Of a stretch of 64,000 nt of DNA, positions 1-64,000 are shown one piece after another; within the stretch, counting starts at the first letter, position 1, and the number at the start of each line of letters is the position of its first letter. The translations under genes were made by a program, and so were the position numbers. The notes under the pieces are model-generated. The model was not told the origin of the DNA, searched no databases, and saw only the letters and a program-made list of their open reading frames with translations. The stretch comes from a bacterium HR19 (GTDB taxonomy: Bacteria > Calescibacteriota > Calescibacteriia > Calescibacteriales > Calescibacteriaceae): positions 56,297-120,296 of the forward strand of contig BEHV01000008.1 in NCBI GenBank assembly GCA_002898315.1, given 5' to 3'.

Positions 1-1
1 G

Positions 2-2767
2 GGAGCGAGGCAGAACAACCTCAAAAACATAGATGTTAAAATACCAAAATTCAAATTCGTAGTTGTGACAGGAGTTTCTGGTTCTGGGAAATCATCGCTT
101 GTGTTTGACATACTATTTGCCGAAGGGCAGAGAAGATATATAGAGTGCCTATCTTCTTATGCAAGGCAGTTCATAGAACAGATGCCCAAACCAGATGTTG
201 ATGTGGTTGAAGGTTTGTCTCCATCAATAGCGATAGACCAAAAAGGAGCAAGATGGAACCCACGTTCAACGGTATCAACTTCAACAGAAATTTACGACTA
301 CCTGCGATTGCTCTTTGCGAGAGTCGGAGAACCATACTGCCCAGATTGCAAAATACCCATCTCCGCCCTGACCCCACAAAAAATAGCTGACTTCATCTTC
401 TCCCTTGAAGAAGGAACAAAGATCTTTATCTTCTCCCCTTATGTCAGAGGTAAAAAGGGAGAATACAGAAAAGATTTGGAACTCTGGCGAACAAGAGGAT
501 TCTCAAGAGTGAGAATTGACGGGCAAATCTATGACCTTCTGGAATCAATACCCCAACTTGAAAAAAACAAAAAACACACGATAGAAATCCTGATAGATAG
601 GTTAATCTTGAAGAAAGAAGAAGACACAAGAAGAAGAATAACATCTTCATGTGAGCAAGCAAAAGATATTTCAAAGGGACTTATACTCGTTGAGTGGGAA
701 AAAGATAACTCAAAAGATTCCCGTCTGTTCTCAACAGAGTTCTCTTGTCCAAACTGCTCTTTCTCCTACGGAGAAATCTCTCCGAGATTATTTTCGTTCA
801 ACTCGCCATACGGGGCATGTCCCGACTGCCACGGTATAGGAAAAGTTCTAAAAATAGATGAAAAACTACTCATAGATGAATCAAAATCAATAGAAGAAGG
901 AGCTATAAAGTCGTTCAGAAAATCAATACCAGATTACATTGAAAGTTGGCTTGAAGTAATATCAAAAAAATTCAACAGAAATGTTTTCAAGACAAAGTGG
1001 TCAAACCTTGATGAAAAAATCAAAAGAGCAATACTATACGGAGAAGGAATTGAAGAATTTGAAGGAGTAATAAATTTTCTGTGGGAAAGGTATGAAGAAG
1101 GATATTGGTGGGATGTCGAAAGATATATATCATCTTTCATCTGTCAGACATGTGGTGGTTCAAGATTGAAAAAAGAAGCGCTTTCTGTTCTGATAAACGG
1201 AAAAAGTATAAACGACATCGTTAATATGACCGTTGAAGAAGCACTTGAATTCTTCAGAAACATAAGATTTCCCGAAGGAAAGAAAGAAATAGCTGAAAGG
1301 ATTCTTTCAGAAATAATATCACGACTTGAATTCATAAAAGATGTAGGGTTAGGATACCTTGAACTATCAAGAGAGTCATCTACACTTTCAAGCGGAGAGG
1401 CACAGAGGTTAAAGCTCGCAGCTCAGCTCGGCTCAAGATTAACAGGAGTACTATATGTCCTTGATGAACCAACATGCGGACTGCACCCGCGAGATGTTGA
1501 TAAACTCATAAAAACACTTGAAAAACTCAGGGATATGGGAAACACAGTCGTAGTCGTTGAACACGATAGAGAAACAATGAGCAGAGCTGACTTAATCATA
1601 GACCTCGGAAAAGGTGGAGGTATATACGGCGGAGAAGTCGTATTTTACGGAACTCCCGAAGAAGCGAAAAATAACGGAGACCTCCATCCTAACTCCATAA
1701 CCTGCCAATACCTCTCCGGGAAAAGAGATATTCAGAGAACAACAAAAAGAAAATCACCAGATGGAAGGTGGATTATTCTGAGGGGAGCAAAAGGTAGAAA
1801 CCTCAAAAATATTGACCTCAAAATTCCAGTTGGACTTTTTGTATGCATCACCGGTGTGTCTGGCTCCGGAAAGTCATCTCTCATAGTTGATACACTCTAC
1901 CCTGCACTGAAAAATGCTCTTGAAGGTGATTCATCAGAAAAACCACTTGAATACGAATCAATAGAGGGACTGCAATACATTGATAAAGTGATACTTGTAG
2001 ACCAATCTCCGATAGGGAGAACTCCGAGGTCAAACCCTGCAACATATACAGGTGTTTTCACTCCGATAAGAGAGCTGTTCGCTTCACTACCTGAATCACG
2101 AGCAAGAGGATACACAATATCTCGCTTTTCATTCAATGTCCCCGGCGGAAGGTGCGAAGAATGCAGAGGAGAGGGTTTCATAAAGGTTGAGATGCATCTT
2201 CTTCCTGATATGTTCATAACATGTAAGGCGTGCGGAGGGAAAAGGTTCAACAGAGATACTCTTGAAGTGAGGTTCAGGGGTAAAAACATAGCAGACATAC
2301 TTGATATGACTGTTGATGAAGCGTTGGAATTTTTTGAGAATCAGTATTTCATAAGAGAAAAGTTGCAGGTTCTCAAAGATGTGGGGTTGGGATACATAAA
2401 ACTTGGTCAGCCAGCAACGACGCTTTCTGGTGGAGAAGCTCAAAGAGTAAGATTAGCAAAAGAACTCTCAAAAAAACCAACGGGAAAAACCTTGTATATT
2501 TTAGATGAGCCAACAACGGGACTACATCTTGAAGATATAAGGTATCTTGCGAACGTTCTTTTGAGGTTAGTTGAAATGGGGAACACCGTCGTTGTCATAG
2601 AACACAATCTTGACCTGATAAAAATAGCTGATTGGATAATTGACCTCGGACCGGAAGGCGGAGAAAAAGGCGGATACATAATAGCCGAAGGGAAACCCGA
2701 GGAGATTATAACGAGCGAAATTTCTTACACAGGGAAGTTTTTGAAAAAACTTCTATTAGGAACCTAA
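2..2767 (+). CDS. uvrA: Excinuclease ABC subunit A (UvrA), 5' end truncated by window start
   Basis: Frame is open from position 2 ([33 protein letters not shown]); two Walker A motifs, two [16 protein letters not shown] signatures, CxxC zinc motifs. The listed GTG start at 65 is internal. Confidence 0.97.
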
Positions 2768-2798
2768 AATTATCGGAAACTTATTTAGAATATAAATT

Positions 2799-5700
2799 AT
2801 GAGAAAAGAAAGTCATATAACACAAAGAAATTTTACGGGAAAAGTCCTGCTCCTCATAACTACACTTACACTGATACCAGTTTTACTTTTTCTTGTATCA
2901 AAATGTGGAACCAAAACAGAATCTGAAATAAAAGATGAGGAACTCGCAAAAGCACCGGGATTAGAAGAAAGCATAAACCAAATCCCCAAACCAAAATCAA
3001 TAACAATAAAAAAACTTGAAGAAAAAGATATAGAAAACCTAAAACCTTCCACACCAGAGGAAGGAGCAGCATTCAAAGCAAAACCCGGAGACATACTCGT
3101 AGAAACAGATAAAATAAGAGTCATAATTCAGCAACCATCAAGAGAAATCGGTGTCTCAACATACGGAGGGAACATAATAGACGCAGATATAAAAAGAGAA
3201 GATGGAACTTTCAGAGATATTGTTGGTGAGGAAAACTGGTTCTGGTTTCTCGGACACACTCTGAAACCCGAAAAAGTTGGAAAATGGAAAGAAAACATAA
3301 TAGCAGCAACAGGCAAATTAGACCTCCTTGACTACATAAACGCAAACGGACTCGCAGAAACTGTCTTCAAAAGCTATATTCCAAACTTTGAACTCCCCTT
3401 CAAGGTTGATGAGGAAAGACCTATAAAAGCCACAAAATACTTCGTATTTTCAGACGGCAACCATGTCAAAATCATAGATGTGGCATGCAACGAAGGAAAA
3501 GAAGAAATCCCATTCTTCTTCTTCGCAGATATAATTGACTCAGGCGGAGATGTAGAGTTCTTCATACCATCTTCGGAACTCAAAGGATATGGATATAAAA
3601 GCCCTTTGCCTACCGGGCTTTCGGTGTTCAAGACCGACTTCATCGCATTTGTATCAGAAAAGCTCGATTCATCATACGGAATATTCCCGGAAACAGAAAA
3701 TAATGTCTCACTTATTGTCTCAGGAGTTGCAGCAATAGCTTATGGAATGCTTGAGGGGGATGGACTGAACAGTTTGCTCGCAATAGCAAGAGGAACATCA
3801 TCAAAATTCATCACACTAAAACCTTCTGAGTGCCTCAAAAACGAAAAATACTTCATAATAGGAAACGGATCAGCTTCTTCGCTCACAGATGAGTTTTTCA
3901 GAATAAAATCAAGAAAAGAAAATTCAGAGGTCTATCAAGTTAAAGGAAAAGTGAGCATAAGTGGTCTGCAAGTACTTCCATCAAAACCACACATAGCTGT
4001 CTTTGACAAACAAAATAAACTCATAACAACAGCAGGAGGAGATATTTACGGAAACTTCAAACTCGTTCTCCCGGCGGGAGAATATAAGTTCGTCGCTGAA
4101 ATAAAAGAGATGCCTCCATCTGAACCTAAGCTTATATCTGTTCCATCAGTTCAAGATGTTGAGCTCCAAATAGGAAAACCTTCAAAAATCATAATCTCCG
4201 CTGTTGAGAAAAAAATATCTGGCGAAGAAATAAATATACCGGCAAAAGTATCGTTCATATGCCAGGGAGAATGTCCTAAAAAAATTTGTATCAAAGGTTG
4301 CGAAATTTTAAGCACATCTTTCAGAGATTATGTATATGACCCGCTACCAGATGGAGTTCAAGAGGTCGTTTTCTTAAAAGACCTAAAACCAGAAGAAATT
4401 TATATTTCCCCAGGTTCATACAAGATAGTTGTATCAAGAGGTATGGAATACTCACGATATGAAACAGATGTAAATATAGGACCGGGAGAGGAAACAAGAA
4501 TAAAAGCGTATCTTCATAAGGTCGCAAACGCAGATGGATGGTTATCTGCTGATACTCATGTTCACGCGGTGAACTCACCCGATAGTCCCGTATCTCTCAT
4601 AGATAGGGTGATAACATTTGCAGGAGAAGGGGTAGACGTAATAATATCAACAGACCACGATTGGCTGACAGATTATGAGCCAGCTATTGCTCTGCTCGGG
4701 CTCAAAGATTTTCTCTCTTCACTTGTCGGACAGGAAATAACAACATTCTCATACGGGCATTTCAACGCTTATCCCTTAAAATTAGATAAAAAAGCACCAT
4801 CAGATGGCGCTCTTGACTGGGCAGAAAAGTATGACCGATACCAAAAATACGGAATAAAAGAATCAGAAAAAGAGAAGTTCAGATTTCTACGCTCCCTGCA
4901 TCCGAAAGAAATTTTCAAGAACGCTCACCTTATGAAACCAGAAAACTTCCAGAGAAATATTGTTCAGGTTAATCACCCACGCTCAGGAGGAATGGGATAC
5001 TTTGACTACGTACTCCTTGATACTCTTCGTCTCACAACGGCAATAGACCCATGTATTCACAGAATTTTTCCACCAGCTGGAACTTGCGGAGGAGCAGATA
5101 AGGTCGGAGGTGATACCGGACTTTTCATACCACTCCAAACCCTGAAAGATATGGCAAATCTTGAAAGGTTTGACGCAATAGAAGTTTATAACTCATATTA
5201 CGAAATACCCATCGTTATAAATGACTGGTTCACATTCCTAAATCACGGTGTGCATATTACAGGAGTTGGCGTCTCTGATACTCATCAGAAAATACAGGTT
5301 CACCCGGGAATAGGAAGGACATTCGTATGGGTTGGAAAGGGGAATGATTCTCCTTCAAAGTTCAGAGAAGATATTGCGGTAAAAAACACATTCATAAATA
5401 ATCTTGCTGACGGTAAGGTTTTCATATCAAACGGAATAATTTTAGAGGAATTCAAACTTTGCGGAGCAAGAGGGAACGCAGAAGAATGTGCCGAGATGGG
5501 ATGGTCAAACATGAAAAACCTAACATCAAATTTCAAACTTAAAATAAGAGTGAAAAGCGCGGACTGGGTGAAATTTGACACTCTGAAAATTTTTATAAAT
5601 ACAAGAGAGACAGCAGCAAGAAGCAAACAGCCCGTGAAAAAATGGCCTACCCCATCTTATGCTACATCAATAACCCCAATACGACAGGAGATTGAAATAC

Positions 5701-6077
5701 AGGGAAACAGATTCGGATGGATGGTTTTTGAGACGGAAATTCCTCTCACCCCACCAGCAGAAGATTTCTGGGTTGTTGCAGTAGTAAGTTGCGAAAACTC
5801 CTGCGAACCAAATCCCATGTTCCCAGTAGTAGTAGATAAAAAAGTCAAGCCGATACTTATAACTAATCCGATATATATTGACCAGAACGGAGACGGAAGA
5901 TTTACCCCATCACCACCCACCTATGCCAAGGAAAGCCCTCAGGCACCACATTACGAAAATCATCAGGCGGAAGGGAAAGCCATTAATTCAAAGAGCAAGG
6001 GAAGAAAATCCGATAGCAATAACGAAGAAAGAAAAATGTTATTAGAGAAGATTATAAAGTCGCTTCACATACATTGA
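2799..6077 (+). CDS. Large putative lipoprotein with CehA/McbA-type PHP metallohydrolase domain
   Basis: N-terminal hydrophobic segment ending in Cys (LLFLVSKCGTK); PHP-type motifs ADTHVH, STDHDW, GQEITTFSYGHFN, NHPRSGG, GVSDTH. Confidence 0.75.
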   Translation: MRKESHITQRNFTGKVLLLITTLTLIPVLLFLVSKCGTKTESEIKDEELAKAPGLEESINQIPKPKSITIKKLEEKDIENLKPSTPEEGAAFKAKPGDILVETDKIRVIIQQPSREIGVSTYGGNIIDADIKREDGTFRDIVGEENWFWFLGHTLKPEKVGKWKENIIAATGKLDLLDYINANGLAETVFKSYIPNFELPFKVDEERPIKATKYFVFSDGNHVKIIDVACNEGKEEIPFFFFADIIDSGGDVEFFIPSSELKGYGYKSPLPTGLSVFKTDFIAFVSEKLDSSYGIFPETENNVSLIVSGVAAIAYGMLEGDGLNSLLAIARGTSSKFITLKPSECLKNEKYFIIGNGSASSLTDEFFRIKSRKENSEVYQVKGKVSISGLQVLPSKPHIAVFDKQNKLITTAGGDIYGNFKLVLPAGEYKFVAEIKEMPPSEPKLISVPSVQDVELQIGKPSKIIISAVEKKISGEEINIPAKVSFICQGECPKKICIKGCEILSTSFRDYVYDPLPDGVQEVVFLKDLKPEEIYISPGSYKIVVSRGMEYSRYETDVNIGPGEETRIKAYLHKVANADGWLSADTHVHAVNSPDSPVSLIDRVITFAGEGVDVIISTDHDWLTDYEPAIALLGLKDFLSSLVGQEITTFSYGHFNAYPLKLDKKAPSDGALDWAEKYDRYQKYGIKESEKEKFRFLRSLHPKEIFKNAHLMKPENFQRNIVQVNHPRSGGMGYFDYVLLDTLRLTTAIDPCIHRIFPPAGTCGGADKVGGDTGLFIPLQTLKDMANLERFDAIEVYNSYYEIPIVINDWFTFLNHGVHITGVGVSDTHQKIQVHPGIGRTFVWVGKGNDSPSKFREDIAVKNTFINNLADGKVFISNGIILEEFKLCGARGNAEECAEMGWSNMKNLTSNFKLKIRVKSADWVKFDTLKIFINTRETAARSKQPVKKWPTPSYATSITPIRQEIEIQGNRFGWMVFETEIPLTPPAEDFWVVAVVSCENSCEPNPMFPVVVDKKVKPILITNPIYIDQNGDGRFTPSPPTYAKESPQAPHYENHQAEGKAINSKSKGRKSDSNNEERKMLLEKIIKSLHIH

Positions 6078-6200
6078 TTTGAGATAGATAGGGAAAAAGA
6101 AAGCAGTTCTTATATAAAAAACAAAAGACATTAAAGAAAAAATCAACTTATCCGATTCAATAAAATTAACCATCAGCAGTCACCTCTTTAAAAATACTTG

Positions 6201-6231
6201 GCGAGGGAAGGAAAAAAATATCCTCCCTCGC
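6201..6231 (-). terminator. Inverted repeat, probable 3'-end hairpin of the FBPA/ase gene
   Basis: GCGAGGGA(A)GGA - loop AAAAAATA - TCCTCCCTCGC, an 11-bp stem with one bulge, about 35 nt beyond the stop on the minus strand; only a weak T run (AAGTATTTTT) follows. Confidence 0.5.
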
Positions 6232-6264
6232 TACTTCATAACAAAAAAGAAATTTTTTAAAGAA

Positions 6265-7401
6265 CTAATCAACCTCTTCCCATTTATCTTGGAGCTTCTT
6301 TCTTACTTCAGGTAAAGTTGTGTATTCAAGTTCTTCTGGAGGTAATATAGCAGGCATAAACGGTCCATGTCTTCTTATGTATATTGCCACTTCCATAGCT
6401 TGCCTTCTCACAGCATCCCAAGAAGAATCTTTGAAGTAATCAAGAAGAATATGCTCACCGGGTTTTGAGGCATCTTCAAGCCCTTGAATTTTTCCGTCCC
6501 TCACATGGAAACCGAGAGCAACAATTCTTGGGGGACCATCAAAGAAAGTCGGATTTGAGTCGTCTTGCGATGATGGGTAGAAAGGTCCCCAGTGAGAACC
6601 TCTCATCCATCCTGAAACGAGAGCGGGAAAAGCGAAAGGTTGCAAAACTTCACCAGCAGCGGGAAGACCAGACTGAGCCCTTATCAGAGCGACCGGGTCG
6701 TCTTTTCCGACATATTTTCCGGCAATCAAAGAGAGTTTTTCAGTAGAAACAACAGCTGCAATACCTATTGAATTATCTTTTGAGAAGATTCTCTTTATAG
6801 CATATCTTGTTATGTCTCCTATAAAAGCGAGGAGGTCGTGCAATCCCTCCGGTGTAGATATTTTTATTTTTTTGTGTTCTTTGACATCTACGACTTCAAA
6901 TATAAATCCTGCGTGCATTCTTGTATCTATAACAAGACCTGTCGTAGTGAAAGGGTCAGCGAAAATTCTCGCAAGAGGAAGATTGAAAGCAGATGGTTCG
7001 GTTTTGTCTGCAAGCAGAGCTATAACCGGTTCAGATTTTCTCTCCTCAAATGTCATCTCGGCAGCTCCTGGACCCAAACCCCTGACATTTCCAGAAAACG
7101 CCTCTGCAAGAAGGTCTTGCCCGGCTCCATAAAGGTGCATTTTCTTTGCTTCCTCAGCAGCAGACATGAAAGCATCCCAAGCTAATTTATGAACTTTTTC
7201 GTTGTTTTCTCCTTTATCATGGGTCATTATGAGAGATATATCATCTCCACAGCGAGCAGTAGCAAAGTCCTCAATTATTCCTTTCTTCGTTCCATCTGAA
7301 AGAACACTTTTTACCGCCTCTATCATTTTCGGATGAGGTGTGGTATGACCCGCAACAGAACCAACATCTGCCTTTATAAGAGATACCGTTACCTTACCCA
7401 T
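6265..7401 (-). CDS. Bifunctional fructose-1,6-bisphosphate aldolase/phosphatase
   Basis: MGKVTVSLIKADVGSVAGHTTPHPKM..., CGDDISLIMTH, GAGQDLL...FSGNVRGLGPG, LARIFADPFTTTGLVID are typical of the archaeal/deep-branching FBPA/ase family. Start moved to the ATG at 7401, preceded by GGAGGTGG. Confidence 0.93.
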   Translation of the reverse strand: MGKVTVSLIKADVGSVAGHTTPHPKMIEAVKSVLSDGTKKGIIEDFATARCGDDISLIMTHDKGENNEKVHKLAWDAFMSAAEEAKKMHLYGAGQDLLAEAFSGNVRGLGPGAAEMTFEERKSEPVIALLADKTEPSAFNLPLARIFADPFTTTGLVIDTRMHAGFIFEVVDVKEHKKIKISTPEGLHDLLAFIGDITRYAIKRIFSKDNSIGIAAVVSTEKLSLIAGKYVGKDDPVALIRAQSGLPAAGEVLQPFAFPALVSGWMRGSHWGPFYPSSQDDSNPTFFDGPPRIVALGFHVRDGKIQGLEDASKPGEHILLDYFKDSSWDAVRRQAMEVAIYIRRHGPFMPAILPPEELEYTTLPEVRKKLQDKWEEVD

Positions 7402-7632
7402 AATTTTCCACCTCCTTTTTTTAATTTTCTTTTTTGTGTTTTCCACGCTCTTTTTTCAAATTTATTACTTTCAAATTCTCCTTTGTTTTTACCGATTTTT
7501 TATTCTTTCAAATCCGCAATTTCAATTATAAACCTTCACATCTTGAAAGATTCATCATCTGAAAAAACTCCGCTCCCTTTCTAAAAAAACTGATATTTTG
7601 GAAAGGTAAGAAGGTGTAGATAATTTTCTGTT

Positions 7633-10112
<2,480 letters not shown>

Positions 10113-10119
10113 CCAAAAA

Positions 10120-10356
10120 ATGAAAAGCGAAGAAGAAAAAATGATCTTCATTCACATAGTCAAAACAAAGAGCAAAATCTACCTTTTGAAAAAGTTCATA
10201 GAAAAATTTTCAGATAAGGGACACAAAATAACCTTTGTAAAACCAGTTGCAGTAGAAGAAATAAGCAATTTAAAAAACACAGAAATAATAGAAGATATTG
10301 AAAAACTTGCAGATGAAATAATCAAAAACGAAAACCTAAAAGTTATCGTCTGGTGA
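10120..10356 (+). CDS. Small hypothetical protein
   Basis: Short ORF directly downstream of purA with the same coding style; the listed upstream start at 10096 overlaps purA; ATG at 10120 preferred. Confidence 0.5.
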   Translation: MKSEEEKMIFIHIVKTKSKIYLLKKFIEKFSDKGHKITFVKPVAVEEISNLKNTEIIEDIEKLADEIIKNENLKVIVW

Positions 10357-10392
10357 GTAATAAATTTCAGCGATGATTAATCTTTCTACACA

Positions 10393-11505
10393 GTGATAAG
10401 AGTAAAAGAAGTAAAAAGTGTAAGAGATTTTATAAAGTTCGTAAATGCAGAATACGAAATTAAAAAAGACGACAAGAACTTCGTTCCCCCGCTATTTATA
10501 GAAAGATTTATAACTTTGAGATGGTCTGCTTTCTTGAAACATGGAAAGGCAAAATTTTTCATAGCAGAAGATGAAAAAAACAAAACTTTGGGAAGAATAT
10601 CAGCTCAGATTGACTTCCTTTATACAGAGAAAGAGAAAACAGGATTTTTCGGATTTTTTGAATGTGTGAACTCGCAAGAAGTAGCAAACTCCCTCTTTCA
10701 GAAAGCCGAAGATTTCCTCAGATCAGAAGGAATGGAAAAAATAAGAGGACCTTTTTCATTCAACATAAACGGAGAATCTGGATTACTCGTAGATGGATTC
10801 GGGACTCCTCCTTTTGTTATGATGCCACACAATCCACCATACTACGCAGAACTTATTGAGAACTACGGATTCAAAAAAGCAAAGGATCTTTTCGCATGGG
10901 AGATAAACAGAGAAGATGTGGAGAAAAAAACATCTTCGCTACTAAAACTCATATGGAAAGAATCAGGCGATAAAATAAAGGTGAAAGAGATAACGAAAAA
11001 AACTTTGAAAGAGGACATAAAGATAGCAATTGAAATTTTCAACGACGCATGGTCTGAAAACTGGGGATTTATTCCCATAACCTATGAAGAAGGTCAAGAC
11101 ATAGCAAACTCTCTGAAACTTGTGCTTGATAGCAAAATAGCATTCTTCGCACTCATAGAAGATGAACCAGCGGGAGTATGCATAGCAGTCCCAAACATAA
11201 ACGAAGTCCTCAAAAACACAAAAGGTGGAAAAAACCCTCTTGAACTTATAAAAATCCTACTCAACCTGAAAAAAATAAAATCAATCCGCCTCCTCATACT
11301 CGGAGTTAAGAAAAAGTTCAGAAAAGATTATCCTTATCTCCCGCTTTTTATGGTCGGAGAACTCATAAAGCGAGGAAAAGAGAGAGGATACGAAAAAGCA
11401 GAACTTTCATGGACTCTTGAAGACAACGAAAGAATAAACAAAATAATAAAAATCTCAGGCGGGAGAATCTACAAAGTGTACAGAGTATATGAAAAGGAAC
11501 TCTGA
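10393..11505 (+). CDS. GNAT-like N-acetyltransferase family protein
   Basis: GTG start; GPFSFNINGESGLLVDGF...HNPPYYAELIENYGFKKAKDLFAWEI and C-terminal ELSWTLEDNERINKIIKISGG are typical of a two-domain GNAT-like family. Confidence 0.6.
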   Translation: MIRVKEVKSVRDFIKFVNAEYEIKKDDKNFVPPLFIERFITLRWSAFLKHGKAKFFIAEDEKNKTLGRISAQIDFLYTEKEKTGFFGFFECVNSQEVANSLFQKAEDFLRSEGMEKIRGPFSFNINGESGLLVDGFGTPPFVMMPHNPPYYAELIENYGFKKAKDLFAWEINREDVEKKTSSLLKLIWKESGDKIKVKEITKKTLKEDIKIAIEIFNDAWSENWGFIPITYEEGQDIANSLKLVLDSKIAFFALIEDEPAGVCIAVPNINEVLKNTKGGKNPLELIKILLNLKKIKSIRLLILGVKKKFRKDYPYLPLFMVGELIKRGKERGYEKAELSWTLEDNERINKIIKISGGRIYKVYRVYEKEL

Positions 11506-11522
11506 AAGAACACGGGAATTAA

Positions 11523-11810
11523 TCAGATAAAAGGTATAACGATGTCAGCTTCTTCAACCATTCTTGAAAGTTCATACTGACTTGCGAAATTCACAAAACT
11601 TAAATCTTCTTGCTTCAGCTTGAACTCCTCTGCATTTCTTGAACAAAGCGATGATTTTTCGCTATCAAAATATTTTGCAACTAAAACTCCTCTGCTCATA
11701 AAAAAGAACATAGTATCTGCTCCCTTTTGTTTCAGCTTTTTGGAAAGCTCCTTTGCAAAATCAACTTGATTCTCATCATCTGTTGATATTATGAAAAGGA
11801 TTTTTTTCAA
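11523..11810 (-). CDS. DsrE/DsrF-like small protein
   Basis: MKKILFIISTDDENQVDFAKELSKKLKQKGADTMFFFMSRGV resembles the DsrE/F fold N-terminus; TTG start 6 nt after the tRNA-Ala CCA end. Confidence 0.55.
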   Translation of the reverse strand: MKKILFIISTDDENQVDFAKELSKKLKQKGADTMFFFMSRGVLVAKYFDSEKSSLCSRNAEEFKLKQEDLSFVNFASQYELSRMVEEADIVIPFI

Positions 11811-11816
11811 TTTTTT

Positions 11817-11892
11817 TGGTGGAGCCGAGGGGATTTGAACCCCCGACCTCCGGAGTGCGATTCCGGCGCTCTCCCAACTGAGCTACGGCCCC
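11817..11892 (-). tRNA. tRNA-Ala (anticodon CGC), CCA encoded
   Basis: Reverse complement GGGGCCGTAGCTCAGTTGGGAGAGCGCCGGAATCGCACTCCGGAGGTCGGGGGTTCAAATCCCCTCGGCTCCACCA folds as a cloverleaf; 7-bp acceptor with the G3:U70 Ala identity pair; loop ATCGCAC gives anticodon CGC. Confidence 0.97.
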
Positions 11893-11947
11893 TCCTTATT
11901 AATTTTACTCCCAAACTCAAAAACCTTCTTGACTTTCACAAAATTTA

Positions 11948-13696
11948 TTATATTTTCAACCTTATACCAAAGCTCAGCCTTGTCTCTCCCCTCTTCGTAA
12001 AATTATAGTTCAAATTCAAAAAAATATCGGAGCAAAATCTCTTTAAGTAGTATGAAGAAAAAACAGAAAACTGCACCGGCTCTATATTACGAATTGAAGG
12101 AAGATAAAAAAGAAAAGAAAATCTCAGAGAAAAATCCTTAACCGAAGAAAGAGCAGAAAAAGAATAAAATCCCTCAGCTCCCCCCGCTTCGTAATAGCTT
12201 CTCTCAAACGAAAAAGTATATCCGAAGTTCGTCAGAAAAAAAGAAGAGAGAAAACTGAAAGAAAAATTTCCAAGGTAAATTGGAATCTGCAAAGAATTAT
12301 CAAATGAAAATCTGCGCCCAAAAGTAAAAAAGCGAAAAGAAGGAGAAAAAAAATCTAAAAAAACAGAAAATCCAGAATCAAAAAAGAGCGAATCCTTCCA
12401 TAAACCAGCAGAACCAAAAAAAGAAAAAGGATGCAAAACCATCTCTCCCCCAAACTCAGGAGCAAAAAATAAATCTGGATAAAATATTGAGTTTAACGCA
12501 AAGTAAGGAGATAAAAACACAAGACCCCAAAAAAAAGATGGAGAATAAAAAAAAGACAAAAAATAAGGAGCAGAAAAAAAATCAGAGTAAAGATAATCGT
12601 ATAACCTGAAATACGAAAAGGAATTGCTCGGTTGGAAGAAAAATTTATCTGAAAATCCCGTTGAAATCTGATGAGAAACGAAAGCCCTACCTAAAACGCC
12701 AAAATCTGAAAACTCAAAATTCCCAAACAACGAAGGATAAAGCCAAAAAACATTCCTATCAAATCCAATAACTCCTCCACCACCAAAATCAAAAAAATCG
12801 TAGTCCAGAAAAAATCCCGAAAACCCCGAAAAAAAATAAGATGATGTGAGATGGTCGGAAAAGAAAAACAATTCATCATAAAGATAAAATCTTTTTATGA
12901 GTGGGACTCTGGCTTGCTGAAAAACAAAAGAAAAAGGTAAAGATGAAACCTCAACAGTTGCCGGAATCTCCTCCAAAAACCTCCGGGTGAAAATCTTTGA
13001 GCTTACTCCAAAAATACCTGAAAAAGAAGAAACAAATCTTGAAGAGAAAATATTTTTGCCTCCGAAATTCTGATCAGAACTCAAAGAAAAATCTGGCGAG
13101 CGATAGTCAAGATTATCTCCCAAAACAAAAATCCTGCTCTTTGAGAAAAAATAATAGTTCAAAGAAAATTCAAGCGGAACGAGAAGGTTGGTCTGAGAAA
13201 AATAAGATAGTGGAAAGTATATATCTCCGTTGAGTATTATACTGTGTTTTTTTGAAAGTGAGATAGTTGGTGGAGATATTCCCGGAGACCTTCCGTAAAG
13301 GTCGGTTGTAAAATAGAAAGGTAAAAACCCTGAACCGATTTTTATCTTCTCTTTATGTGCTGAAAGCTGAACATTTCCGAAACTTACAGAGTGTGGGCAT
13401 CTCAGAGAACATATAGAAACACAGATGTTTTTAGCCAAAACCCCGCCGTTCAGTTCAAGTTCTCCTGCTTCAATATCTAACCCCCCGATTCTACCACTGA
13501 CACCAGATGAATGAAAATAAAGTCGCTTTACTTGGACCTCTACTTCTTCATCTTTGAGCTTGAGTTTATATACAGAGGTTTTCTCATCAACTCGTGCGCT
13601 CTTGCAGAAAAGAGAAACACCCTCTGAGTAAAATGTGACATTTTCAAAAAACACATCTGAATATATGACATAGAAAACGAAAAAGAGGTAGGTCAT
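11948..13696 (-). CDS. lptD: LptD-like LPS-assembly outer membrane beta-barrel protein
   Basis: Signal-like N-terminus; SICSLRCPHSVSFGNVQLSAHKEKIKIGSGFLPFYFTTDLYGRSPGISPPTISLS fits the LptD region between jellyroll and barrel; long aromatic-rich barrel ending RLSFGIRLKI; follows fabZ. Confidence 0.65.
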   Translation of the reverse strand: MTYLFFVFYVIYSDVFFENVTFYSEGVSLFCKSARVDEKTSVYKLKLKDEEVEVQVKRLYFHSSGVSGRIGGLDIEAGELELNGGVLAKNICVSICSLRCPHSVSFGNVQLSAHKEKIKIGSGFLPFYFTTDLYGRSPGISPPTISLSKKHSIILNGDIYFPLSYFSQTNLLVPLEFSLNYYFFSKSRIFVLGDNLDYRSPDFSLSSDQNFGGKNIFSSRFVSSFSGIFGVSSKIFTRRFLEEIPATVEVSSLPFSFVFQQARVPLIKRFYLYDELFFFSDHLTSSYFFSGFSGFFLDYDFFDFGGGGVIGFDRNVFWLYPSLFGNFEFSDFGVLGRAFVSHQISTGFSDKFFFQPSNSFSYFRLYDYLYSDFFSAPYFLSFFYSPSFFWGLVFLSPYFALNSIFYPDLFFAPEFGGEMVLHPFSFFGSAGLWKDSLFFDSGFSVFLDFFSPSFRFFTFGRRFSFDNSLQIPIYLGNFSFSFLSSFFLTNFGYTFSFERSYYEAGGAEGFYSFSALSSVKDFSLRFSFLFYLPSIRNIEPVQFSVFSSYYLKRFCSDIFLNLNYNFTKRGETRLSFGIRLKI

Positions 13697-13702
13697 AATT
13701 TT

Positions 13703-14137
13703 TCATTTTTGACTGACCGCTATGATTTTAGCATAAGCCACTTCTTTTCCGTTTAGAGAAGCTTTCGTATCAAAGAACCATACATTTGCTCTGCGCGATT
13801 CAAAAAAACTCATCAAGATAAGTTCAGTTGGTGGAACGACCGGACTTTTAAACCTCGCATCCTTCACACCAGCAAGATAAAAAGGAACACCCCTCATTTC
13901 CGGGAAAGATATAAGAGCAAGCAACGCAGAAGCTTGTGCAAGCGCTTCTATGATGAGAACACCAGGCATTATGGGATTTCCCGGAAAATGATGCGGATAC
14001 CAGAAAGCTTTTTCAGAAACCATGTGAAGTGCGGTAATGCTCTTTCCCAAATCAATATCAATTATTTTATCCACAAAAGTAAAACCTTCACCATGAGGCA
14101 AAATTTCATTTATCGCTATACTTTTTATGTCATCCAT
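13703..14137 (-). CDS. fabZ: 3-hydroxyacyl-[acyl-carrier-protein] dehydratase
   Basis: ILPHGEGFTFVDKI, HHFPGNPIMPGVLIIEALAQASALL. Confidence 0.92.
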   Translation of the reverse strand: MDDIKSIAINEILPHGEGFTFVDKIIDIDLGKSITALHMVSEKAFWYPHHFPGNPIMPGVLIIEALAQASALLALISFPEMRGVPFYLAGVKDARFKSPVVPPTELILMSFFESRRANVWFFDTKASLNGKEVAYAKIIAVSQK

Positions 14138-14254
14138 TACAGAAAGTCTCCTTCCCTTCTTTACACATATAGATTTAATTTACAACTACAAGAAGCACCC
14201 ATTTATTCGCTGTATTCTTCGGTTATCGTCAAATTATCTTCACAATACGATGAT

Positions 14255-15865
14255 TTATTTTATCAGATTTTTCAGCATTTCTCTGAAGTTTTTGTTATTT
14301 CTCATCTCGCTGAAAAGTTTGTAGATTTCAGAGAATTTCGGAACAACACCCTTTTTGAACACAAGCTGTTGCAAAGATGCGAAAAGCTCATATTTTTCTT
14401 TTGAGTATGGGTAAGCCCAGGGCTTATTCTTTACCTTGACCTGCTCCACATTTATATGTTGCGGATATAAGAACTCTTTGAACCCTTCATCGGAGTGGGA
14501 ACGACCTATTCCGCTTTCTTTCATACCCTGCCAAGGTGTCTCAATAAGTCCATAGCTCATAGCGTGGTCATTTACAAGAACTGAACCAGCCTCTATCTTT
14601 TTAGCTATTTTCTCACCCCTCTTCAAATCCGAAGTCCAGACCGAAGCGGTGAGGCCATATCTTGTATCGTTTGCCAACCTTATCGCCTCTTCTTCGGTTT
14701 CAAAAACCATTATAGGAAGCGTCGGACCAAATGTTTCTTCCCTCACGCATAGCATAGAGTGATTAACATCAACAAGAACAGTTGGCTCGTAAAAATAACC
14801 TTTCATATCTTCTCTTCTTGTTCCACCTGTGAGAACTCTTGCTCCCTTTTGAACCGCTTCAAGAACATGCTCAGAAACAGTTTTGAGCTGAGATTCGTTC
14901 ACAAGCGGTCCCATATCTGTGTTTGGGTCTTTACCATTTCCAACTCTTATCTTCTTTGTTTTCTCAACTATTGCATCTATTAACTCTTTTGCTATTTTTT
15001 TGTGGACATACAATCTTTCTACCGAGGCACAGACCTGACCTGCATTTGTGAAAGCTCCCCAAACAGCACCCGAAGAAGCCATGTCAATATCTGCGTCTTC
15101 AAGAACAATCATCGGGTCTTTCCCTCCAAGCTCTGCTACGACAGGAATTATATTTTCTGCACACTTTTTGATAATTCTTTTACCTACCTCAGTGGAACCG
15201 GTGAAGATAACTTTTCTTATAGGATTTGAGCAGAGGACTCTTTCTGCAACCGCCCCGCGAGTTATAGCAACTTCAAGAACTCCCTGAGGAAGACCCGCCT
15301 TATCAAATATCTCTTTTATCTTCAAGCCAATCAAAGGTGCATCTGATGCTGGTTTGAAAACAACGGTATTTCCAGCAAGCAGAGCAAAAATTATCCCACT
15401 CATAGGTATCGCAAAAGGATAGTTCCAAGGAGAAATAACAGCAACAACTCCTAACGGACGAGGGACTATAATTGACCTTTTTATAAATCTGAAAAGGTGA
15501 AGCGGGATCTCATACTCTTGAATGAGTTTTTTGCCTCTTTTCGTGTAGAGGAAGATCAGGTCAACAGCAACCATTATATCAGCGGTTATCGCTTCAAGAA
15601 GCGGTTTTCCTTGCTCGGTTGTTATGAGGTCTGCAATAACATCAATCTCATCAAGTATTATCTGTCCTGCTTTGCTTACTATTTCAGCTCTATCTTCAAA
15701 ATCAAGTTGCGACCAGTTTTCAAAAGCCACACGAGCTCTCTCAACCTTTCTCGCAACTTCCTCCTCACTTTCAAGAGGAACTTTATCTATAACCTCAAGT
15801 GTTGCCGGATTGACATCAATTATGTAATGCTTTCCGTTCTCCTGCTCTATCTTCAACATTGACAT
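14255..15865 (-). CDS. Aldehyde dehydrogenase family protein
   Basis: PLGVVAVISPWNYPFAIP, FTGSTEVGKRI, VAELGGKDPMIVLEDADID, AFTNAGQVCASVERLYV; start preceded by GGAGGTGAAAGGAG. Confidence 0.93.
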   Translation of the reverse strand: MSMLKIEQENGKHYIIDVNPATLEVIDKVPLESEEEVARKVERARVAFENWSQLDFEDRAEIVSKAGQIILDEIDVIADLITTEQGKPLLEAITADIMVAVDLIFLYTKRGKKLIQEYEIPLHLFRFIKRSIIVPRPLGVVAVISPWNYPFAIPMSGIIFALLAGNTVVFKPASDAPLIGLKIKEIFDKAGLPQGVLEVAITRGAVAERVLCSNPIRKVIFTGSTEVGKRIIKKCAENIIPVVAELGGKDPMIVLEDADIDMASSGAVWGAFTNAGQVCASVERLYVHKKIAKELIDAIVEKTKKIRVGNGKDPNTDMGPLVNESQLKTVSEHVLEAVQKGARVLTGGTRREDMKGYFYEPTVLVDVNHSMLCVREETFGPTLPIMVFETEEEAIRLANDTRYGLTASVWTSDLKRGEKIAKKIEAGSVLVNDHAMSYGLIETPWQGMKESGIGRSHSDEGFKEFLYPQHINVEQVKVKNKPWAYPYSKEKYELFASLQQLVFKKGVVPKFSEIYKLFSEMRNNKNFREMLKNLIK

Positions 15866-16036
15866 CTCCTTTCACCTCCCTAACACTTAAAAATATAAGC
15901 TGAAAATAAAAAAATATAAACTGAAAAAAATAATTGAAACGCTCACAAAACTTCCCAGGTCAAAAAACTCCCACACAAAAAACAAAAAAGCAAAAAAAAT
16001 TGTTTAAGATAAAATGATTTTGAAAAAGGAGGTATT

Positions 16037-17853
16037 TTGAAAATGATAGAAGAAACAAAAAAGCAAATATTTCTGATTTTCTTTATTTCTCTATCAGCTT
16101 TTTTTCTATATAGATGCGCACAAGAGCCAACAGGAGGGAATCAAAGTGGAAATCAACAACAACAGCAACAACAAAAGTTCACCCCCACATACTCAAAAGA
16201 TGTAAAACCTATAATTGATGGAAAATGTATAAGTTGCCACTCTCCCGGCGGTCAAGCTCAATTTGTACCTCTTACAAACTATCAAGAAATCGTGAATGGG
16301 ACAGCAAAAGGTCCAGGTTGTTCTGGGACACAGAACAAAAACTATGTGGTAAAAGGTAATCCAAACGCAAGTTTGCTTTATCTCAAAATAACAAACCCGC
16401 CGTGCGGGAGTAAAATGCCTCCTGGTGGTTCCCTATCTCAAGATGAAGAAGAGACGATAGAAAAATGGATTGAAAATGGCGCACCTGAAAGTGGAACATA
16501 TCCGACCGCTCCTCAAAATCTTCAAGTTTCAGCCCTCTCATCATCTGAAATTCAACTAACCTGGCAGGATTCTCCCGACGAAGAATACTATCAAATAAAA
16601 AGGAGAAAAGATGGCGAAACGGGATACTCAATTATCCAAAATAATCTCCCGAAAAATTCAATTCATATAAAGATACGGGATTGAGCGCAGGAACGACTTA
16701 CTGCTATATCGTCTGCGCAGTCAATAATTTTGGAGCTACATGCACAGGTGAAAAATGTGCAACAACTCCCGCCGGAACGGGTGGAACCGGTGGAAGTGGT
16801 TCAGGTGGTAGCTCTGGTGGTGGAAGTCAAGGAGGATACGCTCCCCTGAAAATCAAAGGAAAACCATCAACAGTATCAATAGATAAGTTTATTGTAAAGG
16901 GAACTTCAGACGGCAAAATATTAGCTTTCTCAAAAGATGGGAAACTTATATGGAAGATAGATTCAAAAACAGAAAACTATTTCACACCTCCCGCTATTTG
17001 CGATGGAATTGTTTTTACCGGTGGAGGAGATGGAAATGTGTGGAGCATAAATGAAGAAGATGGAAGAGTTCTTTGGAAATTCTCCACAGGTGTTTCCAAC
17101 TATATGGTATCGTGCGATGAAGATGGTATATACTTTGGAACGTTTTCCGGAGAGCTTTATGCGGTATCAAAAGAAGGAAAAACAATGTGGAGACAAAAAC
17201 TTTCCTCCGCAAGAATTGTGTCGTATCCTGCTATTTATGATAACAAAATCGCTATCGGCTCAGAAGATGGAAAATTCTTTGTCATAGATAAAAGAGATGG
17301 AAAAACCATATTTGAGTTTCAGACATCTGGTCCGATAAGAGAAGGAGCGGTGTTTGACTATGAAGGTAATATATACATCGCATCATACGACCAGAAAGTA
17401 TATTCATTCACACCCGACGGGAAACTGAGGTGGAGCTTCAAAACAGAAGGGGGAATGTATTCTGCTTGTTCGCTCTGGTACCACAAAAATGACCTGGTAT
17501 GCACCATAGGGTCAAAAGATGGTAATATATACACAATAAATACAAAAGACGGAAAGCTTTTGTGGAAAATAACTGTAGGACCGGTCTCAATAGGAGCAAT
17601 AGTGGGCAATTTCATATGGGTTACAACAGACGACAACAGATTAGTATCTCTAACACAACTTGGGAAAATATATCTTATAAAGGAATTTGAAGAGATATAT
17701 TATTCATCTCCTGCGATATTTGACAGCAGTATAGTTGTCGGCAACGACGAAGATAAGATTTTCATCATTCCTTATTCAGAAAGATTACTTGATTCTCCAT
17801 GGCCAGTTTACAGGGGAAATCTTCAAAGAACCGGAAAAATAAAAGGTAAATAA
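16037..17853 (+). pseudogene. Frameshifted lipoprotein gene: cytochrome c domain + FN3 domain + Gly-rich linker + PQQ-like beta-propeller
   Basis: ORF1 (16037-16684): lipoprotein-like N-terminus, CISCH...KMPPGG, start of an FN3 domain. ORF2 (16681-17853) continues the same FN3 domain (SYKDTGLSAGTTYCYIVCAVNNFG), then GGTGGSGSGG linker and KDGKLIWK-type propeller repeats. The frame is restored near 16655-16665. Confidence 0.8.
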
Positions 17854-17869
17854 AAGAAAAAGAAAAAAA

Positions 17870-19777
17870 TCACATTTGAGCAGGTATAATGAGTTTTTGT
17901 CCCGGATAAATCAATTTGCCATCTATATTGTTAATCTTTTTTATATCGCTAATAGGGACACCATACTTTTTTGATATAGTGTAAAGGTTCTCACCTTTCT
18001 TAACTATGTGATATATATATTTTTTATCTTTCAACCGATATGAGTTGCGGTAGGAATTGATTCTGGGCAAACTTTTGTTTGTACTCCGGCGAACGATTAA
18101 ATCAGAAGATTTTTCTCTCCCCAAACTCCCGTAGAACTTGTTCCCCGACAGATTATAGTGATGAGCAACCACAACAGGTATTTTTATCCTCTGTCCTGCT
18201 CTTACATATCTTATTCCGCCGTTGAGTTTTCTCAGGTAAGAGGGAGAAATTCCAAACCTTCTCGCAATAGAGCCTATGCTTTCTCTTCTTTTCGCACGAT
18301 AGATTTTATATGGTTTGACATAACCGAAAATAGGTAGAGCAAAGAAACCTTCCTCTAATGAAACTTCTCCTACCATCTCACCATCGCTCATATTATAAAC
18401 TATGTTTTTGATAGAGCTTGAATCAGAAGATTTAGGAATAAGATAAACCCAACCTAAAACCGTCTTTATTGAATAATCTCCGGTAGCTGATGGGGAGAAG
18501 CTACCATATCTGAAATTCGGATAAAATTTTGTGAAGAAGTTCTGATTTATAAAATCAAGCTTTTCTTGGACAATTTTTCCTTTTCCAGCGGGAACTCTTA
18601 TTGTGTAATCGTAGGGAGGAGTGACAGGGTATCTCAAAGATGGATTAAGTTCCATTATGTCTTCTGGAGAACAACCGCACATTTTCGCTATCGTGAAAAT
18701 ATCTACTGGCTGAGATGATTTAATTTCATCAAAAGAAAAATTTGCATCTTCTTCGCTCATGTCAGAGAGAGAAAAGCCAAACTTACCTAAGTTTTTTGTT
18801 ATAAGAGCTAATGCGATTATCTTTGGAACATATCCTTGTGTTTCTCTTGGGATAAGATTTCTTTTGAGAAGATACCAATAATCTTTATTACCTTTTGCTT
18901 TTTTTATAGCTTTCTCTATTCTTTTTTCTCCTGCGTTGTAAGCAGCCCAGGCAAGATACCAATCACCGAACATATCGTAGAGGTCTTTGAGATACCTCAT
19001 AGCTGCGTGGGTTGATCTTTCTATATCTCTTCTCTCATCTATCCACTGATCTATTTTCAGGTCATACCTTCGGGCTGTTTCTTCAATAAACTGCCATGGA
19101 CCGACAGCATCCATATGAGAAACCGCACGAGTAGAAAACCCTGATTCCGCCATAGCGACAAAAACAAGGTCGTCAGGCAGACCATAAGACAAAATTATCT
19201 TCCTCACAAAATCTGAGTACCTCATGTATCTTCTTATCCACTTTTCCATGTATTCCCTGTACTTGGTTTCAGTAAAAAGATAAATAAAGTATTCAACATA
19301 TTCGTTGAGCTCAACAGGTATATTGAAAGAGCCAAACCCTTTGATGAAATACCTTTCAAACTTTTTTATTTCCTTAGGGAAAGTGCTGGTAAGAGCTTTT
19401 TGGAAAATTTCTTCTATCTCCTGAATTTTCTCAGAATCCGGCTCGCTTTCTTCTTCAACAGATCCAGATAAATTGTTATAATATTCCTCCGGTAGATTTA
19501 TATGTTCAATTTCCCAGGGTACACCTCCGAATTTAGGGAAAGATATTTCTATTTTATCTTGAATATTTGATGAGTTTTTCACATTGTTTTTATCTTCGTA
19601 TTTTCTATCGTTTGCGTTTCTGCTGGGAACAGCAGTAGATGATTTGTGAAATTCTTCCTGCTGAAGAGCGTCCTGTTTTGGAGTTTTAATTATAGAACAG
19701 CTCGTAATCAGAAAGAAGGTAAGATACATAAAACAGCTCCGCCAAAGATTTTTTTTCAAACTAAACATAAGGTTCAA
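17870..19777 (-). CDS. mltD: Membrane-bound lytic murein transglycosylase (MltD-like) with LysM domains
   Basis: Lipobox LITSC; MAESGFSTRAVSHMDAVGPWQFIEETARRYDL...AWAAYNAGEKRI; C-terminal LysM repeats (YHIVKKGENLYTISKKYGVPISDIKKIN). Confidence 0.9.
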   Translation of the reverse strand: MNLMFSLKKNLWRSCFMYLTFFLITSCSIIKTPKQDALQQEEFHKSSTAVPSRNANDRKYEDKNNVKNSSNIQDKIEISFPKFGGVPWEIEHINLPEEYYNNLSGSVEEESEPDSEKIQEIEEIFQKALTSTFPKEIKKFERYFIKGFGSFNIPVELNEYVEYFIYLFTETKYREYMEKWIRRYMRYSDFVRKIILSYGLPDDLVFVAMAESGFSTRAVSHMDAVGPWQFIEETARRYDLKIDQWIDERRDIERSTHAAMRYLKDLYDMFGDWYLAWAAYNAGEKRIEKAIKKAKGNKDYWYLLKRNLIPRETQGYVPKIIALALITKNLGKFGFSLSDMSEEDANFSFDEIKSSQPVDIFTIAKMCGCSPEDIMELNPSLRYPVTPPYDYTIRVPAGKGKIVQEKLDFINQNFFTKFYPNFRYGSFSPSATGDYSIKTVLGWVYLIPKSSDSSSIKNIVYNMSDGEMVGEVSLEEGFFALPIFGYVKPYKIYRAKRRESIGSIARRFGISPSYLRKLNGGIRYVRAGQRIKIPVVVAHHYNLSGNKFYGSLGREKSSDLIVRRSTNKSLPRINSYRNSYRLKDKKYIYHIVKKGENLYTISKKYGVPISDIKKINNIDGKLIYPGQKLIIPAQM

Positions 19778-19801
19778 AAAATTTTAAAAAATTTTTTCAT
19801 T

Positions 19802-22800
19802 CTACTTTGAGTTCTCGTCAATACTCACATATTTCATTTTTCCATCTTCATAATACACAAAAGAAGGTAGGAGATAATCTTTTGCTAATTGTGAGAAAAT
19901 GAAGTTTTTGAGTTTTTGAGGGTCTGTAAGTTCATAAAGATTTCCAGATGAAGCGACGGAGATGAATTGCACCTTTTTTCTTTCTTCCTGCACCTTGGGA
20001 ATAGAGACGGACCTGACGGAGTATGAAAGAGAGACATCAAGAACCCTGTCGTCTTCCACTTCCACAGGAGAGAGAGGGTCAAGCATTTTCAGGTGCTTAA
20101 ATATCAGAGCGGTCCATTCATTTCTCACTCCGACTTGTTTTATTCTTTCCACCGCTCCGGAGAAAATCTTTATTGCGTTATCTTCAAGTGGGAAAGCTTG
20201 TTTTTCCAACTCTTCTCTATAAACCGCCTCTGCGAGTTCTCTTTCTTCTGGGTCTTTTATAGCTCTTATTTCGTGTGGCAAAGGAGAATTAACGAGCATA
20301 TCAGCATAGTCCTGATAAGCATATCCCATGTAAAATATTGCAGCGAAAGACCATGTTGGGTCGCCCAGTTTCGCTATTGCTCCCATTTCTTCTTGGATTT
20401 TTTTCAGGAGTTCGGCTCTTTTTTTAAGTTTTTCTGCGAGCTGTTTTTTCTTTTCATCTCCAGTAATTCTTATCTTTCTGAACTCTTCAAATGTTTTTCT
20501 GGCAAAATAAAATCTCACTTCGGAATAAATGCTTATAGTTTTGCTCTTATCTTCTGTTGGTAGCTTATCCCATAACTTCATAAGTTCATTAAAGATTTTT
20601 TCTAATTTTTCTTTTTCACCTTTTTTCTCGTAAGATTTAGCAAGCTCGTATTTGGCGACAAAAACATCATAAGAATTTTCGCCCTTTCGCTTTGATGTCT
20701 CGCTTATGAATCTTGAAAGAAGGGAGATGGCTTCATCTACTTTTTCTGCTTTTGCGTAATACTCCGCTGCGTCTTTTATAAACTTCATAGGGTCACTCTC
20801 TTCCTTGCCAAAATCCTCGTAGTATCTCATAGACCACTCTGCTGCTTTGACAAAGTCCCCAAGTCCAACATAAATAGACCTCACAGCAAGATAAGACCTT
20901 TTCAGTATATTTTTCTCAACATCTGAAAGCCCGGCGGTCCTCTCTTTTTCTCTCAATTCCTTTGAAAGCTGAATATAAGTATCAAGAGCTTGGTTGAAGA
21001 AAAAAAGCGTTGAAAAAGCAACAGCCCTCACATAAAGAATATCATACCTGAAACCAGAGTCGGGAAACCTCTTCAAAAATATATCTGAATAGCTTATAAC
21101 ATCGTTGAACTTTCTCATATCATTAAACAGCATTATAACTCTGTAATACGCATCATCTACAAGGTTATGTCCAGGGAAAATATTTTCAAGAGAAAGGTAG
21201 CTTGATATAGCAGATTGATAATCACCTGCTTTTTCATATTCCAGAGCTATTGAAAAGAGCGCCTTACCACCTGAATCGTTAAGGTAATCTATATCTTCTT
21301 TTGATAGAATATCTGTTCTTTTTCTCGCCTGAATTGCAAAATCAACAACTTTTCTCAAATCACCTTTTTCAACATATATCCTGAAAATCTCCAAAATAGA
21401 ATCTGCAACAACCTCTGAACCGGGATACCTCTCAATTATCTTAGAGAGAATTGAAAGAGCGTCATCTTTTTTACCTTCTGACGGGAGAACTTTTGCAGCT
21501 TTATAAAGTGCGATAGGGACTCTTCTATCTAACGGGAACAATCTTTCAAACAGGAACGAAGCGCTTTTGAGCATTTCACCAGCCCCTGTAATTTTCGCTT
21601 CAAATGATTTATCAGCAGCAAGAACCATACCCCAAGCTGAGTCAATAAGGTATTTATTCTGCTTGACATTTACATTCTCAACATTCGCTTTATACATATT
21701 GTATGCGAGAACATACCTCCCAGACTGGTAGTATATTTCTGCAAGGAGGAACTGAATATCTGCTGAAAATTCGCTATCGGGGAACAACTTCAAAAAGAGA
21801 AGATAGTTTGATTCAGCGCGGTCTATCATACCTTTTTCGTGATAGTATTTTGCTGACTCCAGCAGTCCAGCTTCAAGTTTTGATTTGTTCTTTTTAAATT
21901 TCTCTGGATTTTTCTGAGCCCACTCCGAACCAGGTCCCCATCTACCTGCCATCTTTATCTGCCAATCAACAGCAGAGCTTATATCACCAAGTTTTTTCAA
22001 AGATTCAAAAACTCCGAACGCAGCATCAATAGACCTTGGAGAGAGATAATACCTCTCTATAATCTGATTGAAGCTCTGAATTGCTTCTGGGTATTTACCC
22101 TGATCAAAAAAAACCCTTCCCTGTGCTTCAAGAATAAATACTTCTGGCTCTTTATATTCATCTGATTTAACAACCTCGTAAATTTTTTTGAGCAGAGATA
22201 AAACAGCTTCTTTTCTTGATTTCTCAAGTTTATCAAAACCACCAAGTTCAACAATAGAAGAAATTATGTAATCAATTGACTCTTTTATAAGTTCTGTCCT
22301 TTCATTTCCTTCTTTGCCTAACGAGGCATCTATTGTCTCCACGAAATAATCAATAGCAGAGGAGTAATCGCCTTTCCTGAAATAGGTCCAGGCAAGTTTG
22401 TAAAGCGCTTTGGTGTAGAAAGGATTTTCCGGGAAATCAAGGACTATGATATAAAACTGTTCGGCTTTATCAAGTTCTCCGAGATTGAAATAGAACTCTC
22501 CGACCCTCATAGCTGCTTCTGGGGCAAACTGTGATATTCTTATTTTCGCAAGTGGCTCAAAATATTTTTCCACCGCTTCCTCCTGCTGACCCATCTCGTC
22601 TAATATATATCCAGCAAGATACATCACAATATCTCTTCTTGGGAAATCCTTATATTTTTTCAGGAAATCCTCATATATTTTTATGACCTGCGAGTAATCT
22701 TTTTTCGGAGGAGGTTCTCCTTCCAAAACAGCTTTTTCGTATGCTTGAATGTATTCATAGCTCAACTTCTCATAGAGTATTTCAGCATATCTCAAAATGG

Positions 22801-23365
22801 CATAAGGTGCCAAATTAGAATCAACAAAATTCCCGATGAACTTCTGAAGAGATGTCATAAGTTCTTCTCTCCGAAGGTCCTCCACCTCAGCAAATGGCTT
22901 CATCTTATCTGAAAAAAACTTTGTCATTTTAGCAATCTCAATCTGAGAACGAGTATCAATTAACTCCTTCATAACCTCCTTTACTCTTTCAAATCTGCTG
23001 GTGAATATGTCAGAAACATTTGAAACAGTGGTTTTTTTTAAGAGATAATCTAAAAAATCCACACCATAGTCAGAGAGCCACGAAGATATGTATGTAGAAG
23101 ATAGTTTATAGAACAAATCAGTTTGCCCGTCTAAAACTTTTTTATCTTTTGTAATTTCAGTATCTCCTCTTATTTCCTCTTTCCTTTGCAACGCCTTTTC
23201 TTTTTGTTCCTCTATAACTTTTCTTTCTTTTTTCTGCTGGCTACCCTTCTTTTGAGAAAACGAATAGTCAAAAGAAAAAGTAATAACAAATATAGAAACA
23301 AAAAAAGGGAAAAAAAGCTCTCTAAAAATCAATTTCAGTTTTTCTTTCATAATAAATCGCCTCAC
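19802..23365 (-). CDS. Large exported TPR-repeat protein
   Basis: Hydrophobic N-terminal segment; multiple TPR helices (AMRVGEFYFNLGELDKAEQFYIIVLDFPENPFYTKALYKLAWTYFRKGDYSSAIDYF). Alternative start at 23350. Confidence 0.8.
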   Translation of the reverse strand: MRRFIMKEKLKLIFRELFFPFFVSIFVITFSFDYSFSQKKGSQQKKERKVIEEQKEKALQRKEEIRGDTEITKDKKVLDGQTDLFYKLSSTYISSWLSDYGVDFLDYLLKKTTVSNVSDIFTSRFERVKEVMKELIDTRSQIEIAKMTKFFSDKMKPFAEVEDLRREELMTSLQKFIGNFVDSNLAPYAILRYAEILYEKLSYEYIQAYEKAVLEGEPPPKKDYSQVIKIYEDFLKKYKDFPRRDIVMYLAGYILDEMGQQEEAVEKYFEPLAKIRISQFAPEAAMRVGEFYFNLGELDKAEQFYIIVLDFPENPFYTKALYKLAWTYFRKGDYSSAIDYFVETIDASLGKEGNERTELIKESIDYIISSIVELGGFDKLEKSRKEAVLSLLKKIYEVVKSDEYKEPEVFILEAQGRVFFDQGKYPEAIQSFNQIIERYYLSPRSIDAAFGVFESLKKLGDISSAVDWQIKMAGRWGPGSEWAQKNPEKFKKNKSKLEAGLLESAKYYHEKGMIDRAESNYLLFLKLFPDSEFSADIQFLLAEIYYQSGRYVLAYNMYKANVENVNVKQNKYLIDSAWGMVLAADKSFEAKITGAGEMLKSASFLFERLFPLDRRVPIALYKAAKVLPSEGKKDDALSILSKIIERYPGSEVVADSILEIFRIYVEKGDLRKVVDFAIQARKRTDILSKEDIDYLNDSGGKALFSIALEYEKAGDYQSAISSYLSLENIFPGHNLVDDAYYRVIMLFNDMRKFNDVISYSDIFLKRFPDSGFRYDILYVRAVAFSTLFFFNQALDTYIQLSKELREKERTAGLSDVEKNILKRSYLAVRSIYVGLGDFVKAAEWSMRYYEDFGKEESDPMKFIKDAAEYYAKAEKVDEAISLLSRFISETSKRKGENSYDVFVAKYELAKSYEKKGEKEKLEKIFNELMKLWDKLPTEDKSKTISIYSEVRFYFARKTFEEFRKIRITGDEKKKQLAEKLKKRAELLKKIQEEMGAIAKLGDPTWSFAAIFYMGYAYQDYADMLVNSPLPHEIRAIKDPEERELAEAVYREELEKQAFPLEDNAIKIFSGAVERIKQVGVRNEWTALIFKHLKMLDPLSPVEVEDDRVLDVSLSYSVRSVSIPKVQEERKKVQFISVASSGNLYELTDPQKLKNFIFSQLAKDYLLPSFVYYEDGKMKYVSIDENSK

Positions 23366-25557
23366 TCACCTACTTCCTGCCTTCTCTTTTCAATTTCTTT
23401 TTTTATCTTCTGTGTTTCTTCTTCTTTTATCTTCCTTTCCTCAAAGATCTTATTTATATCTGCTTGTGGTGGAACCCACAAAATTCCTATCCCTTTGTTA
23501 AAAGATTTTTCCATCTCATCTATTTTATTTGAGACCTCATCAAGAGTGAGCTTTGTTTCAGATAAATCTGTCTCAAAAAATGTCTGAGCTGAAAGCCCCT
23601 TTTTCTCTACCCTTATTTTTTCTATTTCATCAACAAATTTTGAGTAATTATCTCTTAGATTGTTTTCCTCTCTGAGCCGTAGTATATGAAGTTTATCTAA
23701 AACATCACTTTCTCTTTCTTTCATCATCCACGCTGACTCTATAAACCCGTACTGAGCAAGAGCATATGTTTTGAAGATTTCTCTTTTCAGTTTTGAAGAG
23801 ACAAGGTATCGCCTCAGAGAAAGTTCATAATCTGCAAGATAACTTAAAAAATTCTCAAGCATAAAGTTCGCAGCTTTTAGTTTTGTTTCCTGCAAATAAA
23901 GGTATTTATTTATTGTGTCTATTATATTTTGCCAGAGATTAGCAAATTCAAAGAAAGTATTTTGTGCATCTTGAAAAGTTCTTATAAGTTCGTTGATGTT
24001 GCTTTCATTTCCGTTTCTTGCTAATTTATCTACCATGGCTAAAAGATACTTTGAAGATTTTCTGTGAAATTCCAGAATATCTTTAAGTTCATCAAGCGTC
24101 TCTCCCATAACTTTTCTATACACCTCATATTTTTTCTTCCAGTTTTTGAATTCGGGGGAGCGCGAGATTTCAGATATTTTCACAGATGACAAAGCGACAA
24201 GCTCTCTCGCTTTCAGGTCAATAACCTTCAACTCCTCCGTGAGGGAATACAATGTGAACCAGAGGTTTTTCTCATCATAACTTGCTCCCTTCATCACAGA
24301 ATCAGAGAGCATATTTAAAATCCTTTCTTGAATAAGCCACACTCTTTCAAGATATTTTTTCACAGACCTATCGGCAACAAGAATAGATGTGCTACTTATC
24401 CTCTGAATGTCTGCCAATATAGATTTTATCTCGTCTCTCACAGAAGCTATGTATTTTCTTCTTTTTTCAAACATTTTGTACTCAGGGAAAAATTGAATGA
24501 AAGATTTTATGTCTGGTTCCCTTGAAGCAAAGTACTTTATCCAATCCTTATCCCAGAAAGATTTAGGAGTTTTTTCGGCATCAACTATTCTTGACAAAAG
24601 CGCCTGCGAGTAGTCAGAAATAGCAGTAAAAGTTAAAAAAGCGCTCACAAGGTCTTCCCTCATATTCAGGAAGGACTGCAAAACCTCTATTCTTTTTGTA
24701 AGATGAGTTTTAGGAGCATTTTTAAAGTAATCAATACACCTTTGAGCTTCTTGATAGTTTTCAAGTCCATAAAAGACCCAGCAGACCTCATACTTTGATT
24801 CATAAAATATAGGCGAAGAATTGGGAATTTTCAGGTAATATGGAAGGGCATCCTGAAATCTTCCCATATCTGTATATATACGGGCAACAGATAAATTAGC
24901 GTTGTTGGCAAGCTCTTCATCGGGAGCAAGAGTGGCTTTTTCAAAACGTCTCAGGGCTTCGCTTCTATCTCCTACCATTATCATAGCAACTCCGCAAAGA
25001 TAAGAAGCTTTGAAAAAGTACTCACTCTCACGTCTGACTGAATCAAGAATATCACAAGCTCCGCGCGGGTTCTTCTCCTTCAAAAGAACATACTTCCCTT
25101 GATAGTAAAGAAGTTCAGAATCAATCTTATCTTTTGGAATCTTTTGAAAGAATTTATAAAAGTCATCAGAGAGGTTCTCGGCTTTGGCTATAACGACCCT
25201 TTTGAGCAAATCAAATGAGTCAGGAGACATATTAAGAGCAGAAAGATAAACTTCTTCTGCTGCAGATGTATCACCCCACCTGAAAAGAATATCTCCTAAA
25301 TACTTTTTGATCTCAGCTCTTTGCTGATTATCTGCTGCGTATTCATAAGCTATTGAGAAATTTATGTAAGCTTGCAGGAGGTCTCCTTTTTCAAAGTAAG
25401 ATTTTGCCTCTTCAAACCTGTGAGAAAACATATCTTGTGCGTAGGATTCATAAGAAAATAAAAGACCGTTGAGTATATAGATAATCAGAAATAGCAAGAG
25501 GCACAAGCTTATCTTTGTTCTCTCTGCCATCTTTTTCTCAACCAAAAAGCAATTCAT
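23362..25557 (-). CDS. Exported TPR-repeat / coiled-coil protein
   Basis: Signal-like N-terminus; TPR units (FEEAKSYFEKGDLLQAYINFSIAYEYA, LSVARIYTDMGRFQDALPYYLKIP); ATGA overlap with the next gene. Confidence 0.75.
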   Translation of the reverse strand: MNCFLVEKKMAERTKISLCLLLFLIIYILNGLLFSYESYAQDMFSHRFEEAKSYFEKGDLLQAYINFSIAYEYAADNQQRAEIKKYLGDILFRWGDTSAAEEVYLSALNMSPDSFDLLKRVVIAKAENLSDDFYKFFQKIPKDKIDSELLYYQGKYVLLKEKNPRGACDILDSVRRESEYFFKASYLCGVAMIMVGDRSEALRRFEKATLAPDEELANNANLSVARIYTDMGRFQDALPYYLKIPNSSPIFYESKYEVCWVFYGLENYQEAQRCIDYFKNAPKTHLTKRIEVLQSFLNMREDLVSAFLTFTAISDYSQALLSRIVDAEKTPKSFWDKDWIKYFASREPDIKSFIQFFPEYKMFEKRRKYIASVRDEIKSILADIQRISSTSILVADRSVKKYLERVWLIQERILNMLSDSVMKGASYDEKNLWFTLYSLTEELKVIDLKARELVALSSVKISEISRSPEFKNWKKKYEVYRKVMGETLDELKDILEFHRKSSKYLLAMVDKLARNGNESNINELIRTFQDAQNTFFEFANLWQNIIDTINKYLYLQETKLKAANFMLENFLSYLADYELSLRRYLVSSKLKREIFKTYALAQYGFIESAWMMKERESDVLDKLHILRLREENNLRDNYSKFVDEIEKIRVEKKGLSAQTFFETDLSETKLTLDEVSNKIDEMEKSFNKGIGILWVPPQADINKIFEERKIKEEETQKIKKEIEKRRQEVGE

Positions 25558-25770
25558 TCTTTCTTTTATTTTAGCGCCAATAAAATTTAATCTCTAATAA
25601 TTCTCTTATCGTATAAAACAAGCAATACTATATTGCAATTCAAAAAATTTTGATTTTTTCCTTTATGACCCCGTTCTGAGAGAGCCCCGTTCTGAAAAAA
25701 TCTCCATCAATTTTATTTTAATGCTGGAAGAAAAAATTTCCTTAAAATATGCCATCTTTATTCAAAAGTT

Positions 25771-26691
25771 CTACGAGTAGATTATTTTTTCATAAGAGAA
25801 GTTTTCCATCAGTATAGAGACCGCGATCTTTAAAGCATTCTTGACCTTCAAAACATCGTGTACCCTCAAAATTCTCGCTCCCTTACAAAGAGAAATAACA
25901 CAAGCAGATATAGTACCCTCTAATCTCTCCGATGGCGGTGGGGGATTTGAAAAATCCATCGCAAACCCTATAAACGACTTCCTTGAAACTCCAACAAGAA
26001 CAGGATAACCGAGCTCCACTATCTTTTCAAGCTGATTTATTATTATGAGGTTCTGATGAGGTTTCTTTCCAAAACCTATACCTGGGTCCAAAATAACACT
26101 CACATCTTTCTGCTTTGCCATAGTTGCGGATTCAGAAAGGTATTTTATTATACTATCTAAAAGGACTTGATCTTCAAGAGTGTGGTTCTGCATAATTTTT
26201 GGTTTAGCTGTAATATGCATAGCAATAGCTGGGGCGCGGTAGATCTTACAGACATCTAAAACTTTCGGGTCAAACCTGAAACCAGAAATATCATTCAGAA
26301 TATCAGCTCCACAATCAAAGGCAATCTTTGCCACTCCACTCCTATAAGTATCAACAGATACAGGAATATTATGGAAAATCTTCTTTATCTTTTCTATTAT
26401 CTTTATTCTTTTTATTTCTTCTTCTTCTGGGATTTCTTCGGCTCCGGGACGTGTTGACTGTCCCCCAACATCTATTATGTCAGCTCCTTCCTCTATCATC
26501 TTTTCAACAGCTTTCAGAGCTTCCTTTTCACTCTCATAACCTATATAGAAAGAGTCGGGAGACATGTTCAAAACTCCCATAAGCAAAACATAATTTTTGA
26601 GGTCAAGAGTCAGAGAAGAAGGAATTGGAATCAAAAAATTTTTGTCTTCAAGTTTTGTTACGCCTAACCTATCAACAGGGAAATAAATCAT
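25771..26691 (-). CDS. folP: Dihydropteroate synthase
   Basis: LMGVLNMSPDSFY, ADIIDVGGQSTRPGAEEIPEEEE, DPGIGFGKKPHQNL, VGVSRKSFIG; start placed at the ATG at 26691 so it does not overlap the divergent bcp. Confidence 0.93.
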   Translation of the reverse strand: MIYFPVDRLGVTKLEDKNFLIPIPSSLTLDLKNYVLLMGVLNMSPDSFYIGYESEKEALKAVEKMIEEGADIIDVGGQSTRPGAEEIPEEEEIKRIKIIEKIKKIFHNIPVSVDTYRSGVAKIAFDCGADILNDISGFRFDPKVLDVCKIYRAPAIAMHITAKPKIMQNHTLEDQVLLDSIIKYLSESATMAKQKDVSVILDPGIGFGKKPHQNLIIINQLEKIVELGYPVLVGVSRKSFIGFAMDFSNPPPPSERLEGTISACVISLCKGARILRVHDVLKVKNALKIAVSILMENFSYEKIIYS

Positions 26692-26738
26692 AAAAATATA
26701 TTTTGTTGCTGGAATACTATATAATTTTTTGTGCGGAA

Positions 26739-27188
26739 ATGCTGAAAGTAGGAGATGAAATTCAGGAATTTGAAGGTGTTTTATCATCTGGGCAGAAAAT
26801 AACATCAAAAGAGCTCAAAGGCAAGTGGGTAATACTTTTCTTCTTTCCAAAAGCTTTCACTCCGGGATGCACAAAAGAAGTATGCAATATAAGAGATAGA
26901 TTTGAAAATCTGAAAAAGTATGGAGTTGAAATAATAGGGGTGAGTAAAGACAAATTAGAGACCCAAAAGAAGTTCAAAGAAAAATATAATCTTCCGTATG
27001 AACTCATAGCAGATGAAAAGGGTGAGATAATAAAAAAGTTTGGAGCAGGGAAACCCAACGGTTCAGCACAAAGAAAAACATTTATCATAGACCCCGAAGG
27101 AAAAATATCTTTCATATTTGAAAAAGTAAATCCAGATAAGCACGCAGAAGAAATAGAAAAAATACTGAAAGAGAAGATAAAAATATGA
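26739..27188 (+). CDS. bcp: Peroxiredoxin, Bcp/AhpC-TSA family
   Basis: GKWVILFFFPKAFTPGCTKEVCNIRD with the paired Cys of Bcp; start chosen at the ATG at 26739. Confidence 0.92.
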   Translation: MLKVGDEIQEFEGVLSSGQKITSKELKGKWVILFFFPKAFTPGCTKEVCNIRDRFENLKKYGVEIIGVSKDKLETQKKFKEKYNLPYELIADEKGEIIKKFGAGKPNGSAQRKTFIIDPEGKISFIFEKVNPDKHAEEIEKILKEKIKI

Positions 27189-27276
27189 GTTTCTGTATTT
27201 GCTGGTAAGCATAATGACTTTCTGGCAAAAAAAGTCGCAAGTATAGCAAAATTTTGCAAAATCGCAAATATATTGT

Positions 27277-28725
27277 TTGAACAGAATGTTTTTTAGCTCA
27301 TCACCAGCGTATACAATACTCATAAGATTGAGGTTCAAAAATGCCCCCGGAATGCTCGGTAATCTGACATCTACAATAACACGAAAAGGAGGAGAAGTAA
27401 GAGGAATAACGCTTGTAGAAACAGGAAGGGATTGGGTAACAAGAGAAATACACATAAATGTCAGAGATGGAAATCACGCCAAAGAAATAATAAAAGAACT
27501 ATCAGAGCTTGAAGGGGTAAAAATAGAAGGAGTATCAGATAGGACTTTCCTCGCACATCTTGGTGGCAAGCTTGAAGTCATATCAAAGCGAAAAATATCA
27601 ACGACAGAAGACCTCTCACGAGTATATACTCCAGGAGTAGGTAGAGTTGTAAAAGCAATAGAGAAGTTTCCCGATATAGTTTTCACACACACCATAAAAT
27701 CAAACACGGTAGCCATAGTGACAGACGGGAGCGCGGTGCTTGGATTTGGCAATGTAGGACCATACGCAGCAATACCGGTTATGGAAGGAAAAGCAGCAAT
27801 ATTAAAAGAATTTGCAGGAATAAACGGTTTCCCGATATGCCTCACATCACAAGAGCCAGATGAAATTGTATCTATTGTGAAAAGTATTTCTCCTATTTTT
27901 GGAGCTATAAACCTTGAAGACATAGCGGCTCCAAAATGTTTTGAAGTTGAAAAAAGATTACAAGAAGAACTTGACATCCCTGTTATGCACGATGACCAAC
28001 ACGCAACAGCTATCATTATTCTGGCAGCACTTATAAATTCACTCAAAATCGTAGAAAAAAGCTTGCAAGATATAAAAGTCGTCATAAACGGAGCCGGAGC
28101 AGCTGGACTTGCAACAGCTAACATACTACTGAAAGTCGGAGTGAAAAACATAATACTATGCGATAAAAAAGGAGCAATAGGAAGGGATGGAGAAAACGCT
28201 CTGAACGATTATCAGAAAGAAATCGCTCAATATACAAATCCAGATAACTATACGGGAGACCTAAAAGGGGCTTTAAAAGGTGCAGATGTATTTATTGGAC
28301 TTTCTGTAGGAAACATATTAGAAGCAGAAGACCTGAAAGTTATGGAAAAGGAACCCATAGTTTTCGCCCTCGCTAACCCGATCCCCGAAATACATCCATT
28401 AGAAGCTCAAAAGTATGCGAGAATAGTCGCCACAGGGAGATCAGATTTCCCAAACCAGATCAACAACGCTCTTGTGTATCCCGGATTCTTCAAGGGGGTC
28501 CTCAGTGTAAGAGCAAAAAAAATAACATACGATATGAAGATAGCAGCAGCGTATGCTATCGCAAACCTCATAGATGAATCTGAACTATATGAGGAATATA
28601 TAGTGCCATCTATATTTGATATGAGAGTAGTTGATACTGTGGCAGAGGCAGTTTCAGCAATAGCAATACGAGATGGAGTGGTACGACAACTTAACCCGAT
28701 GAAAGATATAGTTGATTTTGAATAA
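27277..28725 (+). CDS. NAD(P)-dependent malic enzyme with N-terminal ACT domain
   Basis: N-terminal LRFKNAPGMLGNLTSTITRKGGEVRGI (ACT-like); VYTPGVGRVVKAI, GLGNVG-type GFGNVGPYAAIPVMEGKA, VMHDDQHATAIIILAAL. Confidence 0.92.
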   Translation: MNRMFFSSSPAYTILIRLRFKNAPGMLGNLTSTITRKGGEVRGITLVETGRDWVTREIHINVRDGNHAKEIIKELSELEGVKIEGVSDRTFLAHLGGKLEVISKRKISTTEDLSRVYTPGVGRVVKAIEKFPDIVFTHTIKSNTVAIVTDGSAVLGFGNVGPYAAIPVMEGKAAILKEFAGINGFPICLTSQEPDEIVSIVKSISPIFGAINLEDIAAPKCFEVEKRLQEELDIPVMHDDQHATAIIILAALINSLKIVEKSLQDIKVVINGAGAAGLATANILLKVGVKNIILCDKKGAIGRDGENALNDYQKEIAQYTNPDNYTGDLKGALKGADVFIGLSVGNILEAEDLKVMEKEPIVFALANPIPEIHPLEAQKYARIVATGRSDFPNQINNALVYPGFFKGVLSVRAKKITYDMKIAAAYAIANLIDESELYEEYIVPSIFDMRVVDTVAEAVSAIAIRDGVVRQLNPMKDIVDFE

Positions 28726-28726
28726 A

Positions 28727-30115
28727 TCACTTTGTGCGAGTATAACGTATATCTTCAAACAAACAGCACTCACCCAAAAACTTTATATTCACAACACCAG
28801 TTGGACCATTTCTGTTTTTAGCTATTATCGCTTCTGAAATTCTCGCTCTCTCACAGCACTCAAAACTACTCTCACCTTCAACATCATTTAAAGAAGCAGA
28901 ACGGGGACACGGATTATAATAGTGGTCTCTGTAAAGCATCAGGACTATGTCTGAATCCTGCTCCAAACTGCCAGATTCTCGAAGGTCAGAAAGTTGAGGT
29001 CTTTTGTTTTCTCCTCTCCTTTCTGGTTCTCGCGACAGCTGTGAAAGAGCAATAACTGGTATATCAAGTTCCTTTGCGAGCGACTTCAAAAGTCGGGATA
29101 TTGTTGATATTTCCTCTTCTCTCCTTTCAACTTTCCAATCAACAGACATCTGCTGAATGTAATCTATAAACACCGCCTGAACCCCTTTTTCCTCCCTGAT
29201 TCTCTTCGCAAGAGACCTTATCTGAGTTATTCCGTAAGCGTTATCGTTCAGGTAAATCGGCAAAGAAGATATTTCTCTTGCAGAAACAGAAAGTTTATTT
29301 TTTTCTGACTCCGAAAGTTCCTTTGCTATTATCTTTTTCAAAGGAATACCGCTGTGCATAGAAAGCAAGCGAAGAAGAATCAACCTTATCGGCATCTCAA
29401 TTGAAAAAAAGCAAACAGGAATATCTTCCTTCGCCATGTAATAAGCTATTGAGAGAGCAAAACTTGTTTTTCCCATACCCGGTCTTCCCGCAATTATCAC
29501 AAAATCACCCGGATGAAATCCGACAATTTTCTCATCTAGGGACGGAAAACCAGAAGGTATTGCCTGCCTAACCGAATCTCCTATCACCTCCTCAGAGACG
29601 AAACTTACAATATCTTCCATTGAATAAAAATCAGGATTAACAGATTGTTGGGCTATCTCCCCTATTTCTTTTTCAACTTTTGAGAGAAATTCCCAGGTGT
29701 TCGGAACTCCCCATGATATCTCCTCTAAAAATGCCTTCATTTTCTGGCTCAACTTTCTCAAAATCATCTTTTCTTTGAGCTTCCTTGTGAAATTTTCTAA
29801 AAAAGCAGCAGACGGTATATACGACGGCAGAGACAATATAAACTCCTCCCCACCGACTCTTTCTAACCTTTCCAACATCTTCAGCTCCTCAATCACAGAA
29901 AAGGGGTTTATCTCCTCCCCCCTTTTTCTTATAGAAAGCATGGCTTGAAAAATCTGCCTGCATACAGGGTCAAAAAATGCTTCCTCAGGTTCTTTCCCTA
30001 AAATATGAATAACATCTTCTATAAGCTCTCCCTTGAGAAGAATCCCACCTAAAACGGCTTTTTCAAGTTTAGGATCAAAAGGAACTTCATCGTGAAAGAC
30101 CTTTGAAACCGCCAT
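28727..30115 (-). CDS. dnaB: Replicative DNA helicase
   Basis: VPFDPKLEKAVLGGILL, IIAGRPGMGKTSFALSIAYYMA, VFIDYIQQM, ALSQLSREPERR, PQLSDLRESGSLEQDSDIVLMLYRD; no intein. Confidence 0.96.
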   Translation of the reverse strand: MAVSKVFHDEVPFDPKLEKAVLGGILLKGELIEDVIHILGKEPEEAFFDPVCRQIFQAMLSIRKRGEEINPFSVIEELKMLERLERVGGEEFILSLPSYIPSAAFLENFTRKLKEKMILRKLSQKMKAFLEEISWGVPNTWEFLSKVEKEIGEIAQQSVNPDFYSMEDIVSFVSEEVIGDSVRQAIPSGFPSLDEKIVGFHPGDFVIIAGRPGMGKTSFALSIAYYMAKEDIPVCFFSIEMPIRLILLRLLSMHSGIPLKKIIAKELSESEKNKLSVSAREISSLPIYLNDNAYGITQIRSLAKRIREEKGVQAVFIDYIQQMSVDWKVERREEEISTISRLLKSLAKELDIPVIALSQLSREPERRGENKRPQLSDLRESGSLEQDSDIVLMLYRDHYYNPCPRSASLNDVEGESSFECCERARISEAIIAKNRNGPTGVVNIKFLGECCLFEDIRYTRTK

Positions 30116-30194
30116 AATAAAAAATATATTGAGCAGAAAAATATGCTTCAGTTTTTCAAATTACAGAACTTTTCATTATCTTTTTGGAATACCT

Positions 30195-30974
30195 ATGCAG
30201 ATGAAAATAGCAATATGCGGAATATTCGGAAAAATGGGACGAGAAATCGTAAAAGTGGCTTATGAAAGAAAAATAAAAATAACCGCAGGTATAGAAAAAG
30301 AAGAATTCAAAAATCAATCCCCAAAAAACATTTTCAACTTGGAATATGATTTTCCCATATTATCTTCTCCCGAGGAGTTAGATAAAATTCAAGAAAAACC
30401 AAATGTTATAGTAGATTTTTCTCAACCCGGAGCTATAATACCGTTTATAGAACACTGTGTAAAAAATAATCTCAAAATCGGCTTTGTCATAGGAACAACA
30501 GGATTCTCAAAAGAACAGGAAGAAAAAATAAAAGAGCTATCAGAAAAGACCCCGATATTTATGAGTTCAAATATGAGCAGAGGCATAAACCTTCTTCTCA
30601 AAATCCTGCCTGAAATAAAGAAAAACCTGCCCGACTTTGATGTTGAAATAGTTGAAATTCATCACAGAATGAAAAGAGATTCTCCATCTGGAACAGCTCT
30701 CAAACTCGCCAGCGTATTGGGGGGAAAGATGGTTTTCGGAAGAGAAGGAATAGCAGGACCGAGACAGAAAGATGAGCTCGGAATACTTGCGGTGAGAGGC
30801 GGAGATGTTGTCGGAGACCATACAGTATTTTTTCTCGGAGACGGAGAAAGAATAGAGATAACTCACAGAGCGTCTTCACGCAGGGTATTCGCAATAGGAG
30901 CTATAAAAGCAGCAGAAATGATATACGAAAAATTAAAAGAAGGGAAAAAAGGTTTTTTCTCATCTATGTTCTGA
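30195..30974 (+). CDS. dapB: 4-hydroxy-tetrahydrodipicolinate reductase
   Basis: KIAICGIFGKMGREIVK, VIGTTGFSKEQ, EIVEIHHRMKRDSPSGTALKLA, GDHTVFFLGDGERIEITHRASSR. Confidence 0.95.
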   Translation: MQMKIAICGIFGKMGREIVKVAYERKIKITAGIEKEEFKNQSPKNIFNLEYDFPILSSPEELDKIQEKPNVIVDFSQPGAIIPFIEHCVKNNLKIGFVIGTTGFSKEQEEKIKELSEKTPIFMSSNMSRGINLLLKILPEIKKNLPDFDVEIVEIHHRMKRDSPSGTALKLASVLGGKMVFGREGIAGPRQKDELGILAVRGGDVVGDHTVFFLGDGERIEITHRASSRRVFAIGAIKAAEMIYEKLKEGKKGFFSSMF

Positions 30975-30982
30975 AAACTAAT

Positions 30983-32461
30983 TCACTTCTTATTGACTTT
31001 TCTTCCAAGAGATATATAAGCGGTGTGAGCTATCATATGCTCAAACGGGCGGGACTTTCCTTCCCTTGCCAAAAACCTTCTGACAAGAACTTCAAACGTA
31101 TCAACAAGAATAAATCCCTCCCTTCTCATCACCTCACACATTATTTCTGTTTGATTCACAGTAGGGGAGACAGAAATAAGCACACCAGAAGGTTTCAGAG
31201 ATTCCCACGCATATCTGACACAATGCCAGGGTTCAGGCAAATCTAAAAAAACCGCATCAACATCTCTTTCGTCAAAACCATCCAAATAGACATCTCTTTT
31301 TTTTATCTCAACAAAGTTCTCCAAATTGTTTTCTTTGAGATTTTCTCTCAATATCTCTATAAAATCATCTCGTATTTCATAGACATATACTTTTCCATCT
31401 GGTCTGACGAAATGAGCAAGCGGAACCGTTAGCCCCCCTGAACCACTGCCTGTTTCTATAACCCTGCTCCCCGGACCTATTCCGGAAAGGAAAATCATAA
31501 AAGCACTATCTTTTGGGTATATTATTGCGCTTTTTCTTTTCAGCTTCATCACTCTATCGTAAAGGTTCGGCTCAAGAATAAAAAAAACATCTCCTTTATT
31601 TGTTCTGACGCTATCTCCGTAGTATCTCCCAAGAATATCTGCCCCTTTCAGAACTCCAAGATGAGTATGCAAATTACTATCTTTTTTCACTTTGAATGCA
31701 AAGGTGTTCTGCCTGTTCTCTGGAACAAGTATCACCCTTTCACCGCTGAAAATTCTCTTTGATATTTTATCAAGAATCGCTTTTTCTATTTCTTCTGGCT
31801 TTACATCAAAACTTTCAAGTGTAATATCTGCTCCGTATGATATAAGTTCTTCTTTTTTGTAGAAGTTCTCAACTGCAACAGCAAGGAGTCCAGCTTTTTT
31901 CGCAGCGAGGACTCCATACAGAGAATCTTCAAAAGCCACCACTCCTTCTCTTTCAAATCCTATACCGAGCTCAGTGAGTTTTTTCAGAGCAACTTCAAAA
32001 GGTTCGGGAGATGGCTTTCCTTCTGAATAATCTTTCGCAGAAACTATGAATTTGAAATATTTAGATATTGCCTCTCTTTCAAGGACTGGCTCAATCTCCT
32101 CTCGCAACGCTCCCGAAACTATACCCAAAGGATACTTGCTTCCAAAATACTCAATGAACTCTTTCACCCCTTTATAGATTTCAACCTTCCCCGATTTCAA
32201 AAAATTGCTAAAGGTTTCAGATTTTTCAAGGCATAAAGAGTTTATATCTTCTTCTGTAAGGTCAAGCCCGAATTCCTTTGACACAACCTTAAAAAAATCT
32301 GAATCAGTATAAGCAAGGTATTTTTTCATATAATCTTCCCAAGTAAGCTCAAGGGCGAATTTTTCAAGAACTTTCTTGAAAGCAATGTAGTGAAGTTTTT
32401 CGGTATCAGCTATTGTTCCATCAAAATCAAATAGACCTGCGTATATTCTCTTCCTCTTCAT
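30983..32461 (-). CDS. Fusion protein: N-terminal HAD-superfamily phosphatase + C-terminal TrmI-type tRNA (adenine-N1) methyltransferase
   Basis: HAD motifs FDFDGTIADTEKLHY, VSGAL, GKPSPEPF, FEDSLYGVLAAKKAG; TrmI motifs LHTHLGVLKGADILGRYYGDSVRTNKG, IYPKDSAFMIFLSGIGPGSRVIETGSGSGGLT, DAVFLDLPEPWHCV in one continuous frame. Confidence 0.9.
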   Translation of the reverse strand: MKRKRIYAGLFDFDGTIADTEKLHYIAFKKVLEKFALELTWEDYMKKYLAYTDSDFFKVVSKEFGLDLTEEDINSLCLEKSETFSNFLKSGKVEIYKGVKEFIEYFGSKYPLGIVSGALREEIEPVLEREAISKYFKFIVSAKDYSEGKPSPEPFEVALKKLTELGIGFEREGVVAFEDSLYGVLAAKKAGLLAVAVENFYKKEELISYGADITLESFDVKPEEIEKAILDKISKRIFSGERVILVPENRQNTFAFKVKKDSNLHTHLGVLKGADILGRYYGDSVRTNKGDVFFILEPNLYDRVMKLKRKSAIIYPKDSAFMIFLSGIGPGSRVIETGSGSGGLTVPLAHFVRPDGKVYVYEIRDDFIEILRENLKENNLENFVEIKKRDVYLDGFDERDVDAVFLDLPEPWHCVRYAWESLKPSGVLISVSPTVNQTEIMCEVMRREGFILVDTFEVLVRRFLAREGKSRPFEHMIAHTAYISLGRKVNKK

Positions 32462-32487
32462 TGAATTTAAAATCTGAATTGAATTTT

Positions 32488-33102
32488 CTATTTTTTCTCG
32501 CTTCGCAGAAATGATTTCAGAACATCTGGAAGTAAATCTGCAACAACCTTGACGATTATATCTGGCTCAAAATTCACCTCATCTCCAACTCTTCTGAATC
32601 TGAGATTTGTTATCTTCCATGTCTCTGGAATTATATCAGCAAAAAATGACTTTGCTCTGACCTCCGAAACAGTTAAAGATACACCGTCAATAGCTACAAA
32701 AGCTTTCTCTATAACATATTTTCTTATTTCATCTTTTATTTGGAACTCAAACCTTGAAAATTCTCCAAACCTGACTATATCTAAAATTTTCAGCGTTGTT
32801 AGAACATGTCCCTGAACAAAATGCCCCGAGATTCTGTCTGTCAATTTCAAAGCTCTTTCAACATTAACACGATCACCTACTTTTATATTCCTCAGATTTG
32901 TTCTCCTCAGGGTCTCAGGAGATAGGTCAAATTTAACTTTATTTTTATTACTTGAAACGACCGTGAGGCACACACCATTTATGCTGACCGACTCTCCTTT
33001 TTTGAAATTGAAATTCACCGAAACAGTTATCTGCCTCCCGCCTCCGTTCAAATACTTTACATCAACAACCTCACCTGTTGTCTCAACTATTCCTGAGAAC
33101 AT
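32488..33102 (-). CDS. ribE: Riboflavin synthase alpha chain
   Basis: MFSGIVETTGEV, GESVSINGVCLTV, FDLSPETLRRTNL, ISGHFVQGHV, and the duplicated second domain FVAIDGVSLTV. Confidence 0.95.
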   Translation of the reverse strand: MFSGIVETTGEVVDVKYLNGGGRQITVSVNFNFKKGESVSINGVCLTVVSSNKNKVKFDLSPETLRRTNLRNIKVGDRVNVERALKLTDRISGHFVQGHVLTTLKILDIVRFGEFSRFEFQIKDEIRKYVIEKAFVAIDGVSLTVSEVRAKSFFADIIPETWKITNLRFRRVGDEVNFEPDIIVKVVADLLPDVLKSFLRSEKK

Positions 33103-33199
33103 ATTTCAAACCTTCCATCAACAAAATTAAAGAGTTTTTGAGATACAAAAATTTTGCTCACAAAAAACCGAAAAGCAAAATAATAAAATTTATTTTCTG

Positions 33200-36100
33200 A
33201 TGATCGGACACTTTCACACACACTCACATTACAGCATACTTGATGGAGCGATGACTATTGATCAACTTGTAGAAAGAGCAAAAGAAAGAAAAATAGATGC
33301 TATTGCTATCACAGAACACGGCAACATATTCTCAGCCGTTGAATTTTTTTACAAAGCAAAAGAGCAAGGAATAAAACCCATAATAGGTTGTGAAATATAC
33401 ATAGCTCCTAGTTCTCTCTCCGAAAAAACACAGGAGGAAAAAAACTATCACGCCACACTAATAGTAAAGGACGAGATAGGATACAAAAACCTCTGCCTTC
33501 TCTTGAAAATAGCAAATGTTGAAGGATTTTACAGAAAACCGAGGATCGATTTCAAAACGCTCTATGAGTATAAAGAGGGATTGATAATGCTTTCTGGATG
33601 TCTCAACGGAATTATCTCACGCCTCATAGCAGAAGAGAAAATAGATAAAGCAAAAGAAAAAGTCCTTGAGTTCAAAAGCATATTCAAAGATGATTTTTAT
33701 CTTGAAATAATGCGGGCAGAACCAGCAAATCCAAAAAGAGAAGAAGATATAGCAACAGTAGCGGTCCAGAAAAAAATAAATCAGTATCTGCTTGAGTTCT
33801 CAGATGAGTTTCAAATCAAAACTGTGGCGACTGGCGACTGCCACTACGCAGACCCTGACGGATATGAAATCCAAGACATCCTCGTATGCATCGCTTACGG
33901 AGAAAAACTGAAAAACGAAAACAGGTTCAGATACAAAGTCAAAGGACTATATGTCAAATCAAAAGATGAAATGATAGAGATATTTAAAGATATACCTGAA
34001 TCTTTGAACTCGCACGAAGAAATAATCAGAAAATGCACTTTTGAGTTCAAAAAACCCAAAGAACTAAAAATACCCAAACCAAAAGAATTTGGCAACCCCG
34101 ATGAAACTCTGAGGAAAAAAGCATACGAAGGTCTGAAAAAACTACTCCAAGAAAAAAAAGAAAGAGGAGAAAAATTTGACGAGAAAATATACTACGAACA
34201 GATGGAAAAAGAGCTTGATGTTATTTCAAAAAAGAACTTCTCCTCATATTTCCTTATAGTTGAAGATTTCATAAATTACGCGAGGCAGAACGGAATAATG
34301 GTTGGACCCGGAAGAGGTTCAGCAGCTGGTTCAATTGTAGCTTGGGCTCTCGGAATAACTAAAATAGACCCAATAAAATACGGGCTTATATTTGAAAGAT
34401 TCCTCAACCCAGAAAGAGAAAAACCGCCAGACATAGATGTTGATTTCTGCAAAGAGAGAAGAGACGAAGTCATAGAGTATGTTAAAAGAAAATATGGAGA
34501 AGAAAATGTAGCTCACATAATAACTTTCGGGACATTCGGAGCAAGAGCAGGAATAAGAGATGTGGGAAGAATTTTTGATGAACCTCTTGAAGATGTCTCT
34601 TATCTCGCTGAACTTGTCCCACAAGAACCTTCAAGAAAATGGACAATAGAAGACGCATATAACGAAATTCAGGAGTTCAGAACAAAAGTTGAAGAAAACC
34701 CGAGATTCAAAAGAATATTTGAAAACGCAAAAAAAATAGAAGGATTAGTAAGGCACATCGGCTCACACGCCTCCGGATTCATAATATCTGACAAACCCAT
34801 AACAGAATACACATCAATACACAGGTCAAAAGATGGTTTCACAACTCAGTTTGATATGGAAAGCCTAGAAAAAATAGGGCTCGTTAAATTTGATTTCCTC
34901 GGACTTGAAACGCTCACAGTAATAAACAAAACATTTGAACTCATAAGACAAAAACATAAAAAAGAAATCAACTTTGACAACATACCCCTAGATGACAAAA
35001 AAACATACGATATGCTCAAAAGAGGAGATGTCTTCGGTGTCTTTCAGTTTGAAAGCTCAGGAATGAAAGAGCTTCTTCAAAAGTTAGAACCATCAACACT
35101 TGAAGACCTCATAGCAGCAGTCGCTCTGTATAGACCCGGACCTATTCAATCGGGCATGGTAAATGATTTTATTGAGAGAAAAAAAGGTTTGAAACCAGTT
35201 GAATATCCTCACCCTCTCCTTGAACCTATACTCAAAGAGACATACGGAAATTTCTTGTATCAGGAGCAGATAATGTTTGCGGCAAACATACTCGCAAACT
35301 TCACAATGGGAGAAGCCGATATCTTACGCGAAGCCATGGGGAAAAAGAAAGCAGACCTTATGGCAAAAATGAAAGAAAGGTTCATAAAGGGATGCCTGGA
35401 AAACGGAATAGATGAAAACAAAGCAATTGAAATATTTGACATAATGGAGAAATTTGCAGGATACGCCTTTAATAAATCGCACTCCGCCGCATACGCATTC
35501 TTATCTTATGTCACAGCATATCTCAAAGCCAACTTCCCTCTTGAATATATGGCAGCTTTACTCTCATCTGAAATGAACAACTTTGAAAAATTGACATCAT
35601 ATATAGAAGAACTTTTGAAACTCGGATTTAAAATACTGCCACCATCAATAACAAAAAGTGATTACGAATTCTCTGTTGAGGGAGATGCAATAAGATTTGG
35701 ACTTGGAGGTATAAAAGGACTCGGAGAATCAGCAGCAAAAGCAATACTACAAATGCGCGAAAAAATAAAAATAAACAGCTTTGAATCATTCCTCCGAAAC
35801 TGCCAGAGATTCAAAATAAATAAAAAGATAGTGGAAACTCTCATTAAAGCTAACGCTTTTTACGAATTCATAGACAGAAAAAAAGCCCTGACTATGTTTG
35901 AAGCATTTCTCTCGGGAAAAGTCAACCTGTTTGATAAAATAAACGGAAAAGAAATCACACAAGATGAGTTAGATAGAATGGAAATTGAAGTAATAGGAAT
36001 ACCTCTCTCACGAATGATTTTAGAAGACAAATCACTAAGCATAACCCAAGGAATATTCCCCATAGAAATAAAAGATTTTGTTGAAATAGCGGGAATAGTA

Positions 36101-36553
36101 GAACGGATTTCTCCATCAAAATACGGATTCATACTTAATGTAAGAGGTAATGGAAGAGTTGCAAAATATGAAGTTCTCCTTATGAGCAAGGAAGGAGAGA
36201 AAATCAAAAAAGATGAGTTATATGTATTTTTGGGCAAAAGGTCTGGAAAAAACCTTATAGTATCAAAAAAATTCTTCAAAGTAGAAAATCTGGCTATTGT
36301 CATAAATGTTCCGAGATATAATCTGGCTGATGAAAAACTGAAAAAACTAAAAGAAATCTTATCAGCGCAAAAAGATGGTAACATAAAAGTCATATTGGAA
36401 TACAAAAACTCCCTATTTGAATACAGAAGAAAAATATCTTTCTCCCCAAAACTTAAAGAAGAACTCTGGGAAAACGGATTTTACTTTTTAGCAATACCAC
36501 AAAATCTCCTTACAACACAACAACAAAATAACTTGACTTTATCTCAGATATAA
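33200..36553 (+). CDS. dnaE: DNA polymerase III subunit alpha
   Basis: N-terminal PHP (HFHTHSHYSILDGAM), PGRGSAAGSIVAWALGIT, PPDIDVDFCKERRDEVIEYV, QDQIMFAA-type YQEQIMFAANILANF, KSHSAAYAFLSY. Confidence 0.97.
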   Translation: MIGHFHTHSHYSILDGAMTIDQLVERAKERKIDAIAITEHGNIFSAVEFFYKAKEQGIKPIIGCEIYIAPSSLSEKTQEEKNYHATLIVKDEIGYKNLCLLLKIANVEGFYRKPRIDFKTLYEYKEGLIMLSGCLNGIISRLIAEEKIDKAKEKVLEFKSIFKDDFYLEIMRAEPANPKREEDIATVAVQKKINQYLLEFSDEFQIKTVATGDCHYADPDGYEIQDILVCIAYGEKLKNENRFRYKVKGLYVKSKDEMIEIFKDIPESLNSHEEIIRKCTFEFKKPKELKIPKPKEFGNPDETLRKKAYEGLKKLLQEKKERGEKFDEKIYYEQMEKELDVISKKNFSSYFLIVEDFINYARQNGIMVGPGRGSAAGSIVAWALGITKIDPIKYGLIFERFLNPEREKPPDIDVDFCKERRDEVIEYVKRKYGEENVAHIITFGTFGARAGIRDVGRIFDEPLEDVSYLAELVPQEPSRKWTIEDAYNEIQEFRTKVEENPRFKRIFENAKKIEGLVRHIGSHASGFIISDKPITEYTSIHRSKDGFTTQFDMESLEKIGLVKFDFLGLETLTVINKTFELIRQKHKKEINFDNIPLDDKKTYDMLKRGDVFGVFQFESSGMKELLQKLEPSTLEDLIAAVALYRPGPIQSGMVNDFIERKKGLKPVEYPHPLLEPILKETYGNFLYQEQIMFAANILANFTMGEADILREAMGKKKADLMAKMKERFIKGCLENGIDENKAIEIFDIMEKFAGYAFNKSHSAAYAFLSYVTAYLKANFPLEYMAALLSSEMNNFEKLTSYIEELLKLGFKILPPSITKSDYEFSVEGDAIRFGLGGIKGLGESAAKAILQMREKIKINSFESFLRNCQRFKINKKIVETLIKANAFYEFIDRKKALTMFEAFLSGKVNLFDKINGKEITQDELDRMEIEVIGIPLSRMILEDKSLSITQGIFPIEIKDFVEIAGIVERISPSKYGFILNVRGNGRVAKYEVLLMSKEGEKIKKDELYVFLGKRSGKNLIVSKKFFKVENLAIVINVPRYNLADEKLKKLKEILSAQKDGNIKVILEYKNSLFEYRRKISFSPKLKEELWENGFYFLAIPQNLLTTQQQNNLTLSQI

Positions 36554-36567
36554 TTAAAATAAATTGT

Positions 36568-38706
36568 ATGAAGTTAAATTCGCTCAGAGTAAAAATAATA
36601 GGGACATTCTTTGTGGTAATAATTCTGCTTTCAATAATCCTTGGAGGAGTGATATACATCAATTTCAGAGAGTTATTCAAAGAGCAGATAAATTCAAAGG
36701 GAGGTCAAATATCTGAATTCCTCAACAAGCATTCATCAATAACATATGGATTTTTACAAGAAGATAAGCTCCTTCTTTCAGAGGTCATAGAACTTTTCAT
36801 GAAAGATAAAGATGTGATTTTCTCGGCAGCAGTTAAACCCAACGGAGACATAATCGTATACAAAACAAAAGACGAAAAAATAGTTGATGACCTTATATGG
36901 TTTGTCAAAAGGTCAGTTAGCAAAATCTTATCGTCTGACTCCCAAGCCCTCAAAAAGCAAGTATTAGAAAAGAAAACAACCACAGGAGAAGAAGTGATAA
37001 TTTTCCTTGACCCTGTAAAGATTACCAGAGAAGAACTTCCTATATTAGGAGAAGGTGAAAAAAAAGAGACAATAAAAGGTTTTACAGTCCTCGCAGTTTC
37101 AATGAGAAACTTTGAATCCGAATTCGCAAAGATAATAACAAACATTGGACTTTTGGGACTGGCTATAACGATAGGAATAATGATAATCTCTACAATACTT
37201 CTCAATTCAAACATGGCTCCTCTCAAAAGAATAAGAGATATATCTGAAAGAATTTCAAAAGAAGGAGACCTAACAGAAAAACCAAGAATAGAAACCATGG
37301 ATGAAATCGGAGAAATCGCAGCTTCGTTTGCAAACATGATAGATATACTCAAAGATGAAATAGAAAAGATAAGAAACTCCTCTTTGAGATTTATCTCTAT
37401 ATCAAGAGATATTCACAAAATGGCAGATAAAATGAAAACAAATTTCGCATTTCAGGGAAAAGAAATAGGAAAAATCCTTGAATCAGTTGAAATGATATAC
37501 AACGATACATCTGAAATAAGCACAACACTGGAAGAGGTGATGTCAGACATAAGAAAATTAGAGACCGAAATAAAAAGAGGAAATATAGAAATCTCTGAAA
37601 TAGAAAAAAGAACAGAAAATATATATGAATCACTGAAAGAAGTTTTAGAGAAATTCCAGAATGTATTAAAAACATATAAAGACATTCCGTCAGCACTTGA
37701 AATGAGTCAGGAGTGGAGTTCAATTCAAGAGAAGGTAAAATCAATAAAAAATGTCATCGGAGATATCTCAGAAAGCATATCATCTTCAGAGACCTCAATG
37801 CAGAACATAAACGAAAGCTTTTATAACATCCAACAGGAGATAAACAGCATTGAAGAAGGTATATCAAAAATAGTTCAAAGCAGAGACAAATTCATAGGTG
37901 ATTTTGAAATGATGAGGAAAATCATGGATTCGCTCAACGAACTACTGACAGAACTTCTTGAACTGATTGACGATACTAATCTTCTTGCCATAAACGCACA
38001 TATAGTCGCCTCACACGAAAAAGGTGAATCGGGAAAGGAATTCAGCATAATAGCAGAAGAAATAAAAGAAATATCAAAAAACATAGAAGAAAATGTAAAA
38101 CTCATAAAACAAAATGTCAGGGAACTACATCAAATATCCCTCTCACAAACCCAAATCGTAAAAAACAAATTTGAAAGCTACATTTCAGAAATAACAACTT
38201 CAAAACAAAACATTGAAAATAATTTCAACAAAATCATGGGTTCATATGGAGATATAGAGAGAAACTTCAAAGAGATAAAAACCAAAATAGAAAGTTTCAG
38301 AGATTTCTCAATCAAAATAGAATATGTAATGAAAGACATTCAAGAAAATCTCAACAGCATAGAGGACTTCACAAAAACAATACTGAACTTCCTACAATCA
38401 TGCCAGAACGAACTTGAAACAAAATCAAATGAGATAAAAGAAATCACAAACCTCATATCCGAAGCAGAAAAAATGCGCAACATCATTATGGGGAACATAT
38501 CAAAAATAAATGAGAATACAAGAACTGTAAAAGAAAAGGTTCAGCAGCAATATAACAGAATAGATGATGTGAGAAAATCAGTATCTGAACTTGAATCATC
38601 TTCCAACGAGATAATAAAATTTGTGCTTATGAGCCAAGCAAAAACTCAGGAAATTTTGAAAATAGCAAAAGGGCTTGAAGAACTTGTGAAAAAATTCAAA
38701 ACATAA
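36568..38706 (+). CDS. Methyl-accepting chemotaxis-like transmembrane protein with HAMP domain and degenerate signalling tip
   Basis: TM1, external domain, TM2 (LGLAITIGIMIISTILLN), HAMP (PLKRIRDISERISKEGDLTEKP...DEIGEIAASFANMIDIL), MCP-like tip LIDDTNLLAINAHIVASHEKGESGKEFSIIAEEIKEIS. Confidence 0.75.
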   Translation: MKLNSLRVKIIGTFFVVIILLSIILGGVIYINFRELFKEQINSKGGQISEFLNKHSSITYGFLQEDKLLLSEVIELFMKDKDVIFSAAVKPNGDIIVYKTKDEKIVDDLIWFVKRSVSKILSSDSQALKKQVLEKKTTTGEEVIIFLDPVKITREELPILGEGEKKETIKGFTVLAVSMRNFESEFAKIITNIGLLGLAITIGIMIISTILLNSNMAPLKRIRDISERISKEGDLTEKPRIETMDEIGEIAASFANMIDILKDEIEKIRNSSLRFISISRDIHKMADKMKTNFAFQGKEIGKILESVEMIYNDTSEISTTLEEVMSDIRKLETEIKRGNIEISEIEKRTENIYESLKEVLEKFQNVLKTYKDIPSALEMSQEWSSIQEKVKSIKNVIGDISESISSSETSMQNINESFYNIQQEINSIEEGISKIVQSRDKFIGDFEMMRKIMDSLNELLTELLELIDDTNLLAINAHIVASHEKGESGKEFSIIAEEIKEISKNIEENVKLIKQNVRELHQISLSQTQIVKNKFESYISEITTSKQNIENNFNKIMGSYGDIERNFKEIKTKIESFRDFSIKIEYVMKDIQENLNSIEDFTKTILNFLQSCQNELETKSNEIKEITNLISEAEKMRNIIMGNISKINENTRTVKEKVQQQYNRIDDVRKSVSELESSSNEIIKFVLMSQAKTQEILKIAKGLEELVKKFKT

Positions 38707-38760
38707 ATTCAAAAACCCAATCACCCCAAAGATAGATCAAGAAATTGTAAAATTATTTTT

Positions 38761-39387
38761 ATGCTCGTGCAGGCAATAGCTCTTATTGGATTTCTCGCTG
38801 GCGGTGGAGTCATTACACCTCAACTTGGAACCTTTGACCTCGGAGGTTTTGTGTACTTCTCAATGTTTGATTCAAACAAAACCGAAACGATAAAAAACCC
38901 GCTCTCCTCTCTTGGTATATCCGCAAGGTTTGGATATTCATTCCTTGATGAGCTATTTTCATACGTATTCGTCGGAGTAAGAAATATGCCTCCGATAGAT
39001 TACTTCCCCACCCTCAACCAGTTCGGAGTCGGAGCTAAAATCTCCTTCCTCTCAAAAGAAAGAGATGTAAATATAAATCTTGACTCACACATTGAAATAT
39101 CTCCATTCCTCAGAGATACCAAGAAAGTTTTCCCCAACAATATATTCTGGCAAATAACACCTACAATGAGCTTCAGGACCCAATTTTACCTCGTATATGT
39201 AGGCGTAGGATACAAGGATTTTATGATAAAAATGCAAAACGGAGAAATATTGAGAAGCAGAAAAGAATCAAACTTTTTCGTCGTGGTGGGCGGTGATTAC
39301 TACCTTAACCCGCAAACATACCTCACATTAGAACTCCATTCGTTTGGACAAAGCTTTATAACAGGAGGAATCTCCCACAGATTCTGA
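38761..39387 (+). CDS. Putative outer-membrane beta-barrel protein
   Basis: Gly/aromatic-rich beta pattern; ends in Phe (LHSFGQSFITGGISHRF). Confidence 0.5.
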   Translation: MLVQAIALIGFLAGGGVITPQLGTFDLGGFVYFSMFDSNKTETIKNPLSSLGISARFGYSFLDELFSYVFVGVRNMPPIDYFPTLNQFGVGAKISFLSKERDVNINLDSHIEISPFLRDTKKVFPNNIFWQITPTMSFRTQFYLVYVGVGYKDFMIKMQNGEILRSRKESNFFVVVGGDYYLNPQTYLTLELHSFGQSFITGGISHRF

Positions 39388-39453
39388 TAACGACTTTCAG
39401 AAAACTTAATATTTCATATTTCATCAAAAGTATAAGAGACCCCTGTTTCAAAA

Positions 39454-40593
39454 ATGGGTGAAGAGAAAAAAAAGATCATTTTGGTATCTGATAGCTTCCC
39501 CCCTGTTCCAAGTGGTGTGTCAAAGCACTCATTCTTTCTCACAAAAAAGCTACTTCAAAGAAACTTTGAAGTCATCGTAATAACAGGAGGAACAAAAGAT
39601 AAACCATCCGAGGAGATAGAAATAGAAAAACTTGGCGGAAAAGTTATGAGGTTCGGAAAACTTACCTATGTTTATGCGAACGGAACAAGATGCTACATAA
39701 CTCTCCTCTCTCCTTCTGATATAGTCAGAATGAAAAAATTTTTCTCATCTTATGAGTGCGATGCTGTAATACTTCAAGGTCCCCTTGGATTGACTCTCCC
39801 ATACCCGGCAACAGTATTCGCAAAGACAAAAAAACTCATCGGAATATTTCACTCTGTAACAGAAAAACCAAACCTCGGATACATCCTTTTCAAGCATTTT
39901 ATGAAACCTTTTTTAAAAAAGTTAGATGTAAAAATTGCGGTCTCAAAGACAGCACAAAACGAAATAGAAAAATACTTCGGAAAACAAGATATGAAAATAG
40001 TACCGCCGGGAATAGATACCGAAATTTATTCTCCCCATAGAGCCGAAAAAGAAAAAGATTCGGTAAATATGCTTTTTGTCGGAAGGCTTGATGAAAGAAA
40101 AGGGATTGACATACTTCTTTCCGCGTTCCGAAAAGTAAAAAAGTTTGGAATTAAAAAAGGGAAAAAACTCCCACTGAAACTCAAAATAGCAGGAGATGGA
40201 CCTATGAGAAAAATTGTAGAGAAAGAAAAAGTGCGAGAAAAGAACATAGAATTTATGGGATTTGTTCCGGAGAAAAAGCTACCCGAAATCTACGCTTCTT
40301 CTGACTTCTGCGTTTTTCCGTCAAAAGGTGGAGAGAGCTTCGGAATAGTCCTTATAGAAAGCATGGCTTGTGCCTCTCCACCTATCGCCTCAAATATAAA
40401 AGGTTATAAAGATGTAATTGAAGATGGAAAAACAGGAATGCTGTTTTCAAACCAAGAAGAGCTAATCAAAAAAATAGAGATGATGAGCTTTGAAGAAAAT
40501 ATAAGAGAAGAAATATCAAAAAACGCTCTTGAAAATTCAAAAAGATACGACTGGAACAAAATAGTTCAAGAAATAATTCAAGAAATAATTTGA
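39454..40593 (+). CDS. Glycosyltransferase family 4 protein
   Basis: SDSFPPVPSGVSKHSFFLTKKL, PPGIDTEIYSP, FVGRLDERKGIDILLSAF, PSKGGESFGIVLIESMACASPPIAS. Confidence 0.88.
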   Translation: MGEEKKKIILVSDSFPPVPSGVSKHSFFLTKKLLQRNFEVIVITGGTKDKPSEEIEIEKLGGKVMRFGKLTYVYANGTRCYITLLSPSDIVRMKKFFSSYECDAVILQGPLGLTLPYPATVFAKTKKLIGIFHSVTEKPNLGYILFKHFMKPFLKKLDVKIAVSKTAQNEIEKYFGKQDMKIVPPGIDTEIYSPHRAEKEKDSVNMLFVGRLDERKGIDILLSAFRKVKKFGIKKGKKLPLKLKIAGDGPMRKIVEKEKVREKNIEFMGFVPEKKLPEIYASSDFCVFPSKGGESFGIVLIESMACASPPIASNIKGYKDVIEDGKTGMLFSNQEELIKKIEMMSFEENIREEISKNALENSKRYDWNKIVQEIIQEII

Positions 40594-40602
40594 GTTTAAA
40601 AA

Positions 40603-41766
40603 TCACCTTCTCAAAACACTTCTGAAAAGCTCAGCGTATTTCAAAGATATCTCCTTCCAAGAATACCTCTCTTTTGCTCTGTTTTTTACCCTTAACTTCA
40701 ATTCGTAAATTTTTCCCTCATCTAATCTCGCAACCTTTTCTAATAGTTCAGCAAGACCAGATTCAGAAGAAAAATAAAACCCACAATCCCCCAAAACCTC
40801 TCTATTAGATGGAGTATCGTAAGAAATTATCAGAGAACCAAGAGACATCTGCTCAACGAGAACGGGATGAGTTCCCCCAACAGTTGCACACAACACAAAA
40901 GAAAAAGCGTTCTGAGAAAGTTTTATGTAAGAAGATGAAAACTGATAACCCGTAAAAACAATTGAATCACAACCTCTGCTCAACTCCCTCAGATGATCTT
41001 TATAGATGGTTTCATAAGGAGCATCTCCAGCGATAACCAACTTGAAATCCCTCGGCAAATTACCTTTCGCTCTCTTGAAAGCCCTTATGAGAGTGTGAGG
41101 AGAATTTTCTGGGACCAATCTCCCCACAAAAAGAAAATACTTTTCTTTTTCAATTCCGAATTTTCTCAAGAACTCCTCATCATCTCCAAGAAGTTCTGCA
41201 TTTTTCAAGTCATCTTCTTCAAGTCCCCCGTAAGGTATATAAACTATCTTATGAGATGGACAAAATTTCTCGTAATACTTTTTCACTTCAATTGCATCAG
41301 CAACTATGATATCTGCAAATTTAGCAGCGATTTTTTCAGATAACCTGAGATAAAAAGAAGAGATTTTTCCCCATTTTTTTCTTCTCCAATCCTCGCCATC
41401 AACATTCAAAATGGTTTTTACACCGAACGCTCTGAAAAAAGGTAAGACCGCTGAATTCCCCACAATACATATCAAAGCAATGTCAAAACTCAAAGAATAG
41501 TAGAGTGAATACAGGAAAGATAAAAATGTGTGAGATAATGTATCAAGATGCTTTTGAGGAAGAGATGGGAGAGAGACGACTTTTGCTCCCTTGAAATACC
41601 TGAAAGGATAGCGGAGATAATTTGACCTGTTGAACACCGTTATTTCAAAATCGGGTTCAGAAGAAAGATACCTTATGAGCTTATCGTAGAATGTCTCAAA
41701 ACCAGAGTAGCTCGCTGGAACCCCCCGGGTCCCAAAAAAACCTATCTTTATCTTTTCAGCTCTCAT
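40603..41766 (-). CDS. Glycosyltransferase (DUF1972-type / GT4-like)
   Basis: KIGFFGTRGVPASYSGFETFYDKLIRYL is the DUF1972 N-terminal signature; FLFVGRLVPENSPHTLIRAF. Start ATG at 41766 overlaps the upstream stop as ATGA. Confidence 0.85.
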   Translation of the reverse strand: MRAEKIKIGFFGTRGVPASYSGFETFYDKLIRYLSSEPDFEITVFNRSNYLRYPFRYFKGAKVVSLPSLPQKHLDTLSHTFLSFLYSLYYSLSFDIALICIVGNSAVLPFFRAFGVKTILNVDGEDWRRKKWGKISSFYLRLSEKIAAKFADIIVADAIEVKKYYEKFCPSHKIVYIPYGGLEEDDLKNAELLGDDEEFLRKFGIEKEKYFLFVGRLVPENSPHTLIRAFKRAKGNLPRDFKLVIAGDAPYETIYKDHLRELSRGCDSIVFTGYQFSSSYIKLSQNAFSFVLCATVGGTHPVLVEQMSLGSLIISYDTPSNREVLGDCGFYFSSESGLAELLEKVARLDEGKIYELKLRVKNRAKERYSWKEISLKYAELFRSVLRR

Positions 41767-42734
41767 ATCTTTCCTGCAAAGTGGCACAAAACCTTTCTAC
41801 CATCAACTTCAACATAAGGAGGTTGTTCTTCGCAAATTTTCTGTTTAAAAGGACATCTCGGAGCAAAATTGCAACCCCTTATATCTGAAAGTTGATAAGA
41901 AACCTCACCTATGTCTCCTTCAAGAAGATTATATCTTCCCTCATTCATAACCCTTTTGAAATCAACCACAGAATTGAGAAGGAATCTTGTGTAAGGATGC
42001 AGCGGATTTGATATAACATCTTCTTTCTTCCCTATCTCCACAATTTTACCAAGGTACATCACAGCAACTCTGTCAGCATAAGCTTTTATTGTGCTTATAT
42101 CATGACTTATAAAAATTATGCTTATTCTCTGCTCTCTTCTTATTTTTTCAAGGAGTTCAAGAATCTGAGCTCTGACTGAGACATCAAGAGAAGATGTTGG
42201 CTCATCGGCAACAAGAAGTTTTGGTTTTACCGCTACCGCTCTTGCAATTGCTACTCTCTGCCTTTGACCCCCTGAAAGCTCGTCTGGATACCTCTCAGCC
42301 AAATCAGGAGAAAGCCCACAAGAGATAATAAGTTCTTCTAAAATATCTTTCCACATGTTTTTCGGAGCAATTTTATGAATCATAACACCCTCAAGAATTA
42401 TATCCTTCGCCTTCATCTTTGGATTCAAAGAAGAAAAAGGATTTTGAAATATCATCTGAATATTTCTCCTCATCTCACCTCTTAACTTCTCAAAAGTTAT
42501 ATCTTTCCCTTCAAATATGATTTTCCCGGAGTCAGGTTGAATAAGTTTTACTATTATCTTTCCCAGAGTTGTTTTTCCACAGCCCGATTCTCCTATAAGC
42601 CCGAAGAACTCTCCCGCCTTCACATCAAAAGATACATCATCAACAGCTCTTATGAACAATGGCTTGAAAAATTCGGCTAAATTCCTCCTTACAGAAAAAT
42701 ATTTCTTCACTCTCTCTATTTTCAGAATATCCAT
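41763..42734 (-). CDS. Oligopeptide/dipeptide ABC transporter ATP-binding protein (OppF/DppF-like)
   Basis: GLIGESGCGKTTLGK, FQNPFSSLNP, ELSGGQRQRVAIARAVAVKPKLLVADEPTSSLD, C-terminal CNFAPRCPFKQKICEEQPP. Confidence 0.92.
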   Translation of the reverse strand: MDILKIERVKKYFSVRRNLAEFFKPLFIRAVDDVSFDVKAGEFFGLIGESGCGKTTLGKIIVKLIQPDSGKIIFEGKDITFEKLRGEMRRNIQMIFQNPFSSLNPKMKAKDIILEGVMIHKIAPKNMWKDILEELIISCGLSPDLAERYPDELSGGQRQRVAIARAVAVKPKLLVADEPTSSLDVSVRAQILELLEKIRREQRISIIFISHDISTIKAYADRVAVMYLGKIVEIGKKEDVISNPLHPYTRFLLNSVVDFKRVMNEGRYNLLEGDIGEVSYQLSDIRGCNFAPRCPFKQKICEEQPPYVEVDGRKVLCHFAGKI

Positions 42735-42791
42735 CTTTCAAGCAAATAATATAAAGTATCTGAACTTTAATGAAAATTGTAAAATTTTAAA

Positions 42792-43694
42792 GTGTCGGGA
42801 GAAGGCAGTGCGAAAAAAAATAAATCTGACCAAAACAGAGAAAAACTGATAAAAGATTTTGAGAACTACCTTTTTTTCGTTCTCGGAAGAAGCAGAAACA
42901 CAATCAACTCATACATAAATGACCTAAAACAAATTCTTGAATTTATCAACCTTGAAAACTTGAACGAAAACAAGATAGCACAATTTATAAACGAAATGAA
43001 AAAGCTATACGATACAACAAGCATAAACAGAAAGTTATCTGCACTCAGAACATTCATAAAATTTCTCGTGAGAAAAAATGAAAGGTTTTCTCATCTTATG
43101 AAGGTTATAAAAAAGTTAAAGAATTTGAAAGACATCCGAGAACCACCATCTGTCCCATCAGAAGAGACAGTGATATCAAAAATTGAAAGCATAGAAGAAG
43201 GAGCGGATACTTTTGAAACAAGGAGAGATAAAGCAATATTAGAACTTCTGTATGGTTCTGGACTTCGTGTATCAGAACTCATAAACCTCAAAACAGAAGA
43301 CCTATCTCTGATGAAAAAGGGAGTGATAAAAGTTGAAGGCAAAGGAAAAAAAGAGAGGTTTGTTCCCATAAGCTCAAAGGCAATATCTGCGATAGAAAAA
43401 TACCTTGAAATCAGAAAAGCAAAGACAGATTTCCTTTTTGTGAATAAAAAAGGTAGAAAATTAACAAGACAAGGTGTTTGGTTTATACTGAAAAAATACG
43501 GATTTTATCCTCATCTCCTCAGACACTCATTTGCAACCCATCTCATATCAAAAGGAGCAGATATAAGGGCAGTCCAGATAATGCTCGGACACTCAAACCT
43601 GTCAACAACCCAAATATACACCAAGGTATCTCCGAGAACCCTTGAAGAAGCGATTGAGAGATTCCACCCCCTCTCAAAGAGAATAAAAAAGTGA
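42792..43694 (+). CDS. xerD: Tyrosine recombinase XerC/XerD-like
   Basis: GTG start; SGLRVSELINLKTEDL, VEGKGKKERFVPIS, HLLRHSFATHLISKGADIRAVQIMLGHSNLSTTQIYTKVSP (R-K-HxxR-H-Y). Confidence 0.9.
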   Translation: MSGEGSAKKNKSDQNREKLIKDFENYLFFVLGRSRNTINSYINDLKQILEFINLENLNENKIAQFINEMKKLYDTTSINRKLSALRTFIKFLVRKNERFSHLMKVIKKLKNLKDIREPPSVPSEETVISKIESIEEGADTFETRRDKAILELLYGSGLRVSELINLKTEDLSLMKKGVIKVEGKGKKERFVPISSKAISAIEKYLEIRKAKTDFLFVNKKGRKLTRQGVWFILKKYGFYPHLLRHSFATHLISKGADIRAVQIMLGHSNLSTTQIYTKVSPRTLEEAIERFHPLSKRIKK

Positions 43695-43721
43695 GAAAGT
43701 TGGTTATTTGGGAAAAATGAC

Positions 43722-44729
43722 TTATTGACCTAACCTCATTTTTAGTATATCTTTAACGACAGAAACAACGAGCCAATCTGGCAAATATTTTCTATTTACA
43801 AGTTCATTCCACACTTCATCTTTGATCAATTTTTCAAGTTCGTCAATGTCTTGAAACTTAACCTTCTGATAACCTAATCTTTTGAGCAAAATTGATTCTG
43901 AACCCATATTTTCTTCTCTGAGAATCAAAGATGCCTTTTCTGAATATTCATAAAGTATTTTCATGAGTTTTTCCTGGGTAGATTTATCCATCTTATCAAA
44001 GACCTCTTTCCTCATTATTCCGCTTGCGGCGAGGTAAATAACAGGGTCTTCCATCATGAACTTGAAATCGTTCTGCCATCCGAGAACCAAAAGAACATAA
44101 GGAGTTCCAACAACAATATCTAATTCTTTTTTAAGTTTATCAACATCCCATATATTTGCTTTAACTGGTATGACTCCGAATTTATTTTTGAGAAAGCCGA
44201 CCACTTCTTCCTCAATTGTGTGTCCCGCCCAAATCCAAAATTTTTTCCCTTTGAAGTCCTCAAATTTCCTCAAAGGTGTTTTTGAGAACAAGTAAACAAA
44301 TCCTACTTCGGCTAAACCAGATATAACATATCCTTCTTCTTCGGCGAGCTTATTTAAAATGGTAAGCATCCTGCTCCTCAAAAAGTCCGCTTCTTTGAAA
44401 TTCTTGACAAGAAAAGGAAGTTCAAGAACATCAAAGTATCTTGATATTGTTTTGAGCCCGTTGACGGTCAGTATAGCGCAATCTAACTTTTTATTTTTCA
44501 GAGCTTTTGCTATATCAACATCGTCTCCAAACGCATTCCCGGAAATCCAGACGACTTCAACCCCTACTTCATTTCTAATTTTTTCAGCTCCCTCTTTCAA
44601 TAACTTGTCAAATAAACTTCCCGGTGGAGCTATTGAAGAACATGTCACACGAATCACCGATAAAGCCGAGCTTTTAGCAAAACATAAAAATAAAAAAGAT
44701 ATTGCAAAAATCCTTCCAAATTTCATCAC
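43722..44729 (-). CDS. TRAP transporter solute-binding protein (DctP-like)
   Basis: Signal peptide; VIRVTCSSIAPPGSLFDKLLKEGAEKI, LELPFLVKNFKEADFLR, FEDFKGKKFWIWAG. Confidence 0.75.
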   Translation of the reverse strand: MMKFGRIFAISFLFLCFAKSSALSVIRVTCSSIAPPGSLFDKLLKEGAEKIRNEVGVEVVWISGNAFGDDVDIAKALKNKKLDCAILTVNGLKTISRYFDVLELPFLVKNFKEADFLRSRMLTILNKLAEEEGYVISGLAEVGFVYLFSKTPLRKFEDFKGKKFWIWAGHTIEEEVVGFLKNKFGVIPVKANIWDVDKLKKELDIVVGTPYVLLVLGWQNDFKFMMEDPVIYLAASGIMRKEVFDKMDKSTQEKLMKILYEYSEKASLILREENMGSESILLKRLGYQKVKFQDIDELEKLIKDEVWNELVNRKYLPDWLVVSVVKDILKMRLGQ

Positions 44730-44870
44730 AAAAATAATTTAGCCAAGAAATAAAAAAATAAGAAGCATTTTTCATGGATTTTTGGAAAATGAGTTTTCCT
44801 GCGTTAATATATAATTTATCTCAAAATCCTTAAAATTATTAAAAATCTTTTACGATTGATAATATATATA

Positions 44871-45206
44871 ATGAGAGTTGAGATACAACAAAACATAGCT
44901 CAAACCGTAAATGTTGAGAGAGTTCAGACAAATATATCTAATCCCCAGGTTGCGGAAGCTATACGCCACGCCCAGAACCTTTCAGAACAAAGAGAAGCAG
45001 AAAAAAAATCAACAGAGGTATTAGAACTATCAAAAGAAGAAAAAACAGAACCCGTAAAAGATGAAGATAGAAAAAGAAAAGCCCTCCAGTCAAAAAAAGA
45101 AGAGAAAAATAAAGATGACAATAAAAAATTTGAAGAAAAAGAAAACAAAGGAGAACAAAAAAACCGGGAGGAAAAATCCGGCTCAAAAATTGATATAAAA
45201 GTATAA
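44871..45206 (+). CDS. Small Lys/Glu-rich hypothetical protein
   Basis: Clear ORF, ATG at 44871; N-terminus MRVEIQQNIAQTVNVERVQTNISNPQVAEAIRHAQ, then a charged low-complexity tail. No firm family. Confidence 0.6.
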   Translation: MRVEIQQNIAQTVNVERVQTNISNPQVAEAIRHAQNLSEQREAEKKSTEVLELSKEEKTEPVKDEDRKRKALQSKKEEKNKDDNKKFEEKENKGEQKNREEKSGSKIDIKV

Positions 45207-45238
45207 CCTCTGAATGTCTTTTTTTCATCTACATTATG

Positions 45239-46030
45239 TCAGAGAAAATAGCGAAAAACATCTTTTAAAGTCAGCAAAGATAATTTGAAAAGCTCATAAA
45301 ATGAATAAGAAGAACCACAAGAAAAATTCTGGGGAGGCAGAAAAACAAAACCTATTTCTAATCTCTCCTGTTGAGAAAGCAAAGAGATAAGATAGTTATT
45401 TGTTTTAGGTAGCCGGTATAGAACACTACCCTTGAAAGAAGAGAAGACAGAAAAATGAAGTGTTCTTCTACTCCTTATAAATTTGTAAATGCTCACATCT
45501 ATCCCCGATTTCTGTAAAAAACAATAAATTCTCTTCATCTTCTGTGGAGAAAATATGGAAAAAGAAAAAAGCATTACGTAAAATACATGAGTAAGAATCT
45601 GCCTCAAAGCAGGATACCTTTTATTTAAGATGACACCTATCACTACATCAAACTTTGAAAGATACTTTATGAAAATTTGCGAATACCTTATATACTCAAA
45701 CATATCACCATCTAGGATAAAAAAAATATCGGAGGAAGATGGAAAATCAGCAGGTAAATTAATGCCCATCTTTCTATTCACGATAAAATCTATTCCTTCA
45801 AATATTGACCTATGCTGACCCAACCTCTTTCTGTTCTCAATAACAAAAACATCTATACCACCTCTGTAATTTGAAATATGCTCCACTATATCTTCATTCA
45901 ACTTCCCATCTACAACAAACAAAGCATAAATCTGATAACCCAACTTACCTTTGAGATTTTCTAATTCATCAAGAATCAAAGAAGGTTTTGAACAACTTCC
46001 GTATATAGTAGAAATGAAAAAGAGGTTCAT
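45239..46030 (-). CDS. Putative glycosyltransferase-like protein (GT-A / GT2-type)
   Basis: ENRKRLGQHRSIFEGIDFI...FFILDGDMFEYIRY resembles a GT2 nucleotide-sugar/DxD region. Confidence 0.5.
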   Translation of the reverse strand: MNLFFISTIYGSCSKPSLILDELENLKGKLGYQIYALFVVDGKLNEDIVEHISNYRGGIDVFVIENRKRLGQHRSIFEGIDFIVNRKMGINLPADFPSSSDIFFILDGDMFEYIRYSQIFIKYLSKFDVVIGVILNKRYPALRQILTHVFYVMLFSFSIFSPQKMKRIYCFLQKSGIDVSIYKFIRSRRTLHFSVFSSFKGSVLYRLPKTNNYLISLLSQQERLEIGFVFLPPQNFSCGSSYSFYELFKLSLLTLKDVFRYFL

Positions 46031-46036
46031 AAATTA

Positions 46037-46591
46037 TTATTTGTGTTTTGTCTCTGCAAGATTGAAATTTTTTATCTCTTCAAGAGAAAATAAAGCAAAA
46101 AACCTCAAACCTTTTTCAATAATATTTTTTCCTCCTCCTCTATCTACAACCGCTATCACAGAATCAACTTCTATTTTATTCTGTCTCAATATTTCTATAC
46201 CTTCAAGAGTAGTTTTACCAGTAGTAATAACATCTTCAAGGAAAATAACCTTTGAAACACTCGGTCCCTCTATCAACTTTGAAGTACCATAATCTTTCTT
46301 ACCTTTCCTGATTATTATTCCACGAGACCTGGACCCTCTTTGATTCATTTTCAGTATCGCAGAACAAACCAGAGGAACTCCTCCGAGTTCAACCCCACAG
46401 AAATCAAATACATTTAACTTTTCCGCAATATCGCATATCATATCTCCAACAGCATCAAGGAAATCTCCTGTAAAAGAGACCTTTTTCACATCAATATAGA
46501 AGTTTGACTTCTGACCTGATGACAAAACAAATTCTCCTTCCAAAAAAGCTTCTTCTCTTATCTTTCTTAAAACAAACTCACGCTTACTCAT
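46037..46591 (-). CDS. pyrE: Orotate phosphoribosyltransferase
   Basis: GEFVLSSGQKSNFYIDVKKVS, GVELGGVPLVCS, RKGKKDYGTSKLIEGP, VIFLEDVITTGKTTLEGI. Confidence 0.93.
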   Translation of the reverse strand: MSKREFVLRKIREEAFLEGEFVLSSGQKSNFYIDVKKVSFTGDFLDAVGDMICDIAEKLNVFDFCGVELGGVPLVCSAILKMNQRGSRSRGIIIRKGKKDYGTSKLIEGPSVSKVIFLEDVITTGKTTLEGIEILRQNKIEVDSVIAVVDRGGGKNIIEKGLRFFALFSLEEIKNFNLAETKHK

Positions 46592-46627
46592 ACAGCAAAA
46601 ACTAATTTTTAAATTTCGCTTTCAATT

Positions 46628-49033
46628 TTATGTGGTTTTTAAATTTCTGAACCTGAATTTCAAGTAGATAAAATGCAAAAAAATTAAAGAGACAAAAAGA
46701 GCTGTCTGAGATACATCAGAAGAAGAACAACCTTTGGATTTTGGTTGAGGTGGTTCTGGAAATTCCATTCCCATCTCTTTCAATAATGAAGGTTCGGCAA
46801 AAGTTATAGCGGTAAGACATGTCAAAACCGCTTCCCAAACATGAGGTATAGCAATCCTGTTCTCATATCTACCATCTTTATAGATCGCGACCTCTCCCAT
46901 ATGATAAGTTCCTTCTGTTGGAACATCCTCTACAAGAACTTTCAAAAATCCATCTGCAATATCTCTAAATCTTTTGTAATCTGAAAAACTATAATTTTTG
47001 ATAAGTTCGGAAGCATATATCAGAGAAATTATCCACTTCGCCTCATAGAGAAGGTATCCTCTTTCAGGAGAAAAATTATAATTGAGAACATCTATAACCT
47101 GATTACCGTAGTTTATAATCCAATCTTTTGAAGGGAAACGAAATCCCATAGGGAACAGAACATAAGCCATACCTTGATGTGGGTCGGTAGCAGAGAAAAC
47201 AAAACCTTTTGACTTATCTGTGAAATTATCTATGACCGCCTGATGATACTCTTCAAACCTATTATTTATTTTCTTGGCAAGTTCCGAATCTCCCATAAGT
47301 TCTGCGATTTTCATTGAAAGACGCAATCCAGCATAAACAGGACCTGCTCCCGTCATACTTATACTCGGAATAGGGTCATCGTCTTCGTTAGCTCGGCAGT
47401 GAAGACGCGTCTGGTCATCTCTGCAATTTATAAAAACATTTTCAACAGAAAGTTTAAGTGGCTCGTAGATTTGCTTCAAGTAGTTGAACTTATCTTTTCC
47501 TCCCTCAAAGAAAGAGTGAGCAATCCAGCTCCAGACGACAAAACCAACCTGGTCTATTTCAAAATCCCAAGGTCCTCCAGGCATTCCGTCTGCGTAGTAA
47601 TTCATATAGAAAGAACCGGCGGGAGCGTTTCCCTCTTGCTCTTTTCTCTGAACCTTAACATAAAAGAGATTTCTCTCTCTTGCAAGCTGAGTGAATCCAA
47701 CAATATCTAAAAATAAATTGAAGTAAGAGCCGTCTCTTGGCCAATCTTCTGCGTAGGGTGGTTGAGTTGATAAAGATGCAACCCCTGCTTTCGTTTCCCT
47801 ATCTATAACCTGCATAAGAGATATTAAAGCTCTACTGCAAAAAACCTTTTCAGAATCTTTGAGTTTCTCAAACCAAGAATTTTCTCTCATCTTACTGACT
47901 ATGCTATGCCAATAGTTTTCTGTATCGCTCTTCAATCTGCCTATGTTTTCGGAAGCGAAATTTATGTTATCTTCCATTTCCTTCAATGTTCTTCCCGCAG
48001 ATATGACAAAATATACGGGAGATAGACATTTTGAGTTTCCACAAACTTTTCCACCAACGAAGGAGTCAGCAGAACAAAGTGCAAAAGAATTCGGCTCATA
48101 CTTGAAATCCCCAGCTTTGACCTTAGAAAAAGCAGATAAAGATGAGTGAAGTGGAATAGCTCTTCCTCCGCCACATCTCCCGTCAAAACCAACATAAGAG
48201 GAAACACTTTCAACTCCTATCGCTTTAACCCCAATAAAAATACCTGTTATTGAATTTGCATAAGATACAACATCTGCCCAAGAAGAGAAATCCTTCACCC
48301 TAATATATTCAGAGTAGAGTTCTTTTCTTTCGGAAAAATAAGGAGTAAAATGGAATGCGATTTTATCTTTTTCAAACGCTCCGAAATCATTCAGAGTATC
48401 ATCTTGCCAATCCTCAAATGGTATTTTGGGGGTCTTTATAGTCGTTGGAGCAAAATTCTGGTAGTGGAAAAGATAAACATCATAAGTTGTGTTGAGCTGG
48501 AAATCAACCTCCCTCACCAAAACATCTTTCTCATAATGAACAAAATCTTTAACAAATACCTTCCCATCTACACCATACTGACTTATAGATAAACTATATT
48601 CTGTTATGAGAACACCCGAATCGTAGCTTGAATAGTATTGTTTTATATTTTTTTCATCAATGTCGCGCAGAGAAAAAATGAGGTCCCCTATTTTTATTAT
48701 GAAAAAAGCACCTTGATTTTCAGATGCACCGAAATATTTTAGCTCACGCGATGCTTCTCCTTCTAATGTTTTGTAATCAAGCTGATCCCAATGCGAAGTA
48801 TGAGGATACCTAAGAACAGTTATTTCACCCCATTTTGATATTCCACAAGATAGAGAACCATTTCCAACTGTACCATTCACCCTCGTTGGACCAAAAATTT
48901 CCCAATCAGAAAAGCTGTATGAGTGAAATAAAGAAGAGAAAAGGAAAAAGGAGAAAGCGTAGAGGACAGCCCTCAAGATGAAAACAAAAGAAAAATATTT
49001 TCGCATATTCACAAAATTTAAAAATCTCCACAA
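46628..49033 (-). CDS. Exported GH15-like (glucoamylase-type) six-hairpin glycosidase with C-terminal Cys-TM-basic tail
   Basis: QPPYAEDWPRDGSYFNLF, WDFEIDQVGFVVWSWIAHS, LLYEAKWIISLIYASELI; tail PKSKGCSSSDVSQTALFVSLIFLHFIYLKFRFRN. Confidence 0.7.
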   Translation of the reverse strand: MWRFLNFVNMRKYFSFVFILRAVLYAFSFFLFSSLFHSYSFSDWEIFGPTRVNGTVGNGSLSCGISKWGEITVLRYPHTSHWDQLDYKTLEGEASRELKYFGASENQGAFFIIKIGDLIFSLRDIDEKNIKQYYSSYDSGVLITEYSLSISQYGVDGKVFVKDFVHYEKDVLVREVDFQLNTTYDVYLFHYQNFAPTTIKTPKIPFEDWQDDTLNDFGAFEKDKIAFHFTPYFSERKELYSEYIRVKDFSSWADVVSYANSITGIFIGVKAIGVESVSSYVGFDGRCGGGRAIPLHSSLSAFSKVKAGDFKYEPNSFALCSADSFVGGKVCGNSKCLSPVYFVISAGRTLKEMEDNINFASENIGRLKSDTENYWHSIVSKMRENSWFEKLKDSEKVFCSRALISLMQVIDRETKAGVASLSTQPPYAEDWPRDGSYFNLFLDIVGFTQLARERNLFYVKVQRKEQEGNAPAGSFYMNYYADGMPGGPWDFEIDQVGFVVWSWIAHSFFEGGKDKFNYLKQIYEPLKLSVENVFINCRDDQTRLHCRANEDDDPIPSISMTGAGPVYAGLRLSMKIAELMGDSELAKKINNRFEEYHQAVIDNFTDKSKGFVFSATDPHQGMAYVLFPMGFRFPSKDWIINYGNQVIDVLNYNFSPERGYLLYEAKWIISLIYASELIKNYSFSDYKRFRDIADGFLKVLVEDVPTEGTYHMGEVAIYKDGRYENRIAIPHVWEAVLTCLTAITFAEPSLLKEMGMEFPEPPQPKSKGCSSSDVSQTALFVSLIFLHFIYLKFRFRNLKTT

Positions 49034-49113
49034 TGAATTTCAAAACACAAACATATCAAACCAAAAGTTGAGAAAAAAGAAAAAGAAAACAAAAGAATAA
49101 AATTTGATGTGAG

Positions 49114-49905
49114 ATGATAAGAACAGAAGTAAAAGATGGAGTGAAAGAAATAGTTATATCAAATCCGAGGAGAAAAAACGCAATAACTCCTGACGATGCG
49201 AAAAAAATTTCTTTTGAGATTTTCAACTCAATAAATGACGAGAATGTAGAGGTAATCGTTATAACGGGAGAAGAAGATTTTTTCTGCTCCGGGCTTGACC
49301 TATCTCAATCGCAAGAAGATCTATCAAGAGATGACATTCAGGATATATTTGAGTGGCACGTTGAGGAGTTCGCATCAATAATAAGAGCTTTAATAGAGAA
49401 CCCAAAGCTTGTTCTGGGCAGAATAAACGGTCCAGCAGCGGGATTCGGAGCAGAAATGATATACTGGTTTGACTATAAAATCGCAGTCAAATCTGCATAC
49501 TTTTCAGAGCTATTTACAAAAAGAGGGCTCGTACCAGACGGGGGAGGAATAATTTATCTTTCACAGAGATTAGGTATTTCAAAGACACTTGAAAAGATAG
49601 CTTTCGCAGAAAAAATAACCGCAGAAGAAGCACTGCAATACGGAATAATAAATGAGATAGTTGAAGACCAAAAACAGCTTGATGAGAGAGTGAGCAAAAT
49701 AATAGAGAAAATAAAAAATAGTCCCCCGGGAAGCTTATCAAAGATAAAAATGATGACATACTCTCAATATATTCCAGTCATTGAAAATCATATAAGATGG
49801 TTGAGAGTTATTCAGGCAAAACAGGTTCTATCAGAAGAATTTTTTGAAGGAATATCTGCGTTCTTATCAAAGAGAGAGCCGAAATTCAAAAAAATAAAAT
49901 TTTAA
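49114..49905 (+). CDS. Enoyl-CoA hydratase/isomerase family protein
   Basis: ISNPRRKNAIT, FFCSGLDLSQ, GRINGPAAGFGAEMIYWFDYKIAVKSAYFSELFTKRGLVPDGGG. Confidence 0.92.
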   Translation: MIRTEVKDGVKEIVISNPRRKNAITPDDAKKISFEIFNSINDENVEVIVITGEEDFFCSGLDLSQSQEDLSRDDIQDIFEWHVEEFASIIRALIENPKLVLGRINGPAAGFGAEMIYWFDYKIAVKSAYFSELFTKRGLVPDGGGIIYLSQRLGISKTLEKIAFAEKITAEEALQYGIINEIVEDQKQLDERVSKIIEKIKNSPPGSLSKIKMMTYSQYIPVIENHIRWLRVIQAKQVLSEEFFEGISAFLSKREPKFKKIKF

Positions 49906-49919
49906 ATGATTTGAAAAAA

Positions 49920-50408
49920 TTAAAGTTTGAAAATCTTTGGTGTTTTCTTTCTCTGCCTCAAAGATAAAGAAATAGCAAAAAAGTTTAAAATCATTGATGT
50001 AATTATAGCTATCCAGATCAATCTTATATTCATCATAAAAAAGCCCAAACTCTTACGGAAGCTCATAATCTCATCTCTGAAATCTTCAACACCCTTCAAC
50101 CTTTTTTCAAAAGATGCCAGTTCATTTTTGACAGATAAAATATCCCCTTTGATACTGCTAACAGAGTTCTGAAAATCATTTATCTTAGCGCTTGATTCAG
50201 ATAACCTTTTAGATATATCTGAAATTTCAGAATTTATTCGTTTCAAATCGTTTGTGATATCAGAAATCGCTTCAAGAATCTTTTTGTTATTTGAAACATC
50301 CTGACCGCTCTGAGAAAAGGTTTTTGCAGGATAGAAAAGGGGGAAAAATAAAATAAACAGAGCTGAAACAATAAAAAAATCAACTCCTCTTTTTTTCAAA
50401 AAAAACAT
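49920..50408 (-). CDS. Hypothetical membrane protein, coiled coil between two hydrophobic segments
   Basis: Signal/TM N-terminus, heptad-like ISDITNDLKRINSEISDISKRLSESSAKIND, C-terminal TM. Confidence 0.55.
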   Translation of the reverse strand: MFFLKKRGVDFFIVSALFILFFPLFYPAKTFSQSGQDVSNNKKILEAISDITNDLKRINSEISDISKRLSESSAKINDFQNSVSSIKGDILSVKNELASFEKRLKGVEDFRDEIMSFRKSLGFFMMNIRLIWIAIITSMILNFFAISLSLRQRKKTPKIFKL

Positions 50409-50500
50409 TTAATTCATACCCGACTACAAAAATTTTCAAGCATTTCTTGAATATAAATTTTACTATTTTCAGGAGTCAATTTCAAGAGAATAAAGAGAAC

Positions 50501-51148
50501 TCATAGTTTTCTGAAAAGCCCATAGATAAACCATTCAAGACCTTTTCCGTCCTCAACAACTTCAATTGGCTGAAAGGAAGAAAACTCATTTTTGAGAGAT
50601 TTCTCTGTAAAGAACCTATCATAGTGTCTCCTGTGATAAATAAAATTTCTCTTTCTCTCTTCTTTTTCGTGATGCTTATATTTTTCGCTGAAAACCCCAA
50701 TAAGAAAGAAACCCCCATCTTTTAAAATCCTCGTTATTTCACTTTTATATACTTTTGTATCTCTTACTCTTATGTGGTGAAATACCCCGAAATCCAAGAC
50801 CAAGTCAAAAGATTTATCTTTAAAAGGGATAAAAAACGCGTTTGCGAGACAGAGAAAAAAACCGAATTTTCCTTTGAGTTTTTGTTGTGCTTTGAAAAGT
50901 GGCTCTCTGATAATATCAAAAGCGAAGACCTTGGAGCGCGGGAAGAACTCTTTGAGAAGTTTTATATGTCTTCCCTCTCCACATCCCAAATCAAGGAATC
51001 TAACATCTCCATAAGAGAAATAATTTGCGTGTTTTAAGCGGTCAAGAAATTTTTGAAAGACCTTCTCTGGTTCATCAGAAGGCCATGGTGTCTTATCTCT
51101 TGAATAAGCATCTTTGTAAAAATCTACATCTACAATAAATCTCCTCAT
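50501..51148 (-). CDS. Class I SAM-dependent methyltransferase
   Basis: VRFLDLGCGEGRHIKLLKEFFPRSKVFAFDI, FDLVLDFGVFHHI; start set to ATG 51148. Confidence 0.85.
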   Translation of the reverse strand: MRRFIVDVDFYKDAYSRDKTPWPSDEPEKVFQKFLDRLKHANYFSYGDVRFLDLGCGEGRHIKLLKEFFPRSKVFAFDIIREPLFKAQQKLKGKFGFFLCLANAFFIPFKDKSFDLVLDFGVFHHIRVRDTKVYKSEITRILKDGGFFLIGVFSEKYKHHEKEERKRNFIYHRRHYDRFFTEKSLKNEFSSFQPIEVVEDGKGLEWFIYGLFRKL

Positions 51149-51232
51149 AGCTTCAAAAACAAAAAAGATTTTGCAGAAAAAAATTAATAATGAGATAGAA
51201 AACAAAAGTAAAGCCAGAAATAAAGAAGTTGT

Positions 51233-52552
51233 TCAAGCTATTATCTCTCCTATGAGGTCAGGACCTTTGAACGAAGTGATTTTCACCTCATAGAAAGGTT
51301 TTATCTCTTTTTGATTTACTTTGGCTCTGATGACTCCATCTATTTCTGGCGCCTGAAAGTAAGCCCGAAGAGTGTTTTCACCTTCAAATATACAGCTGAA
51401 TTTTTTTCCTACTCTTTGTTTCTGCTTTTTTTCAAGAATCTCCGAAAACAGTGATATAATTTCTCTTTTTCTCTGCTTGATGAGAGATTTAGGGACAGGA
51501 TTTGATTTCCATAGTTCGTATGCGCGCGTTCCCTCTTCTGGAGAAAACTCAAAAACACCAACCCAATCAAACTCATAAGTTTGTATGAATTCAAGAAGTT
51601 TTCTGAACTTTTCTTCTGTTTCTCCCGGGAATCCGACTATTAATTCTGTTCTAAAAGATAGGTCTGGCAACTTCTCCTTAATTTTATCCATAATTTTTCT
51701 TATGAGTTTTTGACGTGTAGCTCTGCCCATAGATTGCAAAATCTCATCATCAAAGTGCTGAAACGGCATCTCAATATATCTCACTATCTTATCATTAGAC
51801 GAAATATAATCTATAAGCTTTTCCGCAAAAGTATCAGGATAGATATAGAACAATCTTATCCACTCCACCCCATCTATTTGCGAGATTTTGTCAAGCAATC
51901 TCAAAAGAGAGTTTCTATCTTTATATAAATCCACACCCCACATAGTAGTATCTTGGGATACAAGAATAAACTCTTTAACTCCGTTTTGAGCAAGATATTT
52001 TATCTCGTTGAGTATATCTTCTTCTTTTCGCGAGTTCAAGTATCCTCGTATAAAAGGTATAGAACAGAAGGAGCATAGGCGTGAGCATCCTTCAGATATC
52101 TTCACATAAGCCGAAAAAGGAGAGAGAGTATTTATCCTTATCACACTTTGCATACACCCACCCAATCCATTTTTACTGGAATTCCTAAACCTTTTTGCTA
52201 TTTTATTTTTGATAAGGGCAGGTATATCTCGCCAATCAGGTATAACCAAATCTGCACTGACTTTTTTTCTAACTTTATCAACTCCTATTCTTTTTGGCAA
52301 GCAACCGGTAATGATAAGCTTTTTTCCTGATTTCTCAAACGCTTTGGAGTAATTTATACTCATCTTTCTTGCCTCATCTATAAAACCACAGGTGTTTATC
52401 ACTATTACCTCTGCTTCTTCTGGGTTGCTCACAGGAACAAGCCCTCTTTTCATAAGTTCAAGAGATAGGTTTTCCGAATCAACGAGATTTTTGGGGCAAC
52501 CGAGATTGATCAGAAAAAACCTCTCCGCTTTTATCTTTTCTATATCCACCAA
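51233..52552 (-). CDS. rimO: Ribosomal protein S12 methylthiotransferase RimO
   Basis: INLGCPKNLVDSE, INTCGFIDEARKMSI, ISEGCSRLCSFCSIPFIRG, RTELIVGFPGETEEKF. Confidence 0.94.
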   Translation of the reverse strand: MVDIEKIKAERFFLINLGCPKNLVDSENLSLELMKRGLVPVSNPEEAEVIVINTCGFIDEARKMSINYSKAFEKSGKKLIITGCLPKRIGVDKVRKKVSADLVIPDWRDIPALIKNKIAKRFRNSSKNGLGGCMQSVIRINTLSPFSAYVKISEGCSRLCSFCSIPFIRGYLNSRKEEDILNEIKYLAQNGVKEFILVSQDTTMWGVDLYKDRNSLLRLLDKISQIDGVEWIRLFYIYPDTFAEKLIDYISSNDKIVRYIEMPFQHFDDEILQSMGRATRQKLIRKIMDKIKEKLPDLSFRTELIVGFPGETEEKFRKLLEFIQTYEFDWVGVFEFSPEEGTRAYELWKSNPVPKSLIKQRKREIISLFSEILEKKQKQRVGKKFSCIFEGENTLRAYFQAPEIDGVIRAKVNQKEIKPFYEVKITSFKGPDLIGEIIA

Positions 52553-52623
52553 ATTGAATTAATTCTAATACAAATTTTTTCAAAAAAATTTTTTAGTGGA
52601 GTTTTTTTCGATTACGATGATTT

Positions 52624-53784
52624 TCACAGTTTTCCATCCCACGCCATCTCAAGAATTTCATATATTGCTTCTTGAGATATAGCAAAGCGTGGGTTAGAAA
52701 TTATAGATGGGTCTCCGATAGCAAGTTCAGCAATTTTCGGGAAGTCATCTTTTTTCACTCCTACCTCCTTCAAAGTAAGGGGTAATCCGAGCTTCTTTAT
52801 AAAATCCACGACTGCCCATATAGCTTTTTCTCCAGCTTTCACGGGGTCTGGTTCGCTTATTCCGAACGCCTCGGCAACAAGCTTATACCTTGGACACTCC
52901 GGAAGATTAAATCTCATACCATAAGGCAAAATCAAGGTATTTGCTAAACCGTGAGGTATTCCATATATTGCTCCTAACGAGTGAGCAATAGCGTGAACAA
53001 CTCCGACCTGTGCGTTTGTGAACGCAGCCCCTCCCATAAGTGCAGCAACCTGCATGTTCTGCCGCGCTGAAATATCTTCGGGATTTTCCATAACACGGGG
53101 AAGGTTCTCTTTGATAAGCCTTATACCATGCATACCGAAAGCATCTGATACGGGATTATTTTCAGTGGAATGGATTGACTCTATACAGTGAGTGAGAGCA
53201 TCCATACCCGTATAAGCAGTTGTATTGCGTGGCATAGATAACGTTAAAGTTGGGTCAAGTATGGCAACAGAAGGCATTATGTAGTAATCAACATATATGA
53301 GCTTCCTTCCCTCTTTCTCGTCTTTTATCACCGCAACATGGGAGACCTCTGAACCGGTTCCAGCAGTGGTAGGGACAGAAACATGTGGTATAGTTGGTTT
53401 TTGGAGAATAAAGACACCCGAATGCTCCTTTATTTTTCCTCCTTTCTCATATAAAATCGCAACTGCTTTTGCAGTATCTATTGATGAACCTCCTCCGACG
53501 CTCAAAAGACCATCAACACCCTGCGATTTTGCGAGAGAATAAGCTCTATCTACTATCTCACACTCAGAGTCCGGCTTTACCTCATCAAAAATAACATATT
53601 CTTTTTTTGCCCCCTGCAATACACCCTCTATCCTTTTTATTATATCGGTGTTGTTTCTCAATATTTTGTCTGTGACCAGAAGGACTTTTTTCACTCCGAG
53701 CTTTTCAAGCTCTATTGGAATCTCATTTATTGAGTTTTTACCGACAATTACCTTGGTTCTGATATTGAATATAAAACCTTTCAC
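52624..53784 (-). CDS. Iron-containing alcohol dehydrogenase
   Basis: LSVGGGSSIDTAKAVA, PTTAGTGSEVSHVAVI, TAYTGMDALTHCIES, GVVHAIAHSLGAIYGIPHGLANTLILP. Confidence 0.94.
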   Translation of the reverse strand: MKGFIFNIRTKVIVGKNSINEIPIELEKLGVKKVLLVTDKILRNNTDIIKRIEGVLQGAKKEYVIFDEVKPDSECEIVDRAYSLAKSQGVDGLLSVGGGSSIDTAKAVAILYEKGGKIKEHSGVFILQKPTIPHVSVPTTAGTGSEVSHVAVIKDEKEGRKLIYVDYYIMPSVAILDPTLTLSMPRNTTAYTGMDALTHCIESIHSTENNPVSDAFGMHGIRLIKENLPRVMENPEDISARQNMQVAALMGGAAFTNAQVGVVHAIAHSLGAIYGIPHGLANTLILPYGMRFNLPECPRYKLVAEAFGISEPDPVKAGEKAIWAVVDFIKKLGLPLTLKEVGVKKDDFPKIAELAIGDPSIISNPRFAISQEAIYEILEMAWDGKL

Positions 53785-53806
53785 AAGAAATGACCTCCTT
53801 CTGAAA

Positions 53807-54463
53807 TTATCTCACAACTCCGCCACCGAGTATCTCTCCTTTAAATATCCATACAGATACTCCGTTAGTTCCCCACTTGGTTTTAGCTACCGCAAATCCA
53901 TAATCTATATCTGCTCTTATTGTTTGGAGTGGTAATCTTCCTTGGAGTATCCACTCTGCTCTTGCAAGCTCTACACCTCCGAGTCTTCCCTCGCAGTTTA
54001 TCTTTATTCCCTTTGCTCCTGCTCTTATAGCAGACGCGATTGCTCTTTTCATAGCAGGTCTATGTGGTATTCTCTTTTCCATCTGCGAAGCTATGCTTTC
54101 AGCTATAAGTTGAGCAGATAGTTCTGGATTTTTTACTTCAATAACATCTATTGCGATGTTATCTTTTGGTAATCCTGTAACTTCCGATACAAATTTCCTT
54201 ATCCTTTCAAGTCCTACTGCTTTTTTACCTATTATTATTCCTACCTTTGCGCAGTGAATTTCAACAATCCTTCTATCTGCTATTCCCTTTATTACAATTT
54301 TATCTATCGCAGCAGAGTGGTAATTCTTTTTTATCCACTCTCTTATTTTCAGGTCTTGATGTAAAAGTTTTGAGTAATCTTTCTTTGATGGAGCTGCCCA
54401 TATAGAATTCCAATTTTTATTTACTCCAAGACGAAAACCTATGGGATTTGTCTTCTGCCCCAT
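53807..54463 (-). CDS. rpsC: 30S ribosomal protein S3
   Basis: MGQKTNPIGFRLGVNKNWNSIWA, KH domain GIIIGKKAVGLERI, GRLGGVELARAEW. Confidence 0.97.
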   Translation of the reverse strand: MGQKTNPIGFRLGVNKNWNSIWAAPSKKDYSKLLHQDLKIREWIKKNYHSAAIDKIVIKGIADRRIVEIHCAKVGIIIGKKAVGLERIRKFVSEVTGLPKDNIAIDVIEVKNPELSAQLIAESIASQMEKRIPHRPAMKRAIASAIRAGAKGIKINCEGRLGGVELARAEWILQGRLPLQTIRADIDYGFAVAKTKWGTNGVSVWIFKGEILGGGVVR

Positions 54464-54546
54464 AAAACTCCCTCTCCTTCTCTTAATCTTTTAATACACA
54501 TATTTTTCTTAATTTCAATTTCAACCTTTTTTATGCTCCCGATTTA

Positions 54547-54927
54547 TTATTCTGGCAATCTCCTTTCAAGATAAACGAATATATGAGAAGTTCTTCTTCT
54601 TATTGGAGTAGCCCTGCCGTAAGCTGCTGGCTTCCATCTTTTATACATAGGTCCCCTTCCTATAACTATTGATTTTATAAAAAGCTGATCTGCTGGAATA
54701 TTTTTGTTATGTTCGGCGTTAGCTATCGCTGACCTGATAACTTTTTCAAGATACCTTGCGGATTTCCTTCTCACAAATTTGAGTTTTTCAAGAACTTCAA
54801 GAGCATTCTTCCCCTGCAAATCTTTAACGACAAAAAGAAGTTTTTTCGGAGAAACCCTTGCATACCTTAAAACTGAAAAAGCATCTGCTTCATTCTTCCT
54901 CATAAACCTAAACCTCCGTTTATTCAC
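54547..54927 (-). CDS. rplV: 50S ribosomal protein L22
   Basis: LRYARVSPKKLLFVVKDLQGK, SAIANAEHNKNI, GRGPMYKRWKPAAYGRATPIRRRTSHI. Confidence 0.96.
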   Translation of the reverse strand: MNKRRFRFMRKNEADAFSVLRYARVSPKKLLFVVKDLQGKNALEVLEKLKFVRRKSARYLEKVIRSAIANAEHNKNIPADQLFIKSIVIGRGPMYKRWKPAAYGRATPIRRRTSHIFVYLERRLPE

Positions 54928-54930
54928 TTT

Positions 54931-55236
54931 TTATTTTTGTCCCGGTTTTCTTATTTCTACCTTCTTGGTCTTATCAGGATGCCCTCTAAAAGTTCTCGTA
55001 GGTGCAAATTCTCCGAGTTTATGCCCGACCATCTCTTCTGTAATATAAACAGGAATAAAAGTTCTTCCGTTATGAACAGCTATTGTAAATCCAACCATCT
55101 CAGGAATAACCGTTGACCTTCTGGAATATGTTTTTATGACGACTTTTTCTCCCTTCAAAACTTTCGGTCTGAACTCCAGAACTTTATCAAGCAGGAAAGA
55201 ATCTACAAATGGACCTTTTTTCAAAGACCTCGGCAT
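54931..55236 (-). CDS. rpsS: 30S ribosomal protein S19
   Basis: [70 protein letters not shown]. Confidence 0.98.
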
Positions 55237-55346
55237 ACTGTTAATTTTTAATATATGGTAAAACCAAAATGAGTTTTTTCCAGTTTTTTTATGTTTTCAA
55301 CTCTGAATTTTTCACAAGAACTTTTTAAATTTTATGATATAGAAAA

Positions 55347-57740
55347 ATGATGGAGAAAATAAGCGAGAAAATAGAGATAGACGAGAAAGAAGCAGAAAAG
55401 CTCAGCTCATACCTTCTGCTCACAGCATTGAACCCAATAATTATAATAATCATCACAGGTATAATAAGCGGGACGATAATAACTCTTATCAGGTTCAACT
55501 GGTGGCAGTTCATATATCCGTTTCTTGGGAAAACCCTTCCACCTCTCCTTACCTTCTACATCTTTCTATTTTCTGCCTTTGTCTTCATCTTATTTACAAA
55601 GTTCAGAGGAATAAACCAGATGATAGAAGAGAAGAAAAAAAACGGTATAGTAAGCAAAGAAGAGTTTGAAAATTTCAGTCAGGAACTTCTGAAACTTCCA
55701 CAGCAGATATTCATCTTCTCGCTTTCTTTCTGGGGCTTATCAATTATACTCACCATAATCGCTCTTTTAATATATGATATAAGAGATATTCAGACATACA
55801 TCAGCTACTCCTTGACAATTTTAAGTTTGGCTTTTCCCGTATCTTTTATAAGCGCAAATACGCTCGGAGAGAAAATTTCAAAAATCATAAAGTCAAACAA
55901 AATCCCATACATGATTTATCCCAAACTATCTATACCACTAAAATGGAAGATAATAGGGGGGACTATATCAGCAACAGTATTTTGTATGCTCGTATTCTCA
56001 CTTCTACACATAGAACAGACAATAAGGAATTTCAGAGAAAACAAAGCGATAAAAACAGAAGAGGATTTTATGCTATACCCAGAGAGAAAAGAAGAAATAG
56101 CTGGTAAATTAGGAGTTGTGTGGGAAATAAGCAAAAACTCAGAAAGCGTTCTGTTTGAAAAATGGATACAGAAAGGAATAAGAGAAAAGCTAAAAGTAGG
56201 AGAAAACATACTTTTTGATTACCTTTCCCCGAGCGTATTCATATTCAGAGAAAAAGACGAAAAGACAATAGAGGGAATACTTGTTCCGATGAAAGAAATT
56301 GAAGACATAGCAAAAGGAGAATTTCTCAAAGTGATCTTTGTGATGGCTATCTTGATAACACTCTCATTCCTTATACTTAACCAGATTTTCGGTTCATATC
56401 CTACATCGTTCATACAAGAGTACGAAAAGAGAATTTTCATAACAGATGACGAACTGTTCAGGTTATCAATCTTCATCTCACACCTTGCATATAAGACAGA
56501 AAAATTAGAAGAAGAAAACAGGGTATCTATATCTGAAATGAGCAGAGGCGTCTCGCAGATATACTCAGAACTTTCAACCATACGCTCAAAAATACAGTCA
56601 TCAAGAGAAAAAATTAAGCACCTCAAACCTTCGCTCCAGAGAATAATTCAACTTTCCGCAAGAGAAACAGAAATAGAGAAAATAAGCTTGGACTATAATT
56701 TAGAAAACATCTCCCAAAACCTTTTAAATTCTGTAAGGACACTAAAAAACATAAGAGAAAGAGTTGAGCAAACACTATCAGAACTGCTGAAATTCTCCAA
56801 CATAAATATAGAAATAAAAGATAGCATACAACAGTTTCAGGAGGAAAGAAGCATCATGGTAGAGACGAAACTTTCAAAAAAGATTGAATTTGCAAGAAGC
56901 AGTCTGAGAAAAATAGAAGATATAATAGGGAAACTTGAAAACAAAATAAAAAGTTTCTCCGAAACAGCAGAGAAAATAGAAAACAGCATAAAAGGATTTT
57001 CAGAGATAACAGAAGGTATGGATAAACTCAGGAAAAAGCTTGTGATTCTTTCTATGAACACAACAATAATCTCCGCAAGAGGAACAGATGTTCAGATGAA
57101 AAATGAGCTCTCAACAATAGCAAAACAGATGCCAACAATAATAGAGGAAATAAGAAAGGTTGAAAGCGAAACAAAAAACCTCAAAACAATAATAGATAAA
57201 CTTGAAGAAGAATTCAAAGTACTTCAAGAAGAAGAGTTCGCAAAGGATATAATAGATCAATTATCGGGACTGATAAAAGGTATAGATGACATCTTAGAAG
57301 ACGAAATATCTCCGCTTATTTACGACATAATAAACCAATCATCAGATACAAGAAGGAATCTCAAAAGAATCTTGGGAAAAGCAACAGAAATAGAGTCATT
57401 TTTAGGAAAGATCGGCGAATCATTTGCGAAAGCAGAACGAGAGAAAAACTCTCTCCTTATGTCATTTGGAGAAACAATAGATACACTTGAAAGAATAAGC
57501 TCAAAAGCAAGTGAGTTTGAAAGGAAATTTGAAAAGCTATCAACAGAGTTCAAAGCATTAGCAGAAAAATATATAAGCTTGAAAAAAGAGTTTCAATCAT
57601 CTTTGTACTCAATAAGGTCAGAAAGCCAAAAGCTCTTGAGCCATGTTGAAGAAACAGAAAAATCACTGAACGAAATAAGAACAGCCATAGACGGAATCAT
57701 GAACTACATAATGGAATTGGTCCAGAAAATAGAAAGGTAG
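55347..57740 (+). CDS. Multi-TM coiled-coil protein with degenerate MCP-like cytoplasmic tip
   Basis: About six hydrophobic segments, then long coiled coil with LVILSMNTTIISARGTDVQMKNELSTIAKQMPTIIEEI, resembling an MCP hairpin tip. Confidence 0.55.
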   Translation: MMEKISEKIEIDEKEAEKLSSYLLLTALNPIIIIIITGIISGTIITLIRFNWWQFIYPFLGKTLPPLLTFYIFLFSAFVFILFTKFRGINQMIEEKKKNGIVSKEEFENFSQELLKLPQQIFIFSLSFWGLSIILTIIALLIYDIRDIQTYISYSLTILSLAFPVSFISANTLGEKISKIIKSNKIPYMIYPKLSIPLKWKIIGGTISATVFCMLVFSLLHIEQTIRNFRENKAIKTEEDFMLYPERKEEIAGKLGVVWEISKNSESVLFEKWIQKGIREKLKVGENILFDYLSPSVFIFREKDEKTIEGILVPMKEIEDIAKGEFLKVIFVMAILITLSFLILNQIFGSYPTSFIQEYEKRIFITDDELFRLSIFISHLAYKTEKLEEENRVSISEMSRGVSQIYSELSTIRSKIQSSREKIKHLKPSLQRIIQLSARETEIEKISLDYNLENISQNLLNSVRTLKNIRERVEQTLSELLKFSNINIEIKDSIQQFQEERSIMVETKLSKKIEFARSSLRKIEDIIGKLENKIKSFSETAEKIENSIKGFSEITEGMDKLRKKLVILSMNTTIISARGTDVQMKNELSTIAKQMPTIIEEIRKVESETKNLKTIIDKLEEEFKVLQEEEFAKDIIDQLSGLIKGIDDILEDEISPLIYDIINQSSDTRRNLKRILGKATEIESFLGKIGESFAKAEREKNSLLMSFGETIDTLERISSKASEFERKFEKLSTEFKALAEKYISLKKEFQSSLYSIRSESQKLLSHVEETEKSLNEIRTAIDGIMNYIMELVQKIER

Positions 57741-57747
57741 AAAAAAT

Positions 57748-58710
57748 TCACCTTGAAACATATTTAGGTTTATAGTATATTTTGAGTTTTTTGTTTTTCA
57801 TTTCAGCCAGTCCTTCGTCTTTTCTAAAACAGGGGACAAGAGAAAGAGAATCAGAAAAATGCCCCCAATCAATTCCCCATGCGAATTTTCCTCTGTAATA
57901 CTCTCTCAAACTTATTTCAATTTTATCTTTTCTTATGCCGACCATTTTTCCGAAAACAAGCATTTTTCTACGGCTCGCGTGCAAACTCAAAAGATGAACA
58001 CAGAAAAAGTAAGGAAGGTAATCCCCTACAAAAGTCACATTTGTTCTCTCGTTGAATATATCTTCAAAAAGAGAGAGGTCAAAATGAAGGTCAAACCATC
58101 CAAGCTCTTGAACAGCCATAAGATAACAGGTGAGATTTCCTGCATAGAGAGAATGGGCATAGTAAGCTGGAAGGTTTCTTTGTGAGTTCAGCCAAACCTC
58201 TATCTCACCACCTCTGATAACAGTCCTTATCTTATCAAATATACTCATTGCTTCTTCTTTTTCACAGTTGTAGATGTCTTCAAACCCAGAAATCTGAATA
58301 GCATTTCCTCCGTTTTTGAACACCAGTGCCATTATAGAGGTGTTATCTGAAAACCCAATTATGGTCTTTCCCTTGAAACTTCTTGATTTGAAGAATTTTA
58401 TGAGGCGCGATGAGCCGAAACCTCCTTGCCAGCACCAAATAATATCGTACTTCAACGCTTCTTCAAAATTTTCGGCAACTATATCAAGCGGAATGAGCCC
58501 ATACTGTTTGCCCATTTCAAGCTTTATCTTTTTTCCCTTGTATCTTGCGACCCAGAAAGGTTTTCTGTACTCAGCGGTCTGAGCGACTTTTTTCAAAAGC
58601 TCAGTGTAGTGGACTTTGAAGCCAAAATCTTCAAGAAACTTTTCTAACTTTTTGAGCTTTCTTGTAGTTGGATGGGAAAGAGAAGATGTGAGAGGAACTG
58701 CAATATGCAT
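57748..58710 (-). CDS. Peptidase S66 (LD-carboxypeptidase)-like protein
   Basis: IIWCWQGGFGSSRLIKFF, GKTIIGFSDNTSIMAL (Ser), GNLTCYL...LSLFEDIFNERT (Glu), WGIDWGHFSDSLSLVP (His). Confidence 0.75.
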   Translation of the reverse strand: MHIAVPLTSSLSHPTTRKLKKLEKFLEDFGFKVHYTELLKKVAQTAEYRKPFWVARYKGKKIKLEMGKQYGLIPLDIVAENFEEALKYDIIWCWQGGFGSSRLIKFFKSRSFKGKTIIGFSDNTSIMALVFKNGGNAIQISGFEDIYNCEKEEAMSIFDKIRTVIRGGEIEVWLNSQRNLPAYYAHSLYAGNLTCYLMAVQELGWFDLHFDLSLFEDIFNERTNVTFVGDYLPYFFCVHLLSLHASRRKMLVFGKMVGIRKDKIEISLREYYRGKFAWGIDWGHFSDSLSLVPCFRKDEGLAEMKNKKLKIYYKPKYVSR

Positions 58711-58894
58711 AAGAAAATAGAATAAGGAAAACGAACAGAAATCATAAACGACAAAAATCTATATCTTTGTGATTTTCTCAATGGAATGAAAATATTTTAA
58801 CATAATTAAAACTTTCAAATCAATCCCGCCCCACAAAATAATGAAAGAACCAAAAAACTTCTTATCAAGATAAAATTAAAAAAGTAAAAAAATA

Positions 58895-59374
58895 ATGGGA
58901 AAAGAAACAGAGATAATAAATTCCGTACTCATTTTAAGCTCAATAACATTTATAATCTCCTTCATAAAAGGCAATAAAATAAAAAACCTTTACATCACCT
59001 TCACAGGAATTATAACATCAGCTCTCAACACATTAGTAGAAAAATTGGCAGACGAACTCCAAATTTACAGTATTTATGGAGAACCAAAAATATTTTCTAC
59101 TCCGCTTCAGCTTTTCTTCGCGTGGATTTTTCTCACATTCATATTCATCAAAATATGGGAAAACATAAAAATCAGAGCAAAAATTTTCAGAATCATCTAT
59201 ATCATATCGGCTATTTTAATTGGATGGACTATGGATTTTCTCGGATGGAAATCAGGAATACTGAAATTGGGACCAAAAGGCAACCCCGCAATAAACGCAG
59301 GTGTTTGGATTCTGCTTGTACCACTATCGGTCATAATATGGGAAAAAGTATTTTCAAAACTAAAACACAAATAG
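58895..59374 (+). CDS. Hypothetical integral membrane protein
   Basis: ATG start; four to five hydrophobic helices; no family recognised. Confidence 0.55.
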   Translation: MGKETEIINSVLILSSITFIISFIKGNKIKNLYITFTGIITSALNTLVEKLADELQIYSIYGEPKIFSTPLQLFFAWIFLTFIFIKIWENIKIRAKIFRIIYIISAILIGWTMDFLGWKSGILKLGPKGNPAINAGVWILLVPLSVIIWEKVFSKLKHK

Positions 59375-59410
59375 AAATCAGAAAGCAAAAGCGTATAAAA
59401 ATTAAAAATT

Positions 59411-60721
59411 ATGTTTGAAGTTCCAAAAATAAAATCGGCAAAAGGAAAGGTGAAACTAAAAGGAGATAAATCAATATCACACAGAACACTGATATTTTCA
59501 GCTCTATCAGAAAAAGGAGAAAGAACAAAAATCTTCAACCTGAGTTCAGCAAAAGATGTGCTCTCAACATCGGAATGCCTGAAAAAGTTGGGAGTAAAAA
59601 TTCATATATCAGAAGAATACGCAGAAGTTGAAGGAAAAGGGCTTTACCTATCACAACCTGAAAGCATAATATATGCAGGAAACTCTGGAACAACCGCACG
59701 GATATTTTCAACAATCTTATCTGCACAAAAGTTTCCATCTGTATTAGACGGAGATGAGAGCTTACGGAAAAGACCTATGAAGCGCGTTGTTGAACCACTG
59801 AGAACTCTTGGAGCAAAAATATGGGGAAAAGAAAACGGCAATAAACTCCCGCTTGTTTTTGAAGGAGCAGAAAAGCTAAAAGGGGGAAAAAGTTTCAGAT
59901 TAGATGTTCCGAGCGCACAGGTCAAAACCGCTCTCCTTATAGCAAATTTCTGGAGCAACAATATCGTAAAAGTAAAAGAACCAACACTTTCAAGAGACCA
60001 CACAGAAAGAATTCTTCCCATATTTTCTGTAAATGTGAGATGTGATAGCGATGGCTTTATATGGTGTGAAGGGAAACCCAAATCTCCAAAATCAATAAAA
60101 ATTCCAGGTGATATATCGTCTGCATCTTTTCTCATATCGCTCGGAATAATAAACAAAAACTCAGAGGTTGAAATAGAAGATGTGTTGCTCAACAAAACAA
60201 GAACGGGCTTTATAGAAGCTCTAAAAAACATGGGCGCAGAAATAATTTGTGAGGTTGAAAAGGAAGAATCAGGTGAGCCAACGGGCAGAATAATCGCTAA
60301 AACTTCAAAACTCAAAGCAAAGACCTTCTCCGGAGAAATAATACCAAAAATGATAGACGAAATACCCATACTATCGTGTGTAGCAGTGTTCTCAGAAGGA
60401 ATATTTTCTGTAAAAGATGCAGAAGAACTTAGAGTGAAAGAAACAGATAGAATAAAAGCAATAGTTGAAAATCTCAAAGCAATAGGAATAGAAGTTGAAG
60501 AATATAAAGACGGATTTGCTTTTGAAGGATTAGGAGAAAAAGCTCGTGAAAAGCTCAAACATGAATACTACATCAAAAGTTTTGGAGACCATAGAATAGC
60601 TATGAGCTTTTTCATACTCGGAAGCTCCATCAACGGAAAAGTATTCATAGACGATGTAAGCTCAATCTCAATCTCTTATCCAGAATTTTTCAAAGATTTT
60701 GAGTTTCTAATGGAAAAATAA
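59411..60721 (+). CDS. aroA: 3-phosphoshikimate 1-carboxyvinyltransferase (EPSP synthase)
   Basis: LKGDKSISHRTLIFSAL, YAGNSGTTARIFSTIL, LDGDESLRKRPMKRVVEPLRTLGA, DVPSAQVKTALLIA, ELRVKETDRI, FGDHRIAMSF. Confidence 0.97.
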   Translation: MFEVPKIKSAKGKVKLKGDKSISHRTLIFSALSEKGERTKIFNLSSAKDVLSTSECLKKLGVKIHISEEYAEVEGKGLYLSQPESIIYAGNSGTTARIFSTILSAQKFPSVLDGDESLRKRPMKRVVEPLRTLGAKIWGKENGNKLPLVFEGAEKLKGGKSFRLDVPSAQVKTALLIANFWSNNIVKVKEPTLSRDHTERILPIFSVNVRCDSDGFIWCEGKPKSPKSIKIPGDISSASFLISLGIINKNSEVEIEDVLLNKTRTGFIEALKNMGAEIICEVEKEESGEPTGRIIAKTSKLKAKTFSGEIIPKMIDEIPILSCVAVFSEGIFSVKDAEELRVKETDRIKAIVENLKAIGIEVEEYKDGFAFEGLGEKAREKLKHEYYIKSFGDHRIAMSFFILGSSINGKVFIDDVSSISISYPEFFKDFEFLMEK

Positions 60722-60732
60722 AAAGACACACC

Positions 60733-62259
60733 TTATTCCCACTCTATTGTCGCCGGTGGTTTTGACGTAATATCATATACCACGCGGGAGATCTGTGGGA
60801 CAGAAGCCACTATTTTTCTTGCAACCTCGTCTAAAAATTCATAGGGTAATCTTGCCCAATCAGCAGTCATAGCGTCAGCAGATTCTACCGCCCTTATTGC
60901 GAGAACCCAGCCGTATCTCCTTGAATCCCCAACAACTCCCGTGCTTTTTGTATTGAGAAGGACGCAGAATGCCTGCCAAACACTATTGTAAAGCTCCCAC
61001 TTTGAAAGCTCATTCTGAAAAATAAATTCGGCTTCTCTCAAAATCTGAAGTTTTTCTCGCGTCACCTCTCCCATAATTCTCACAGCAAGCCCGGGACCAG
61101 GGAAAGGGTGTTTGTTCAGAATCCTCGGAGGAATATTAAGTATTTTCCCGATTTCCCTCACTTCATCTTTATAAAGCTCGCGGAAAGGTTCAAGGAGTTC
61201 AAAACCAAGCTTTTCAGGAAGTCCACCTACATTATGATGCGTCTTTATGACATGAGCAGTACCCGAAACAGAAACACCACTTTCTATCACATCTGGATAC
61301 AAAGTCCCCTGTGCGAGAAACCTTATTTCAGAAACCCTCTTTTTCTCCTCAGCGTATTTTTCAAAGACCTCTATAAATGTCTTACCTATAATTTTTCTCT
61401 TTTCTTCTGGGTCTTCAATTCCGGCAAGCTTTGAGAGAAAAATTTCCTCTGCATTTACAACATCTATCTCTATCCCAAGAGAGAGAAAATCTTTTCTGAC
61501 ATTTTCAGCTTCATTCTTTCTCAAAAGTCCTGTATCAACGAGGACGAAGTTAAGTTCTTCTTTTCTTTTCGCTCTACTCAAAATGACAGCAAGAGTCGTG
61601 GAATCAACTCCTCCGGAGACCGCGCATATAACTCCACCATCTTTATTCTTTATCTCATCAATTTTTCTGTTCAGAAAATCCTGAATGCTCCAATCTTTTT
61701 GCGCTTTGCAGATAAGGAAAACAAAATTCCTTATTATATCCAATCCATACTCTGTGTGAAAAACTTCTGGGTGAAATTGAACTCCGTATATATTTGAGTA
61801 TCTGAATGCCGAAACAGGAGAAAAATCTGTCGTAGCAAGTTTTTCAAAAAAATCAGGAACATCTGAAATTATATCTCCGTGCGACATCCAGACATTGAAG
61901 GTTTTGGGGAGGTCGTGAAAAAGTGGGTCATCTTTTGAGATGAAAATTCTCGTTCTTCCGTATTCTCCGACATTTGCTCTTTTCACTTTTCCTCCAAGAA
62001 TGTGTGCTATGAGTTGGGCTCCGTAGCATATTCCCAAAACAGGTATGCCAAGAAACAATATCTCTTTGCTTACTTTAGGAGAGTTCTCCTCATAAACGCT
62101 CTGCGGACCCCCCGAAAGTATTATTCCTGCTGGATTTTTTCTTTTTATCTGTTCTATTTCAAAGTGAAATGGAACAATTTCGGTATATACCCCTAAACCT
62201 CTTATTCTTCTTGATATGAGATGAGTATATTGAGAGCCGAAATCTAAAATCAAAATCAC
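60733..62259 (-). CDS. guaA: GMP synthase (glutamine-hydrolysing)
   Basis: LDFGSQYTHLISRRIRGLGVY, GICYGAQLIAHILGG, AVSGGVDSTTLAVILSRA, KHPFPGPGLAVRI, DITSKPPATIEWE. Confidence 0.98.
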   Translation of the reverse strand: MILILDFGSQYTHLISRRIRGLGVYTEIVPFHFEIEQIKRKNPAGIILSGGPQSVYEENSPKVSKEILFLGIPVLGICYGAQLIAHILGGKVKRANVGEYGRTRIFISKDDPLFHDLPKTFNVWMSHGDIISDVPDFFEKLATTDFSPVSAFRYSNIYGVQFHPEVFHTEYGLDIIRNFVFLICKAQKDWSIQDFLNRKIDEIKNKDGGVICAVSGGVDSTTLAVILSRAKRKEELNFVLVDTGLLRKNEAENVRKDFLSLGIEIDVVNAEEIFLSKLAGIEDPEEKRKIIGKTFIEVFEKYAEEKKRVSEIRFLAQGTLYPDVIESGVSVSGTAHVIKTHHNVGGLPEKLGFELLEPFRELYKDEVREIGKILNIPPRILNKHPFPGPGLAVRIMGEVTREKLQILREAEFIFQNELSKWELYNSVWQAFCVLLNTKSTGVVGDSRRYGWVLAIRAVESADAMTADWARLPYEFLDEVARKIVASVPQISRVVYDITSKPPATIEWE

Positions 62260-62335
62260 CTTTCAAAAACCGAGATAAAAAATCGTTCTAATTATGTGCA
62301 GAAAACTCTATCAAATGATAAACTAATTTTTTATT

Positions 62336-63127
62336 TTATCCTCCCGATTGGAGTTCTTGGTCTATCACCTGCTTGAAAACATCAAACGGGAGAGCTCCTC
62401 TTATAACTTTGCCGTTTATAAAGAATGTAGGAGTACCTCTCACCCCAAGTCGTTGAGATTCAGAAAGGTCTTGTGCGATTATGTTAGCCGTTTCACCGCC
62501 ATCAAGGCATTGAGAAAAGCGTTTTTCATCTAATCCTATTTCTTTTGCGAACTGCTTCAAAGAAGCAACATCAAGCCGACCCTGAATTTGTCCCTCAAAA
62601 AACATCTTATCATGCATAGCCCAGAAAGCTTTGGGACCTCCTATTTTACCAGCGCACTCAGCAGCTTCGGCTGCCTTCTGAGCATAATTGTGAAATGGTA
62701 AAGGCAGATGCTTGAAAACAACCTTAACCTTATCTCCATACTGCTGAATTATCTGAGGTAGCGTGTCTCTGGTAAATCTTCCACAGAATGGACACTGAAA
62801 ATCTGAATACTCAACTATGAAAACCTTTGCGTTTTTCCCTCCCTTGACTCTATACGGAGGAGGTTCGCTGATCTGGCTCATATCTATTTTATCTGCTTCT
62901 GGCGGAAGCTGTGGTTGCTGAGCGGTTGGTTGAGGTTGAGGTTGTTGTCCCGGAGGTGTCCCCGGAGCTCTTCCGAAAACATTTCTTGCTATGTTGCTCC
63001 CAAGATTATCAAAATAATTCTGAATGCTCCTTGTAGCCCATATAATAGAACCCGCAACTACAAAAGATGAAACAAGTATTGCCAGTCCTAAAAACTTTGA
63101 TTCTAACTGCCCTGATTTCATACTCAT
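62336..63127 (-). CDS. DsbA-like thioredoxin-fold protein, membrane-anchored
   Basis: IVEYSDFQCPFCGRFTRDTLPQIIQQYGDKVKVVFKHLPLPFHNYAQKAAEAAECAG; TM anchor + Pro/Gln-rich linker; start moved to ATG 63127 preceded by GGAGGTAAAAAA. Confidence 0.9.
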   Translation of the reverse strand: MSMKSGQLESKFLGLAILVSSFVVAGSIIWATRSIQNYFDNLGSNIARNVFGRAPGTPPGQQPQPQPTAQQPQLPPEADKIDMSQISEPPPYRVKGGKNAKVFIVEYSDFQCPFCGRFTRDTLPQIIQQYGDKVKVVFKHLPLPFHNYAQKAAEAAECAGKIGGPKAFWAMHDKMFFEGQIQGRLDVASLKQFAKEIGLDEKRFSQCLDGGETANIIAQDLSESQRLGVRGTPTFFINGKVIRGALPFDVFKQVIDQELQSGG

Positions 63128-63244
63128 TTTTTTTACCTCCCTATAATCATACATTTTCATTATTTTAATTCTGAAATTGCATTTTGTCAAGAAAAGTTGA
63201 AATATTTTTTATCTCTTCTGGAAATGAAAATTATGTAATTTTGA

Positions 63245-63745
63245 ATGGGAACCGATGAAAAAGTTAAGATAAGAAAATTCGGGATACTTCCCGCAATTGC
63301 ATTTGCTATATCGCTATTTTTACCATTTATGAGTTTTCAGTGTGGCAACTTTGAAATAAAAGTGTATCCATATAAACTCATAACAGAACCCAAAAGATAT
63401 TTACCGAAAAACTTTGACGAGATAAAAAAGAACAGATTTACCCTGATGTATATTCCTGTAATCTCATCTGCTTTTGGAACAATTTCGCTCTTTTCCGGCA
63501 AACTATGGCAAGCCGGATTTCTAATAAGCGGAATAATAAGCTCTGTTTCTTTACTTTCAATGAAGATAGCCCTGAAAAACAGCATAGATTTGAAAAAAGA
63601 AGAAAATATCAGAATCTTGAAAAGTAAAATAAGCACAAAAATAACATACGATACAGGATACTATCTTATGCTGGTCTCATCTTTCGGCTTCCTTATAGTT
63701 GGTTCTCTCCCTACTCTATTGAAAATATCAAAAAGAAAGAAGTGA
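63245..63745 (+). CDS. Hypothetical membrane protein
   Basis: ATG start; several hydrophobic helices. Confidence 0.5.
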   Translation: MGTDEKVKIRKFGILPAIAFAISLFLPFMSFQCGNFEIKVYPYKLITEPKRYLPKNFDEIKKNRFTLMYIPVISSAFGTISLFSGKLWQAGFLISGIISSVSLLSMKIALKNSIDLKKEENIRILKSKISTKITYDTGYYLMLVSSFGFLIVGSLPTLLKISKRKK

Positions 63746-63815
63746 AAAAAGTCAAGAATTTAGAATTTAAATTGCTAATTGAAGGATTTCAAAAAAACAA
63801 AAGTTCAACAAAAAC

Positions 63816-63844
63816 TTGACTTCTGAAAAATAAGTGATTAATAT
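63816..63844 (+). promoter_or_regulatory. Sigma70-like promoter (TTGACT - 17 bp - TAATAT)
   Basis: TTGACT at 63816-63821 and TAATAT at 63839-63844 with exactly 17 bp between; expected TSS about 63851. Confidence 0.75.
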
Positions 63845-63852
63845 ATTTCTAT

Positions 63853-63874
63853 CCCAAGGTGAGGAAACCTTGGG
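63853..63874 (+). promoter_or_regulatory. 5'-leader hairpin 1: CCCAAGGT-(GAGGAA)-ACCTTGGG
   Basis: 8-bp perfect inverted repeat, 6-nt loop containing GGA, beginning about 2 nt after the predicted TSS. Confidence 0.75.
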
Positions 63875-63880
63875 AAATTT

Positions 63881-63902
63881 TCAGCAAGGAGGTGGCTGCT
63901 GA
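63881..63902 (+). promoter_or_regulatory. 5'-leader hairpin 2 with the Shine-Dalgarno in the loop
   Basis: TCAGC(63881-63885)...GCTGA(63898-63902), or CAGC/GCTG (63882-63885/63895-63898), enclosing AAGGAGGTG. Confidence 0.5.
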
Positions 63903-64000
63903 TGGCAACACCAGTCAGAACAAACCCAGCAGGTATTGTAGCAGCAGAAGACCTAAGGCGTATCACCATTGAACTTGGAGGCACTATGAAACGCCTCCAA
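63902..64000 (+). CDS. Probable flagellin N-terminus (truncated by window end)
   Basis: MATPVRTNPAGIVAAEDLRRITIELGGTMKRLQ: TN at 7-8, A10, L18, L25, M29, R31-L32 coincide position by position with flagellin N-termini of the form MALTVNTNVASLNTQRNLGASSNDLNTSLQRL. Perfect SD AAGGAGGTG 7 nt upstream. Confidence 0.55.
   Translation, partial: MATPVRTNPAGIVAAEDLRRITIELGGTMKRLQ

Follow-up and report, generated by a model that had tools for sequence, protein, structure and literature searches.

The leader of a flagellin gene in an uncultured hot-spring bacterium of the Candidatus Calescibacterium lineage is probably a translational switch, controlled by CsrA and relieved by FliW. We infer CsrA binding, repression and relief. 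How might such a switch operate? One CsrA dimer would bridge two sites 25 nt apart. The first is a GGA displayed by the loop of a 5' hairpin (hairpin 1); the second, GCAAGGA, overlaps the Shine-Dalgarno (SD) sequence. Bound CsrA would block ribosome binding. Export of flagellin would free FliW, which would then remove CsrA, so that flagellin synthesis would be limited to filament growth.

The stretch of DNA that we analysed, here called the window, is 64,000 nucleotides long (G000:C8:56297-120296, where G000 is the genome of this bacterium). Its final base coincides with the end of contig C8. The features discussed below are these:

63816..63844, plus strand: sigma-70-type promoter TTGACT-N17-TAATAT, from a consensus scan; predicted transcript start near 63851
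63852..63875, plus strand: hairpin 1, probably the upstream CsrA site; nine pairs closing the loop GAGGAA (GGA 63863-63865); folding z -4.28
63884..63893, plus strand: GCAAGGAGGT, a Shine-Dalgarno sequence with an embedded CsrA-like motif CARGGA-N-GU, GGA at 63888-63890; present in 8/8 flagellin leaders
63902..64000, plus strand: start of the flagellin open reading frame, 33 codons, then the contig end; 97% identity to residues 1-33 of the 420-residue flagellin of G003
Window 63902-64000; L008:5504-5602; L071:1-112; L072:1-120: flagellin fragments at contig ends, two 5' ends (C8, C11) and two 3' ends (C4, C6)

A flagellin gene broken by the assembly

An earlier note on this DNA had read the open reading frame at 63902 as a probable flagellin gene from its first codons. 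The sister species in the same genus (G003) bears this out: its orthologue, identical at 97% of the N-terminal positions, is complete and matches both Flagellin_N (2.4e-11) and Flagellin_C (5.5e-10). Beyond the point where the window ends it reads on as RLQTG.RVNSA, which is flagellin-like.

The end of contig C11 carries the same coding bases as the end of the window (94% identity over 118 nt), and contigs C4 and C6 both open inside a flagellin gene, 36-37 codons before its end. With 5' ends on C8 and C11 and 3' ends on C4 and C6, the genome has two near-identical flagellin genes, and the assembly broke at both. Synteny with G003 makes C4 the continuation of C11, giving copy B. Because synteny pairs C4 with C11, we assign C6 to the window flagellin, copy A, as its presumed continuation. 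An intrinsic terminator follows the flagellin end on C6.

A conserved CsrA-like motif in the Shine-Dalgarno sequence

The SD sequence AAGGAGGT (63886-63893) lies within the 10-mer GCAAGGAGGT, which is invariant in all eight flagellin leaders compared; these represent two copy groups in three genera. None of 414 other start sites has it; this background was taken from 506 kb of the same genome and includes starts within operons. The CsrA-like motif that the earlier note placed over the SD is supported. Since few ancestors gave rise to the eight leaders, they are not independent. The comparative set is also small, since the same five genomes make it up at family, order, class and phylum level. 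One flagellin gene, that beside flgB in G004, was excluded from the motif count. This gene, complete and the third flagellin gene of that genome (L014:1388-1500, also L040), lacks the leader with GCAAGGAGGT, and no SD stands out clearly before it.

Apart from GCAAGGAGGT and the start codon, the eight leaders can hardly be aligned with one another. Because its flanks have diverged in this way, the 10-mer looks selectively kept. Kept for what? The consensus for CsrA binding is RUACARGGAUGU (PMC7652899). The conserved CA before AGGA and the GU after it would suit CsrA, and a plain SD would have no need of the CA. Among the background starts AAGGAGG occurs at 40, CAAGGAGG at one (rpoA, named from its translation) and GCAAGGAGG at none.

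One hairpin is supported and one is not

All eight flagellin leaders have a second GGA 15-40 nt upstream of the first, 25 nt in the window. Of the background leaders, 33-41% likewise have an upstream GGA. Hairpin 1, UCCCAAGGU-GAGGAA-ACCUUGGGA, pairs 63852-63860 with 63867-63875 at -16 kcal/mol, and none of 200 shuffles folds as well (z -4.28). Its GGA is looped in essentially the entire predicted ensemble, also at 65 °C. The sister species retains the hairpin with its innermost pair open and the loop AGAGGAAA. Among background leaders only 7 of 414 have a looped-GGA hairpin (-2 kcal/mol or lower, 10-40 nt before the SD). The GGA-displaying hairpin proposed for the 5' end of the transcript is upheld by predicted folding in the window and in G003. 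Leaders from the other genera have the second GGA as well, and in several of them it is predicted to be paired, not looped.

Strong folding in general is widespread in these leaders: seven of the eight fold at -12 kcal/mol or lower, against 2.2% of background leaders. Covariation in the A-type alignment, which holds the four alignable leaders, was no better than in shuffles. A search of Rfam found no matching family for the leader and one sub-threshold chance match.

The second hairpin in the earlier note, which was to show the SD in its loop, we do not count as an element. It would occupy 63881..63902 on the plus strand, pairing 63881-63886 with 63897-63902 at -6.9 kcal/mol. Fifty-six of 200 shuffles equal it (z -0.51). 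The sister species G003 has G-G in place of one C-G pair, the hairpin was not found in the other genera, and once 30 nt of coding sequence are included in the fold other pairings displace it. Nor is such an arrangement rare: the SD GGA falls within some possible hairpin loop at 26 of the 414 background starts. The leader thus has no well-supported second stem-loop around the SD GGA of the kind found in Campylobacter jejuni. CsrA sites over an SD need no hairpin, so this lack of support tells only against a leader of the C. jejuni subtype.

CsrA and FliW are encoded in the genome

The reading needs both protein partners, and a search for them succeeded. CsrA (77.5 bits) and FliW (87.8 bits) are each encoded by a single-copy gene in G000, and both are found in 5/5 genomes of the phylum. 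In CsrA the residues L4, R6, K7 and R44 are kept, and the protein ends in a C-terminal extension resembling that of Bacillus subtilis. In Bacillus this is the part that binds FliW; here its sequence is poorly conserved, which counts against the switch. FliW matches the FliW of PDB 5dmb, an entry that also contains a CsrA chain. The two genes are unlinked in G000. Behind fliW, in the stretch L011:4974-8304, lie a TPR-rich glycosyltransferase-like gene and a divergent flagellin- or FlgL-like gene that has no Pfam match over threshold.

Alternative explanations

Could the leader do without CsrA? Hairpin 1 might serve mainly as a 5' stabiliser or insulator of the mRNA of a very highly expressed gene, with GCAAGGAGGT just a strong SD. 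Strong 5' hairpins of unrelated sequence do recur in seven of the eight leaders, their GGA is not always exposed, and AAGGAGGT is a perfect SD. A strong SD, however, needs no GC before it. At the 40 background AAGGAGG sites C precedes one and GC none, whereas GC is there in 8/8 flagellin leaders; csrA and fliW are, moreover, present throughout. We consider this explanation unlikely. A second alternative is that the flagellin copies share the 10-mer simply because they were recently duplicated or underwent gene conversion, and not because it is kept as a regulatory site. It can point to the 5' coding sequences, nearly identical between the copies within a genome, and to an ACTTGA block upstream that copies A and B have in common. 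Yet the leaders of copies and genera differ almost everywhere outside the 10-mer and the start codon, and we give this origin very little credence.

The CsrA-controlled switch remains the explanation that we favour. It could have a further elaboration, on which we would place little weight: each major flagellin copy has its own, independently evolved 5' hairpin beside the invariant GCAAGGAGGT, and a differing hold of CsrA on the copies might switch them on in sequence as the filament grows.

Comparison with known systems

Switches of this type are already known from Bacillus and Campylobacter. In the flaA leader of C. jejuni, each of two loops carries a GGA, with a spacing of 21 nt, and both sites have been footprinted (PMC4894983). 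The window leader follows this layout apart from the unsupported second hairpin. Both leaders are short, 45 nt in C. jejuni and about 50 nt in the window. Each shows one GGA in a 5' hairpin loop and another across the ribosome-binding site, and the spacing is similar, 21 nt against 25 nt. C. jejuni likewise encodes fliW away from csrA. There are also differences (PMC4894983). The second stem-loop is experimentally supported in C. jejuni, whereas folding gives it no support here; compensatory changes are reported there, whereas our four alignable leaders do no better than shuffles. C. jejuni belongs to another phylum, and our leader is read from sequence and predicted folds.

The hag leader of B. 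subtilis offers the second comparison (PMC7652899, PMC6529632). There too a flagellin leader has two CsrA sites, putative in our case, one of them over the SD; CsrA has a C-terminal extension and FliW is encoded. In B. subtilis, however, fliW and csrA are adjacent and translationally coupled, whereas here they are unlinked. It also belongs to another phylum, and for our bacterium CsrA binding and partner switching are read across by likeness (PMC7652899, PMC6529632). The proposal that the logic of hag operates in a different lineage is therefore kept in part: the flagellin gene, csrA and fliW, the GGA of hairpin 1 and the motif in the SD are supported, and hairpin 2 is not.

What is new is the phylum. 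This candidate phylum, Candidatus Calescibacteriota, has so far been credited just with flagellar genes (PMC4791363). Control of flagellin has been proposed as an ancient role of CsrA and FliW (PMC4894983), and a probable FliW-CsrA flagellin switch in an uncultured, thermophilic candidate phylum agrees with that proposal. These flagellin leaders also set fast-changing hairpins beside a fixed, SD-embedded site.

Promoter and predicted transcript start

The promoter given in the earlier note was recovered by our consensus scan, with TTGACT at 63816-63821, TAATAT at 63839-63844 and a 17-base spacer. The region has two promoter-like sites, where shuffles would give 0.3. TTGACT, equally spaced, is also present in the A-type leaders of G003, G001 and G004. 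With a predicted start near 63851, hairpin 1 would sit at the 5' end of the mRNA, where, as the earlier note proposed, it might also stabilise the transcript. A copy of the promoter stretch with 83% identity precedes an unrelated gene (L003:1501-1539, G000:C1:138658-138696), which suggests a strong promoter in general use in this genome. A search of G000 for canonical FliA (sigma-28) found none over the cut-off; the two matches are longer proteins of the sigma-70 family. Upstream of the B-type flagellin of G001 (L019:491-560, minus strand, G001:C23) lies TAAA-N15-TCCGATAA, which is sigma-28-like by eye.
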